NCBI GenBank assembly: GCA_003557485.1
Contig: PWOI01000189.1
Coordinates: 1-52,531 of the forward strand
Length of the DNA stretch: 52,531 nucleotides
Reading direction: 5' to 3'
Origin: Elusimicrobiota bacterium
GTDB taxonomy: Bacteria; CG03; SLGR01; PWQF01
Shown here one piece after another: positions 1-52,531 of this stretch; position 1 is the first letter of the stretch, and each line of letters begins with the position of its first letter. The notes below the pieces were generated by a model. The model ran no database searches. It was given only the letters and a program-made list of their open reading frames with translations, and was not told the DNA's origin. The translations under genes and the position numbers were made by a program.

Positions 1-225
1 AAAAAAACATTACAGTTTTATGGGAAAATTGTTATTCCAAGGCTGGAAAAAGATTTTGGAAACATAAAAAAATATACAACTGTACATTTCAAAAAGAGGT
101 ATAACATAAACAGGGATCTATATGCTGCCTCTATAAAGAGCCAGCTTGATTACCTTGAAAAGGTAGTTTCAGAGGAACCCTCTTCCTACAGAAAAAAACT
201 CAGAAGAACTGAAAAGGAAGTCTAA
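1..225 (+). CDS. 3' end of an unrecognised protein (partial)
   Basis: An open frame enters from the window edge and ends at TAA 223-225, giving 74 C-terminal residues. The tail is strongly basic (ends KKLRRTEKEV) and contains an aromatic/basic stretch around FKKRYNINRDLYAASIKS. I do not recognise the family. The frame is trusted because the following minus-strand gene stops only five bases away in a tidy convergent arrangement, and no other frame here is a better candidate. Confidence 0.5.
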   Translation, partial: KKTLQFYGKIVIPRLEKDFGNIKKYTTVHFKKRYNINRDLYAASIKSQLDYLEKVVSEEPSSYRKKLRRTEKEV

Positions 226-229
226 ATTA

Positions 230-1306
230 TTACTGTTTATCCAGTTCTTTTTTCAGGGCATCAAGGGCGCGTCTGATATCTTTTTCAAAACACCACCCCA
301 TGTGAGCAACCCTGATTATCTTTCCCTTAAGATGAGACTGGCCGCCGGCAAAAACCATCCTGGCATCCTCTTCGAGGCTTGTAAGAATTTTTTTACAGTC
401 TTTCCCTTCAGGGACTTTTACGGCAGTAAGGCCGTTTGAGGGACTTAAGGCAAACAGCTCAAGCCCCATATCCTTTAGTCCTTCACGGGCTATGGTTGCA
501 AGGTCACGGTGTCTCTGCCATACATTTTCCATACCCTCTTTAAGGAGCATCTCTATTGCCTTGTCCAATCCATATACCATATTCACCGCAGGGGTATAAG
601 GAGTCTGCAAGTTTTTAAGCGAAGCGGAGGCTTTTTTTAAGTCCCAGTAATAACATTTACGGGTATTCTTTTCGTAAACCTGCCTGGCTTTATCTCCAAC
701 ACAGAGCAGCCCCAAACCGGGAGGATTCATAAGCGCTTTATGAGACGCAGCTGCAACTATGTCAACTCCCCACTGGTCGGTTTCAAGTTCCTCGCAGGCA
801 AGGCCGCTGACCGCATCAACTATCAGCAGAGCATTCGTGTCCCTGACCGCTTCGGCCAGTTCTTTAATCGGGTGAACAACTGCCGTAGAAGTTTCCAGAA
901 GAGTTGCAAAAACCGCCTTTATATCAGGATTAGACTGAAGGCATTCCCTTACCTTTCCGGGATCAACAGCTTCGCCCCAGGTACAGTCTATTATTTCGGT
1001 TTCGACATCGAATGCACTACAGAGCTGAGCCCACCTCTGCCCGAATTTCCCCGATATTATAACAAGAGCTTTATCACCGGGAGAAGTAAAATTTACTACG
1101 GAAGCTTCCATCGCTCCCGTACCCGAAGAAGAAAAGAGAAAAATCTCTCCCTGACTGCGAAATACTTTGGCGGAATTCTTAATTACATTTTCAAATATTC
1201 CGCTAAATTCCTTTTTCCTGTGATGCATTACCTTGCCCGATATGGCTTTAAGAACTTCTTTTGGAACTTCCGTAGGGCCCGGGGTAAAAAGTCTTTTGTC
1301 TTTCAT
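230..1306 (-). CDS. Class V PLP aminotransferase (alanine/serine-glyoxylate type)
   Basis: A 358-residue fold-type I aminotransferase of the AGXT / serine-pyruvate family. The N-terminal FTPGPTEVP signature, Asp164 (IVDAVSG, contacts the PLP ring nitrogen) and the Schiff-base lysine Lys190 in SHKAL are all visible. Length is normal for the family. It starts at ATG 1306, three bases after the serA stop, so it is translated from the serA transcript. In several bacteria and archaea lacking a classical SerC, an AGXT-like enzyme beside SerA is thought to carry out the phosphoserine-aminotransferase step; that role is inferred here from context. Serine-glyoxylate or alanine-glyoxylate transamination is the alternative. 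Confidence 0.9.
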   Translation of the reverse strand: MKDKRLFTPGPTEVPKEVLKAISGKVMHHRKKEFSGIFENVIKNSAKVFRSQGEIFLFSSSGTGAMEASVVNFTSPGDKALVIISGKFGQRWAQLCSAFDVETEIIDCTWGEAVDPGKVRECLQSNPDIKAVFATLLETSTAVVHPIKELAEAVRDTNALLIVDAVSGLACEELETDQWGVDIVAAASHKALMNPPGLGLLCVGDKARQVYEKNTRKCYYWDLKKASASLKNLQTPYTPAVNMVYGLDKAIEMLLKEGMENVWQRHRDLATIAREGLKDMGLELFALSPSNGLTAVKVPEGKDCKKILTSLEEDARMVFAGGQSHLKGKIIRVAHMGWCFEKDIRRALDALKKELDKQ

Positions 1307-1309
1307 TTG

Positions 1310-2260
1310 TTATTCACTCTCCTTTTCCTGAACTGAATTCACAGCCGATACAATATTCCCATTATTAAGGAAGTCCGCAACCTGCTGCGCTATCATAACA
1401 CCGCAACGCGCCTGGGCTTCGTCCGTAGAAGCGGCAAGGTGCGGGGTATGGCATATCCTTTCTGAGCCGCATAAAGGCGAATTTACCGGCGGTTCGTTTT
1501 CGTACACATCTATGCAGGCTCCTCTTATCTTGCCAGCGCACAGAGCCTCGGCCAGCGCTTTCTCTTCTATTATTCCGCCGCGGGAACAATTTACCAGTAT
1601 AGCCTCTTTTTTCATCCTGGCAATTTCTTCGCTGCCTATCATTCCCCGGGTCTTATCGGACATAGGGATATGTACCGTTATGATATCAGAGTCCTTTATT
1701 ATTTCTTCAAGTTCAGATTTTTCAAACTGAGAGTCTATCTCAGGAATATAAGGGTCGTATACTTTAACTTTCATTCCAAAGGCAAGCGCCCGTTTTGCTA
1801 CTTCTTTTCCTATACGGCCAAAACCGATAATCCCGAGAGTTTTGCCGTACAATTCTATTCCTTTATACTTCTTTCTTTCCCACTGGCCGCTACTGAGCGA
1901 ATCGTGAGCCAGATGAATATTACGGGCAAAAGCAAGCATAAGAGCAAAGGTATGCTCCGCTGCGGATATTGAATTGCCGGAAGGAGAATTCATAACGAGT
2001 ACCCCTTTTCCGGTTGCCGCATCAATATCTATGTTATCGACTCCGGCGCCGGCACGCCCTATAACTTTAAGCTTTTCAGCTCCTTCCATAAGGTCCGCAG
2101 TAACTTTTGTTCCGCTCCTTACAATGAGCCCTTCGGCATCTTTAAGTGCTTCTTTAATCTCTTGAGTATCGGCAGAAGGCCTGTAGTCAACTTCTATTCC
2201 TTCCTGCTTAAGGATACTGATACATTCATCAGCAATTGCGTCGCTTATTAGAACTTTCAT
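1310..2260 (-). CDS. serA: D-3-phosphoglycerate dehydrogenase, short form
   Basis: NAD-dependent oxidation of 3-phosphoglycerate to 3-phosphohydroxypyruvate, first step of serine synthesis. The 316 residues contain the substrate domain, the Rossmann GIIGFGRIG motif (143-151) and the catalytic set Arg227 (CSRGG), Glu256 (YENEPP) and His274 (HTPHLAAS). It lacks the C-terminal ASB/ACT regulatory domains of the 400-530 residue forms, so serine feedback by that route is not expected. A well-placed GGAG ribosome site precedes ATG 2260, and a near-consensus promoter lies about 60 bases upstream. It shares 3-phosphoglycerate with the neighbouring cyclic-diphosphoglycerate genes. A generic 2-hydroxyacid dehydrogenase is possible, but the context favours SerA. 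Confidence 0.9.
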   Translation of the reverse strand: MKVLISDAIADECISILKQEGIEVDYRPSADTQEIKEALKDAEGLIVRSGTKVTADLMEGAEKLKVIGRAGAGVDNIDIDAATGKGVLVMNSPSGNSISAAEHTFALMLAFARNIHLAHDSLSSGQWERKKYKGIELYGKTLGIIGFGRIGKEVAKRALAFGMKVKVYDPYIPEIDSQFEKSELEEIIKDSDIITVHIPMSDKTRGMIGSEEIARMKKEAILVNCSRGGIIEEKALAEALCAGKIRGACIDVYENEPPVNSPLCGSERICHTPHLAASTDEAQARCGVMIAQQVADFLNNGNIVSAVNSVQEKESE

Positions 2261-2322
2261 CTATTTTTCTCCTCTCTTTTTTCCAAAACAGCCAACAGAT
2301 ATGTTTCTGTGCAACAGTATTT

Positions 2323-2352
2323 ATATTAAGCCAAAATTTTCACCCGTGTCAA
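2323..2352 (-). promoter_or_regulatory. Sigma-70-like promoter of serA
   Basis: On the minus strand TTGACA (2347-2352) is followed after 18 bases by TAATAT (2323-2328), about 63 bases before the serA ATG. It sits in the 141-base gap after the cyclic 2,3-diphosphoglycerate synthetase gene and suggests that serA plus the aminotransferase form a separate transcription unit. Confidence 0.65.
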
Positions 2353-2401
2353 GTTTATTCTGCAATCAGCCAGATGCACTGTCATTGAGGCAGTCTTATA
2401 A

Positions 2402-3952
2402 TTACATAAATGGGAACGATTTTTTATTAGCGGTATTAAATTTTTTTACTGCCCTGCTGACGCATTTTAATATAGCTCTGTCCATATCATTATTCTTTTC
2501 CGCGGGGCTGAAATCCCCGTTCACAAGACGGGGGATATTGTTTATGTAGAAGTAATCCAATGAGTATTTATTTTCTGCATACCTTGCTCCCTCTACTCCC
2601 CTGGCTTTTATCTCTACAAGCAGGCAGTCGGGACTGTTTTCTTTTACAGCCCTGTCTATTGAATATTTCATTTCTTCGTCCCTGTCAAGGTTGTTGAGGG
2701 TTTCCGTTATTTCAAGATCATATTTTTCACTGAGCTGGGCTGAAAGCTTCTCAAGTATGTAATCCGGCGCAGTGGTAAGGAAGAGAGCTTTCTTTCCTTT
2801 CAAATCAGCCGGGGAAGATACCGCTTCAGGTTCAAACCTGGTAAGAAAAACTTCGGCAGTGGGGTTCTTTTCTTTTAAAACATCTTTTATTTTACTGATT
2901 TTTCCAGGATCTGAGGTTTCCCTCTGGCAGTTTGCAAGGATGAAAAGTAAAGCTTTCTCCAGCCCGGGAAAATCCCTGAGAAGGTCAATGTCAACATCCG
3001 AAGGAACAAAAAAGATAACACCGTCCACTGCCGCCGGCGGATGTTCGGCTCCGCTTCCTTCGTGTATGATAAGGTTCGCTCCGCTGCTGTTTGCTTTTTT
3101 TATACCCCGGTCGACGTTGGATACGGCGAATTCGTTATAATAACCGGCGCCGGCACGGCGGCAGCCTATCAGTGAGATATAGGGTACTTCTTTTCCCTCT
3201 TTTTCAAGAGAGTCAAGGTAGGTTGAAATTATAAGGGCGTCTTCAAAAACATCTGAAGCACCGTGAAGACTGAAATCAAGAAGCCGCGCAAGATACTCGG
3301 GTTTAAACCTTGAGGAAAGAAGTTCTTTCTTTGTAAGTTCTTCCGGTTTTTTTTCTGACTCCTTCCTGTGTATCTCTATAAGGGGAGGATCCGGCGGGCC
3401 ACCCCTGGAATGGGTTATTATAACAGGCTTGAAGGGGGTATCTATCCCGTTTATGCCGCATATCAGACCGCCGATATATGAACCGAAAGCTGTCTTGCCT
3501 ACCCTCTTATTTGTCGCATAAAGCCCTATTGACGGTTTCCTGTGCCTTACAGGTGATTTATACTCAGAAAAAACAGTACCCCCGGCTATATAGGATGCGC
3601 CGAATGACACCGATATCCTTGCAAGCTCCACCGTCCTGCTCCGGAAAATCTGGGGAGCACCTGAAAGCTGAACCACGGTATCAATACAGTTCTTTCCCGA
3701 AAGAAAATCTCTTAAACCTTTTTCGGGAACCGCGCGTCCGCCTGAGTCTTCAGGGAACAGGACCTCTGCTGAGAATTCTTTTCTGAAGACTTCCGAAAAC
3801 GATTCTCTGCTCTCAATCTTTTCCGTACCACCTATCCAGATAAGGGCGCTGACTTTTACCCGGTGCATACGGCAGAGCTTTTTTATGGAATTTACGGTAT
3901 TCCCTGGAGTGTGGACTCCGTCAATCAGAAACAGGGCTTTTTTCTTGGACAA
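2402..3952 (-). CDS. cpgS: Cyclic 2,3-diphosphoglycerate synthetase
   Basis: ATP-dependent closure of 2,3-diphosphoglycerate to the cyclic pyrophosphate, known from Methanothermus and related methanogens as a thermo- and osmoprotective solute. The 516-residue product carries features I recall for this family in order: ALIWIGGTEK (36-45), a P-loop-like NKRVGKTA (148-155), SRGGPPDPP (182-190), GCRRAGAG (263-270) and HEGSGAEHPP (297-306). It is some 50 residues longer than the archaeal enzyme as I remember it, mainly in the middle and at the C-terminus. The start is TTG at 3952 with an AAAGGAG site six bases upstream; it overlaps the mutase gene by 32 bases. The mutase and 2-phosphoglycerate kinase upstream supply its substrate, which makes the call firm although bacterial examples are rare. 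Confidence 0.9.
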   Translation of the reverse strand: MSKKKALFLIDGVHTPGNTVNSIKKLCRMHRVKVSALIWIGGTEKIESRESFSEVFRKEFSAEVLFPEDSGGRAVPEKGLRDFLSGKNCIDTVVQLSGAPQIFRSRTVELARISVSFGASYIAGGTVFSEYKSPVRHRKPSIGLYATNKRVGKTAFGSYIGGLICGINGIDTPFKPVIITHSRGGPPDPPLIEIHRKESEKKPEELTKKELLSSRFKPEYLARLLDFSLHGASDVFEDALIISTYLDSLEKEGKEVPYISLIGCRRAGAGYYNEFAVSNVDRGIKKANSSGANLIIHEGSGAEHPPAAVDGVIFFVPSDVDIDLLRDFPGLEKALLFILANCQRETSDPGKISKIKDVLKEKNPTAEVFLTRFEPEAVSSPADLKGKKALFLTTAPDYILEKLSAQLSEKYDLEITETLNNLDRDEEMKYSIDRAVKENSPDCLLVEIKARGVEGARYAENKYSLDYFYINNIPRLVNGDFSPAEKNNDMDRAILKCVSRAVKKFNTANKKSFPFM

Positions 3953-5567
3953 TTATTTCTCCTTTGAACTTTTTCTTTATATCCTCCCTCTTGCCGGGCT
4001 CCATAACCGAAAGTATTGTAGGAGCTATATCCCTGAGGCATCCGCCGGGCAGAATTTCAAACCTTCCTGATGGTAGAACCGCAAACGGCACCGGGTTTCT
4101 GGTGTGAAAAGTTGAAGGTTCGCTGTCCTCGGTTACCGAGACCTCAAGGTTGCCGTGGTCTGCGGTTATAAACGATGTCACTCCGGATCTTTCTGCGGCA
4201 GCGCATATTTCGGCAAGAGCTTTATCTACAGCCGCAGCGGCCTGAAGCGAAGCTTCAAAACTGCCGGTATGCCCTACCATATCAAGGTTTGCTATATTTA
4301 CAATTATAAATGTTTTTTCTAAGGAAGACTCTATTATTTCAATAACCTTTTCAGTCAGTTCTTTTATCTCCAGCTCAGGATATGTCTCGTACGGATCCTT
4401 CTCGTATCCTTCCTCTCCCTTATGCAGTTCATAGTCTCTTATATAATTTTTAAGCTTTTCCGGATAAGGAACTACTATTCTTTTCTCATTTTTAAACGGT
4501 TTTGTCCGGCTGCCGCCGGAGAGAAGGACTACGGCATGGGTCTTATCCGGACCACTTACCCTGTACTGCCGGTAGCCGGATTCTTCAAGATAGCTTCCGA
4601 GGGAATGACTCTGTTTTTCGTCAGGGTATGCTGCAGGCGCAGCCATATCCCTGTAATATTCCACCAAACCTGCTATATTAAGTGTTCTATAATCAAGGTC
4701 TTTTCTGTATTCAAGTTTTCTGAAGTCCGGGTCTCCCGTTACTTCTCTTATTTTCTCCTGATCCTCGGCAAGCAGGGTCATAAGCATATGAGAGCGATCC
4801 TTGCGGAAATTAAAATGAATAAGAGAGTCGCCGTTTTCCACTCCCCCGTAATCACCCAAAACTCTTACTTTAATATACTGATCGGTTATTCCCCGATCGT
4901 AATCTTCTTTAAGCGCTCCGAATATGTCTTCTTTCCTGTCTCCCTTCCCTTCTATTATTGCACGAAAGGTTTTGATTGTTTTTTCCCAGGAATCCCTTGA
5001 ACGGTTCATCGTCACATCTCTTCCTCCCAGTGTAGCGATTCTGACATCTGCAAGGCCGGCTGTCATTATGGCCGAGTTCTCAAGAACATCATCAGCGAAA
5101 CTTACAGCAGAAAAGGGAGGAGTGCCGCGCCCGTCAGAAAAAAAGTGTATTCTTATTCTCTTAACTCCTTTATCAAGAGCTCTTCTCATAATGGCGTACA
5201 GATGCGTTATATCTGAATGCTCGCGGTTGGTAGAGACAAGGCCCATCAGGTGGAGCGCTGTTCCGGCAGCGGCTGTTTTTTCAATTATTTGGTCTATAAC
5301 TTTGTTTTTTAGCCGGCCGTTTTCAATATCCTTTTCAACGCGCAGCATCGGATGAATATAATCAACACCGCTCATAACCTCGTGTCCGACCGCGGTAGAG
5401 CCCATCGCTTCTTCAGGCATACCTACACGCGGTCCCGTTGCCGTTATAGATACCTTGCTGAGGGAATCAAAAAAAGAAGTGTCGGACTTATGGATCGGAT
5501 TATTATCCGACTCTTGACCAACGCCCCATCCGTCTAAAATTATCAGTATGCCTTTAGCCGGAGTCAT
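3921..5567 (-). CDS. Cofactor-independent phosphoglycerate mutase, divergent
   Basis: Alkaline-phosphatase-superfamily iPGM (548 residues; the usual length is about 510). It interconverts 3- and 2-phosphoglycerate via a phospho-enzyme with two Mn ions. Metal ligand motifs are kept: LDGWG (Asp12), NLDMVGHTG, TADHGN and FHTRNPVP. Substrate motifs are kept or nearly so: EHSD (His117), DGRGTPP (145-151), NFRKDR (253-258). The nucleophile loop is altered: the family's GNSEVGH reads GSTAVGH (56-62), putting Thr58 in the catalytic serine's place. Thr is a known nucleophile in sister families, so activity is plausible but may be specialised. Its 5' end overlaps the CBS gene by 14 bases. Here it likely feeds 2-phosphoglycerate to the adjacent kinase. 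Whether it is also the glycolytic mutase is unknown. Confidence 0.87.
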   Translation of the reverse strand: MTPAKGILIILDGWGVGQESDNNPIHKSDTSFFDSLSKVSITATGPRVGMPEEAMGSTAVGHEVMSGVDYIHPMLRVEKDIENGRLKNKVIDQIIEKTAAAGTALHLMGLVSTNREHSDITHLYAIMRRALDKGVKRIRIHFFSDGRGTPPFSAVSFADDVLENSAIMTAGLADVRIATLGGRDVTMNRSRDSWEKTIKTFRAIIEGKGDRKEDIFGALKEDYDRGITDQYIKVRVLGDYGGVENGDSLIHFNFRKDRSHMLMTLLAEDQEKIREVTGDPDFRKLEYRKDLDYRTLNIAGLVEYYRDMAAPAAYPDEKQSHSLGSYLEESGYRQYRVSGPDKTHAVVLLSGGSRTKPFKNEKRIVVPYPEKLKNYIRDYELHKGEEGYEKDPYETYPELEIKELTEKVIEIIESSLEKTFIIVNIANLDMVGHTGSFEASLQAAAAVDKALAEICAAAERSGVTSFITADHGNLEVSVTEDSEPSTFHTRNPVPFAVLPSGRFEILPGGCLRDIAPTILSVMEPGKREDIKKKFKGEIIVQEKSPVSD

Positions 5568-5988
5568 TTTGCGCGCCGGTAATCTTAGTAAAAGCCCTTA
5601 TGGCGTCGCTTACGCTTATTATCCCGGCGATTTTTCCATCCTCCATAACCGGAATGCGGTGTATGTTCCGGCTGTCCATAAGTTTAAAGACCTCTAAGGC
5701 ATCATCTTCGGCTTCGACAGTAATTACTTCCCTGGTCATTATACCCTCAACCCAGTTAAACCTGCCTTTCAATTTATTAATTTCTCCCGGAGATAGTTTT
5801 ACTTTCAGCATCTCATCAACGGCATCTATGATGCTGGCCCGGGAAACTATCCCTTCAAGATTACCCCTATCATCAACAACAGGCGCTCCGGTAATCCTGT
5901 TCTCCTTAAGAATTCTTATGAGTTTTCTTACGGTATAATCCTTTTTAACAAATATTACGTTGCGGCTCATTATCTCTTTTGCTTTCAT
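5554..5988 (-). CDS. Tandem CBS-domain protein
   Basis: 144 residues consisting almost entirely of two CBS domains (about 1-60 and 80-140), each opening with the typical IMSRNVIFV / IMTREVITV strand and closing with a GIVSRASIIDA / GIISVSDAIRA helix. CBS pairs bind adenosyl ligands (AMP, ATP, SAM) and usually regulate a partner enzyme. The gene overlaps 2-phosphoglycerate kinase by four bases (ATGA) and the mutase by 14, so all three are translationally coupled. I infer that it senses adenylate status for the two ATP-consuming steps of the cyclic diphosphoglycerate route; nothing in the sequence proves the partner. Confidence 0.85.
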   Translation of the reverse strand: MKAKEIMSRNVIFVKKDYTVRKLIRILKENRITGAPVVDDRGNLEGIVSRASIIDAVDEMLKVKLSPGEINKLKGRFNWVEGIMTREVITVEAEDDALEVFKLMDSRNIHRIPVMEDGKIAGIISVSDAIRAFTKITGAQNDSG

Positions 5989-6902
5989 GACTTCCCTCCC
6001 CGTGTAAATTTATTTACTATGTAATCTATTATTTCTACAGCAGTCCTTCGCGAGTCCAGGTTGTCTATACAGAGGTATTGATGTTTTTGCGCAAGCTCAA
6101 GTATATACTCCTGTATGGTGCGGATGGATTCAAAGTTGTCTATATATTTCTGAGCACCGCGCTCCTCACTTGAAAGTCCCCTTATATAAAATCTTCTTTT
6201 ATGTTCATCCTTATTTTCTACGTATATAAAAACTTCGGCAAGATTTGCTTTTTTAAAATCCGATGGTTTAATAATGCCCGGAAGGACATGGACACCGTTA
6301 ATTATTACCGACATTTTTTCCTTCACGCTTCTTTTAATGATGCTTTTTATCCCCGCGTTTACGCGCAGGGCCTGCTCCCTGAAAGCGACGGTGACCTGAT
6401 CTTTGCCTTCCTCGAGGGGCATCCATAGCTTTTTTCCCGCAAGGTATGAGGATGTATGAATCACCGGAAGAACTTCTTTTGGAAAAAAGGTGCGCATTAC
6501 CTCCCTTAAAACATCGGTTGTTATTACATTTACAATATCAAGCCGCCGCGCAAGCTCTACTGCTACTGTGTTTTTACCGGACCCTGTAGACCCCCCCACC
6601 AGCAGAATAAGGGGTGTTCCTATGTTCATAAACTTGCGGAACTTGATATACCTTTCGGCGGTATTTTCACCCAGAGTCTCCTTAATCTTTTCGTATGCGG
6701 ATTTTCTTAAATCCGAACGGGAAATCCGCGCCGTATTTTTTTTCTGCAGTTCCTGGCCGAGATCTCTTGCGATTGCGTTGGCCCTGTGGAACTCAACCCC
6801 TATGCTTTCAAGCGAGTTAGCAAGTATGAACGGCGCATAGGGCTGCCTGAAATCAGCGCTGACAACCTGCGTTACATTAAAACCTTTATTCTTTCCGGTC
6901 AT
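5985..6902 (-). CDS. pgk2: 2-phosphoglycerate kinase with N-terminal ATP-cone
   Basis: Phosphorylates 2-phosphoglycerate to 2,3-diphosphoglycerate, the first committed step toward cyclic 2,3-diphosphoglycerate. The 305-residue protein has an ATP-cone-like regulatory domain (about 5-95) and then a P-loop kinase domain with GGSTGSGKNT (103-112), TTDVLREVMR and HTSSYLAG, matching the layout of the methanogen enzyme. A GGGGAGG site lies eight bases before ATG 6902. It overlaps the NYN gene upstream by 17 bases and the CBS gene downstream by four. Related P-loop kinases exist in other bacteria without the synthetase; the synthetase three genes downstream makes this assignment strong. The gene symbol is descriptive. 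Confidence 0.9.
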   Translation of the reverse strand: MTGKNKGFNVTQVVSADFRQPYAPFILANSLESIGVEFHRANAIARDLGQELQKKNTARISRSDLRKSAYEKIKETLGENTAERYIKFRKFMNIGTPLILLVGGSTGSGKNTVAVELARRLDIVNVITTDVLREVMRTFFPKEVLPVIHTSSYLAGKKLWMPLEEGKDQVTVAFREQALRVNAGIKSIIKRSVKEKMSVIINGVHVLPGIIKPSDFKKANLAEVFIYVENKDEHKRRFYIRGLSSEERGAQKYIDNFESIRTIQEYILELAQKHQYLCIDNLDSRRTAVEIIDYIVNKFTRGGKS

Positions 6903-7377
6903 TTTTATCGCCTCCCCATTTTTTCTTAAGATCTCCTGTTATCTTATTCTGCAGGCTTGGAGTAATGCCGCTCTCTGTAAAGGGCTCTTTTTTCTTATGC
7001 GGAGGAAAAAGGCGGGGTATAAATTCATCCAGAGCCATATATCTTCCGCCGGCGGCCTTTACCTTTTTTCTCAGGAGTTTATCATTGGTAACCGCCACCA
7101 TTTCCGCAGGCCGTGGTGATTTCAAAACTTCTCTTTCAATATAGTCATCAGCCTCGGCTCCGCTGGTATAGACAACCTTAACCTTTTTTTCAGGTGGAGA
7201 CGAAACCCCGGGCTGTCCGTCAAAAAAAACGGTTATGGTATTGCGGACCGAACCCTGAGGACGGTTTTCCGCTATGGCTTCTACTAGATGCCTGCGGGCG
7301 CTTCTTATTGAATCCGGAAAATAGTCCGGCTTTGACTGAATGAGGTTGTATCCGTCAATTAAGTAGTGAAGAGACAC
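6886..7377 (-). CDS. YacP-like NYN (PIN-like) domain protein
   Basis: A small NYN/YacP-type domain opening with HYLIDGYNLI and continuing with TVFFDGQPG, EADDYIEREV and VVAVTND-like segments; the acidic residues (Asp of LIDGYN, Asp of FFDGQ, Asp-Asp of EADDYI, Asp of TND) fit the PIN-like nuclease active site. Homologues are Rae1/YacP ribosome-associated endoribonucleases. I prefer the GTG start at 7377, four bases after the OppA-like stop, because family members begin directly before the LIDGYN strand. An ATG at 7410 would add 11 residues and overlap the upstream gene. Its link to the neighbouring phosphoglycerate genes is positional only. Confidence 0.78.
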   Translation of the reverse strand: MSLHYLIDGYNLIQSKPDYFPDSIRSARRHLVEAIAENRPQGSVRNTITVFFDGQPGVSSPPEKKVKVVYTSGAEADDYIEREVLKSPRPAEMVAVTNDKLLRKKVKAAGGRYMALDEFIPRLFPPHKKKEPFTESGITPSLQNKITGDLKKKWGGDKNDRKE

Positions 7378-7381
7378 CTCT

Positions 7382-8965
7382 TCAGTACCTTCTGAGTTCC
7401 TCGGGGACATACCACTCTATGAAGTTATGCCCTATTCCGGACTTTGCCAGTTCTATGTTATGGAAACGGTTATCTATAACTACCCTGGAGTCTGCAAAAT
7501 AAAGAAAAAGATAAGGCTGGTCCGCGTGAAGGTGCTCGTGTACCTGACGGTATATCTCTCTGCGCCTATCTGTATCAAAAATTCTCCGGCCCTCCTCAAG
7601 CAGGCTGTCTACTTCCCTGTTAACATACCCGGTAAAGTTGTACTGGTGCTCGCCCATCTGGGAGGAATGCCATAGGCTGTACTGGTCCGGGTCCACTGTA
7701 AGAGACCACCCCAGGACTATGGCGTCAAAACGGCGGGGGTTGACATACTGGTGTATGAAGGAACTCCACTCCTGGATACGGACCCTTACATCCATCCCTA
7801 TATTACCGAGATGCTGCTGTATTATTTCAGCGGTAAGCCGCCTCATCACATTGCCTTCGTTCGTCATAAGGGTAAAAGAAAAAGGCCTGCCGTCTTTCTC
7901 AAGAATTCCGCTGCGCGGATTTTTCTGCCAGCCTGCTTCCTTTAAAAGGCGTTTTGCTTTTGCGGGATCGTAACCGTGATCTTCAACAGTAGGATCGTAG
8001 GCCCAGGAAACCGGCGGGTAAGGCCCGGTCGCCGGGGTGCCGAGTCCGCTCAGAGCGGCTTCTATTATTTCGTCCTTGTTTACCGCATAGCTTATGGCCC
8101 GCCGGACTCTTACATCGGAAAAAAGTTCGTTATTCAGGTTGTATCCTATATAGGTAAAAGAAAATGAGGGATATTTAAATCGCTGAAACCGCTGAAGGAA
8201 TTCTTCTTTTCCCGTTTCCCTTACCCATTGTTCCGGCGTAGGGCTCATCCAGTCCACGGTACCCCGCATCAGTTCCATAAACTGCACGGAAACATCGGGC
8301 ACTACCCTGTATATGACCCTGCCTATGCCGGGGCGGCCTTCAAAATAGTCGGGGTTTGCCTCAAGCACAATCCTGTCATCGGTCCTCCAGTCGCGGAAAA
8401 TATAGGGGCCGGTCCCTACGGGGTTTCTGTTATGGGGATTTTCATTAATATCGGTCCCTTCATAAAGATGACGGGGGATTATATTCATTCCCCAGCTCTG
8501 AAGAGCCGGGGATAACGGTTCGGAATATTTAACTTTTACCGTATAATCGTCAGGGGCATAAATCTCTTCAATCAGCTCAAAGCGTGACGAGTGAGGGGTG
8601 CGGGTTTTCGGGTCTACAAGCTTTTCGTAAGTAAATAATACGTCACCTGCGGTAAACTTCTCCCCGTCGTGCCAGAAGACATCGTCCCGCAAATAGAACG
8701 TTATCTGCAGGCCGTCATCCGAAATATCCCAGGTTTCTGCCAGATCACCGGTAAGTTGGAGGTTTTTATCGTACTTTACGAGGCCGTTAAAGACAAGGTT
8801 GTTTATATCGTTAGAGGCGCTGTCTGCAGAAAGGAGAGGGTTAAGGTAGGTGGCGTCTCCTATGGTAGCCCAGATTATAGCATCGCCCTCAACTGACGGA
8901 CATCTTTCGCCGCAGGCTGCAAGAACTAAAACAAGCGCAATAAATAACAGGTTTATTTTTTTCAT
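7382..8965 (-). CDS. Family 5 solute-binding lipoprotein (OppA/DppA type)
   Basis: 527-residue extracytoplasmic substrate-binding protein. The signal peptide ends in lipobox LAAC, so Cys18 would be lipidated. The SBP_bac_5 signatures follow: ATWGxxxxLNPL-like region near 33-45, LAETWDISDDG and FYLRDDVFWHDGE (about 90-120), and GTGPYIF in the middle. The usual ligand is a peptide, though family members also carry nickel, sugars or opines. No permease or ATPase genes are near, so it either serves a transporter encoded elsewhere or acts as a sensor. It lies at the head of the overlapping cyclic-diphosphoglycerate gene series and 33 bases after YjbQ. Confidence 0.88.
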   Translation of the reverse strand: MKKINLLFIALVLVLAACGERCPSVEGDAIIWATIGDATYLNPLLSADSASNDINNLVFNGLVKYDKNLQLTGDLAETWDISDDGLQITFYLRDDVFWHDGEKFTAGDVLFTYEKLVDPKTRTPHSSRFELIEEIYAPDDYTVKVKYSEPLSPALQSWGMNIIPRHLYEGTDINENPHNRNPVGTGPYIFRDWRTDDRIVLEANPDYFEGRPGIGRVIYRVVPDVSVQFMELMRGTVDWMSPTPEQWVRETGKEEFLQRFQRFKYPSFSFTYIGYNLNNELFSDVRVRRAISYAVNKDEIIEAALSGLGTPATGPYPPVSWAYDPTVEDHGYDPAKAKRLLKEAGWQKNPRSGILEKDGRPFSFTLMTNEGNVMRRLTAEIIQQHLGNIGMDVRVRIQEWSSFIHQYVNPRRFDAIVLGWSLTVDPDQYSLWHSSQMGEHQYNFTGYVNREVDSLLEEGRRIFDTDRRREIYRQVHEHLHADQPYLFLYFADSRVVIDNRFHNIELAKSGIGHNFIEWYVPEELRRY

Positions 8966-8998
8966 TATTTCCTGTCTCCGGCTGCGTGCCGGGACTTT

Positions 8999-9415
8999 TT
9001 ACTCCCCGATAACTTTTACAAGTATTTTTTTAGGGCGCTGCCCGTCAAATTCACCGTAAAACACCTGTTCCCATGGGCCTAGATCAAGGTTTCCCCCTGT
9101 AACAGCAATAACAACCTCACGGCCCATTACTGTTCTTTTAAGGTGTGCATGGGCATTATCTTCCATTGTCAGGTTGTGTTTGTAGCGGTCAACATCATAG
9201 GGAGCAAGGCCTTCAAGCCACTTAAGAAAATCCTCCTTGAGGCCGGATTCTTCGTCATTTATAAAGACGGACGCGGTTATGTGCATCGCATTTACAAGAA
9301 CCAGGCCTTCCTTTATTCCGGATTTTTCAACTTCACCTGCAACAGTCCGGGTTATGTTGATGAATTCCATTTTTCTGTCCGTATTGAAAGTATGGTATGA
9401 AGTATGAGATTTCAT
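8999..9415 (-). CDS. YjbQ family protein (UPF0047), copy 1
   Basis: 138 residues of the YjbQ/UPF0047 fold with the conserved HITASVFIN strand, an NAHAHLK segment and [11 protein letters not shown] followed by GEFDG near the C-terminus. Members have been reported to show weak thiamine-phosphate synthase activity; the true role is not settled. The start codon overlaps the methyltransferase stop in an ATGA, so it is translated with that gene. A second, clearly different copy lies at 26357-26758. Confidence 0.88.
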
Positions 9416-10251
9416 TTTTTAACCTCCGCTTTTCTGAAGATAAGAAAAAGATACTCCATCTTTTCCATAAACTTATCCGTATCTGTCTTATCAAGGCTGT
9501 GTTCAAAGAGGTAATATGATACCTTTTTCAGCTTTTTTGAAAATATTCTCTTAAGAACTCCGGCAGCGGCAGGATAATTTGAATCCAGGTAACCGGCTAT
9601 TATTTTTATTGTAGGAAAAGCGTAGTCACAGTAAATCTTCCTGCCCATAGCAAGTGTAGGGATAACACGCCGGGTTACGTTCTCTTCTTTACAGAGTTCA
9701 AAACCTGCATCAGACAACTCTTTCAGGAACCTGTCCTTTATACGGCAGGTCGAATAAAATTTATCGCCTCCGCTTTTTCTAAAATAGTCGCTCACAAGAA
9801 GCCGGCCTCCGTCCTTAAGAGTTTCATATGCCCTGTCCGCCATTTTTTTTGTCTCCATATACTGGGAACTTTCGGACATCAATATGAGGTCATAACTTCG
9901 GTCCGGCCGGAAATCTTCAAATTTCACCTGTTGAAGCTCAACTCTGTCCCCGAGGCGCTCCCTGAAAATACCCGACTGAAAAGAATCAGGATTAAGAGCG
10001 GTGACCTCATACCCTTTTTTTATGAGAAGTGCGCTCTGGGCACCGGTACCGCTTCCGGCATCAAGAACGGTCTTAACTCCGGCCGGTATCATAGCGAGAA
10101 GCTCTTCTGTATATCTATCCTGGGCGCGTCTCATATTATCAAGCGTCAGGCCATCTCCGTCATTCCAGAGACCGAAATGCAGGGAGTGAAGCTTCAATAC
10201 GTCAAGATAAAACTTCAGTCCCCAGTCAATATTGTTTTTTTTGTTAGCCAA
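9412..10251 (-). CDS. SAM-dependent methyltransferase, class I
   Basis: 279 residues with a Rossmann methyltransferase core. Motif I is VLDAGSGTG (62-70), an acidic turn follows in the next strand, and [12 protein letters not shown] plus [13 protein letters not shown] represent motifs II and III. The N-terminal [20 protein letters not shown] helix and an AT-rich C-terminal helical region resemble small-molecule (tocopherol/cyclopropane-type) methyltransferases, but I cannot name the substrate. The start is TTG at 10251, directly abutting the TAA of the GAD protein; there is no ATG nearby. It is coupled to YjbQ downstream. Confidence 0.82.
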
Positions 10252-10596
10252 TTACTTAATGTTTTCCCGTATTATTTCAAGTGCCCGCGAGGCCTTATCC
10301 TCCGCGCCGGCTACTATAATCACTGTATCCTCCTGCGAAGACCCGAACTCTTCTTTTATCCTGTCCCTATCCTCTTCGGTTATACCGTATTTCGGAAGCT
10401 CTTCCGTTGAGATAAAGCCCTTAAGCCCGGTTTCTTTCTCAACAATAGAGGCAATTTTAGCAGCTCTTTCATAATCGCTGGTAAAGTAACCGCTGCGCCC
10501 CTGGAATTTTTCCCCAAGAATAACTCCTCCGGCATTAATAACGGAATTGATAATGTTGGAAGCGCTTCCCGCAAACAGATTGTTCAGATTTTTCAT
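10252..10596 (-). CDS. Free-standing GAD-domain protein
   Basis: 114 residues that look like an isolated GAD domain, the insertion found in bacterial aspartyl-tRNA synthetase and in GatE. The telling part is LKGFISTEELPKYGITEED (about 58-76) followed by an acidic linker, DTVIIVAGAEDKA and a final helix, the same order as in AspRS. The N-terminal part (GGVILGEKF, YERAAKIAS) also fits the domain start. No synthetase catalytic motif or anticodon-binding domain is near, so it acts alone or with a partner encoded elsewhere. One base separates it from the PolX stop. Function unknown; the domain call is from memory of the family. Confidence 0.7.
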   Translation of the reverse strand: MKNLNNLFAGSASNIINSVINAGGVILGEKFQGRSGYFTSDYERAAKIASIVEKETGLKGFISTEELPKYGITEEDRDRIKEEFGSSQEDTVIIVAGAEDKASRALEIIRENIK

Positions 10597-10597
10597 T

Positions 10598-12319
10598 TCA
10601 CCCTCCTCTCTTTTCAGACAAAAATTCCTTCAGTGCCCCGGTTGAAATTGTATTTAAAAGGTCTTTTTTTTCAAGCCAGCCTCTCCTTGCTACGTCAAGC
10701 CCGTATTTCATATACGCAAGTTCACTGAGATGATGGGAGTCGGTGCCTATTGCCAGTTTCACACCCGAGCGCGCGGCAAGGCGCGCATAGTTATAGTAAA
10801 GGTCAAGACGGCGGGGATAGGCATTAATTTCCAAAGCAGTGCCTGTTTCTGCAGCTTTCTCTATTACTGCGTTTATGTCTATAGCGTAGGCTTCCCTTTC
10901 GTTAAGAAGCCGGCCGGAAAGATGCGCGATTATATGAACATAAGGGTTTTCCATTGCCCTGAGCACGCGGCCTGTTATTTTTTGGCGGCTGCCGGAAAAC
11001 CCGGAATGCACCGCGGCTATCACTACATCCAGCTTTGAAAGAGTCTCATTGCTGTAATCCAGCGACCCATCATCTCGTATATCGACTTCCTGCCCGCAAA
11101 GAACTTCAATAGAATACTTTTTATTGACCTGGCGGATTTCTTTTATTTTTTCTTCGAGTTTTCTCTCGTCCAGGCCCCCTGCAATCCTCAGGCTTTTTGA
11201 GTGGTCGCATATACATACCCAGCTATAACCCGCCTTCTGCGCAGCAGCGGCAATCTCATCAATGCTGTTTCCTCCGTCCGAATATTCTGAGTGAACGTGA
11301 CAGTCCCCTTTTATATCTTTAAGCTCGACCAGGCAGGGCAAGCTGCGGTTGAGGGCTGCCTCTATCTCACCCTCGTTTTCCCTTAGCTCCGGCGGGATAA
11401 AATCCATCCCGAGAGCTTCGTAGATATCCTTTTCCGTTTTTGAAGCGACAGTCTTTACGTCTTTAAAGAGGCCGTATTCGCTGAGTTTCATAGAAAACTT
11501 TTTTGCATGCTTTCTCAAGGGAACCGCGTGCTCTTTGGAACCGGTAAAATACTGAAGCGCAGCTCCGTATCTTTCTTCATCAATCTTTCTTAAGTCTATC
11601 TGGCGACCGGAATATAGAAAAGATGTTTTTTCTTCTCCCAGCGCAAGTATCTCTTTTTTATCCATACCGGCAGTGAATTCCCTGCCTGTTTCCAGGCCAC
11701 TGCGGGATGAAGTATAGAGTATATCTATATCTCCAATAGTTTCCTTGCGGCGCCGGAGAGATCCGGCGACCTGTACTTTTTTGATTCCGGAAACTGATTT
11801 TAAGCGGGCCGTTATTGCTTCCGCAAGCAAATCTGCTTCGGATATCTGCATTCTTTCTGTATATTTTTCTTTCCTTGAGAGACCTTCAATTATGTTGGCA
11901 GAGACTTTCTCACCAAAACCGTCAAGAGCGCTGACTTTTCCGTTGCGGAGTGCCATTTTCAATTCCCTGGCATTCTTTATACCAAGGCTGTCATAAAGGG
12001 CCCTTGTCCTTTCCGGGCCGAGGCCGGGAACCTCCATAAGCTCAAGAACCGAAGGAGGAATTTCTTTTTCAAGTTCCCGGAGCTGAGAAAACCAGCCTTT
12101 TTCAATGAATTCTTTTATGCGGACGGCCATTCCTTTGCCGACTGAAGGTAATTTTTCCACTTCACCTCTTGCAGCTACTTCAGTGATAGCCTCATCAAGT
12201 ACGCGGATCCGTTCCGCCGCATCTTCAAAAGCCCTGATCTTGAAACGGTTTTCCTTCTTAAACTTCAAGTATTTTGAAGTTTTCTCAAGTGCCGCAGCGA
12301 GTTGTTCGTTTATATTCAC
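10598..12319 (-). CDS. polX: Family X DNA polymerase with PHP exonuclease domain
   Basis: Bacterial PolX, a gap-filling polymerase of base-excision repair with a manganese-dependent 3'-5' exonuclease. The 573 residues hold an 8-kDa-like and helix-hairpin-helix region (about 1-150; VPGLGPERT at 97-105), the polymerase palm with GSLRRRKETIGDIDI (Asp197, Asp199) and the third acid Asp242 in QIDLRK, then a complete PHP domain from about 338 with DCHVHSEYSDG and CDHSKS. The start is GTG 12319; the family N-terminus aligns there although no clear ribosome site is seen. It lies nine bases after the MEMO stop. Confidence 0.93.
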   Translation of the reverse strand: MNINEQLAAALEKTSKYLKFKKENRFKIRAFEDAAERIRVLDEAITEVAARGEVEKLPSVGKGMAVRIKEFIEKGWFSQLRELEKEIPPSVLELMEVPGLGPERTRALYDSLGIKNARELKMALRNGKVSALDGFGEKVSANIIEGLSRKEKYTERMQISEADLLAEAITARLKSVSGIKKVQVAGSLRRRKETIGDIDILYTSSRSGLETGREFTAGMDKKEILALGEEKTSFLYSGRQIDLRKIDEERYGAALQYFTGSKEHAVPLRKHAKKFSMKLSEYGLFKDVKTVASKTEKDIYEALGMDFIPPELRENEGEIEAALNRSLPCLVELKDIKGDCHVHSEYSDGGNSIDEIAAAAQKAGYSWVCICDHSKSLRIAGGLDERKLEEKIKEIRQVNKKYSIEVLCGQEVDIRDDGSLDYSNETLSKLDVVIAAVHSGFSGSRQKITGRVLRAMENPYVHIIAHLSGRLLNEREAYAIDINAVIEKAAETGTALEINAYPRRLDLYYNYARLAARSGVKLAIGTDSHHLSELAYMKYGLDVARRGWLEKKDLLNTISTGALKEFLSEKRGG

Positions 12320-12328
12320 AGAAGGGTT

Positions 12329-13135
12329 TTAACTTATTTTCAGCCCGGCGTAGGCTACAACCTCTGACGCGTCTCCGGTAACCTCTGCAGACGTGTTGTA
12401 ATGGACAAGAGAAGCCGCAGAAGCCCCCAGTTTTTTTGCTGCCCCTATTACTGCAGCTGCCGGAAGCACGCCACACATTGATATGCTGTTTTCTCTAACT
12501 GTTTCAAGAAGCCCTTCAGCATCAAGCTTTTTGATTTTTTCTATGGCTATAAAATCCAGACGCTGTGCTTCCCGGCGGGATATAAAGTGAGACATATCTG
12601 TTGAAGCAACCAGAAGGACATCTCTTTTCATTTCTTTGACGGCACGGGAGATAGCTTCGGCAAGGTCGTCGGCTATATTGACGTCAACTCCTGCAAGGCA
12701 TACGGGCACTATGCGTGCTGCCGGGTTTTTTCTTGCTATGAACGGTAGTTGGACTTCTATGGAGTGTTCGGCATCGTGAGCAACAGAGTCAGATGCGGCA
12801 GCGCTGCTGAGGGATATTATGAGTTCTGCCAGTTCTCCGTCTATTTCAACGGAACCGCCCGGGATCTCCCATTCTCCGCTCTTCATAACAGCTACCTCAC
12901 GGCCCAGTCCTCTGTGATTAGGGCCGAGTATTACAACAGTATCCGGAACTGAAACTGAAGCGTAAGTAAGCCCTGCCACCTTACCGGAGTAAATGTAACC
13001 GGCATGCGGAACTATAACGGCGGGTACTTTTTCCGCTCGGGAAGAGTCCGGGTCAAGAAGCATATCTACCGTTTTGTAGAGTTCCGCTTTCCCGGCAGGA
13101 TAAAAACTTCCCGCAAAAACCGCCTTTCTTATCAT
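12329..13135 (-). CDS. amrB: AmmeMemoRadiSam system protein B (MEMO1 family)
   Basis: 268-residue MEMO family protein, a LigB-like dioxygenase fold. It shows AGSFYPA near the start, PHAGYIYSG (43-51), LGPNHRG (70-76), HSIEVQLPF (124-132), STDMSHF (178-184) and SMCGVLPAA with Cys221. His44, His74 and Cys221 correspond, as I recall, to the metal ligands of human MEMO1. The radical SAM partner is encoded 0.8 kb away at 13970-15007, separated by a divergent gene; no AMMECR1-like third member is in the window. A strong GGAGGGA site precedes ATG 13135, and a promoter lies upstream. Confidence 0.92.
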   Translation of the reverse strand: MIRKAVFAGSFYPAGKAELYKTVDMLLDPDSSRAEKVPAVIVPHAGYIYSGKVAGLTYASVSVPDTVVILGPNHRGLGREVAVMKSGEWEIPGGSVEIDGELAELIISLSSAAASDSVAHDAEHSIEVQLPFIARKNPAARIVPVCLAGVDVNIADDLAEAISRAVKEMKRDVLLVASTDMSHFISRREAQRLDFIAIEKIKKLDAEGLLETVRENSISMCGVLPAAAVIGAAKKLGASAASLVHYNTSAEVTGDASEVVAYAGLKIS

Positions 13136-13189
13136 AATATAGTCCCTCCATTTTCCCTTCAGCAGATAATTCCTGAAACTTTAGATTCA

Positions 13190-13219
13190 AGTATAACAAA
13201 AGACCCCTGCACTATTCAA
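13190..13219 (-). promoter_or_regulatory. Promoter for the MEMO-PolX-...-cDPG gene series
   Basis: Minus-strand TTGAAT (13214-13219), an 18-base spacer and TATACT (13190-13195), about 50 bases before ATG 13135. It is the only good promoter I found upstream of the gene series 13135 down to 2402, so the entire series could be one transcript. Confidence 0.55.
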
Positions 13220-13226
13220 GATTCAT

Positions 13227-13245
13227 AAAGCTTGCGGTAAGCTTT
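13227..13245. repeat. Short inverted repeat upstream of the RNase Z-like gene
   Basis: AAAGCTT (13227-13233) and AAGCTTT (13239-13245) form a perfect 7-bp inverted repeat around five bases, 22 bases before ATG 13267 and just upstream of the divergent MEMO promoter. Operator or RNA hairpin; undecided. Confidence 0.4.
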
Positions 13246-13266
13246 GCTATCTGCTATTTTATTTAC

Positions 13267-14004
13267 ATGAAAATAATATTTCTCGGAACAGGTTCGGCTG
13301 TCCCCTCACGGGACAGGGATAACACCTCTCTTTTGTTTCTGCAGGGAGAAAACAGCCTGCTTGCTGACTGTCCCGGCAGCGCATACCTGAAACTGATGCG
13401 CGCCGGACTGGAGCCTGCTCTTTTAAAATCTATTTTTATAACACATACCCATCCGGACCACCTCTACGGACTTCCGGCTCTTATTCATTCACTCTGCCCT
13501 GCCGGAAAGTTTCCTGAAGTATATGTCCCGGAAGGGATAGCTGAAATGACAAGGGCGCTTCTGGGCCTTTTCGGCCTTGAAAGAAAAATAGAAATAACTG
13601 AATGCGCCGGCGAGCTTCCTTTCCTGAATACAAATCTTTTTAAAACAAGACATAACGCCGAGTCAGCCGGTATGGTTATAACAGAAGGGCAAAAAAAGAT
13701 AGTTTATACTTCAGATACCGGGCCGCTGGAAGATTCTTCCGGCATTTTCCGGCAGGCAGACTGCCTTATTCACGACTGCAGCGCGCCGGAAAGGTTCAAG
13801 GAAAATTTTTTGGGCCTGGATGAAACCCATACCAGCGCTGAAACTCTGGGAAAAATGGCGCAAAGTGCCGAAGTCAGAATGCTTGTCCCGGTACATTTCT
13901 CGGGTGAGTTTGATTTCACCACGGACGAGATAGAAAAGTCTATACGAAAAAACTATTCCGGGAAGCTTTTTATTCCCCGGGATTTTGACACTCTGGAAAT
14001 CTGA
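13267..14004 (+). CDS. Ribonuclease Z-like metallo-beta-lactamase hydrolase
   Basis: 245-residue MBL-fold protein of the RNase Z/ElaC type. It begins MKIIFLGTGSAVP and has the zinc motif HTHPDH (60-65), a later RHNAES histidine, YTSDTGP and PVHFSGEF. True RNase Z matures tRNA 3' ends; at 245 residues it lacks an obvious exosite arm, so a general phosphodiesterase role is also possible. It is the only plus-strand gene between the two AmmeMemoRadiSam genes, and its 3' end overlaps the AmrS gene by 35 bases tail to tail. No ribosome-binding site is evident before ATG 13267; the mRNA may be leaderless. Confidence 0.85.
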   Translation: MKIIFLGTGSAVPSRDRDNTSLLFLQGENSLLADCPGSAYLKLMRAGLEPALLKSIFITHTHPDHLYGLPALIHSLCPAGKFPEVYVPEGIAEMTRALLGLFGLERKIEITECAGELPFLNTNLFKTRHNAESAGMVITEGQKKIVYTSDTGPLEDSSGIFRQADCLIHDCSAPERFKENFLGLDETHTSAETLGKMAQSAEVRMLVPVHFSGEFDFTTDEIEKSIRKNYSGKLFIPRDFDTLEI

Positions 14005-15007
14005 ATACCCCGGATATCCTGCAGCTGCAAGCCGGACACCTGTCCCCTTCAAGAAGATTTTTCTCCAGAAAAAACCGGTTTCTTTCTATAAGAGGTTTTC
14101 CGCAAGAGGGACAATCTGTGGAATTCTCCCAGCCAACATTGCCCGGATAAACGTAATTAAGTACTTTTTCTTTTCCTATCCGGCATGCGGTTTTCAGACC
14201 TTCCTCGTCCGTGGGAGAGATACCGCTATACCTGTACTGGGGAAAAAACCTTGAAATATGCCAAGGAATGTTTTTATCCAGGCTCGCAATGTAAGCGGCT
14301 ATTTTTTCCAGGTGTTTGGCAGAGTTGTTTTCCCCGGGTATTATCAGTGTAGTTATCTCAATCCATATACCAAGTTCTTTCATTTTCTCTATGGAACCGA
14401 GTACGGGTTTAAGGCGGGCTCCGCAGGATTTACGGTATAATTCATCATCAAAATATTTTAAATCTATATTTGCCGCATCAAGAAAAGGATTTATCGTATC
14501 AATCGCTTCTCCGGTCATATAGCCGTTGGTTACGAATATATTGGCAATCCCTTTTTCCCTGGCAATTTTTGCCGTATCAAGCGCGTACTCAAAAAAAACG
14601 GCAGGTTCAGTATAAGTATAGGAAATACTTGCCGCGCCGGAGCTTTCCGCGTTACGGACCACATCTACCGGAAGAAGCTCTCCTGATCCCGATTTCCCGG
14701 CATCTCCGGGAGAGATAGAAGATATTGAATAATTCTGACAGAATCCGCAGGAAAAATTACATCCTGCTGTTGCTATAGAATAGCTGGAAGTTCCTGGCAG
14801 GAAATGGTAGAGAGGTTTTTTTTCTACGGGATCCAGGGAGGCTGCAACCGGCCGGCCGTATACTAGAGAATAAAGAACGCCTGCTTCATTTTTTCTGACT
14901 CCGCATTTGCCTGAGCTGCCCTCTTTAATCATACATAAGTGGCTACAGATACGGCATCTTATACTGCCGTCCTTTCTCTTATCGTATAAAAGAGCTTCTT
15001 TTTTCAA
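13970..15007 (-). CDS. amrS: AmmeMemoRadiSam system radical SAM enzyme
   Basis: 345 residues. An N-terminal cysteine-rich stretch (RCRICSHLC, then GKCGVR) is followed by the radical SAM CNFSCGFC motif with Cys83, Cys87 and Cys90, and a C-terminal CxxC pair (CPSCGKPL) plus CPACSC, a typical AmrS/PflA-like layout. The reaction is not known to me. The start is TTG 15007; family members begin with the same KEALxY segment and no in-frame ATG lies nearby. The ferredoxin 41 bases upstream on the same strand is a plausible electron donor. The 3' end overlaps the RNase Z-like gene antisense. Confidence 0.9.
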   Translation of the reverse strand: MKKEALLYDKRKDGSIRCRICSHLCMIKEGSSGKCGVRKNEAGVLYSLVYGRPVAASLDPVEKKPLYHFLPGTSSYSIATAGCNFSCGFCQNYSISSISPGDAGKSGSGELLPVDVVRNAESSGAASISYTYTEPAVFFEYALDTAKIAREKGIANIFVTNGYMTGEAIDTINPFLDAANIDLKYFDDELYRKSCGARLKPVLGSIEKMKELGIWIEITTLIIPGENNSAKHLEKIAAYIASLDKNIPWHISRFFPQYRYSGISPTDEEGLKTACRIGKEKVLNYVYPGNVGWENSTDCPSCGKPLIERNRFFLEKNLLEGDRCPACSCRISGVFRFPECQNPGE

Positions 15008-15048
15008 CTCTCAGGAAACAGCCCATCACACAGAAACAAGGGCAGGAA

Positions 15049-15243
15049 TTAATCTTCTTCTATTATGATTATTGCATCAGTGGGGCAGCTCTCTGCAGAG
15101 TCTTCAACACCGGTTTCGCTTTCTTCGGCAACATCATCAGAAATTACTACTGCAACATCCCCCTCCATCCTGAAGACTTCGGGACAGGTCTGCTCGCAGA
15201 GTTCACACCCTATACAGGCTTCTTCATCAATTTTAACCTTCAT
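15049..15243 (-). CDS. Single-cluster ferredoxin
   Basis: 64-residue acidic ferredoxin of the Thermotoga/Pyrococcus type. Cluster ligands are Cys10, Cys13, Cys16 (CIGCELC) and Cys53 (SCPTDAI). Cys20 is also present, but the second disulfide cysteine usual in thermophile homologues is missing, so Cys20 is unpaired. An AAGGAGGAA site precedes ATG 15243. Co-directional with the AmrS gene, it probably reduces radical SAM or other oxidoreductases. Confidence 0.92.
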   Translation of the reverse strand: MKVKIDEEACIGCELCEQTCPEVFRMEGDVAVVISDDVAEESETGVEDSAESCPTDAIIIIEED

Positions 15244-15303
15244 ATTTTTATTCCTCCTTCCTAAATTGACTCCCGGCGGTATTTATGATATTAATTCAGT
15301 ACC

Positions 15304-16118
15304 ATGTCAGATTATAGTGACTTAACAATAATAATACCGACTTTAAACGAAAAAATCAATCTTAAAAGCCTCCTTCCGGAACTTTTCAGGCTCTACACGG
15401 GGTGCAGCGTCTTTATTGCCGATGACGGAAGCGATGACGGAACACTGGAAATGGTTAAGAATTTTCCGGAAAGGCAAGAACCGGCCTCTCTTATTTTAAT
15501 GGACCGAAAAAGAAAAATTCTCTTACCCGGAAAAGACAATGTTTTCAGCAAAACTCTTCAAAAAGGCTTGGCTCCTTCAGTCTGTGACGCAATCAACATG
15601 GTAAGCACTGAAAAATTTGCTGTTATAGACGCCGACGGCCAGCACCCGGTCGAGCTGCCTGGCAAAATGTAAAAAAACTCGCGGATTCGGATCTTGTATG
15701 CGCTTTCCGTAACGATTACTCGGCAATGCCGGTTTTCAGGCGTATCTTGAGCCTTACCGGAAACTACCTTGCAAGAATTTCCCTGCCTCAAGAGGCTTCA
15801 GCTGTAAAAGATCCTTTAAGCGGGGCTTTTGCGGGAGTTACATTCCTGATAAAAAAATATATGCCTCCGCAAGAGAGCCGGAAGGGATTTAAAATACTTT
15901 TTGAGATTCTTAAAAAAGCAGACCCGGAACTGAAGATAGCACAGACAGGATATGCCATAAGAAAAAGGAAACAAGGAAAATCAGGACTCGGGCCGGAAGA
16001 GATAAAAGACTTTTTCAACTCACTGCATTTTAAGGTAAAAGCAGCTCTTTTGTCCCTTGCGGGATTTATTTTTATATCGCTTCTTTACTTAATCTTCCTG
16101 ATGACGATCAGGAAATAA
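15304..16118 (+). pseudogene. Polyprenyl-phosphate glycosyltransferase (GT2, DPM1-like), frameshifted
   Basis: A family 2 glycosyltransferase split into two frames. The first part (15304-15672) has LTIIIPTLNE, IADDGSDDGT and the DxD-type IDADGQHP (108-115), then meets TAA at 15670. The second part continues in the frame one base back (VKKLADSDLVCAFR from 15669 onward) to TAA 16116-16118 and ends in a hydrophobic membrane segment (AALLSLAGFIFISLLYL). Adding one base in the A-run 15664-15667 restores one protein of about 270 residues. The family makes polyprenyl-phosphate sugars for membrane glycosyltransferases such as the convergent neighbour. It is either a real lesion or a sequence error; no slippery site precedes the stop. 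Confidence 0.75.
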
Positions 16119-17601
16119 CCGGATACGGACTTAAAAAGTTACGACAGCGGTAGATATATATGTATTTTACGGTTTTTCCCGACCTTTCCACCGGAACCGA
16201 TTTGATAAACTCAAAAGTTTCAAAATAGGGAGAATATCTCTGTCTGCGATCGGAATAAAAACGGCTTGTTGTAATAAAAAACCCGTCTTTTCCAATATGT
16301 TTTTCCTGTTCCTGCCAGAAAGCGAAGCCCCTGGCGCTATTTAAACCCGCAAGGACAAGAACGGGATATCTGCCGCGGCAAGCGTGTGCAAGATATCCGG
16401 CAGTAAACCACCTGTCAGCAAAGAGAAAGAAAGGACCGTCAGAAAGCTCTTCAACTGCCTTAACGGTGTCTATCCAACCCAACCAGGCCGTTGAAATATC
16501 ATCGGGCCTTATCCTCTCCGGTCGGGATGAAGCCTCCGGAGGGGCCCCGCGATTAGAAAGCAGGCCGTAATGCATCTGCAGAATAGCCGCAGAAGCAAGA
16601 ACCAGAATAAGGGTAATATGGGATATTACATAAAATTTAAACATCCTTCTTTTTTCCCTGTAAAGCTTCATATAAAACTTTCCCGCGGGAAGACAGAGAG
16701 TGATATAGCCGATAACAGCCCAGTGACTTAACGCCCTGGAAAATAATGAGTATATAAGAAAAAAAACAACCGGGATAAATCCGAAACTGAAGATGAACCG
16801 TTCAAAAGAGTCTTTTCTTATTCGCGATACGCTTTTGAAAGTAAAATAAAGTGCGGGAAAGAAAAAAAACGGAAGAAGAAACCCCAACTGTCCCGCCAGG
16901 AACTGTGCCAGGTAGTCTACCCTTACACCTCCGAATGAAGCGCGGCCGGCATGAAATGAAAAACCGGCAAAAGAATTATTAATGTTCCATAATATAACGG
17001 GCATGAAAATCAGCATTGAGACAGCCAATGCCAGCCAGGGCCCCCTGCCCGCCAGCAATCTCCTTTTATCTTTATCTAAAAGAAGATAGACCAGCGCGCC
17101 GGCAAAAAGAAAAACCGCCGTATATTTTGATAAAAAGGCAAGCCCCAGCGCTGCCCCGAAAAGAAGCCAGTTTTTATCCGTGGGTTCATCCGATGCCTTC
17201 TTAAATTTGTACAGGCCCCAGGTAAAGAAAAGAAGAAGCGGAGCATCCGGGAGAAGAAGAGCCCCTGAGACAAAAAACATAGGAACAAGCAGAAAGACTA
17301 CAGATGAGGCAACCGCATCTTCCTTTTTAAAGAAACTTTTTGCAAGAAGGAAAAATGGAAAGATAGCGCCCGTAAAAAAAAGTACCGGGCCAAGGCGCAG
17401 CAGAAAATGGCCGGCAGAGCCGAAAGGAAGACTGAAAAGAGCCCCGGCAAGAGCGACCATCGGAGGATGATCAAAATATCCCGGGGAGAGATTTAGCGTG
17501 TAGAGGTAATAATAGGCCTCATCCGCCGAAAGCGGCATAAGCGCTGATATCATAATCCGCGCAACAAAAATAATCAGGGCTGTTTTAATGAGAAGCTTCA
17601 T
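16108..17601 (-). CDS. ArnT/PMT-like membrane glycosyltransferase (GT-C)
   Basis: 497-residue polytopic membrane protein of the dolichyl-phosphate-mannose-protein mannosyltransferase (PMT_2/GT83) type. The catalytic Asp27-Glu28 pair follows the first membrane helix (SADEAYYYLY), and GYFDHPPM (41-48) is the family's next conserved loop. About 9-11 hydrophobic helices run to residue 350, followed by a soluble C-terminal domain. Such enzymes move a sugar from a polyprenyl-phosphate donor to lipid A, glycans or proteins on the outer face of the inner membrane. The adjacent DPM1-like gene would supply the donor. The two genes overlap by 11 bases tail to tail. Confidence 0.85.
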   Translation of the reverse strand: MKLLIKTALIIFVARIMISALMPLSADEAYYYLYTLNLSPGYFDHPPMVALAGALFSLPFGSAGHFLLRLGPVLFFTGAIFPFFLLAKSFFKKEDAVASSVVFLLVPMFFVSGALLLPDAPLLLFFTWGLYKFKKASDEPTDKNWLLFGAALGLAFLSKYTAVFLFAGALVYLLLDKDKRRLLAGRGPWLALAVSMLIFMPVILWNINNSFAGFSFHAGRASFGGVRVDYLAQFLAGQLGFLLPFFFFPALYFTFKSVSRIRKDSFERFIFSFGFIPVVFFLIYSLFSRALSHWAVIGYITLCLPAGKFYMKLYREKRRMFKFYVISHITLILVLASAAILQMHYGLLSNRGAPPEASSRPERIRPDDISTAWLGWIDTVKAVEELSDGPFFLFADRWFTAGYLAHACRGRYPVLVLAGLNSARGFAFWQEQEKHIGKDGFFITTSRFYSDRRQRYSPYFETFEFIKSVPVERSGKTVKYIYIYRCRNFLSPYPVIS

Positions 17602-17623
17602 TGTTAATTACCCTAAAAACCCG

Positions 17624-17651
17624 AGAAACGTAAAACGTAGTGTCTGACCCC
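17624..17651. repeat. Solo copy of the transposase-element end repeat
   Basis: 28 bases matching, with a single mismatch (T for G at 17641), the right end of the Y1-transposase element (34847-34874). It lies between the ArnT-like start and the purH stop and, like the element at 34874, it abuts a TAA stop codon. It is probably a REP-like relict or a non-autonomous copy. Confidence 0.8.
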
Positions 17652-17652
17652 T

Positions 17653-19122
17653 TTAATGGAGAAAGTGTCTTCTTCCTGTGAAGACCATACTTATTTTCAG
17701 TTTTTCGGAGGCATCGATTACTTTATCATCGTTTCTGGAACCGCCCGGCTGCACAATGCTTTTTATTCCTGCTGAAGCAGCAGTTTCAACCGCATCGGGA
17801 AACGGGAAAAAAGCATCCGAAGCCATTACGGCCCCTTCCTGCAAGTCAGGGAAAAACTTTTTCATTTTAGATACGGCTATATCAACTGCCGCAACTCTTG
17901 CCGTTTCACCTCCGCCCAAACCCACAGTCCTGCCGCCGGATGCTATTACTACAGCGTTCGATTTCATAAACCTTGCTATCTTCCAGGCGAATTTGAGGTC
18001 TTCCATCTGCTGCTCCGGGGGATGCGTAGAAGTGACAGTTTTCCATTCTTCGCCTTTGAAAGAGTCTTCGTCCTGAATAAGGAACCCGCCGGAAATCCTG
18101 CGCCAGTCACGTTCACCCTTTCCTGCAGAAGAAGAAACCACCCTGATATTGGGTTTTTGAGAAAAAGTTTCAATAGCTTCAGAAGTGAAAGAAGGAGCAA
18201 CTACAACTTCGTAGTAATTGTCCAGCATCAGTTCTGCAGTACCACCGTCCACTTCCCTGTTGAATGCCGCTATGCCGCCGAAAGCGCTCATAGGATCGGA
18301 ATTATAAGCTTTCGCATAGGCATCCTTTATATCCCTGGCTATTGCAGCGCCGCAGGGAACGGCATGTTTTATTATTGCAACAGCCGGTTCTTCGAACTCC
18401 TCTACGATTTTTGCAGCTGCGTCCAAATCCTGGTAATTGTTGAAACTGAGTTCCTTTTCGCCACGGACCATCTTGTAGGGGCTCTTGCCGTAAAGTTCAG
18501 CTTTCTGGTGAGGGTTCTCTCCATAGCGCATTTTTTTCTCAATAGGAAGAGAGAGAAATATCTTAGCAGGATTGAAATACCCGGATATGGCGGCATCATA
18601 GGCGCAGGTTGCATTAAAAGCCTTTGATGCAAGCTTTTTTCTGGTTTCTTCACCGACAGGACCTTTCTTAAGTTGCTCGATTACGGCTCTGTAGTCCTCC
18701 GGAGATGAAACAGTAATAACCCGGGAATAGTTCTTGGCTGCGGCCCGTAAAAGAGAAACACCGCCTATATCAATATACTCCAGCAGCTCGCTGCCGGATT
18801 TGCCTTCAGCAAGTGCTGATTCAAACGGATAGAGATTAACGCAGACAAGGCCGAGAGGCTTCAAATTGAATCCTTCAAGCTCCTGCTGCTGATCTTCCCT
18901 GGCAAGTATGGAAGCAAAGACAGCCGGATGTAGTGTCTTAACCCGTCCCCCCAGCATATCGGGATAGCCGGTAAGCTCGGAAATATTGGTGACTTTAAGC
19001 CCGGCTTCCTTTATACTTTTCTCGGTTCCGCCCGTTGAAAAAAGTTCCCAGCCCATTTCCGCAAGACTTCCTGCAAACTCTTCCAGGCCTGTTTTGTCAT
19101 AGACGCTTATCAGTGCTCTCAT
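17653..19122 (-). CDS. purH: Bifunctional AICAR transformylase / IMP cyclohydrolase
   Basis: Last two steps of IMP synthesis. The 489 residues (slightly shorter than the 510-530 norm) contain the N-terminal MGS-like cyclohydrolase domain (1 to about 145, starting RALISVYDKTGLEEFA) and the C-terminal transformylase with MRYGENPHQ, KHAVPCGAA, FGGIAAFN, SDAFFPFPDAV and QPGGS. The end, GRRHFLH, matches the family's terminal GxRHFxH, so the protein is complete. A GGAGAT site and a promoter lie upstream. No other purine gene is present in the window. Confidence 0.96.
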   Translation of the reverse strand: MRALISVYDKTGLEEFAGSLAEMGWELFSTGGTEKSIKEAGLKVTNISELTGYPDMLGGRVKTLHPAVFASILAREDQQQELEGFNLKPLGLVCVNLYPFESALAEGKSGSELLEYIDIGGVSLLRAAAKNYSRVITVSSPEDYRAVIEQLKKGPVGEETRKKLASKAFNATCAYDAAISGYFNPAKIFLSLPIEKKMRYGENPHQKAELYGKSPYKMVRGEKELSFNNYQDLDAAAKIVEEFEEPAVAIIKHAVPCGAAIARDIKDAYAKAYNSDPMSAFGGIAAFNREVDGGTAELMLDNYYEVVVAPSFTSEAIETFSQKPNIRVVSSSAGKGERDWRRISGGFLIQDEDSFKGEEWKTVTSTHPPEQQMEDLKFAWKIARFMKSNAVVIASGGRTVGLGGGETARVAAVDIAVSKMKKFFPDLQEGAVMASDAFFPFPDAVETAASAGIKSIVQPGGSRNDDKVIDASEKLKISMVFTGRRHFLH

Positions 19123-19162
19123 ATTTTATCTCCGTATAAATTATTCCTACTCCTGATTTTTG

Positions 19163-19190
19163 ATTTTATAATAAAGCCGTTTTTTGTCAA
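19163..19190 (-). promoter_or_regulatory. Promoter of purH
   Basis: Minus-strand TTGACA (19185-19190), a 16-base spacer and TAAAAT (19163-19168), about 40 bases before ATG 19122 and downstream of the groEL terminator. Confidence 0.6.
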
Positions 19191-19225
19191 ATCCGCCACT
19201 TCCCCGCAGATAAGAAAAAAAAAGC

Positions 19226-19267
19226 AAAAAAAAGCCCCCTCCGGATGCGTTTAAAACCGGAGGGGGC
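19226..19267 (-). terminator. Rho-independent terminator of groESL
   Basis: A perfect 11-bp stem (19234-19244 with 19257-19267, G/C rich) with a 12-base loop is followed on the minus strand by eight T residues and, after two bases, nine more. It lies 24 bases past the groEL stop. Confidence 0.93.
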
Positions 19268-19290
19268 AAGGGTTTTTCACCCTGTTTACT

Positions 19291-20934
19291 TTACATCATT
19301 CCACCCATTCCGCCCATTCCGCCCATTCCGCCTCCGGGCATCGGAGGCATAGAGTCTTTTTCCTCGGGCTTATCGGCAATGAGGCATTCGGTTGTAAGTA
19401 TGGTGGAAGCTACCGAAGCGGCGTTTTCAATTGCCGAACGGGCAACTTTAGCAGGATCTATTATGCCCTTTTCAACCATATTTACATACTCTCCAACTTC
19501 GGCGTCATACCCTGTGCCGGGTTCGGAATTGAGTATTTTTTCGACTACGATAGAACCTTCGGCGCCGGCATTGAGGGCTATTCTCCTGACGGGCGCTTCA
19601 AGGACTCTCCTGACTATATTAATTCCGACCTCTTCGTCAGCGTCCGCTCCCTTGAGTTTTTCAAGGCCTTTGCGGGCGTTAAGAAGCGCTACGCCGCCGC
19701 CGTTTACTATGCCTTCTTCAACGGCTGCCCTTGTAGCGTTAACTGCGTCCTCAACCTTGAACTTTTTGGCCTTCATTTCGGTTTCGGTGGCAGCTCCCAC
19801 TCTTATTACCGCAACTCCGCCTACAAGACGGGCCAAACGCTCCTCAAGCTTTTCACGGTCGTAATCAGAGTCGGTTTCGGCTATCTGGTTTTTAATCTGG
19901 CTTACCCGGGCCTCTATATCTTTCTTTTCCCCGGCTCCGCCAACAATCGTAGTGTTTTCGTTGTCAACCGTTATCCTTTTGGCGCTGCCCAGCATATTGA
20001 TATCAGCTGAATCAAGTTTTACTCCCAGTTCTTCGGAAATGACCTCACCGCCGGTAAGGACGGCAATGTCTTTAAGCATTTCTTTTCTTCTGTCTCCGAA
20101 ACCCGGCGCCTTAACAGCGGAACACTTTAGTGTTCCCCTTATCTTGTTGACAACAAGAGTCGCAAGGGCTTCACCTTCAACGTCCTCGGCTATTATAAGG
20201 AACTGTTTTCCGGTTTTGGCTATTTTTTCAAGCAGGGGAAGAAGGTCCTGCATGCTGGATATCTTGGAGTCTGTAATAAGTATATACGGATCTTCAAGAA
20301 CGGCTTCCATTCTCTCTGAATCGGTGACGAAGTAAGGAGAAAGGTACCCGCGGTCAAACTGCATACCCTCAACCACATCAAGCACAGTCTCGGCTCCTTT
20401 TCCTTCCTCAACGCTTATTACGCCGTCTTTCCCTACTTTATCCATAGCTTCGGCGATAAGTTCTCCAGTCTCGCGGTCAGTGGCAGATATTGAAGCAACC
20501 TGCGCTATTTCTTCCCGCGTATTAATTGTCTTAGCTTTAGCCTTGATTTCTTCAACTACTTTCTTTACCGCTTTATCTATACCGGCTTTAACGTGCCGAG
20601 AGTTTGCGCCGGCGGTAATATTTCTGAATCCTTCCTGAATCATAGACCTTCCAAGGACAATTGCGGTAGTGGTTCCGTCTCCGGCCACATCATTTGTCTG
20701 TGAAGCAACTTCTTTGAGAAGCTGGGCACCCATATTTTCAAACTTGTCCTCAAGTTCTATTTCCTTTGCAATGGTAACGCCGTCAGATGAAATCGTCGGC
20801 GCGCCGAAGCTTTTATCCATAACTACCTGGCTTCCCTTGGGGCCGAGCGTTATTTCAACAGCATCGGCCATTTTCTGCACACCCTTCAGCAGGGCGTGAG
20901 ATGCATCATCTTTAAACTTAAGTATTTTTGGCAT
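19291..20934 (-). CDS. groEL: Chaperonin GroEL
   Basis: 547-residue 60-kDa chaperonin forming the double-ring folding chamber with GroES. ATPase signatures are visible ([10 protein letters not shown] in the N-terminal domain, [11 protein letters not shown] near 85-95), and the C-terminus has the flexible [10 protein letters not shown] tail. An ideal AAGGAGG ribosome site precedes ATG 20934. It lies 35 bases after groES and is followed by a strong terminator, so groES-groEL is a two-gene unit. Family length and sequence are entirely ordinary. Confidence 0.98.
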
Positions 20935-20969
20935 ATCTTTTTACCTCCTTAATATTTCACAAATCCCAA

Positions 20970-21257
20970 TCAGCCAACTATCCCGAAAATGTCATCCTCG
21001 TGCATTATGAGATACTGGTCATCACCGAATTTAACTTCTGTTCCCGAATACTTTCCGTAAAGGACCCTGTCGCCCTCTTTAACATTCATCGGCAGGCGCT
21101 CGCCCGCTTCCGTAAGCTTGCCGGGACCTACAGCCTCTACCGTGCCTTCCTGGGGTTTTTCTTTGGCCGTATCGGGTATTATTATTCCCCCTTTTTTCTG
21201 CTCTTTTTCTTCTACCGGTTTAACCAGTACTCTGTCTCCAAGCGGTTTCAGTTTCAT
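20970..21257 (-). CDS. groES: Co-chaperonin GroES
   Basis: 95-residue GroES with [12 protein letters not shown] at the start, the mobile-loop region ([13 protein letters not shown] type) and a conserved C-terminal [13 protein letters not shown] choose ATG 21257 because the AGGAGGG site lies nine bases upstream. The in-frame GTG at 21266 overlaps that site and would add only three residues. Confidence 0.96.
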
Positions 21258-21337
21258 TTTTTTCACCCTCCTTTATTTGGTTTTTACTGAAGATTTAGAC
21301 CGTTATGTCTTAAGATTTGCAACTACCTTAATGTGTA

Positions 21338-21365
21338 TTTATAACAAATTTGAATTGTTTGTCAA
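21338..21365 (-). promoter_or_regulatory. Promoter of groESL, inside the 3' end of birA-coaX
   Basis: Minus-strand TTGACA (21360-21365), a 16-base spacer and TATAAA (21338-21343). The -35 box and spacer lie within the last codons of the birA-coaX gene. No CIRCE element (TTAGCACTC-N9-GAGTGCTAA) was found; a short AACAA-N7-TTGTT repeat lies in the spacer, of unknown meaning. The leader is about 75 bases. Confidence 0.6.
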
Positions 21366-22823
21366 GCCCCATATAACAGCAAGACCCTTAAGCGTAATAT
21401 CTATGTCTACCGGGCTATCTCCGGTTACCTTAGCGGGCAGGCCTGAAGCGGACCCTCCCGTGAATATAACCTTGAAATCCCTGTCAAGTTCCATCCTTAT
21501 TTCGCTTATGGTTTTCTCTATCTGACCGGCTAGTGTAAGGTAGAGGCCGCTTTTAACTGCGGCATCCGTATTGTTACCTGTTATTCTGTCCGGCACCCCC
21601 AGGCAGGCGCTGTCGATACGGTCTGCTTTTTTTACCAGGTCTGCGGCCATAGATTCAATACCTGGGCATATTATTCCTCCCAAGTACTCACCCGCGCCGC
21701 TTACAACATCAAAAGTGTTAGCTGTCCCAAGATCGGCAACAATAGAGTCTTTTCCATAAAAATGATATACAGCTGCGGCGTTGCATATCCTGTCAGGGCC
21801 CAGCTGTGAAGGATCATCAACTTTAAGTTCAAGCCCGGCAGAAACTTTATGGTCAACCATCAGGGGTTTTGTCAGCGAATGTTTTTCCAGTGTTTTCCGG
21901 AGTTTGCTCTCCAGTTTTCTAACCACGCAGGAAAAAGCCGCGCCATCGGTTTTCTTGCCTCCGGCAACTAAATCTATTTTCTTTTCAAGGTTCTCAAAAT
22001 ATCCGCTTCCGGAAGAAAGAACCGCAACTTTTACAATTTCCCCGCCCGAAAAAAGGCCTATCCTTGTAGAAGTATTTCCTGCGTCTACAAGAAGAAGGGA
22101 CTCTTCAGGCAGCGGGGCTTTTTTCACCGGTACCGGAGAACCTGTAAGCACAGGAGTTGTTCGGCCGCCGGGAGTTTGGATAAGAAGGGCTCCTTTTTCA
22201 TCTATGCCCCTCACCCTCCCGCATATATCGTTTATGATACACTGCTGCCCTATTATTGTAAGGCGGGAATTGAGGTATTCGACTTCATCCCTGCTAAGCT
22301 TATCAACAGGAAACTCCTTTTTGATGTTTTTTAAAAATCCCGAAAGAAACTCTTTCTTATCTACGGGACATACTGAAGCCGAACCCCTTACAGAGGCGGG
22401 AAGTTTCTTTTTATCATTGAAGGTATTGAGTCCCGCACTGAGTATCAACCAGCCCGGCTGCGGCGACTGGGCTATTATACCACCGGCTTTTCCGCCGCCG
22501 CATATAATATCGTTGGGCCATTTCCACTCCGCCTCAACGCCTGCGTCCTGAAGAGATTTTAAGGCATAGAATGCTGCGCGGACTGAAGCTATCGCTTTTG
22601 CTTTCCTCACTTTAACAATTATTGAAAAATAAAGGCCGCCTTCCGGTGAGGCCCAGGCGCTTCCCCTGCGCCCCGTTCCGCTCTCCTGCGAAAACGAAAC
22701 AATAAGGGAAACAGATGGGGAATCTTTCATTATCTCCTTTGCGCGGTCAATAGTTGAACCTATATTTTTATATATCTCAACCCTGTCTCCGAAAAAAGGA
22801 AGTTGGGGAAGCGTTTTACTCAT
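21339..22823 (-). CDS. birA-coaX: Biotin-protein ligase fused to type III pantothenate kinase
   Basis: A two-domain fusion of 494 residues. The N-terminal half is a biotin-protein ligase without the DNA-binding domain (GSGTGRRG-like loop, SPEGGLYFSI, KWPNDI, and a C-terminal SH3-like part), so it biotinylates carrier protein but should not repress. From about residue 243 a CoaX kinase follows: LLLVDAGNTSTRIGLF, then GPDRICNAAA, VADLGTANTFDVV and GGIICPGI, catalysing the first step of coenzyme A synthesis. Similar fusions are known in Neisseria and Bordetella relatives. I prefer ATG 22823 (8-base overlap with nadC) to the upstream TTG at 22844. CoaBC is encoded at the far end of the window. 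Confidence 0.92.
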   Translation of the reverse strand: MSKTLPQLPFFGDRVEIYKNIGSTIDRAKEIMKDSPSVSLIVSFSQESGTGRRGSAWASPEGGLYFSIIVKVRKAKAIASVRAAFYALKSLQDAGVEAEWKWPNDIICGGGKAGGIIAQSPQPGWLILSAGLNTFNDKKKLPASVRGSASVCPVDKKEFLSGFLKNIKKEFPVDKLSRDEVEYLNSRLTIIGQQCIINDICGRVRGIDEKGALLIQTPGGRTTPVLTGSPVPVKKAPLPEESLLLVDAGNTSTRIGLFSGGEIVKVAVLSSGSGYFENLEKKIDLVAGGKKTDGAAFSCVVRKLESKLRKTLEKHSLTKPLMVDHKVSAGLELKVDDPSQLGPDRICNAAAVYHFYGKDSIVADLGTANTFDVVSGAGEYLGGIICPGIESMAADLVKKADRIDSACLGVPDRITGNNTDAAVKSGLYLTLAGQIEKTISEIRMELDRDFKVIFTGGSASGLPAKVTGDSPVDIDITLKGLAVIWGLTNNSNLL

Positions 22824-23661
22824 CGACCAACAGGGTAAAATCAACAGGCGCTGCTGCTGACGTTAAAGTCCCGACTGAAATCCTGCTGACTCCGTCCAGG
22901 GAGTAAAGGTTTATATTTTCAAGCGTTATTCCTCCGGAGACCTCTATTTCCACTTCAGTATTCTTTTTTCTTGCAATGCCAACCGCAGCAGCAACCTCTC
23001 CGGGCGTAAAGTTATCAAGCATTATTATGTCCGCAGGCCCCTGGATAGCCTCCTCAAACTGACTGAGACTCTCAACCTCTATTTCTATTCTCATATCCTG
23101 AGGTATTTTTTCTTTAATATCATTTATAAGTTCTACTATTTCTTTTCCCGAAGCGGCTATATGGTTTTCTTTTATAAGTACCTGGTCAGACAGATTAAAC
23201 CTGTGATTCCTGCCGCCGCCCGTAAGAACCGCATATCTTTCAAGTTCCCTGAGAAGCGGAAGAGTTTTCCTTGTATCGTATACCGGGGTTCCGGCAGCCT
23301 TTTCTGCAAAATCAGCGGTAAGAGTAGCTATTCCGGAGAGATGGGAGAGAAAGTTAAGGGAAACCCTTTCGGCAGCAAATATGTCCTGAGGGAGGCCTTC
23401 AATTTCAAAAGCCCTCAGGCCGGGATAAAGCTTGTCACCGTCCTCTATAAGAAAAGTTACTTTTGTTGACGAGGAGACTTTTCTGAAAACTTCAGCTGCG
23501 ATTTCAATCCCGCATGCTATACCGTCCTGCCTGGCCGTTACAGACGCTTTTACGGTACCGGAAGGAAAGTCCATATTCAGTGATGTTACATCGGCAGCGG
23601 CGCCATCTTCTCTGAGGGCTGCTTCAATTATTTTATTAAGGTTTTTCTTTTCTAAGTTCAA
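22816..23661 (-). CDS. nadC: Quinolinate phosphoribosyltransferase
   Basis: 281 residues, normal length. Converts quinolinate and PRPP to nicotinate mononucleotide in NAD synthesis. Family motifs: ALREDGAAADVTS near the start, LNFLSHLSGIAT, YDTRKTLPLLRELERYAV, GGGRNHRFNLSDQVLIKENH, IMLDNFTP and VSGGITLENI. The start is TTG 23661 with an AAGGGA site, overlapping uvrB by 26 bases; the next ATG lies past conserved sequence. nadA and nadB are not in the window. Confidence 0.96.
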   Translation of the reverse strand: MNLEKKNLNKIIEAALREDGAAADVTSLNMDFPSGTVKASVTARQDGIACGIEIAAEVFRKVSSSTKVTFLIEDGDKLYPGLRAFEIEGLPQDIFAAERVSLNFLSHLSGIATLTADFAEKAAGTPVYDTRKTLPLLRELERYAVLTGGGRNHRFNLSDQVLIKENHIAASGKEIVELINDIKEKIPQDMRIEIEVESLSQFEEAIQGPADIIMLDNFTPGEVAAAVGIARKKNTEVEIEVSGGITLENINLYSLDGVSRISVGTLTSAAAPVDFTLLVDE

Positions 23662-25618
23662 AAATTTTATCCCTTATTTCCGCGGCAAGCTCAAAATCAA
23701 GCATATCCGCAGCTTCTTTCATATCCTTTTCCATTATTTCAAGGACTTTTTCCCTGTCGCCGGCAGATACGGATTCCGTATCCGTAACGCTTACATATTC
23801 AGCAGCATTTTTTCTTGCCTCATACTCAAATTCCTTCTCTTCCCTTATCGCTTTCACGACAGTTTCAGGCGTTATGGAATTTTTACGGTTATATTCCTCC
23901 TGAAGCCGGCGGCGCCGGTTCATCTCATCAAGAGCCCTTTTCATTGAGCCGGTTACAGTATCCGCGTACATTATAATCCTGCCTCTCAGGTTTCGGGCAG
24001 CCCTTCCGCATACCTGTATAAGGGAAGTTTCACTTCTTAAAAATCCTTCCTTGTCTGCATCAAGTATGGCAACAAGAGAGACCTCCGGAAGGTCGAGACC
24101 TTCACGCAGAAGATTTACTCCCACAAGACAGTCAAACTCACCCTTCCTCAGGCTTTTTAATATATCAATTCTTTCAAGGGTGTCAATCTCGCTGTGCAGG
24201 TAGCGGACCCTTAATCCTTCTGTAGACAGATACCCGCTCAGATCCTCGGCCATACGCTTTGTAAGCGTGGTTGCCAGGACGCGTTCCTTCTTCCCGGAAG
24301 CCCTTTTTATCTCAGAAGAAAGATCGCGGACCTGCCCCTTCAGCGGCCTTATTTCCACCTGCGGGTCCACAAGCCCGGTAGGACGTATTATCTGCTGTAC
24401 TATATTCGGATCTGATTTATTCATTTCATAGTCCCCGGGCGTAGCGGAGACATAAAGAGTTTTCCCTGTAAGCTTTTCAAATTCATCAAGCTTCAACGGG
24501 CGGTTATCAAGTGCGGAGGGAAGACGGAATCCGTGATCAACCAGGGTCTGTTTCCGCGCCCTGTCCCCGGCATACATCGCCCTTATCTGGGGCACCGTTA
24601 CGTGAGACTCATCAATAATTGTAAGGAAATCCCCGCTGAAATAATTAATAAGACATTGAGACGGCTCGCCGGGGTCGCGGAATGATATGTGACGCGAATA
24701 GTTTTCTATACCATGGCAGTATCCGGTTTCGGAAAGCATCTCCATGTCATATTCCGTCCTGGCTTTAAGCCGGTGGGCTTCAAGCAGTTTCCCCTCCTTT
24801 TCAAGTTCGCAAAGTCGTATTTTAAGTTCTTCCCTGATATTCCCTATCGCTTCTTTCAGGCGGCTACGCCTCACAACAAAGTGGCTGGCCGGGTAAATGT
24901 AATACTTTTTGTAATCTCTTATCTTTGCTCCGGTGAGAGGATCTATAGTTTTTATTGAATTTATGGTATCCCACGAAAGAATAACCCTTAGAGCTTCATC
25001 CTTAAGGTAAGCGGGGTATATATCTATAACAGGTCCCCTGACCCTGAAGGTTCCGGGTGAAAATTCGATATCGTTTCGGTCGTACTGAATATCTGTAAGA
25101 GCTTCGCAGAGACTTTTTCGGGAGTATTCCGCACCCTTTTCAACCTTCACAAGGAGCTTCTGCCATTCTTCAGGACTCCCTATACCGTAGATGGCCGAAA
25201 CTGAAGCAACCACAATGACATCGGAGCGGCTCATAAGAGAGGATGCCGCCTTAAGGCGCAGCCGCTCTATTCTTTCGTTTATTGAAGCATCCTTTTCTAT
25301 ATATTTGTCGGTGCCGGGTATATAGGCCTCCGGCTGGTAATAATCATAGTATGAAACGAAGTATTCTACAGCGTTTTCCGGAAAAAAACTTTTAAATTCA
25401 CTGTAAAGTTGGGCGGTAAGAGTCTTGTTGTGAGAAATTATAAGCGCAGGAAGCGAAGTTTCCTCTATAAGCCGGGCTACAGTATATGTTTTTCCTGAAC
25501 CCGTTACTCCAAGAAGAACCTGGGAAGAAACACCTTTTTCTATGTTTTCAGCAAGTTTATTGATAGCACGGCCCTGGTCCCCGCGGTCCGTAAAATCTGT
25601 TTTCAGTTTAAATCCCAA
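23636..25618 (-). CDS. uvrB: Excinuclease ABC subunit B
   Basis: 660-residue helicase-like damage-verification subunit of nucleotide excision repair. Walker A GVTGSGKT (37-44), the SYYDYYQPEAYIP beta-hairpin region, the DESH box (IIDESHVTVPQI), helicase motifs VGVNLLREGLDLPEVSLV and QVCGRAARN, and a C-terminal UVR motif (about 620-655) that contacts UvrC. The start is TTG 25618, where the family N-terminus (FKLKTDFTDRGDQ) aligns; it overlaps surE by 16 bases. Confidence 0.98.
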   Translation of the reverse strand: MGFKLKTDFTDRGDQGRAINKLAENIEKGVSSQVLLGVTGSGKTYTVARLIEETSLPALIISHNKTLTAQLYSEFKSFFPENAVEYFVSYYDYYQPEAYIPGTDKYIEKDASINERIERLRLKAASSLMSRSDVIVVASVSAIYGIGSPEEWQKLLVKVEKGAEYSRKSLCEALTDIQYDRNDIEFSPGTFRVRGPVIDIYPAYLKDEALRVILSWDTINSIKTIDPLTGAKIRDYKKYYIYPASHFVVRRSRLKEAIGNIREELKIRLCELEKEGKLLEAHRLKARTEYDMEMLSETGYCHGIENYSRHISFRDPGEPSQCLINYFSGDFLTIIDESHVTVPQIRAMYAGDRARKQTLVDHGFRLPSALDNRPLKLDEFEKLTGKTLYVSATPGDYEMNKSDPNIVQQIIRPTGLVDPQVEIRPLKGQVRDLSSEIKRASGKKERVLATTLTKRMAEDLSGYLSTEGLRVRYLHSEIDTLERIDILKSLRKGEFDCLVGVNLLREGLDLPEVSLVAILDADKEGFLRSETSLIQVCGRAARNLRGRIIMYADTVTGSMKRALDEMNRRRRLQEEYNRKNSITPETVVKAIREEKEFEYEARKNAAEYVSVTDTESVSAGDREKVLEIMEKDMKEAADMLDFELAAEIRDKIFELRKEKP

Positions 25619-26349
25619 TTTTCAATATCTTTTAAAAGTTGATAGTCGGTCGCATCAAGGGTAAGAGGAGTAAGAGAGGCGTAGTTTTCCGAAATTGCCT
25701 CAAAATCCGTACCTGCATCGTTATGGCCGTCCAGCATTTCACCTATTATCCAGTAATACTTTCTTCCCGAAGGATCTACCCTCTCGCGGACACGGCGATC
25801 ATATATGCGGACACCAAGGCGGGCTATTTTTATTCCCTTTATCCGGCCTGCGGGAAGATCCGGAACATTGAGGTTAAAGAGTTTTCTTACCGGGGGATTT
25901 TTCCTGAGAATTTTTTCGGCGACCCCGAATGCTAAATCTGCCGCAGAGTTATAATTCCTATGTTTTCCCGCTACCAGCGAAACCGCCAGCGCCGGCACTT
26001 CTAGCATCGCCGCTTCGCGCGCGCCGGCTACAGTGCCGGAATAACTAACATCATCTCCCAGGTTTGCCCCGTCATTTATTCCCGAAACCACCAGGTCAAC
26101 CCGGTCATTCAAAATAGTAAGAACCCCTATCCTGGAACAGTCGGCCGGTGTTCCGGTAACGGAATACCTGTTTTCAGAATACCTGTGTATTCTTACCGGT
26201 TTGTGAAGGCTAAGGGAGTTTCCCATGGCATTCATCGGGAATTCGGGGGCAACTACGGTAACTTTACCCAGCTGAGACAGTTTTGCTTCGAGAATATCCA
26301 GCGCCTGGGCTTTAATCCCGTCATCGTTTGTTATAAGTATGTTTTTCAA
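25603..26349 (-). CDS. surE: 5'/3'-nucleotidase SurE
   Basis: 248-residue survival protein E, a metal-dependent nucleotidase and exopolyphosphatase. The metal-binding NDDG (8-11), SGINDGANLGDD and YSGTVAGAREA segments are intact. The start is TTG 26349, since the family begins right at the ILxTNDDG strand; AAGGAT upstream can serve as ribosome site. It lies seven bases after the yjbQ copy and overlaps uvrB. Confidence 0.96.
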   Translation of the reverse strand: MKNILITNDDGIKAQALDILEAKLSQLGKVTVVAPEFPMNAMGNSLSLHKPVRIHRYSENRYSVTGTPADCSRIGVLTILNDRVDLVVSGINDGANLGDDVSYSGTVAGAREAAMLEVPALAVSLVAGKHRNYNSAADLAFGVAEKILRKNPPVRKLFNLNVPDLPAGRIKGIKIARLGVRIYDRRVRERVDPSGRKYYWIIGEMLDGHNDAGTDFEAISENYASLTPLTLDATDYQLLKDIENWDLN

Positions 26350-26356
26350 TTGGGAA

Positions 26357-26758
26357 TTAATCCTTGATTATCTTTATCCATACCCGCCTGCTGCGCGGCC
26401 CGTCAAACTCGCAAAAATAAATACCCTGCCAGGTCCCCAGATTCAGAGATCCGCCGCTTACAATGACATCGGCAGACGAACCCATCATTGAAGATTTTAT
26501 GTGAGCAGCGGAATTCCCTTCCGCATGGCCATAATCGGGATCCGACCACGGAACCGTTTTATCAAGATAGTTTTTAATGTCTTCCATAACGTCGGGGTCA
26601 GCGTTCTCATTGATAGTAACAGCCGCTGTAGTGTGGGGCACGTAAACAGTACAAACTCCCTCCTTAATTCCGGAAGATGAAACCTCCCGGGAAACCTGTC
26701 CGGTAATGTTCAAAAACTGGCTTCTTGAAGATGTTGATACTTTTATCTCTTTAATCAT
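26357..26758 (-). CDS. YjbQ family protein (UPF0047), copy 2
   Basis: 133 residues with HTTAAVTINENADPDV, GHAEGNSAAHIKSSMMG and GGSLNLGTWQGIYFCEFDGPR, the classical YjbQ pattern and closer to the family consensus than the copy at 8999-9415. Thiamine-phosphate synthase activity has been reported for relatives, but the cell role is uncertain. It is read from the amiC-murI transcript, 22 bases past murI. Confidence 0.92.
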   Translation of the reverse strand: MIKEIKVSTSSRSQFLNITGQVSREVSSSGIKEGVCTVYVPHTTAAVTINENADPDVMEDIKNYLDKTVPWSDPDYGHAEGNSAAHIKSSMMGSSADVIVSGGSLNLGTWQGIYFCEFDGPRSRRVWIKIIKD

Positions 26759-26780
26759 AACTATTCTTTCCTTCCGTTTC

Positions 26781-27587
26781 TCAGTCAGTCTCCAGCAGGC
26801 CCACTTCCTTCACCTCAACGGCTTCTTCAAGAAAAACGGAAGCCGATTCCCTGAAAAGCTCCGGAGCGTCGCTTACGTAATATTCAACCGACCCGCTTTT
26901 TTCCTCTGAAGCGATCCCGGAATTATTAAGAAGCCTGGATGCTTCCGCAGCGGCCTCATAAGCCGAATCAACAATATTTAAAGATGATCCCGCAACACTT
27001 CTTATTATATCCTTAAGCAGAGGATAATGAGTACATCCCAGTATAAGAGAGTCAAGGCCCGGAAGAAAATCCTCAAGGTAAAGCCTGGCAACCTGTTTTG
27101 TAATCTCATGGTCTCTCCATCCCTCTTCAACAAGGGGGACAAACAATGGGCAGGCCCGGGAAACAACCCTGGAACTCGGGCTGGACTCAAGTATGAGACT
27201 GCGGTAAATACCGCTTTTCACTGTACCATAGGTCCCAATCACTCCTATTGAATTATTTTTGTTGTTATTAAGGGCAGCCCGGATTCCGGGGAGAATTACA
27301 CCGAGCACTTCAAAGGGCATATTTTTCTTAAGTTCATCCAGCGCATAGACTGAGGCGGTATTGCAGGCTACAACCATAAGTTTTATCTTCTTGTTTTTAA
27401 AGAATTTTCCTGCTCTCATTGCGTATTTTTTCACAGCGCTTGCAGATTTGCTCCCATAAGGAAGATGTGCGGTATCTCCGAAATATACAAAATCCTCTCC
27501 GGGAAGTTTTTTTCTGAGAGCATTCAGCACAGTAAGCCCTCCCATACCTGAATCAAATACGCCTACAGGCGCTTTTTTAACGCTCAT
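26781..27587 (-). CDS. murI: Glutamate racemase
   Basis: 268 residues; makes D-glutamate for peptidoglycan. Both catalytic cysteines are visible: Cys75 in VACNTAS and Cys185 in LGCTHYP (with His187), plus the N-terminal VGVFDSGMGG. Start ATG 27587 overlaps the amidase stop by four bases (ATGA), so wall synthesis and remodelling genes are coupled. Confidence 0.97.
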   Translation of the reverse strand: MSVKKAPVGVFDSGMGGLTVLNALRKKLPGEDFVYFGDTAHLPYGSKSASAVKKYAMRAGKFFKNKKIKLMVVACNTASVYALDELKKNMPFEVLGVILPGIRAALNNNKNNSIGVIGTYGTVKSGIYRSLILESSPSSRVVSRACPLFVPLVEEGWRDHEITKQVARLYLEDFLPGLDSLILGCTHYPLLKDIIRSVAGSSLNIVDSAYEAAAEASRLLNNSGIASEEKSGSVEYYVSDAPELFRESASVFLEEAVEVKEVGLLETD

Positions 27588-29173
27588 CTGCTGTTTACCA
27601 TATCCCTGTATTCCTTTACGGCCGCCGTTATTGCCCGGGCAGCGCTTAACTGAAAATCTCCGCAGTTAAGAAGCCTTTCATCTTCCCTGTTAGAAAGGAA
27701 TCCCAGCTCTACAAGCACTGCCGGCATGCGGGCCCCCTTCATTACATAAAACCCGGCCTGTTTTACCCCGAGGTTTGAAAGAGGCGTTCCTCTTAAGACA
27801 TTCCTGGTAACTACCGAGGCCAGCTCGCTTGACTCGTTCATAAACTGGTTCAGAGTAAGCGACCATAATATAGTGGTAAGTCGGTCCATCTCGGGAGATC
27901 TTTCCTCCATCGCAACTACCGAATTTTCCCTTGCGGCTACAGCTGCTGCCTCGGAGTCCGAAGCATCCTCTGAAAGAAAATAAACTTCAAGTCCTCTTGC
28001 GTTAGGATTTAGAGATGAATTGGCATGGAGAGAAATGAATATGTCGGCACCTTTATTATTAGCTATTTCTGTCCTCTGCGCAAGGGGAACAAAATAATCT
28101 CCCGTCCTTGTCAGTTCTGCCCTTATATTAAGTTCCCTTTTTATTTCAGAGGCAAGCATTCTGGCTATGGCAAGGACAACGTCTTTTTCCCTTGTTCCCA
28201 TTGCTCCTATTGCACCGGGATCTCTGCCCCCGTGACCCGGATCTATTATGACAAGTTCAATATCCTCGCCGGACTCTCTGTCCCGCATGGCAATATCAGT
28301 ACGGATCGCCCTGATTACGTCTTCGTGCTTCTTATCGGGAGGCGCCGGATCCGTATTTACTATGTCAACAACCACACGCGGAGGCGCCGGATATTTTTTC
28401 ACCTGCACTTCTCCTGCTTTCTTGCCTGTATGAACCGTAAATACTGCTCCCCTGTCTGTTTTCTCAACGCTTATTCTTTCAATAACTCCATCACCCACAT
28501 ATTCCCCCCCGTAAGGAAAAACAAGCGGGCTATCTTCAAATATTATTTCCCATGAGTTGCGCCTTCTTATTGTTGTAAAATCCAGCTTTCCTCCGGTCTC
28601 TATAACAAACCGGGAATAGTTATTGTATGAATAGTTTCTTACTTCCCTTATTCCGTCCTTCATTGATACCCAGAGAGTCCTGTCATCAAAGTTCCAGGAC
28701 ACAACTCCCTCTATCACATTCTGAAAAGCCCTGGTAATTATCGCTTCCAGAGGGATATAGGCGGTATCGGAAATTATAAGAGGAGTTTTCATCATACGGC
28801 GGTGCACTCCTTCCATAACCACGTAGTCGCTTCCTATCTTAAAAAGGACTTCCTTTTCATGGCCGAGGTGAGGCCAGCTGTAAATAATTTTCCCGGTATC
28901 GGAGATATATGATATTTCAGCGTTAAAAACAGCGGCAACTTCTCTTGCCCTGAGGTACCCCATCCTGTCTATCAGCGCAAGGTCTATTTCTCTTGACGGT
29001 TCTCCGTTCTCCAGAACCTGTATAGGAATACTCGTTACGTCGGCACAGGCGACGCGTAAAGTAAAAAGCAAAATCAAAAAAAGGGCTGCAACTGACTTCA
29101 TAACAATTTTAAGTCCGCTTTTACGGACGGAAAAATTTTTTATTCTGTTACAGGCGAGACTCTCTGTTTTCAT
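27584..29173 (-). CDS. amiC: N-acetylmuramoyl-L-alanine amidase (AmiC type)
   Basis: 529-residue exported zinc amidase that cuts the stem peptide from peptidoglycan. After an N-terminal signal segment (hydrophobic residues about 27-40, likely cleaved near ACA-D) come a copper-amine-oxidase-N-like domain (about 55-170), an AMIN targeting domain (about 185-272) and the Amidase_3 domain (306-525) with DPGHGG (His314), Glu329 in REKD, SLHANSS and the catalytic VELGF glutamate. Start ATG 29173 gives a long 25-residue n-region; Met25 is an alternative that would make a more ordinary signal peptide. First gene of the operon running to birA-coaX. Confidence 0.92.
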   Translation of the reverse strand: MKTESLACNRIKNFSVRKSGLKIVMKSVAALFLILLFTLRVACADVTSIPIQVLENGEPSREIDLALIDRMGYLRAREVAAVFNAEISYISDTGKIIYSWPHLGHEKEVLFKIGSDYVVMEGVHRRMMKTPLIISDTAYIPLEAIITRAFQNVIEGVVSWNFDDRTLWVSMKDGIREVRNYSYNNYSRFVIETGGKLDFTTIRRRNSWEIIFEDSPLVFPYGGEYVGDGVIERISVEKTDRGAVFTVHTGKKAGEVQVKKYPAPPRVVVDIVNTDPAPPDKKHEDVIRAIRTDIAMRDRESGEDIELVIIDPGHGGRDPGAIGAMGTREKDVVLAIARMLASEIKRELNIRAELTRTGDYFVPLAQRTEIANNKGADIFISLHANSSLNPNARGLEVYFLSEDASDSEAAAVAARENSVVAMEERSPEMDRLTTILWSLTLNQFMNESSELASVVTRNVLRGTPLSNLGVKQAGFYVMKGARMPAVLVELGFLSNREDERLLNCGDFQLSAARAITAAVKEYRDMVNSR

Positions 29174-29212
29174 ATATATCCCCGGTAAGCTATACCTCTA
29201 ATAATTATATTG

Positions 29213-29242
29213 ATTATAATTGATTATTGACGGAAAAATCAA
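29213..29242 (-). promoter_or_regulatory. Promoter of the amiC-...-birA/coaX operon
   Basis: Minus-strand TTGATT (29237-29242), an 18-base spacer and a perfect TATAAT (29213-29218), about 40 bases before ATG 29173. Confidence 0.65.
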
Positions 29243-29296
29243 GTTTTAGAATGACGTGTATAGAAAACAGCCGTGTTTTTTGATATCATCAGTATT

Positions 29297-30823
29297 ATGA
29301 TTTCCGGCAAATCTGTAAAATATATCTATTTTTTATGGGGTTCTGTAATTTTTTTGAATCTTTTTTTCAAAGCGGGCTGGGACTTGTGGATGCAGACACT
29401 TTCATTTTACCTGACTATTGCCGCATTCATACCGACTCTATTGATCGGCCTTAACCTTAAAATAAAACTTACCGGCTTTCTTTTTTTAGCTTTTTCTTTT
29501 TCCCTTCTTTCTTATCTTTACGCTGCTCATACAGCTATAGTTGATATAACTTTTACAGGATGGATTAACTATCTCCTGTTTTTTGCACTGGGGACCGGAT
29601 ACCTGAGCACAGTAAAGGAAAAAGCTGCCAGGTTTACAGCAGCTGTCTGCGTATGGGCTGCGGCGCTGGACCTGTTCTATCCTCTTGTTTTAAATACTTC
29701 CCTTTTTCCTAACCCTAATATAAAAGCAGGATTCTTTATTCTAACCGCACCTTTTCTCCTATATAAAATTAAAGAAACTTTTGAAGTCAATAAGCATAAA
29801 TCAATAATATGGATGATCGGCGGAGGCGCTGTCTGTTACTCTTTCATAACCGCTTCAAGCCGGTGGGGGTCCCTTGTCATGGGTGTATCAATAATAGTAT
29901 GGCTTCTTTTTAATAATATGAAAAAAACGGCGGCGGCTGCAGCTGCTGTGACAGTGGGGGCAGCTGTTTTAGTAGATTTTCACTCCCTTTTTCCGGCTGC
30001 GGCAGCAAGACGTGAGTGGATTACTGCCGGAATAAGGATGATCAGCAGGCAGCCTGTTACAGGTTTCGGGCCGGCCAGCACTCCGCATATTCTCCCTTAT
30101 TTTACTACTGGAGTTGAAGCAGGGCATTTTACTCATTATATTCATTCCTATTTTATTCAGTTCGCCGCTGAGTTCGGGCTTCCGGCGGCGGTTTTTCTTA
30201 TTGTTTTTCTTTTACTTTCCGTAAAGAGAATATTTTTATCCGGCAATATTCTTGATAAAACTGCGGCCGCATCTCTTTTTTTTCTTATGGCATACAACTT
30301 ATTTGAATACAACCTTTCCATTCCGCTGGTAGGCCTTCTTTTTTTCAGTATACTCGGAACATTTTTCCCGGGAGAAAAACTCAGGCTGAAACCATCTAAA
30401 AAGATTGCCGGGATTTTCTATGTAATTGTTTCTTTTATTCTCATCACAGGAGGCGCCGTATTTGCTACCCGGCCCTTTCTGGCAAACCGGCATTTCAGCA
30501 GAGGAATCTATAAGGTGAGTATTTCTGAGCTGGAGGAAGCTTCAGTTTTCTTTGAAAAATCCCTTGAAATATACCCTGAATGCGAGTTACCCCTGCTGGG
30601 CCTTGCCTCTATTGAAATCATAGAAGGAAACCTCCTGCAGGCTGAAGAATTGATAAGGCGAAGCATTCCTTTTATGGAAGATGCCAATCCCGCAGCGAAA
30701 GTTTTCAAAAGCGCAAAAAAAGACCGTATAGCGGGCGATTACGAACGCGCATCTAATAAGTATATGGAAAGCATTCTGATAAGGTTTACACAGTTCGGCT
30801 ATCTTTTCAGCTTTCCCGGTTAA
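29297..30823 (+). CDS. O-antigen ligase / polymerase-like membrane protein with C-terminal TPR
   Basis: About 508 residues: some 10-11 hydrophobic helices, a Wzy_C-type periplasmic loop (REWITAGIRMISRQPVTGFGPAS, then an HYIHSYFIQFAAEFG segment with the conserved histidines), and a TPR-like tail (about 410-500; ISELEEASVFFEKSLEIYP). The Wzy_C family includes WaaL O-antigen ligases, Wzy polymerases and PglL-type protein glycosyltransferases; which one cannot be read from sequence. The nearby pilin and prepilin peptidase make pilin glycosylation a reasonable guess. I use ATG 29297; a GTG at 29273 would add eight residues, and neither has a good ribosome site. Confidence 0.78.
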   Translation: MISGKSVKYIYFLWGSVIFLNLFFKAGWDLWMQTLSFYLTIAAFIPTLLIGLNLKIKLTGFLFLAFSFSLLSYLYAAHTAIVDITFTGWINYLLFFALGTGYLSTVKEKAARFTAAVCVWAAALDLFYPLVLNTSLFPNPNIKAGFFILTAPFLLYKIKETFEVNKHKSIIWMIGGGAVCYSFITASSRWGSLVMGVSIIVWLLFNNMKKTAAAAAAVTVGAAVLVDFHSLFPAAAARREWITAGIRMISRQPVTGFGPASTPHILPYFTTGVEAGHFTHYIHSYFIQFAAEFGLPAAVFLIVFLLLSVKRIFLSGNILDKTAAASLFFLMAYNLFEYNLSIPLVGLLFFSILGTFFPGEKLRLKPSKKIAGIFYVIVSFILITGGAVFATRPFLANRHFSRGIYKVSISELEEASVFFEKSLEIYPECELPLLGLASIEIIEGNLLQAEELIRRSIPFMEDANPAAKVFKSAKKDRIAGDYERASNKYMESILIRFTQFGYLFSFPG

Positions 30824-30842
30824 ACTGAAATACCGGACAGGT

Positions 30843-31610
30843 TTACCTTATAAATGAGTGAAAAAAATCTGTGAAAAGCACGTAAAGAACCGCTCCGGCA
30901 GCCAGGAAGGGACCGAAAGGAATATAATCCCTTTTTTTAATTTTCCCGGATATCTGCATTCCTATACCGGCCAGGCTTCCTGCAAAACTTCCTATAAAAA
31001 GTGTCCAGAATACACCTGCAGGTCCGGTAAAAGATCCTACGGCAGCCATTAGTTTTAGATCTCCCAGCCCCATTGCCTCTTTTTTAAAGACAGCACGGCC
31101 GGCAAACCTCAGAATTAAAATTGCCAGGATTCCAGATAGAAACCCGGCAACTGAGTAAATCAACCTTGGCCCGGAAGAGATAAATTCATTGAAATAGGAT
31201 GATGCAATCCCGAAGGCCATAAGAGGATAAGAAACCTGGGGCGGAATAACCCGGTAGTCTATATCAACCCCGGATATAATTACAAGAGCCAGACCGAAAA
31301 CAGTAAAAATGAGCGCAGTTTCCAGGGACTCAAAACGCAAAAACCACCCTGCCGTAATAAGAGCCGTAAGCAGCTCAACAAGCGGATACCTTAAACTTAT
31401 GCCCCTGGAACACTCAGCACAACTGCCGCGCAGCATAATATAACTGATTACGGGAATATTATGATACCATTTAATAGGTGTAAGGCATTTGGGACATAAA
31501 GACGAAGGTTTTACGATTGAAGATCCCCTGGGAATACGCCATATACATACATTGGCAAAACTACCCAGAACAAGCCCTGAAACAAAACCAACAGCCGGCA
31601 GGTAACACAC
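30843..31610 (-). CDS. pilD: Type IV prepilin peptidase / N-methyltransferase
   Basis: 255-residue inner-membrane aspartyl protease that cleaves the class III signal of prepilins and methylates the new N-terminus. All hallmarks are present: the N-terminal GSFANVCIWRIPRG, the zinc-binding CPKC and CAEC pairs flanking WYHNIPVISYIMLRG, and the catalytic aspartates in GVDIDYRVIP and GLGDLK. The start is GTG 31610, abutting the TAA of the upstream gene, with an AGGGGG site eight bases before it. Its pilin substrate lies 1.8 kb upstream. Confidence 0.95.
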   Translation of the reverse strand: MCYLPAVGFVSGLVLGSFANVCIWRIPRGSSIVKPSSLCPKCLTPIKWYHNIPVISYIMLRGSCAECSRGISLRYPLVELLTALITAGWFLRFESLETALIFTVFGLALVIISGVDIDYRVIPPQVSYPLMAFGIASSYFNEFISSGPRLIYSVAGFLSGILAILILRFAGRAVFKKEAMGLGDLKLMAAVGSFTGPAGVFWTLFIGSFAGSLAGIGMQISGKIKKRDYIPFGPFLAAGAVLYVLFTDFFHSFIR

Positions 31611-33290
31611 TTACTTTTCCCCCTTTATTTTTTTTAGCATCTCCTCATAATACCGGGCTCGCTCAATTCGTCCCGTTTCGTTGTGTAAGTCTATCAAAAT
31701 ATTATAAGGCAGTTCAAGCCGGGGTGTCGTAAAAACAGCTTTCTCCAGATATTCCTCTGCTTCCTCAAAACTGTTCATTTTTAGCAGCGCCAGCGCTCGG
31801 CTCAGATAAATTCCGCTGGAACGTTCAGTTTCAAGAGCGCGTGAATACTCATTCTCAGCAATATAAAAAAAACCAATCCTATCCCAGGCCCTTGCCCGCA
31901 GATAAATTATTTCTCCGGGAAGATGGGAAAAAGATTCGGCAGTTTCAAGTAGTTCAACCGCCTGAAGGTAATCCCCCATTTCAAAAGCCTTACGGCCCTT
32001 TTCCCAGAATATCTGTTCGGCGGTTTTAAAAAATATAAGCAGTATGCCAAGTCCAATTAAAATAAATTTAAGTGTAGCGGAACTTTTCCTGACATCGTGT
32101 TTCCTTTTTGGAGACATTGCTGTGCCCATTATTACAGCCGCTGTTAGAGGTATAGCGGGCGTATGGAAAGGGAAAGAAACAAGGCCCGATGCGAGAACAG
32201 CCGCAATAGCCGCACGGGCCGGCATTCCAAAACCGCTGTCACTGCCGGACTTTTTAAACCAAAGGTAAAAAATCCATCCAATAAGCATAAACCCTGTAAT
32301 TCCCGTCTCTGCAAGAATCTGCACAAAATCCGACTGCGCTCGCCGGGCTCGGCGTATATGTGAAGATGCTGCATACTTAAGATTTTCCTCTTTTCTGAAA
32401 AACTCTTCCCTGTAACGGGGGTATTCATAGTGAAAAGTTCCCGCGCCCGTTCCAAAAACAGGGTTTGATATGAACATTTCCCGGGAAACTCTCCAGACCC
32501 CTATTCTTGGATGCAGTGATTTCTCAACAATTCTATTGATACGGGGATAAAGAAAGAATCCGAAAAAGATTAAAAACCCTGCGATGGCGAACGCATAGTT
32601 TCTCCTGTTCTTGTTTTTCAGAAAAAATATAATGAAAACCGCTGCCATTGCAAAAATACCCGGGATAGTTCTTGAGGCCCTGCAAAGGTAAAGGGCCCAA
32701 ATAGCGGGAACCAGGACTGCCGCGCCTTTCAGCGGTTTTTTTATGGCAAGATTTATCGCAAAAGGAATAGTAAGAAGGATATAATCTGCAAGATATACCC
32801 GGTTTCCGAAGGTGGCATAAGGCAGCCTTGAAAATCCGGAGGAGAACCCCCTGACAGGGTCTGAGATCCTGTAATACTGGAGAATTGCCAATATGCTTAC
32901 GAAAAAAAGAGAGAAGAGAATTCCTCCCCTTACATTATCCTTAAGCGTTTCTGAGGAAATTGCGGATATGGTAAGAAGTATAAAGAAAACAATTATCATC
33001 GCCGCATAGTTCCCACCTGCAAAAGCAAACTTTCCTTTAACAGCGAGCGAGGCAGCGGTTATAAAAAGAAACCCTGCCGCCGGAATAAACAGTGAACTTG
33101 AAAATATTTTTTCAGGCCCCTCTGTAAAAATGAGGTAAAGAATGAAACAAGCCCCCGCAATTATTTTAGGAGCATGGAACTGATCAATAAAAGCGCTGCT
33201 GAAAGAAAGGGCAAATAGAAAAATAAAGAGAGGGAACGCTATACCGTGCTTTCTCATGTAAAACCTATTTTCCTTTACTGTATTATCCAT
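31611..33290 (-). CDS. O-antigen ligase-like membrane protein with TPR tail, second copy
   Basis: 559 residues of the same architecture as the plus-strand protein at 29297-30823: about ten membrane helices, a Wzy_C loop (GVWRVSREMFISNPVFGTGAGTF, then RRAQSDFVQILAETGITG with the helix normally carrying HN/HS), and two to three TPR units from about 430 (GDYLQAVELLETAE, AENEYSRALE, NSFEEAEEYLEKAV). It lies between pilin and prepilin peptidase on one strand, after the pilin terminator, and abuts pilD. Ligase, polymerase or PglL-like pilin glycosyltransferase are all possible. Confidence 0.8.
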   Translation of the reverse strand: MDNTVKENRFYMRKHGIAFPLFIFLFALSFSSAFIDQFHAPKIIAGACFILYLIFTEGPEKIFSSSLFIPAAGFLFITAASLAVKGKFAFAGGNYAAMIIVFFILLTISAISSETLKDNVRGGILFSLFFVSILAILQYYRISDPVRGFSSGFSRLPYATFGNRVYLADYILLTIPFAINLAIKKPLKGAAVLVPAIWALYLCRASRTIPGIFAMAAVFIIFFLKNKNRRNYAFAIAGFLIFFGFFLYPRINRIVEKSLHPRIGVWRVSREMFISNPVFGTGAGTFHYEYPRYREEFFRKEENLKYAASSHIRRARRAQSDFVQILAETGITGFMLIGWIFYLWFKKSGSDSGFGMPARAAIAAVLASGLVSFPFHTPAIPLTAAVIMGTAMSPKRKHDVRKSSATLKFILIGLGILLIFFKTAEQIFWEKGRKAFEMGDYLQAVELLETAESFSHLPGEIIYLRARAWDRIGFFYIAENEYSRALETERSSGIYLSRALALLKMNSFEEAEEYLEKAVFTTPRLELPYNILIDLHNETGRIERARYYEEMLKKIKGEK

Positions 33291-33314
33291 TAATTTTAAA
33301 AGTTCCGGACCTTT

Positions 33315-33349
33315 AAAAAAGGCGGGGAAGAGTCTTGCTCTTCCCCGCC
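33315..33349 (-). terminator. Rho-independent terminator of the pilin gene
   Basis: A perfect 12-bp stem (33321-33332 with 33338-33349) with a 5-base loop, followed on the minus strand by six T residues. It lies 31 bases past the pilin stop and would let the pilin be made in excess over the downstream membrane genes. Confidence 0.93.
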
Positions 33350-33380
33350 TATTAACTTTTCCTACTTTCCTATCCCTTAC

Positions 33381-33767
33381 TTACCAGGTGCAGAGAGCAT
33401 TATCTTCAGTATCAATATAGTCTCCCGCAGCGCCTCCAATACTCACACGGCCACGATCGGTGTCAAAAACAAGATCTGCATCGGTAACAACTCCGTCCCT
33501 GACTCTAATTGAAAACGCATACTCGTCATCAAGAAACTCGGCTCCTATAATTCCTTGTATTGAAGCCGGGAAGAAATAATGACGGCCGTAATATAGAGTC
33601 GTCGCGCTCCTTACAGTGGAAAGCTCTCCTCTCAGGTTTGCTTCTCGGGCTCTATCCAGAATATCGCCGAATCTCGGTACTGCTATTGCTGCTAGTATAC
33701 CTATAATTGCTACAACGATCATCAGCTCAATCAGGGTAAAGCCTCCATTTGCTTTTTTCATAGACAT
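33381..33767 (-). CDS. Type IV pilin-like protein (pseudopilin/major pilin)
   Basis: 128 residues with a classical class III signal: cleavage expected between Gly and Phe in [13 protein letters not shown], Glu at mature position 5, and a 20-residue hydrophobic helix. The mature part is short (about 120 residues), with charged residues and a C-terminal [10 protein letters not shown]; only one cysteine, so no disulfide loop. I start at ATG 33767, nine bases after AGGAGGT, rather than ATG 33794, which would prepend ten unlikely residues. ATG 33761 is equally possible. The own promoter-like region and strong terminator suggest an abundant single-gene transcript. Confidence 0.9.
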
Positions 33768-33817
33768 CTCCTTTTCACCTCCTTTTCCGGACATCCCTCC
33801 TCTTTTCCTTTCTTAAA

Positions 33818-33829
33818 TTGTCCGGACAA
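33818..33829. promoter_or_regulatory. 12-bp palindrome in the pilin leader
   Basis: TTGTCCGGACAA, a perfect palindrome just downstream of the putative pilin -10 box. Its core TCCGGACA recurs at 33786-33793, a few bases before the ribosome site. Possible regulator-binding pair. Confidence 0.4.
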
Positions 33830-33834
33830 ATAAA

Positions 33835-33863
33835 TGTTAATACAAAACCCTCTTTCCTGTCAA
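33835..33863 (-). promoter_or_regulatory. Possible promoter of the pilin gene
   Basis: Minus-strand TTGACA (33858-33863) with either TTAACA (33835-33840, 17-base spacer) or TATTAA (33837-33842, 15-base spacer) as -10. A 12-bp palindrome (33818-33829) lies just downstream, at or after the expected start site. Confidence 0.45.
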
Positions 33864-33870
33864 CCCACAT

Positions 33871-33898
33871 GGGGTCAGACCCTACGTTTTACGTTTCT
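33871..33898 (+). repeat. Left inverted end of the Y1 element
   Basis: Exact reverse complement of 34847-34874. Contains the GGGTCAGACCC hairpin at its outer edge. Confidence 0.9.
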
Positions 33899-34830
33899 TT
33901 AATTATAAATTTATCCCACAAAATACTGATATTCGAGTTGTTCCTGATTATTTTATGAATCATTCGCGAGACCGTTGCATCGGAGAAATTAAGTTTTTTT
34001 GATATTTCGCCAATAGTCTTGTGACCGTAACGATGAGCCGCATAGGCAATCCCTGCCCTGCAACTGTGAATCCGGGGTCGCTTTGATGGTTTTAAGACAA
34101 CCTCAGGTTTACAGTCATGTAAAACCTCGGCTCCTTTCAACAGCATATCCCAATTAACAGGAGTTTTTGAGCGAGACCTTTTCCTAACCTCGTGCTTACG
34201 AATTTGCATATATTTCTCAATATATTTATCTGATGCAATAAAATACTGGTTCCTTTTTTTTCTTTTCGGTAATTTTTCAGGAAAAGCCTGTTCTTCCAGC
34301 CATTTTTCCATCTTTCTATTTCCATTATTTATCGGTATATCTAGAATTCCTATAGCTTCTTTCCAATCAATCCATTCATAATCATTGTGTACGCCAGCAT
34401 ATAGCCCCGCCGTTGAACCCGGATCATGGACTGGATTTTTATAGAGACCGGCCTTTACACCCTGATTCTGTACATAACTCCATACCATACTGAAATAGGA
34501 ATCTGATTCTACTATTGAACTGAAATACCGACCATCATAAAGAGGTCCTGTGCGGCTATATTTCTTATTATACCAATTTGCGTACCGAGACTTTACTGCC
34601 TGAAAAAAACGGGACATTGTAATATCCCTACGCCTTACGAAACCATGCCAATGCGTATTAAGAAAACCAAATGCATATATTTTTAAGTCGTGTTTTTTGC
34701 GAGATTCTATTATTATTTTTAAAAATTTATTTCTTTTCTCAGGTTTATCAAAAATACTCAATCCATCCAGACCGCGGATAACTACATGGTGAAAAGTATT
34801 TGTATAGTCTGCTCTAAAAGGACGGGCCAT
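33889..34830 (-). CDS. REP-associated tyrosine transposase (Y1_Tnp / RAYT)
   Basis: 313-residue single-strand HUH transposase. The N-terminal half is the Y1 domain: RADYTNTFHHVVIRG, the HUH metal motif NTHWHGFV (about 58-65) and a helix with the catalytic tyrosine candidates SRYANWYNKKYSRTGPLYDGRYF. The C-terminal part (about 255-310) looks like a DnaA-C type helix-turn-helix (RAGIAYAAHRYG, IGEISKKLNFSDATVSRMI) that could recognise the end repeat. These enzymes are usually tied to REP palindromes, as seen here. The frame is intact, so the element may be active. Confidence 0.9.
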   Translation of the reverse strand: MARPFRADYTNTFHHVVIRGLDGLSIFDKPEKRNKFLKIIIESRKKHDLKIYAFGFLNTHWHGFVRRRDITMSRFFQAVKSRYANWYNKKYSRTGPLYDGRYFSSIVESDSYFSMVWSYVQNQGVKAGLYKNPVHDPGSTAGLYAGVHNDYEWIDWKEAIGILDIPINNGNRKMEKWLEEQAFPEKLPKRKKRNQYFIASDKYIEKYMQIRKHEVRKRSRSKTPVNWDMLLKGAEVLHDCKPEVVLKPSKRPRIHSCRAGIAYAAHRYGHKTIGEISKKLNFSDATVSRMIHKIIRNNSNISILWDKFIIKET

Positions 34831-34846
34831 TTTATTTCATTCTATT

Positions 34847-34874
34847 AGAAACGTAAAACGTAGGGTCTGACCCC
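34847..34874 (-). repeat. Right inverted end of the Y1 element
   Basis: 28 bases, exact reverse complement of 33871-33898. One base separates it from the TAA stop of the HEAT-repeat gene. Confidence 0.9.
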
Positions 34875-34875
34875 T

Positions 34876-36897
34876 TTATCTGGAGATTGCTTCTATTGCT
34901 TTTTCAACCGCTTCGAGCTGGTAACCCCTCACGTGGGGGAGTACTTCCAGAAGATATTTAAGTCCGTTGCGGCTTCCTATTTTTCCAAGTGTCTGCGCAG
35001 CTTCAATACGGAGTCGCCTGTCCCTGCGGAGAAGTTCCCCTACGGGGTCTGCGCTGGTCTCGTGGCCCATACTGCCAAGACAGTCAAGGGCAGCATACCT
35101 TACCCTGCGATCGGAGTCCCTGAGAGCCGGATGAATACGGATGGCAGCCGCTTCCGTACCTATTGCGCCCAGCGCATAGACAGCTTTCCAGCGTATCAGA
35201 ACCCTCCGGTCCGAAACAGCGGCTCCGAGCTCTTCTATTACATCCTCTCCGCCTTTTACGGCAAGGATCCTGACAGTCTTTTCTCTTATATTCCTGTCGG
35301 GATCACCAACGGCCCAGGCAAGGGCTTTTATTGATTCCGGTGTAGATATTGAATCCAGCATTTCAAGAGATCTCATCCTTATATCGGACCTGTCGTCTGC
35401 AAGAGCCCTACTGAGCGCGGGTACTACCCTGTCATCACCTATTCGGCCCAGGGCTTCAACAGCAGCCATTCTTGTATGACGGTCATTATGAGCAAGAGCT
35501 ACATCAAGCTGCCTTATCGCAGCTGCAGACGCTATAGGAGTAAGAAAATCAATGGCCTGTATACGTATTTCCCGGCGGCTGTCCTCTACCGCGCTTCCCA
35601 GGTGGACAACAACCCTGTCTCCCCCGGTCCGGCCCAGGGCCTCTACTGCTGCCATACGGGTATGCCGGTCAGGGTGTTCAAGGGCTCCGGCAATATGGTT
35701 CAATGCAGCATCAGAGGATATTCTGAAGAGGTAATGTATTGCCTTAAGCCGCAGGTCGCGCAGACTATCCTCAAGCGCGCGGGCAAGGGAGGCTACAACA
35801 CGCGCGGTGAGGTCGCGTCCCAATGCCTCCAGGGCCTCCGTACGCGTATGTCGGTCATCACTGTCAAGCGCTGCCGCGATCTGCCTTATAGCGCTGTCCG
35901 TAGATATATCGAAAAGATACTTTATAGCCTTTAACCTTATATCGCGCTGACTGTCTTCCAGGGCGCGCCCAATCGGAATGACAACCCTCTCTTTTCCGTC
36001 GCGGCCAAGGGTGACAAGAGCGTGCATCCTGGTTTCACGGTCGGAATGGTTGAGGGCTGCCGCAATAAACTCTATAGCGCTGTCAGAAGATATCTCGAAG
36101 AGATAGTCTATCGCCTTCATTCTGAGGTGACGGGAAGGATCATCTATTGCCTTTCCTATGTAGAGAACTGTATCTTCTGTTCCCCTTTCTCCTAGAGATC
36201 TGAGAGCTTTTTCCCGTGTGCGTTCATCACTATGATCGATAAAACGTCCTATCTCCCTGACCGCTTCGGGAGAATCTATCACATCAATATAATCTATGGC
36301 GTTGAGCCTGAGGTTATGCTCCGCAACAGAAAACGCTTCACCAAGTTTTAAAGTGACCCTTGAGGCGGCAGGAGTAGAGACAGCCTTCTCAAAAATAGTG
36401 TTAACAGCGAAATCCCTTACTTTGCCAGACCTGTCTGTTATGCCTTTCCCCAGGTATTCAATAGAGTCCTCCGAAGGCAACACATCCGAAAGATATTTAA
36501 GGGCTTCAAAACGTATGCTTTCATCGCTGTCTGAAAAAGCCATTTCAACAGATTCGGTGTGGCCGAGAGTTATAAGCCCCCTGAGTGCACGAATTCTTAT
36601 TTCCGGTTCGTTGTCCGCAAGAGCCTCCAGCAAAGCACCGGCAGTTTCATCTCCTCCTATTCGGTTAAGAGAGTTTATGGCTGCCAGACGGACCTCTTTC
36701 CTTTCATCAGTTACGGCAACCCTGAGCCGGTTTATTTTTTCCTGTTCTTCAGCGGCAGATCCGGGAATAGCCTCAACGGCTTCAAGACGGTCCCTCCACC
36801 TGTCGCTGAAAAGAGGGTCTGCGGGCGCCTGCGCCGCGGCCGACAATATGCCCGTAAAAAGGGCAACCAACAACAGGATAATTGTTTTTTTTATCAT
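34876..36897 (-). CDS. Exported HEAT-repeat (PBS-lyase type) protein
   Basis: 673 residues: a signal peptide (hydrophobic 5-20, likely cut after AAA/AQA) and then about 19 HEAT-like helical pairs of 31 residues. The core shows a 62-residue double repeat: DxRxxR motifs start at residues 224, 286, 348, 410, 472 and 534, exactly 62 apart, most reading DRHTRxxAxEALGR. HEAT solenoids bind proteins; no enzymatic motif is seen. It is expected in the periplasm or at the outer surface. The start overlaps the proS stop by four bases (ATGA), so it is the last gene of the rpsB-proS series, an unusual companion for translation genes. Confidence 0.85.
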   Translation of the reverse strand: MIKKTIILLLVALFTGILSAAAQAPADPLFSDRWRDRLEAVEAIPGSAAEEQEKINRLRVAVTDERKEVRLAAINSLNRIGGDETAGALLEALADNEPEIRIRALRGLITLGHTESVEMAFSDSDESIRFEALKYLSDVLPSEDSIEYLGKGITDRSGKVRDFAVNTIFEKAVSTPAASRVTLKLGEAFSVAEHNLRLNAIDYIDVIDSPEAVREIGRFIDHSDERTREKALRSLGERGTEDTVLYIGKAIDDPSRHLRMKAIDYLFEISSDSAIEFIAAALNHSDRETRMHALVTLGRDGKERVVIPIGRALEDSQRDIRLKAIKYLFDISTDSAIRQIAAALDSDDRHTRTEALEALGRDLTARVVASLARALEDSLRDLRLKAIHYLFRISSDAALNHIAGALEHPDRHTRMAAVEALGRTGGDRVVVHLGSAVEDSRREIRIQAIDFLTPIASAAAIRQLDVALAHNDRHTRMAAVEALGRIGDDRVVPALSRALADDRSDIRMRSLEMLDSISTPESIKALAWAVGDPDRNIREKTVRILAVKGGEDVIEELGAAVSDRRVLIRWKAVYALGAIGTEAAAIRIHPALRDSDRRVRYAALDCLGSMGHETSADPVGELLRRDRRLRIEAAQTLGKIGSRNGLKYLLEVLPHVRGYQLEAVEKAIEAISR

Positions 36898-38603
36898 ATT
36901 TCTATTATCTCCCTTAATTTTTCTTCTATATTATCCGGATCAGTAAGTTCCGTCCGGCCTGTATGTCTGCATTGAATTTCCAACTTACCCTCTCCTGTAA
37001 ACTTTTTTCCCACCACGATTATAATCGGACAGCCTATGAGCAGTGCATCTTTGAATTTGATTCCCGGACTTTCACGGCGGTCATCCAGAAGAACCTCATA
37101 TTTTTCTGAAAGCTTTTCAAAAAGCGAACTGCAGAATTCAGAAACGCTATCTGATATCTGTATTATGTGTAAATGGAAAGGAGCAATGGAAACGGGCCAT
37201 ATTATTCCTTCCTTGTCATGTGACTGTTCAATAGCTGCCGCAGCTATCCTTGTAACCCCTATGCCATAACAACCCATCATCATATTTTTTTCCGTACCGC
37301 CGGCATCAGTAAAGGTTGCTCCCATTGATTCTGAATATTTTTCCCCGAGAAGAAAAGTATGCCCTATTTCTATTCCTCTTTTAAACTCCATAGGTTTACC
37401 GCAGACGGGACAGAGGTCTCCGGGCAAAGCAGTCCTGAAGTCCCCTACTATGTCCGCTTCATAATCCCTTGAATAATTTATGTTTACAAGGTGAAAGTCA
37501 TTTTCATTTGCACCGCTGACACCATTTTTTATTTCAGTAACCGCCCTGTCCGCAGCGATTATACTGACTTTTCCCTTGAGTCCGGAAGGCCCAGCAAAAC
37601 CCGCAGAGGCTCCGGTGAGTTCTTTTACTCTTTCTTCGCCGGCAAGCTCTATATTTCCCAGCCTGGAAGCAGCCAGGCTTAAATTAAGTTCGTGATCTCC
37701 TCTTATTAGTATTGCAGCCGGCCCTTCAGAAGTTTCACATATAAGGGTTTTTATGAATTTTTCGGGTTTTCTATTCAAAAAAGAAGCTACTTCTTCTACG
37801 GTTTTTTTCCCGGGCGTATTTACTTTTTCAAGGTTTTTTTCATCGGCGGAGGTTTCCTTTTCATCCGGAGTTTCCGGCCTGGCGTATGAGGAGAGTTCTG
37901 TGTTTGCGCCGTATCCGCAGGAGCAGCAAGCGATCTCATCTTCTCCCGTGCCGGCGGGAACCATAAATTCATGGGATGAAGAGCCTCCGATATTTCCTGT
38001 TGCAGCTTCAACTTTTATAAAATTCAGGCCGCAATCTTTGAAAATACGGATGTATGCTACGACATTATCTCTGTAAGATTTAAGACACCCCTCTTCGTCA
38101 GAGTCAAAGCTGTAGGCATCTTTCATATAAAATTCCCTTGCCCGCATTACTCCGAATCTGGGCCTTATTTCATCACGAAACTTCATCTGGAACTGGTAGA
38201 GCAGAACAGGAAGGCTTTTGTATGACTTTATATCCGAAGCAACCAGCGAGGTCACAACTTCTTCATGGGTAGGACCCAGGCAGAAATCACGCTCCTGCCG
38301 GTCCTGAAGACGAAAGAGCTCAGGACCGTACAGGTCCCATCTACCGCTCCTGTCCCACAACTCCCTGGGCTGAAGCGCGCTCATAAAGAGTTCCTGACCG
38401 TCTATTTCATCCATACGGCGGCGGATAATATTTTCTATTTTTTTCACGACTCTCCATCCAAGTGGAAGGAATTCGTATATGCCGGAGGCCAGCTTTCTTA
38501 TCATACCTGACCTTATCATCAGCTTATGGGAGGGAATCTCGGCCTCTTTGGGATCTTCCCTCAAGGTCGGTATAAAATATTTTGAAAACCGGGCTGATTT
38601 CAA
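36894..38603 (-). CDS. proS: Prolyl-tRNA synthetase, bacterial type with editing domain
   Basis: 569 residues, typical of ProS with a YbaK-like insertion (about 225-380) that hydrolyses Ala-tRNA(Pro). Class II motifs: motif 1 region KLASGIYEFLPLG, motif 2 FRDEIRPRFGVMRAREFYMKDAYSF, and motif 3 GCYGIGVTR; anticodon-binding domain at the C-terminus. The start is TTG 38603, where the family N-terminus aligns, one base after the ispG end stop. Confidence 0.97.
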   Translation of the reverse strand: MKSARFSKYFIPTLREDPKEAEIPSHKLMIRSGMIRKLASGIYEFLPLGWRVVKKIENIIRRRMDEIDGQELFMSALQPRELWDRSGRWDLYGPELFRLQDRQERDFCLGPTHEEVVTSLVASDIKSYKSLPVLLYQFQMKFRDEIRPRFGVMRAREFYMKDAYSFDSDEEGCLKSYRDNVVAYIRIFKDCGLNFIKVEAATGNIGGSSSHEFMVPAGTGEDEIACCSCGYGANTELSSYARPETPDEKETSADEKNLEKVNTPGKKTVEEVASFLNRKPEKFIKTLICETSEGPAAILIRGDHELNLSLAASRLGNIELAGEERVKELTGASAGFAGPSGLKGKVSIIAADRAVTEIKNGVSGANENDFHLVNINYSRDYEADIVGDFRTALPGDLCPVCGKPMEFKRGIEIGHTFLLGEKYSESMGATFTDAGGTEKNMMMGCYGIGVTRIAAAAIEQSHDKEGIIWPVSIAPFHLHIIQISDSVSEFCSSLFEKLSEKYEVLLDDRRESPGIKFKDALLIGCPIIIVVGKKFTGEGKLEIQCRHTGRTELTDPDNIEEKLREIIEI

Positions 38604-38604
38604 C

Positions 38605-39630
38605 TTATTTCTTTCTCTTTCTTACTTCCTCGACAAGTTTTTTAATTATGTCTTTTTCCTCTACCGCGCCGGTAATTTTTCCCCGGCTTACAAGAAGGGC
38701 CCCTTTCCGGGTCCCACAGACTCCTGTATCGCATTCCTTTGCCTAACCGGGCCCATTTACCTCACATCCCATTATAGCAACACGGAGCTTCTTTTTAAAG
38801 TCTTCTTCAGAAAGAGCTTCTCTGAATTTTTCCGATATTCTACCCACATCCATGCGGCTCCTTGAACATGCAGGGCAGGATATAATTTCAAGCCTCTCAG
38901 GTTTCTCCGAAGCAATCCCTCTCAGAATCCGGGCAGCCACCACCTCTTGAACAGAGTCACCGGTAACTGAAACACGTAAGGTATCCCCGAGGCCGTCCAG
39001 AAGAAGGCACCCTATTCCCGCAGCGGATTTTATTATTCCCTCAATTCCGCTGCCGGACGCTGTTACCCCTATATGAAGAGGTGTATCTGAATAAACGGAA
39101 AAAAACCTGTTTGCCTCAACAGTAAATTTGACAGAGGACGATTTCATTGAAACAACAAAATTTTCAAAACCGGTTTTTTTGATTTTTTCGTCCCATTCAA
39201 GAGCAATCTTTGCCAGTTCCTGAGGGGATGAAACGCTGCAGGACCCTGTATTGAAACCAAGGCGGAGAGCCGCTCCTTTCTCAGCGGTTTTTTCAACAGC
39301 ATCCATTACTGCCCCTTCCGGCATATTTCCGGGATTTACTCTTATTTTATCAAATCCAGCTTTCAGAGCCTCCAGCGCTGCCGTTTTCGTAAAATGACAG
39401 TCGGCTATAAGGGGAACGGACAATTCTTTAAGTATTGGATATATTTCTGCCGCATGCCCTTTTCCGGGTACGGCGCACCTTATTAATTCTGCGCCGGCTT
39501 CCACCAGGCGCCGGCCCTCACGAAGAAGAGCTTTGCTGTCCGAAATCCCGGATTTCAGCATTGCCTGTATCCTTACAGGCTTACTTCCGCCTATGCCGAC
39601 TTCCCCTATTTTTATCTCCCTGCTTATCAC
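38605..39630 (-). CDS. ispG: 4-hydroxy-3-methylbut-2-enyl diphosphate synthase with in-frame TAG
   Basis: Iron-sulfur enzyme of the MEP isoprenoid pathway, 341 codons ending at TAA 38605-38607. An in-frame TAG at 38743-38745 (codon 296) falls right after GCEVNGPG. The frame then continues for 45 codons that match the family C-terminus (AKECDTGVCG, RKGALLVSRGKITG, and a helix ending EEVRKRKK). The TAG stands where the family has Glu of NGPGEA, which in the Thermus enzyme is the fourth ligand of the 4Fe-4S cluster (with CPACS and GCEVN cysteines, both present). One base change (GAG to TAG) explains it. The start is GTG 39630, overlapping rseP in GTGA. Nonsense mutation, sequencing error or TAG read as sense are the options. 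Confidence 0.88.
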
Positions 39631-40697
39631 TGCCTTCCCGTAATCCCGGAATAGAGGCTGAGCATATCCGACCAGATGACATAGGCAATCAGTAAACCCA
39701 ATATTACAAGCCCTATTAAATTTGCCGTCTGGATGGTTTTCAACTTCAGGGGAGAGCCTTTTATCTTTTCCGCCAGAGCAAACATAATGTGCCCACCATC
39801 CAGAATCGGTATTGGAAAAAGGTTTATCAGACCAAGGTTAACACTTATAAGGGCAATCAGCCAGAAAAGGCGGTCAATCCCGTAACGGGCAGCCTCTGAA
39901 ATATGCATTCCTATACCTATGGGGCCGGCTATATCTGCCTCGAGACGACCCGTTATCATTAAATATACGGATTCCAGTACGTTCCATGTAAGAACTCCCG
40001 TGAAAGCAAAACCCCTGATTACTGATTGAAAGGGGCCAGCCTTTATCGTTTCAGAGCCCGGGGCTATGCCGATCATCGCACGGCCGGAAGAAGGGTCTAT
40101 ACGGGGGGTGATATATATACTCTCGGAAAAACCGTCCCTTTCGATTTTAAACTCAAGCGGCTTCTCTTCACTTGAGGATATTATACCGGTTAGTTCCGTC
40201 CATGTTTCAACCGGCGTCCCGTCAATCTCAAGTATCCGGTCTCCTCTTTCAATTCCGGCTTCATATGCGGCCCTTCCTTCAAAAACATCCCCTACCACCG
40301 GTTTGTCAACGACCTGAATAAGGCCCGTAAAAAATATAAGAGCCGAAAAAATCACGGCACCGGTAAGAAAGTTCATACCCGCCCCGGAAAAAAGGACTAA
40401 GATTCTTTTAAACGGGCTCAGAGCCATCAGCGCCCCTTCTTCAAAAGCATCCTCCTCCGCAGGGTCCTGCCCTTTCATTTTTACATAGCCCCCGAAAGGT
40501 ATTGCTGACAGTTTATACCTTATTCCTTTTCGGGTAAATCCTGCTATTTCCTTACCAAAACCAAGGGAAAATGCATTTACTTTTACTCCCGCCCTCACTG
40601 CCGTTACCAGGTGTCCCAACTCGTGCACAAAAACAACAACCGTAAAGGTAAGGGCTATAGCTAAAATATTTAATATGTATCTCAGTAATATTTCCAT
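39627..40697 (-). CDS. rseP: Site-2 intramembrane metalloprotease RseP
   Basis: 356 residues. The zinc motif HELGH lies in the first membrane helix (VVVFVHELGHLVTA), one PDZ domain follows (about 120-200; AGIERGDRILEIDG), and the third zinc ligand is in NLFPIPILDGGH. Cleaves anti-sigma factors and remnant signal peptides. I choose ATG 40697, which overlaps the dxr stop by one base (TGATG) and has AGAGGA six bases upstream, instead of the adjacent TTG. Confidence 0.96.
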   Translation of the reverse strand: MEILLRYILNILAIALTFTVVVFVHELGHLVTAVRAGVKVNAFSLGFGKEIAGFTRKGIRYKLSAIPFGGYVKMKGQDPAEEDAFEEGALMALSPFKRILVLFSGAGMNFLTGAVIFSALIFFTGLIQVVDKPVVGDVFEGRAAYEAGIERGDRILEIDGTPVETWTELTGIISSSEEKPLEFKIERDGFSESIYITPRIDPSSGRAMIGIAPGSETIKAGPFQSVIRGFAFTGVLTWNVLESVYLMITGRLEADIAGPIGIGMHISEAARYGIDRLFWLIALISVNLGLINLFPIPILDGGHIMFALAEKIKGSPLKLKTIQTANLIGLVILGLLIAYVIWSDMLSLYSGITGRQ

Positions 40698-41878
40698 CAA
40701 TATTCCTCTTTCAACTTTTCAACTGCAAGCCGTACCGACTCCCTGTAGGACTTTTCAATATCTTCAACGCTGTCTGTTTTCCGGTCCAGGGAAAGGCCTG
40801 TCACATCTTTTATAAAAACGGGTATCTGAGAGAACTTCAATTTGCCTTCTGAAAACGCATCCACTGCGACTTCGTCGGCCGCGCAGAGCAATATATTTTT
40901 TACTCCTCCCCGGACTGCCGCATCGCGCGCTATTGAAGGACAGGGAAATTTCTTTTCATCGGGGAGATAGAGCTTAAGGTTTGAAATTTCTTCAATGCCT
41001 AATGGAGCGGCAGGCGACTTGGCGCGGCGCGGAAAAGTCATTGCGTACTGAATAGGTATTTTCATGTCCGCAGCACCCATATGGGCCGTCATTGAACCGT
41101 CTATGAATTCAGCCATTCCGTGTATAACGGACTGGGGATGAATAAGAACGTGAATTCTGTCAATAGGCAGCCCGAATAAGAAATGGGCCTCTATTATTTC
41201 CAATCCTTTATTCATAAGTGTTGCGGAATCTACGGTAATTTTATGTCCCATATTCCAGGTAGGATGTCTCAGGCACTCCTCAATTGTGACTTTTTCAAGA
41301 TCCTCTTCAGTTTTGCCGTATACGGCGCCGCCGGAAGCGGTTATTATCAGACGGCTTATGTCTTTTATGTCTTCTTTCCTGATAAGCTGAAAAAGAGCGG
41401 AATGCTCGCTGTCAACCGGTATAAGCTGCGCCCCTTTTTCCTGGCCCTGTTTCAGGGCATCCCTTATAACCCTCCACCCCATTACAATAGACTCCTTATT
41501 TGCAAGGGCCACCCTTTTCCCCGATTTTAAACCTTCTACTGCCGGCCTCAGGCCGGCTATGCCTGCAAGTCCGTTTACAATAACATCGGTCCGGTCCATC
41601 GACACAAGCTCGCTTATACCTTCATGGCCCTTAAGCAACCTGGTACTCACGCTGGAACCCAGACGGGATTTCAGCGTGTCAAAAGCTTCCGGACAAGACA
41701 CTGCAGCGTAAGCAGGCCGGTATTTTTCTATCTGACACATAAGTTTATCAACAGAAGTATTTGCCGTTATACCGAAAATATCTATGCCCTCAAGGTTTTC
41801 GGCAACTCCGAGCGCGCTTTCACCTATGGAACCGGTTGAACCCAGTATTACAACTTTTCTGTTCACAGCAAAAACCAT
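40697..41878 (-). CDS. dxr: 1-deoxy-D-xylulose 5-phosphate reductoisomerase
   Basis: 393 residues, normal length. NADPH motif LGSTGSIGESAL at the N-terminus, ANKESIV, the metal-binding VDSEHSALFQ, SGGAVYG-like and HPTWNMGHKITVDSATLMNKGLE segments are intact. Second step of the MEP pathway; ispG lies two genes downstream, so two pathway steps are co-transcribed. Overlaps cdsA by 16 bases. Confidence 0.97.
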   Translation of the reverse strand: MVFAVNRKVVILGSTGSIGESALGVAENLEGIDIFGITANTSVDKLMCQIEKYRPAYAAVSCPEAFDTLKSRLGSSVSTRLLKGHEGISELVSMDRTDVIVNGLAGIAGLRPAVEGLKSGKRVALANKESIVMGWRVIRDALKQGQEKGAQLIPVDSEHSALFQLIRKEDIKDISRLIITASGGAVYGKTEEDLEKVTIEECLRHPTWNMGHKITVDSATLMNKGLEIIEAHFLFGLPIDRIHVLIHPQSVIHGMAEFIDGSMTAHMGAADMKIPIQYAMTFPRRAKSPAAPLGIEEISNLKLYLPDEKKFPCPSIARDAAVRGGVKNILLCAADEVAVDAFSEGKLKFSQIPVFIKDVTGLSLDRKTDSVEDIEKSYRESVRLAVEKLKEEY

Positions 41879-42711
41879 GTCATACAGTAATAAACAATCG
41901 GAATAGTAAAAAGAAGACTGTCTATCCTGTCCAGAACCCCCCCGTGTCCCGGAAGAAAAGACCCTGATTCCTTTGCGCCGAAACTGCGTTTAAGGGCCGA
42001 CTCGCAGAGATCTCCCGAAACTGCTCCAACCCCTATTAAAGCGCCTATAAAAGCAGTTTGGGTGAATGTCATAAAATCAAGAGAAGTAAAACTAAGAGCG
42101 GGTATTAAGGTCAACAAACGGACTAAAATAACCGCTGATGCAGATGCGCCTGCAAGAGCCGCAACTGCGCCCGCACGGCTTTTGTTGGGACTTGATGCAT
42201 GCAGAGGTTTCTTTCCGTATTTACCTCCTATGTAAAAGGCTGCGGAATCAGCCATCCAGGTACAGAAAACGGCTATAACAGTAAATTCGTAGCCGTATGG
42301 CCTTTTTTCCCGCAGGAAAACTGCGTGTACAAAAAGCCAGCCGACATAGAATATTCCGGTAAGGGTTATTCCCGCCGATACAGCCGCCTCCTTAATATCT
42401 TTTTTAATTACAAGCAAGAGCATTACACCGGCAACTGCGAGAAAAATAATAAAAGGCGACAAATCACCTTCCCAGCCGGGATGCGATCCCGATGTTACGG
42501 AATAAGCATTGAGAAACATCATCACAACAACGGCAAGCGCCCACAGTTTAACCGAAGGGAGTTTTTTCTCATCTGACATGCGGAAAAATTCTCCCAGCCC
42601 CTTCACTGCAAGTGCAAGAACCAGGAGAAAGAAAGCCAGACCGCCCCATAAAATGAAAATATATACAGCGGGTATTCCTATAAAAGCTGAAATAACTCTT
42701 TTATTGTCCAC
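41863..42711 (-). CDS. cdsA: Phosphatidate cytidylyltransferase
   Basis: 282-residue membrane enzyme making CDP-diacylglycerol for phospholipids. About eight hydrophobic helices and the C-terminal CTP_transf_1 signature SFGAKESGSFLPGHGGVLDRIDSLLF (key residues K/D and GHGGxxDRxD). The start is GTG 42711 abutting the uppS TAA, with GAGGG five bases before it. Confidence 0.95.
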   Translation of the reverse strand: MDNKRVISAFIGIPAVYIFILWGGLAFFLLVLALAVKGLGEFFRMSDEKKLPSVKLWALAVVVMMFLNAYSVTSGSHPGWEGDLSPFIIFLAVAGVMLLLVIKKDIKEAAVSAGITLTGIFYVGWLFVHAVFLREKRPYGYEFTVIAVFCTWMADSAAFYIGGKYGKKPLHASSPNKSRAGAVAALAGASASAVILVRLLTLIPALSFTSLDFMTFTQTAFIGALIGVGAVSGDLCESALKRSFGAKESGSFLPGHGGVLDRIDSLLFTIPIVYYCMTWFLL

Positions 42712-43386
42712 TTAAACCCTCTTTCCGAATTTTCTGTTCCGGCGGCGATAAGACTTGAACGCCATATCCATGTCGTATTCTGTAAAATCAGGCCAGAGCA
42801 CATCTGTAAAATAGAGCTCTGAATAAGCAAGTTTCCAAAGAAGAAAATTGGATATTCTCTGTTCTCCGCTTGTTCTTATAAGAAGGTCCACGTCCGGTAT
42901 ACCCGGAAGATAAAGGCAGTCTTCAATCTTTTCATCCTTACCTGCAAGCTTGCCTGCAGCATATTCGATTTCCTGACGGCCCCCGTAATTAACGCAGAAT
43001 ACCAGGTTAAGGCTTTTCCCGTAAGCTGTTTCCCTTTCAGCGCGCATAAAATATTCTTTTACTTTTTCCGGAAACTTTTCACGGTTACCCGATATTAGAA
43101 AACGAATGCCGTTTTCTTTCATATCCGGAAGCCTCTTATCGATATATTCAATAAAGAGCTCCATAAGCGCGTCAACTTCATCTTTTGGCCTTGCCCAGTT
43201 TTCTGTAGAGAAAGCAAAAAGAGAGAGATAATTTACACCGCACCGGGCGCAATATCGCACAATCTTTCTTACGGTTTCAGCTCCGCGGCGGTGTCCCCAC
43301 ACCCTGTCAAGGCCTCTTACACGGGCCCACCGGGCATTACCGTCCATTATTATTGCTACGTGTGAAGGTATCTTTATTTTATTCAA
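42712..43386 (-). CDS. uppS: Isoprenyl (undecaprenyl) diphosphate synthase
   Basis: 224 residues of the cis-prenyltransferase family: HVAIIMDGNARWA with the catalytic Asp, GHRRGAETV, FAFSTENWARP, and the C-terminal DLLIRTSGEQRISNFLLWKLAYSELYF. Builds the lipid carrier for peptidoglycan and O-antigen. The start is TTG 43386 by family alignment; no good ribosome site. It sits between frr and cdsA as in many bacteria. Confidence 0.96.
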   Translation of the reverse strand: MNKIKIPSHVAIIMDGNARWARVRGLDRVWGHRRGAETVRKIVRYCARCGVNYLSLFAFSTENWARPKDEVDALMELFIEYIDKRLPDMKENGIRFLISGNREKFPEKVKEYFMRAERETAYGKSLNLVFCVNYGGRQEIEYAAGKLAGKDEKIEDCLYLPGIPDVDLLIRTSGEQRISNFLLWKLAYSELYFTDVLWPDFTEYDMDMAFKSYRRRNRKFGKRV

Positions 43387-43429
43387 CTGAGACGGGCATG
43401 CGGTTAAAACTCAGGATCACAATACCTAA

Positions 43430-43993
43430 TTAACCTTCTCTGATTTCTTGTTCTTTCTTCTGCAAGCACTCATCTATAAGGCCTACATATTTATCGGTTA
43501 TCTTCTGAAGCCTCTCCAGGCTACGGTAACATTCATCTTCAGATATCTCGCCCTCTTTTTCCAGGTTTTCTATTTTATTCCTGGCATCGCGCCTGATATT
43601 CCTTATTTCAACCCTGAATTCTTCCGCAACCTCTCCACTCCGCTTTATAAGATTGTCCCGCCTTTCGGAGGTGAGAGTAGGAACATTAAGCCGTATAGTT
43701 TTTCCGTCGGTATTGGGAGTCATTCCTATATTTGCGGAAATAATGGCTTTCTCAACCGGGGCAACCGCATTTTCATCCCAAACTTTTATCTCAATAAGAC
43801 GGGGCTGAGGAATATTTATATTAGCGACTTGGTTGACAGGGAGTTTTGAACCGTAATAATCTACAGTAACTCCATCAAGAAGCGCAGCTGAAGCGCGTCC
43901 GGTCCGGATTCCGCGGAGTTCCCTGGCAAGTATTTCCTCCGCCTCTTTCATTTTGTGTTCGGTATTTCTTTCTATATCACTTACAGTAACCAT
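43430..43993 (-). CDS. frr: Ribosome recycling factor
   Basis: 187 residues, standard length. RTGRASAALLDGVTVDYYG, PVNQVANINIPQPR, ANIGMTPNTDGKTIRLNVP and the C-terminal helical NIRRDARNKIE region are all typical. An AAGGAGGT site precedes ATG 43993. Splits post-termination ribosomes with EF-G. Confidence 0.98.
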   Translation of the reverse strand: MVTVSDIERNTEHKMKEAEEILARELRGIRTGRASAALLDGVTVDYYGSKLPVNQVANINIPQPRLIEIKVWDENAVAPVEKAIISANIGMTPNTDGKTIRLNVPTLTSERRDNLIKRSGEVAEEFRVEIRNIRRDARNKIENLEKEGEISEDECYRSLERLQKITDKYVGLIDECLQKKEQEIREG

Positions 43994-44003
43994 GCGGACC
44001 TCC

Positions 44004-44699
44004 TTATCTTAAAACCGTACCTACTTTTTCCCCTTCCAGAACTTTTTTAAGGGCACCATCTTTGTGAAAGTTAAATACAACTATGTCTATACCGCTGCCT
44101 TTAAGTATGGAAAAGGCTGCAGCATCCATTACCTGCAGGCCTTTTGACAGGGCTTCTTCTATCTTTAATTCTCCGGGCATAAGTTTTGCGGCTTTATGTT
44201 TCTCAGGGTCCATATCATATACACCGTCAACTTTTGTAGCTTTCAAAACGGCGGATGCCTTTATTTCAAGAGCCCGCAGGGCAGCGGCTGTATCAGTGGT
44301 AAAGAAAGGAGAACCCGTACCTCCGGCAAAAATAACAACTGTTCCGTTCTCAAGATATTTAACGGCTTTTTCGGGGTTGACAGGTTCGGCTACTCCTCTA
44401 ACCTCAAAAGCGCTCAGTATTACAGATTCAACTCCAATTTTTTTAAAAGCGTCTTTTAGGCCGATGGCGTTTATCAGGGTTGCGGTTATACCCATGTAGT
44501 CCGCCGAAAGCCTTTCAATACCGCGGGATGTTCTTGCCCTTATTATATTCCCTCCCCCAACAAGAACTGCAGTCTGGGCAGCAGAAAGAGAGGAACTTAT
44601 TTCTTTAGCTGTTTTTGCAGTAGCCGAGGAACAGAAACCCCCGCTGCTGCTTCCAAGAAATTCTCCGCTGAGCTTCAGCAGGATACGGGGGTATGTCAT
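44004..44699 (-). CDS. pyrH: Uridylate kinase
   Basis: 231-residue amino-acid-kinase family UMP kinase: RILLKLSGEFL, VGGGNIIRA, ADYMGITATLINA, FAGGTGSPFFTTDTAAALRA, KVDGVYDMDP. The usual GNIFRG loop reads GNIIRA here. The start ATG overlaps the tsf stop (ATGA). Part of the rpsB operon. Confidence 0.97.
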   Translation of the reverse strand: MTYPRILLKLSGEFLGSSSGGFCSSATAKTAKEISSSLSAAQTAVLVGGGNIIRARTSRGIERLSADYMGITATLINAIGLKDAFKKIGVESVILSAFEVRGVAEPVNPEKAVKYLENGTVVIFAGGTGSPFFTTDTAAALRALEIKASAVLKATKVDGVYDMDPEKHKAAKLMPGELKIEEALSKGLQVMDAAAFSILKGSGIDIVVFNFHKDGALKKVLEGEKVGTVLR

Positions 44700-45286
44700 T
44701 TTCCTATTTCAAAGCGAATAAACCTGGCAAGCTGAATGTTTTCGCCGATCTTTCCGATTGCTTCAGATATGATATCCTTAACCTTTTTTTTGTCATCCCT
44801 TATGTAAGCCATTTCAAGAAGGCAGTTTTCCGAATAAAACCTGTTCATTTTGCCTTCTGTTATTTTATCTATCATTTCCGCCGGTTTACCCTGCTCGGCC
44901 AACTGTTTTTTTATTATTTCTTTTTCCCTGCTGATTGCATCCTCGGAAACTTCATCTCTACTGAGCCAGCCGGGCTCTGTCGCCGCAACCTGCATTGCAA
45001 TTTCTTTCGCCAGGTTTTTAAAATCATCGGTCCTGGCAACAAAATCTGTCTCGCAATTCAGCTCAATTAGTACCCCTATGCGGCTTCCCGGATGAATATA
45101 AGAGTATATTATTCCTTCTGCGGCTTCCCGGGAGGCTTTTTTTGCAGCCTTGGCCTTGCCTTTTTCCCTGAGATAATCAAGGGCCTTGTCCATATCAAAA
45201 TTATTTTCCTTAAGGGCCTGCTTGCAGTCCATTATCCCGGACCCTGTCATTTCCCTAAGCTGTTGTATCTGTTCCAGATTGCTCAT
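44696..45286 (-). CDS. tsf: Elongation factor Ts, short form
   Basis: 196 residues, the compact form as in Thermus. N-terminal [16 protein letters not shown], the core [13 protein letters not shown], and a helical C-terminal domain. Recycles EF-Tu. Start codon overlaps the rpsB stop (ATGA). Confidence 0.98.
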
Positions 45287-46179
45287 TCCTCTTCCCCTTT
45301 CGCAACTTTTTTATCTTCTTTACTTTTACCCGCTGATTTTTTTGTTTCCTTGACAAGTATTTCTTCTCTTTTAATATCTTCTTCTTCCGGCTCATTCTCT
45401 GTCTTATCTTCCGGTTCAACTGTTTGCTTTTCCGCCACTGTTTCTTCCTTATCATCTACGCTTTCTTCTGACAGGTCTTCTTCGGCCTGCTGTTTGCGTA
45501 AAGACATCCCTTCCTCAGCGGCATCGGCTATTACTGAAGTAATAAGCTTTATTGATCGTATAGCGTCATCGTTGCCGGGGATTACATAATCGATTCCGCG
45601 CGGGCTGCAGCTTGTATCTACAAGCGCGACAACAGGTATTCCGAGTTTGTTTGCTTCGGCTACGGCTATTTCTTCAAGGTCAACATCAACGACATATACT
45701 ATATCAGGCAGGCGCTGCATCTCCTTTATTCCCGTAAGGCCTCTTTCCAGCCTGAACATTTCCTTGCTTAAACGGGATTGTTCTTTCTTGGAGAGGTTTT
45801 CAAATACTCCGTCCTCTTTCATTTGCTCAAGCTCTTTCAGCCTTTCTATACTCTTGGATATCGTGCTGAAATTTGTAAGCATGCCGCCCCACCACCTGTA
45901 GTTTACATAGAACATGCCGCATCTTTTGGCTTCTTCGGTAATTACTTCTCCTCCCTGACGCTTTGTGCAGACAAAAAGGACGTCACTGCCTTCGGCCACA
46001 CTGTCCCTGATAAAAGAGTAGACTTCTTTGATGTTCTCTACCGTTTTTTCAAGGTCAATTATGTGAATGTTGTTTCTGTCCGTAAATATATACGGTTCCA
46101 TTTCCGGGTGCCAGTCTCTTGTACGGTGACCGAAATGCACTCCGGCTTCCAGCAGCTGCTTCAGTGTAACTATTGACAT
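45283..46179 (-). CDS. rpsB: 30S ribosomal protein S2 with long charged tail
   Basis: 298 residues. The S2 core (1 to about 230) is standard: [67 protein letters not shown]. After it comes a 65-residue Glu/Lys-rich low-complexity tail with no hydrophobic core, ending [15 protein letters not shown] site lies about ten bases before ATG 46179. First gene of the translation/isoprenoid/lipid series; two promoters and a structured region lie upstream, which would suit S2 autoregulation. Confidence 0.97.
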
Positions 46180-46262
46180 AATTTAAGTTTCTCCTTTACT
46201 TTCTTCTTTCTTCGTAAAAATTATTAATAAATTTAAACAAACTTCAAATTTATTTCGGGGTG

Positions 46263-46291
46263 ATTTTAGTAAATTTCACATATATATTCAA
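46263..46291 (-). promoter_or_regulatory. Proximal promoter of rpsB
   Basis: Minus-strand TTGAAT (46286-46291), a 17-base spacer and TAAAAT (46263-46268), giving an rpsB leader of about 75 bases. Confidence 0.65.
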
Positions 46292-46540
46292 GTTTGCAAA
46301 CCCGGGGACTTTAAAGATGTATTTAGTCTGCCGCATTAAGAAAAATCTGAAATCCCGGGTGGACGCATTAAAGTCTACTTGCCTGACTGGTTTTAACTGT
46401 GGTTCTCCAAGATTATTTAAAAAAACCCACAGCGTAATGCAGATACTTGACAAATTCCGGTACAGCGCCAGGTCTTTTTGCAGGATCCGGAATATATGGC
46501 AAAAACCCTGCGCTGTTTATTTTTAAGATGCTTTATACCT
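46292..46540. other. Structured intergenic region upstream of rpsB (possible leader or small RNA)
   Basis: 250 bases without a credible gene but with several long inverted repeats. A near-perfect hairpin of about 17 bp joins 46462-46481 and 46499-46516 (17-base loop). ATTCCGG (46454-46460) pairs with CCGGAAT (46487-46493), competing with that hairpin. ACCCGGG (46300-46306) with CCCGGGT (46354-46360) and GACTTTAA (46307-46314) with TTAAAGTC (46368-46375) lie in interlocked order, as in a pseudoknot. The distal minus-strand promoter would transcribe all of it as a 400-base rpsB leader. On the plus strand the large hairpin is followed by a T-rich stretch. I recognise no known RNA family. Confidence 0.5.
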
Positions 46541-46579
46541 TTATTTATCCTTCTGTTTTTCAAATAATTTATTGACTGT

Positions 46580-46608
46580 ACCATAGCATATAATCAATAA
46601 TTTTTCAA
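46580..46608 (-). promoter_or_regulatory. Distal promoter toward rpsB
   Basis: Minus-strand TTGAAA (46603-46608), a 17-base spacer and TATGGT (46580-46585). Transcription would begin near 46573 and run through the structured region to rpsB. Confidence 0.5.
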
Positions 46609-46631
46609 GAAAACGGGGATTTTTAAGAAAC

Positions 46632-46660
46632 TTTACATTTTTTTCATTTCTTGTTAGAAT
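46632..46660 (+). promoter_or_regulatory. Promoter of the DUF1015 gene
   Basis: TTTACA (46632-46637), a 17-base spacer and TAGAAT (46655-46660), 43 bases before ATG 46703. An AAGGAG ribosome site follows. Confidence 0.65.
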
Positions 46661-46702
46661 GCCGTATCTTAAAAAATAAAAAGAGTTAAGGAGAAAAAAA
46701 TT

Positions 46703-47881
46703 ATGATAAAGGAAACAGAAGTCGCAAAATTCAAAGCCCTGAGGTTCAGATCCTCTGACGGTGATATTGCTGAACTTGTCTCTCCGCCTTACGATGTATT
46801 TGACTACGGCGACGAGCTGGACTGCAAACTGAGAAGCAACCCGCATAATATAGTCCATATACTTAAACCCGAAGGCGAAGGCATGGTCAAATATAAAAAT
46901 TCTGCCGATATTATCGAACGCTTCCTTTCGGAAAAAGTCCTTCTACAGGAAGAGGAGGAGAGTTTTTACGTACTCCATGAAGAAGGCCAGAAACATACCC
47001 GCACGGGCCTGATGGCAATAGTAAGAATAGACCCTGAATATAACAGGATAAAAGAGCATGAAAGGACAAAAAAAACACCTCTTGAAGACCGCATAAACCT
47101 GCTTTTTTCCACGGGCACCAATACCGGGCCGGTCTTTGCAGTAGCTTCGGACCGTGATGAAAAATTTATAACGGCTTTGCAGGAAGATTTTAAAGAGGAT
47201 AACCTGCTTTATGATTTCCGCTCCTATTCAGGGGCAAAAACCCGGCTCTACAGAACTGATAACAATATTTATTCAGATATATTAAGAGATTCTGTACTTT
47301 ATATAGCAGACGGCCACCACAGGTATAAAACGGCCATACACTACGCGAAAGAAATGCATAAAAAAAACGGAAATAAAGACGGAAGATTCAATTATGTTAT
47401 GATGTATATCGTGCCGTGCAACAACCTAACAATACACCCAACTCACCGGATGATCGGAAACGTCACGAAAAAAGAGGCAAAGGAAATACTGGAAAAAATC
47501 CGTGATAATTTCGGGCTTGAAAAAAAAGAGAACCTTTGCATACCCGATTCCGGCAGCCTTGGGGTTTATTTCGATAAAGCATATTATACATTCAATAGCA
47601 CCCTAAAGGAAAAACCGGACACTCTTTTTCTGGATGAAAAGATTTTCAGGCCTTTTATGCCCTCTGAAATGAAGCTTGATTATTTAAGCGGAGATATGGA
47701 TGTTCTTGAAGATCTTAAGAAAAAAGTGGACAGAGGGGATTTTCAGATGGCCTTTCTGTTGGCGCCGATGAGTTTTGAAGGTGTGAAAAAGGAAGCAGAT
47801 AAAAGGGAGATGCTTCCTCCAAAATCTACTTTCTTTTATCCAAAAGTTCCATCCGGACTACTCATGTACCGCGCCAGGTAA
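46703..47881 (+). CDS. DUF1015 family protein
   Basis: 392 residues, close to full length for DUF1015. Conserved stretches: FKALRF and VSPPYDVFDY near the start, NPHNIVHI, the GLMAIVRIDPEYNRIKEHERT segment, LYIADGHHRYKTA (about 198-210) and NNLTIHPTHRMI. The ADGHHRY motif with its paired histidines looks like a binding or catalytic site, but no function is established to my knowledge. It is the only plus-strand gene in the last 20 kb and has its own promoter. A family link to serine-pathway neighbours in other genomes is possible but not shown here. Confidence 0.9.
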   Translation: MIKETEVAKFKALRFRSSDGDIAELVSPPYDVFDYGDELDCKLRSNPHNIVHILKPEGEGMVKYKNSADIIERFLSEKVLLQEEEESFYVLHEEGQKHTRTGLMAIVRIDPEYNRIKEHERTKKTPLEDRINLLFSTGTNTGPVFAVASDRDEKFITALQEDFKEDNLLYDFRSYSGAKTRLYRTDNNIYSDILRDSVLYIADGHHRYKTAIHYAKEMHKKNGNKDGRFNYVMMYIVPCNNLTIHPTHRMIGNVTKKEAKEILEKIRDNFGLEKKENLCIPDSGSLGVYFDKAYYTFNSTLKEKPDTLFLDEKIFRPFMPSEMKLDYLSGDMDVLEDLKKKVDRGDFQMAFLLAPMSFEGVKKEADKREMLPPKSTFFYPKVPSGLLMYRAR

Positions 47882-47900
47882 AGACCCGAAGAACCCGTTT

Positions 47901-48863
47901 TTAACTAAAAACATCTCCGGGTTCAATGCGATTTCCGGCAAGAAAAGAAGAGGAATCCATAACCCGGCCGCCGGAGGACTGAAGCCGGAGTATTTCTATT
48001 GATCCTCTGCCTGCCCGCACCTTAAACGTTTTTTTTCCTGATTCAATAACCCAACCCGGCCCGTAATCGTCCTTACAAGGCGTTTCTGATACACGGGCTT
48101 CAAGAATTTTTATCCTGAGGCCCTTTTTCTCTAATACGGCCCAGCAGCCCGGAACGGGAGAGAGCGCCCTTACCCTGTTTACTATATCCTGCGCGGGACG
48201 GCTAAAATCCAGACGGCAGAATTTCTTGTCTATTTTGGGCGCCCTGGTTACACCGGACCTATCCTGAGGCAAAAGCGGCAGTTCCTTTTCTTCCGAAAGG
48301 TACTGAAAGATTTTTTCTGTAAGTTTCACCCCTTCCTCTGTCATTTTTTCTTTGAGAGAACCGTAATTTTCCCCTGGGCCTATGGCGATAGGCTTTTTAA
48401 AAACTATCTCTCCGGCATCTATTTCTTTGTTCATTTTAATTACGGTAATCCCCGTTTCTTTATCACCGCGCAAAAGAGAATACCTTACCGGCGACGCCCC
48501 TCTTAAATCCGGGAGGAGAGAGTAATGTATATTAAAACATCCGGCGGGAAAAATACTTAGAGTCTCCTCTGAAAGTATCTGGCCGAAATCTACTACAAGC
48601 GCAGCGGAGGCCTCAAAGCTTTTTATTTTTTTTACAGACTCCGGAGAGTTAACGTCATCTGTCTGGAAAACTTCAAGGCGTGAAGATTCGCAGAAGCAGG
48701 CCAGCTCCGGAGTTTTACGTTTTCTTCCCCTTCCGGCATGACGGTCCGGCCCGGTCACTGCCAGAACCAGGTCAGAAAAAGGAGAACTTTTCATTGATTC
48801 GGCATAACTGCACCCGGTCCGGGTTCCGGACATTAAAACTGTTTTAATCGCAGCCACTCTCAC
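47901..48863 (-). CDS. fmt: Methionyl-tRNA formyltransferase
   Basis: 320 residues; formylates initiator Met-tRNA. The active-site Asn/His are in FNIHYSLLP, followed by LRGASPVRYSLLRGD and the catalytic Asp in NKEIDAGEIV; a C-terminal OB-like domain follows (RVRALSPVPG). The N-terminus is less conserved than usual (TVLMSGTRTG instead of the common FMGTPxFA). The start is GTG 48863, overlapping def by 20 bases; a second GTG two codons in is an alternative. Confidence 0.94.
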   Translation of the reverse strand: MRVAAIKTVLMSGTRTGCSYAESMKSSPFSDLVLAVTGPDRHAGRGRKRKTPELACFCESSRLEVFQTDDVNSPESVKKIKSFEASAALVVDFGQILSEETLSIFPAGCFNIHYSLLPDLRGASPVRYSLLRGDKETGITVIKMNKEIDAGEIVFKKPIAIGPGENYGSLKEKMTEEGVKLTEKIFQYLSEEKELPLLPQDRSGVTRAPKIDKKFCRLDFSRPAQDIVNRVRALSPVPGCWAVLEKKGLRIKILEARVSETPCKDDYGPGWVIESGKKTFKVRAGRGSIEILRLQSSGGRVMDSSSFLAGNRIEPGDVFS

Positions 48864-49353
48864 TCTCTTTTTTTTTCTTGTTAATTTTTGCCTTCAGGCG
48901 AAGCCAGCATCTCGCCGGGAAAGGAGCCCTATCAACGAAAACAATGCCGTTTAAATGGTCTATTTCATGCTGCATTACAATTGCAAGAAGGCCGGAGGCC
49001 TCTATGATCTTCCTATCATCGTCAGGCCCGGTCTCTACCTCTATTTGAAGCGCCCTTTTTATTTTACGGCTGACTCCCTTCACGCTAAGACACGCTTCCT
49101 CTATGGATTGGCTTCCGGATTTTTTTACTACACGCGGATTTAAAAGAAGAAGAGGCCTGTCCAGATTATCAAAATATTTATCCGATATAACCGCTATGCT
49201 TTTATCTATACCTACTTGTGGAGCAGCAAGCCCTATCCCCTCATAATTAATCATTTCCGCTACAAGTTTACCATAAAGCTCTTCGGCATCCCGGCGGCTG
49301 GCCCGGGCTGCTTTTTTTCTCAATATACGGTTTGGATACAGTCTCATTTTCAT
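48844..49353 (-). CDS. def: Peptide deformylase
   Basis: 169 residues from ATG 49353. Motif I GIGLAAPQVG, motif II EACLSVKGV (the usual EGCLSxPG, with Ala for Gly and Lys for Pro, zinc Cys kept), motif III QHEIDHLNG with the zinc histidines and catalytic Glu. The longer frame from 49392 would overlap priA and add 13 unlikely residues. Co-transcribed with fmt, its usual partner. Confidence 0.95.
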   Translation of the reverse strand: MKMRLYPNRILRKKAARASRRDAEELYGKLVAEMINYEGIGLAAPQVGIDKSIAVISDKYFDNLDRPLLLLNPRVVKKSGSQSIEEACLSVKGVSRKIKRALQIEVETGPDDDRKIIEASGLLAIVMQHEIDHLNGIVFVDRAPFPARCWLRLKAKINKKKKESESGCD

Positions 49354-49363
49354 AGTTGAGTTA

Positions 49364-51331
49364 TTAAAGCATGTTGTAAGGGTCAATGTCAATTTTTATC
49401 TTTACAGACCTTACCGGATTTGATTTTTTCATACCTATAAGCTTTTCGGATATATCGTTCTCCGGAGCGTACTTGATTATAACCTGCCATCTGTAATTTT
49501 CCCTCATCCGGTAAACCGGCGCAGGCGCCGGGCCCAGGACCTCAGCATCCGGAATGTGCTCTGAAACATAGTTGCTGACATATGAAGCCGCATCCTGCGC
49601 CCTGGCACTCTTTTTATGAGAACAGACCACGTTCACCAGTTCCCTGAAAGGAGGAAACCCCGCGGTCTTTCTTACCTCTATTTCTTCCCTGTAAAAACTC
49701 TCATAATTGTTATCAAGCTGAAGCCTCACACTGTAATGTGAAGGATTGTAGCTCTGTATAACTACTTCGCCCCTGTTTCCTCTTCTGCCGCTGCGCCCGG
49801 AAACCTGTTTTAGAAGAACATAGTTTTTTTCGGACGCCCGGAAATCCGGCAGAAAAAGAAGAGAATCGGCATCAAGCACGCCTACAAGGGATACTTCGGG
49901 AAAATCCCATCCCATAGCAATAAGAACAGTGCCTACAAGTATATCTGTTTTTCCGTTTGCGAACGAGTTGTATATATTTTGTGCCTCTCCCTTTTTGCGG
50001 GTTGTATCAGCATCCATACGCGATATTTCAGCTTCGGGAAAAAATTTCCTGAGCGCTTTTTCAACACGCTGTGTCCCGAACCCCCTGTACTTGAGAAGAG
50101 CCCCCCCGCAGGAGGGACATTCACTATGCACGACAGCGCTGTGTGAACATATATGGCAATGAAGCTTTTTTTCCCGGACCTGGTGCATAGTAAGAGTTAT
50201 GCTGCACCGGGGGCATTTAATATTTTCCCCGCAGAGGCTGCAAAGTACCGATCCCGAAAACCCCCTGCGGTTTACAAATATCATAATCTGTTTTTTATTT
50301 TTCAGGGCCGCTTCCATTTTATTGATCAGGTACCTTGAGAACATCCAGCCTTCTTCCTTCCTCATATCAACAAGTGTAACCTCGGGCAGATCCTTCCTGT
50401 AAACTCTCTCCTTTATTTTAAGATGAGTTATTTTATCTGAAACCGCTTCGGTGTATGTATTTACAGAAGGGGTGGCGGAGGCAAGTATAAGCTGGGCTTT
50501 TTCAATGTCGCACCTGGTACGGGCTACCCACCTCGCGTCATAATAGGGCGACTGGGACTCCTTGTATGTATCATCCTGTTCCTCATCTATTATTATTGCC
50601 CCGGGGTCTTTAAACGGCGCAAAAACGGCAGATCGGGTTCCTATAAGTATCTTTGTCCGGCCTCCCTTAATACGCCTTATTATTTCCATTTTACGCGCCG
50701 GGGTTATGCGGCTGTGCCATATATCAACAGCAGAAGAACCGAACCTGTTGAAAAACATCTCTGTCAACTGGGCGGTAACTGCTATTTCCGGAACAAGGAG
50801 CATTGTCTGACGCCCCTGCTCTATAAGAAAAGATATTAGATTCATATATATTTCCGTTTTCCCGCTTGCCGTTACTCCTTCCAGAAGATAGATAGAGTGC
50901 TTGCCTTTTTTTATATTATTAATCACCGGTTCCAGAGCTTTTTTCTGGGACTCCGTCAGCAGAAAACCCGTTTCAGGCGAAATGTTTTTTAGGGAGGAAT
51001 CCCGGCGCGGACGCATTGATGGCTTTATAAAAGGGGGGAGAATGGTCCCGAGCACTTCTCCCAGAGGTATAGCGTAGCGGCGGCTCATACGGCGGGCAAG
51101 TTCTAGAAGAGAGGGAGTAAGGAGCGCTTCAGAATCTATGACCGAGCATATTTCTTTCAGTTTAACTCCGGCTGCATCCGAAGGCTCCTGAGGAAAAGAA
51201 ATAACATATCCTATCCTGGTACTGCGTCCGAACGGAACTTTAACCCTGGACAGCAAAGATACACTTTCAGGGCCCAGGTAATGGTATGTGCTGAATACGG
51301 GTATGGGAAAGGCAACCTCTAGTATTTTCAA
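49364..51331 (-). CDS. priA: Primosomal replication restart helicase PriA
   Basis: 655 residues. An N-terminal DNA-binding domain, Walker A GVTASGKTEIY, DEEQDDTYK (DEEH box with Gln), zinc-finger cysteines in CSLCGENIKCPRC and CHICSH/CPSCGG, then helicase motifs TVLIAMGWDFPEVSLVGVLDAD and QVSGRSGRRG. The start is TTG 51331, overlapping the udg stop by four bases (TTGA). Confidence 0.96.
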   Translation of the reverse strand: MKILEVAFPIPVFSTYHYLGPESVSLLSRVKVPFGRSTRIGYVISFPQEPSDAAGVKLKEICSVIDSEALLTPSLLELARRMSRRYAIPLGEVLGTILPPFIKPSMRPRRDSSLKNISPETGFLLTESQKKALEPVINNIKKGKHSIYLLEGVTASGKTEIYMNLISFLIEQGRQTMLLVPEIAVTAQLTEMFFNRFGSSAVDIWHSRITPARKMEIIRRIKGGRTKILIGTRSAVFAPFKDPGAIIIDEEQDDTYKESQSPYYDARWVARTRCDIEKAQLILASATPSVNTYTEAVSDKITHLKIKERVYRKDLPEVTLVDMRKEEGWMFSRYLINKMEAALKNKKQIMIFVNRRGFSGSVLCSLCGENIKCPRCSITLTMHQVREKKLHCHICSHSAVVHSECPSCGGALLKYRGFGTQRVEKALRKFFPEAEISRMDADTTRKKGEAQNIYNSFANGKTDILVGTVLIAMGWDFPEVSLVGVLDADSLLFLPDFRASEKNYVLLKQVSGRSGRRGNRGEVVIQSYNPSHYSVRLQLDNNYESFYREEIEVRKTAGFPPFRELVNVVCSHKKSARAQDAASYVSNYVSEHIPDAEVLGPAPAPVYRMRENYRWQVIIKYAPENDISEKLIGMKKSNPVRSVKIKIDIDPYNML

Positions 51332-52047
51332 AGCAGCGATAGAATAAGTTTTGTATCTTCGTAGACTTCCGCTTTTTTAGAGCTGTTGCGCAAAAGGTAA
51401 GCGGGATGGTAAGTTGGCACTATTTTTACTTTGACCGGCCCGAATTCCCTTTCGTAAACCTTTCCGCGCAGATCAGTTATCCTTTCATCTGTCCCGAGGA
51501 TTGTTTTTGCAGAAGGAGAGCCAAGAGGAACTATGACTTTAGGTTTTATCAGAGCAACCTGCTGCTGAAGATAGGGCAGGCAGCTTTTCACTTCATCGGC
51601 CGAGGGCGGACGGTCATTCCCCCTTTTCTCAGGATCTGACGGGTCCTTCATAGGATGGCATTTTACAATATTTGCAATATATACCCTGGATCGATCTGTT
51701 TTTAGGGCGCCGGAGATTATTCTGTCAAGAAGTTTACCTGCCCTTCCCACAAATACCCTGCCCATATGATCCTCGGTGTAACCGGGGCCTTCCCCGACAA
51801 ACATTATCTCCGCCGAAGGAGACCCCTCACCAAAGCAGGGGTTGAGCCGGCTGCTGCCTAGGGAGCACTGCTTACATTTAAGGACATCTTTTTCAAGTTT
51901 ATTAAGTAACGCTTTTACGCTTACGGACTCCGTCACGACTGCCTTCCTTTCTGTATTTTTCCGGCAACTGCAAAAAAAACCTTCCTCTCCCGATTCGCGG
52001 CGCTGCTGAAGGTACTTTTTCAGTAATTGTTTCTTATCTTCAGGCAC
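51328..52047 (-). CDS. udg: Family 4 uracil-DNA glycosylase (4Fe-4S)
   Basis: 239 residues. The cluster ligands fit Cys58, Cys61, Cys130 and Cys156 (same 3 and 69 residue spacings as Thermus UDGa, with a longer last gap). Motif 1 reads GEGPGYTED (usually GEAPG), motif 2 is PTYHPAYLLR. About 45 extra N-terminal residues include a CSC pair of unknown use. The start is GTG 52047, overlapping coaBC by 28 bases. Removes uracil from DNA; family common in thermophiles but not restricted to them. Confidence 0.93.
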   Translation of the reverse strand: MPEDKKQLLKKYLQQRRESGEEGFFCSCRKNTERKAVVTESVSVKALLNKLEKDVLKCKQCSLGSSRLNPCFGEGSPSAEIMFVGEGPGYTEDHMGRVFVGRAGKLLDRIISGALKTDRSRVYIANIVKCHPMKDPSDPEKRGNDRPPSADEVKSCLPYLQQQVALIKPKVIVPLGSPSAKTILGTDERITDLRGKVYEREFGPVKVKIVPTYHPAYLLRNSSKKAEVYEDTKLILSLL

Positions 52048-52531
52048 CTGTTTAAAATTAAGTCCGCAGTTTCCCCAAGGGGAACTTCCTCAAACAATTC
52101 TGATCCGGATCTTGAAACCATAATAAAACTCTTTTTTTCTTTTCCAAAATTTGAAGGAGTGTTGGCAATTACGATATCACAGTTTTTTTCTTCCATTTTA
52201 TTTCTTGCGGTTTCTTCATTATATTCATCTTCAAGTGAAAATCCCACTATAATTCTTTCTTCTTTCATTTCTCCGGCCCACTTAAGTATATCAGGATTGG
52301 GCAGAAGCCTAATTGCTGGTATACCATTTTTTTTCTTGATCTTCCCTTCTGCCCTTTCAGGCCGGAAATCACAGACCGCAGCGGCTGCAACAAAAATATC
52401 ACAGGCAGCATATTCTTTTTTTACGGCCTCAAACATATCGAGGGCACTTACAGTATTTATGGTTATTCCCGGATTTTCAAGTTTCTCCCCTGTTCCGGAA
52501 ACAATTGTAACCGAAGCGCCGTTCTTTAAAC
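52020..52531 (-). CDS. coaBC: Phosphopantothenoylcysteine synthetase/decarboxylase, 3' part
   Basis: 170 C-terminal codons of CoaBC running off the window edge. The CoaB half is recognisable: SVTIVSGTGEKL, FVAAAAVCDFRP, GKIKKKNG, LLPNPDILKWAGE, GFSLEDEYNEETA, DIVIANTPSNFG. It ligates cysteine to phosphopantothenate in CoA synthesis, complementing the CoaX domain encoded at 21339-22823. The CoaC flavoprotein half would lie outside. Confidence 0.93.
   Translation of the reverse strand, partial: LKNGASVTIVSGTGEKLENPGITINTVSALDMFEAVKKEYAACDIFVAAAAVCDFRPERAEGKIKKKNGIPAIRLLPNPDILKWAGEMKEERIIVGFSLEDEYNEETARNKMEEKNCDIVIANTPSNFGKEKKSFIMVSRSGSELFEEVPLGETADLILNRCLKIRNNY

Follow-up and report, generated by a model that had tools for sequence, protein, structure and literature searches.

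Four genes on the minus strand of the window, which is the whole analyzed stretch of 52,531 nucleotides, encode in the order of transcription a 2-phosphoglycerate kinase (2PGK), a CBS-pair protein, an iPGM-like enzyme, and a cyclic 2,3-diphosphoglycerate (cDPG) synthetase, cDPGS (Table 1). The reading frame and the stop codon are intact in all four genes, and the successive overlaps along the string are 4, 14, and 32 bases. This is in agreement with the sequence-only reading, which had described four genes overlapping head to tail by 4-32 bases. The gene identities given there (iPGM family, CBS-pair, 2PGK, cDPGS) were upheld by family, structure-sequence, and fold matches, and the same is true for the proposed self-contained module. 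The synthetase gene starts with TTG, the motif AAAGGAG is found about 7 bases upstream, and an in-frame TAA lies just ahead of the TTG.

Table 1. Coordinates of the genes and features at the cDPG locus, and of metallophosphoesterase genes at loci in other genomes
Feature	Position	Strand	Basis
2-phosphoglycerate kinase (ATP-cone and P-loop kinase), 305 aa	5985..6902	-	NF003259/PRK04220 match, predicted fold, Walker A
Two-CBS-domain protein, 144 aa, candidate nucleotide sensor	5554..5988	-	PF00571 twice, linked homologs
iPGM-like enzyme, Thr-nucleophile subfamily (GSTAVGH, DGRG), 548 aa	3921..5567	-	TIGR01307, comparison with solved iPGM
cDPGS, clade II, 516 aa, TTG start	2402..3952	-	phmmer, active site, fold
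cDPGS ribosome-binding site AAAGGAG and TTG start codon	3950..3966	-	read from sequence
YacP-like NYN-domain protein, conserved upstream neighbor	6886..7410	-	PF05991 E 7.5e-16, conserved order
Solute-binding lipoprotein-like gene (SBP), conserved upstream neighbor	7382..8965	-	ORF; family from sequence only
Metallophosphoesterase	L047:10630-12162		
Metallophosphoesterase	L082:10672-12165		
Metallophosphoesterase	L093:96-1130		
Metallophosphoesterase	L195:5120-5938		
Metallophosphoesterase	L196:5285-6091		
Metallophosphoesterase	L198:3780-4451		

The YacP/NYN gene overlaps the 2PGK gene by 17 bases, and therefore the transcription unit probably reaches further upstream. The YacP-like gene itself probably lies outside the cDPG pathway. 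The complete series YjbQ-SBP-YacP-2PGK-CBS-iPGM-cDPGS is present in L016 and L020, two further genomes of the window's order, and contig ends fall inside the cluster in G001 and G004. SBP homologs at the same position are about 60-63% identical, and the identity is 88% in the congener G001. Promoter and terminator scans of the region yielded nothing informative. Downstream of cDPGS (window 230-2260) lie genes for a SerA-like dehydrogenase of 316 aa, whose match to the 525-residue model is limited to positions 1-314, and for a class V aminotransferase akin to the BhcA and PhnW families. Both were ruled out as members of the module, because they are not conserved beside the cDPG cluster.

The synthetase and the kinase

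No Pfam or NCBIfam model covers the synthetase of the window. Phmmer matched it over nearly its whole length to 8ORK, 8ORU, and 9SXB (E 5e-45 to 3e-41), 8ORK being the solved M. fervidus cDPGS and 8ORU its 2,3-DPG complex. Residues 4-506 align to residues 5-457 of 8ORK (E 5.5e-45), including the unique N-terminal domain, and the identity with the M. fervidus enzyme is about 30%. An AlphaFold2 model (pLDDT 86) had only 8ORU and 8ORK as matches in the PDB at E < 0.001, with 518 columns matched to 8ORU (E 9.5e-34). Twelve active-site positions were taken from the structure paper (PMC10690619), and 11 of them are identical to M. fervidus, the exception being an exchange of E305 to Q. Kept are E45, K46, K145, R146, K149, T150, D208, T353, E404, and K406. 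The substrate-binding or catalytic residues E45, K145, R146, K149, T150, D208, and K406 correspond to E44, K149, R150, K153, T154, D234, and K449 of the window protein; among the nucleotide contacts T353 (T394) and E404 (E447) are kept, and E305 is Q343. This exchange is present in the window and in all ten clade II relatives examined. One of the 12, position P335 of the structure paper, is a Phe in the chain numbering used here, and a conserved Pro two residues on is kept in the window. The window protein has insertions of 17 residues after M. fervidus position 188 and of 15 residues after position 215, the longer of which falls within the hinge, residues 186-192 of the M. fervidus enzyme (PMC10690619). 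The sequence-only reading had named missing archaeal active-site residues and a grouping with unrelated P-loop families as points to check; the 11 identical positions speak against the former, and the synthetase groups with cDPGS instead.

In an unrooted tree, a deep bacterial clade (clade II, support 100/100) unites the window synthetase with sequences from Elusimicrobia, Actinomycetota, Glassbacteria, Gemmatimonadales, and Bacillota. Clade I contains the methanogens, 9SXB, and other bacteria in a mixed arrangement. A very long branch, measuring about 4 changes per column when taken across the root as drawn, separates clade II from all characterized cDPGS. The synthetase relatives examined are a selection from a larger set with roughly 330 further members.

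The kinase matches NF003259/PRK04220 with 268.3 bits (E 9e-80), which is below the curated 343-bit cut-off. The P-loop is present with its invariant Walker A residues, and the model has the P-loop kinase fold (pLDDT 88.7). The ATP-cone is weak in the window protein (E 0.016) and strong in homologs (L036, E 3e-15).

Co-occurrence of the two enzymes was analyzed in 386 mostly bacterial genomes, which comprise relatives of the window and a spread of its domain. Full-length cDPGS was found in 12 and full-length 2PGK in 20 genomes, 11 of which are shared (Fisher 3e-15), and outside the window's order 8/9 cDPGS genomes contain 2PGK (p 1e-11); the significance is overstated in that the test takes genomes as independent, while a few share families. 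Many genomes gave weak matches to the synthetase profile (E about 1e-9, ~110 columns); these were left uncounted, and the proteins concerned were taken as a different, partly similar family. All clade II genomes that were checked, G004 included, contain 2PGK; outside the window's order (7/7) it is encoded elsewhere in the genome, in three cases within CBS-2PGK-iPGM clusters. It is also present in 14/14 Methanobacteriaceae-type genomes examined. Full-length 2PGK without a full-length cDPGS match occurs in nine of the 386 genomes, and in two of these it lies next to aPGM. Such adjoining 2PGK and aPGM genes, in genomes in which full-length cDPGS was not found, were observed in L144 and L145 (also L170, L171), and 2PGK may therefore have a role of its own.

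Three Bacillota genomes carry a clade I cDPGS and are without 2PGK (L083:266-7965, L068:3352-9149, L095). In L083, the synthetase gene is flanked by genes for a GntR-UTRA regulator and an ABC transporter. The last gene of the set encodes a circularly permuted iPGM, of which residues 11-295 align to 219-522 and residues 319-526 to 7-211 of the window iPGM. The L068 iPGM starts at the same permuted point, and this locus is cut by the contig end. Sets of the L083 type may represent a system for the uptake and use of cDPG or phosphoglycerate.

The iPGM-like enzyme, the CBS protein, and recurrent neighbors

The iPGM-like protein scores 341.6 bits with TIGR01307, above the cut-off of 330.65. In comparison to solved iPGM, the motif GNSEVGH is changed to GSTAVGH, which places Thr58 at the position of the nucleophile Ser62, and DGRD is changed to DGRG, which places Gly148 at the position of Asp154. 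Ser62 is the phosphorylated serine of iPGM, and the numbering and the roles of both residues follow 1EJJ. The metal ligands and substrate arginines are kept in the alignment. Thr58 and Gly148 are invariant in all subfamily members examined, and all genomes in which the subfamily has been found to date carry these cDPG genes. Several of these genomes encode a conventional PGM in addition, namely canonical iPGM (G391, G393, G395) or aPGM (G001, G004, G005), and therefore the operon iPGM was read as a dedicated paralog. By its sequence it is a divergent Thr-nucleophile paralog, iPGM-like rather than an ordinary glycolytic iPGM. Thus, the earlier iPGM call stands with respect to the family, and in view of the exchanges of Ser62 to Thr and of Asp154 to Gly, mutase activity should not be taken for granted. 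The kept metal ligands and arginines would favor such an activity, and the lost Asp154 points away from it. The idea that the operon iPGM is the sole PGM of the cell was dropped, because aPGM is present in relatives of the same order, the congener G001 among them. The absence of aPGM here is therefore probably due to assembly incompleteness (86.6% complete).

PF00571 matches the CBS protein in two stretches (E 4e-31). In the window's order and in Actinomycetota, Glassbacteria, and Gemmatimonadales, homologs with 48-54% identity have 2PGK, iPGM, or cDPGS as linked genes. Identity to the CBS protein of the window drops to 22-35% in Poribacteria, Mcinerneyibacterium, and Thermoplasmata; the proteins of these groups may be non-orthologous, which would imply repeated recruitment. 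Although genes for CBS proteins are frequent in general, a CBS gene adjoins 2PGK in 10 of the 14 methanogen genomes examined, far above a neighbor rate of 1-3% that was assumed for illustration, the methanogens being interrelated. The Methanobacteriaceae gene is located directly after 2PGK (L198:2232-3546, L199, L200, L201, L203, L206-L209, L211). This suggests CBS control of 2PGK also in the classical cDPG producers. The recurrent linkage, methanogens included, makes tuning by the CBS protein more credible, and a putative CBS regulation of cDPG synthesis is plausible.

The sequence-only reading had regarded the module as not known from bacteria. This has to be revised, as 2PGK-cDPGS pairs or sets recur in Poribacteria, Gemmatimonadota, Cloacimonadota, Mcinerneyibacterium, and others, and the module occurs beyond this bacterium and in more than one clade. 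In Glassbacteria and Gemmatimonadales, CBS-2PGK-iPGM are encoded apart from the synthetase (L191, L192, L193), and one actinomycetote has CBS-iPGM-cDPGS (L019) and elsewhere metallophosphoesterase-2PGK (L195). In Glassbacteria and Gemmatimonadales (L021, L023, L024, L025), PilZ (YcgR-like) genes lie upstream of the clade II synthetase, preceded by a DHH-family gene in L021 and L024; the genes of L025 are similar in size. A link to cyclic dinucleotides is possible.

In bacteria and archaea alike, genes for calcineurin-like metallophosphoesterases are repeatedly found next to 2PGK or cDPGS (Table 1), and one lies upstream of the methanogen 2PGK-CBS genes in 7 genomes, usually as the next gene. 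A membrane-bound cDPG hydrolase activity has been reported (PMC1224877), and a limited literature search found no paper naming its gene. The recurrent metallophosphoesterase is a candidate for a hydrolase of cDPG or 2,3-DPG and thus for the gene of cDPG breakdown.

Proposed pathway, alternatives, and comparison with known systems

Taken together, the four genes probably form a biosynthetic operon for cDPG. The route from 3-phosphoglycerate via 2-phosphoglycerate and 2,3-DPG to cDPG, proposed before from the sequence alone, gained support from the synthetase active site and the grouping with cDPGS. With 2PGK in 11/12 cDPGS genomes and in all clade II relatives, the pathway is well supported, and its product is predicted. 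The chemistry follows published work on M. fervidus. A pathway-dedicated mutase of the iPGM fold would convert 3-phosphoglycerate to 2-phosphoglycerate, from which 2PGK would form 2,3-DPG with ATP in the first committed ATP-using step. The clade II synthetase would then phosphorylate the 2-phosphate with a second ATP, and ring closure would release phosphate, as has been proposed for M. fervidus. The CBS-pair protein is probably a sensor of adenine nucleotides, or of another small ligand, and would adjust 2PGK. The product cDPG would serve as an intracellular phosphate and energy reserve and as a counter-ion of potassium. An acidic, halophile-like proteome was not seen (median pI 7.9, 47 window ORFs). 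The computations show the identity of the genes, the active site and the fold of the synthetase, and the co-occurrence and recurrent linkage of the genes, and from these we infer product, direction, mutase activity, CBS role, and physiology. The Poribacteria, in which these four functions recur with a PGM that is not orthologous, count in favor of cDPG synthesis. The long branch of clade II, the exchange of E305 to Q, the insertions, the 2PGK score below the cut-off, and an iPGM without Ser62 and Asp154 count against it.

Three alternatives have to be weighed. One departs from the favored explanation in the role of a single gene: the operon iPGM would act on cDPG or 2,3-DPG as a phosphatase or phosphotransferase, resulting in a make-and-break storage cycle under CBS control. 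The invariance of Thr and Gly in all members would fit, as would the additional canonical iPGM or aPGM in G004, G005, G391, G393, and G395, the aPGM of G001, where the contig ends within the cluster, and the metallophosphoesterases of other cDPG gene sets. However, metal ligands and substrate arginines are kept, the equivalent place in Poribacteria is occupied by a gene of the aPGM family, and Thr is used by other mutases of the alkaline phosphatase superfamily. Overall, we regard this alternative as rather unlikely.

Lower still we rate an altered product of the clade II enzyme, which would then be a cDPGS homolog that uses another nucleotide, or whose kinase step activates 2,3-DPG or a related phospho-acid and that releases a pyrophosphorylated or differently cyclized compound. 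The enzyme retains the charged residues that contact the substrate in 8ORU, and no clade II genome that was checked is without 2PGK, in opposition to the long branch, the clade-wide E305 exchange with the insertions, and the DHH and PilZ genes, rather than 2PGK, beside the synthetases of Glassbacteria and Gemmatimonadales. It is highly improbable that 2PGK and iPGM serve only to supply a mutase with 2,3-DPG, as cofactor or effector, and that the synthetase homolog is unrelated to it. cDPGS is encoded within the same overlapping gene string and cDPGS genomes nearly always contain 2PGK, which outweighs the nine genomes with 2PGK and without full-length cDPGS match, two with adjoining aPGM. Furthermore, no dPGM was found in the source genome (assembly 86.6% complete), and therefore a supply of dPGM with its cofactor by 2PGK is disfavored.

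cDPG synthesis, the preferred reading, would extend the distribution of a phosphate-rich solute that has been described as exclusive to hyperthermophilic methanogens (PMC10690619); a literature search, in which subscription journals were mostly uncovered, found no report of cDPG in any bacterium. For methanogens, roles in phosphate and carbon storage, as a reversible energy store, in osmotic balance, and in protein stabilization have been proposed (PMC1224877, PMC10690619), and tests of these roles in bacteria were not found in the literature. A broader and tentative idea, which we consider possible but doubtful, is that several phyla maintain a regulated cDPG reserve with a distinct synthetase clade, a Thr-iPGM that has a new activity on cDPG or 2,3-DPG or is a dedicated mutase, and a CBS sensor of 2PGK shared in principle with methanogens. 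cDPG would then buffer phosphate and energy in general, beyond its role as a thermoprotectant in hyperthermophilic archaea. A widespread bacterial pathway, if true, would change the view of what cDPG is for, offer new synthetases for enzymatic cDPG production, and make cDPG regulation testable via the recurrent CBS partner. As judged from the genes, a little-known bacterial lineage carries a complete cDPG gene set with a probable sensor and an odd, putatively pathway-specific mutase.

The M. fervidus pathway (2PGK, cDPGS; 8ORK, 8ORU) uses the same two ATP-using enzymes, its synthetase is alignable nearly end to end with that of the window and agrees at 11/12 active-site positions, and a CBS gene is also found beside 2PGK in 10/14 methanogen genomes. 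In contrast, the window synthetase belongs to a separate deep clade, has only about 30% identity, the E305 exchange, and two insertions, and its gene forms one operon with a PGM-like gene in a bacterial host. Canonical iPGM (TIGR01307; 1EJJ, 2IFY) shares full-length homology and the metal ligands with the window paralog, but has Ser62 and Asp154 instead of Thr and Gly, and enzymes of the window type are paralogs of it in genomes with both. The Poribacteria cluster (2PGK-cDPGS-aPGM-CBS; L036, L160) unites the same four functions, but with a clade I synthetase, an unrelated aPGM (PF10143) in place of iPGM, a CBS protein of 35% identity, and another gene order. The clusters of Mcinerneyibacterium and a Thermoplasmata archaeon (cDPGS-2PGK-CBS-metallophosphoesterase; L047, L082) likewise combine cDPGS, 2PGK, and CBS, but have a clade I synthetase, another CBS subfamily, and a calcineurin-like phosphoesterase in the place of the mutase.
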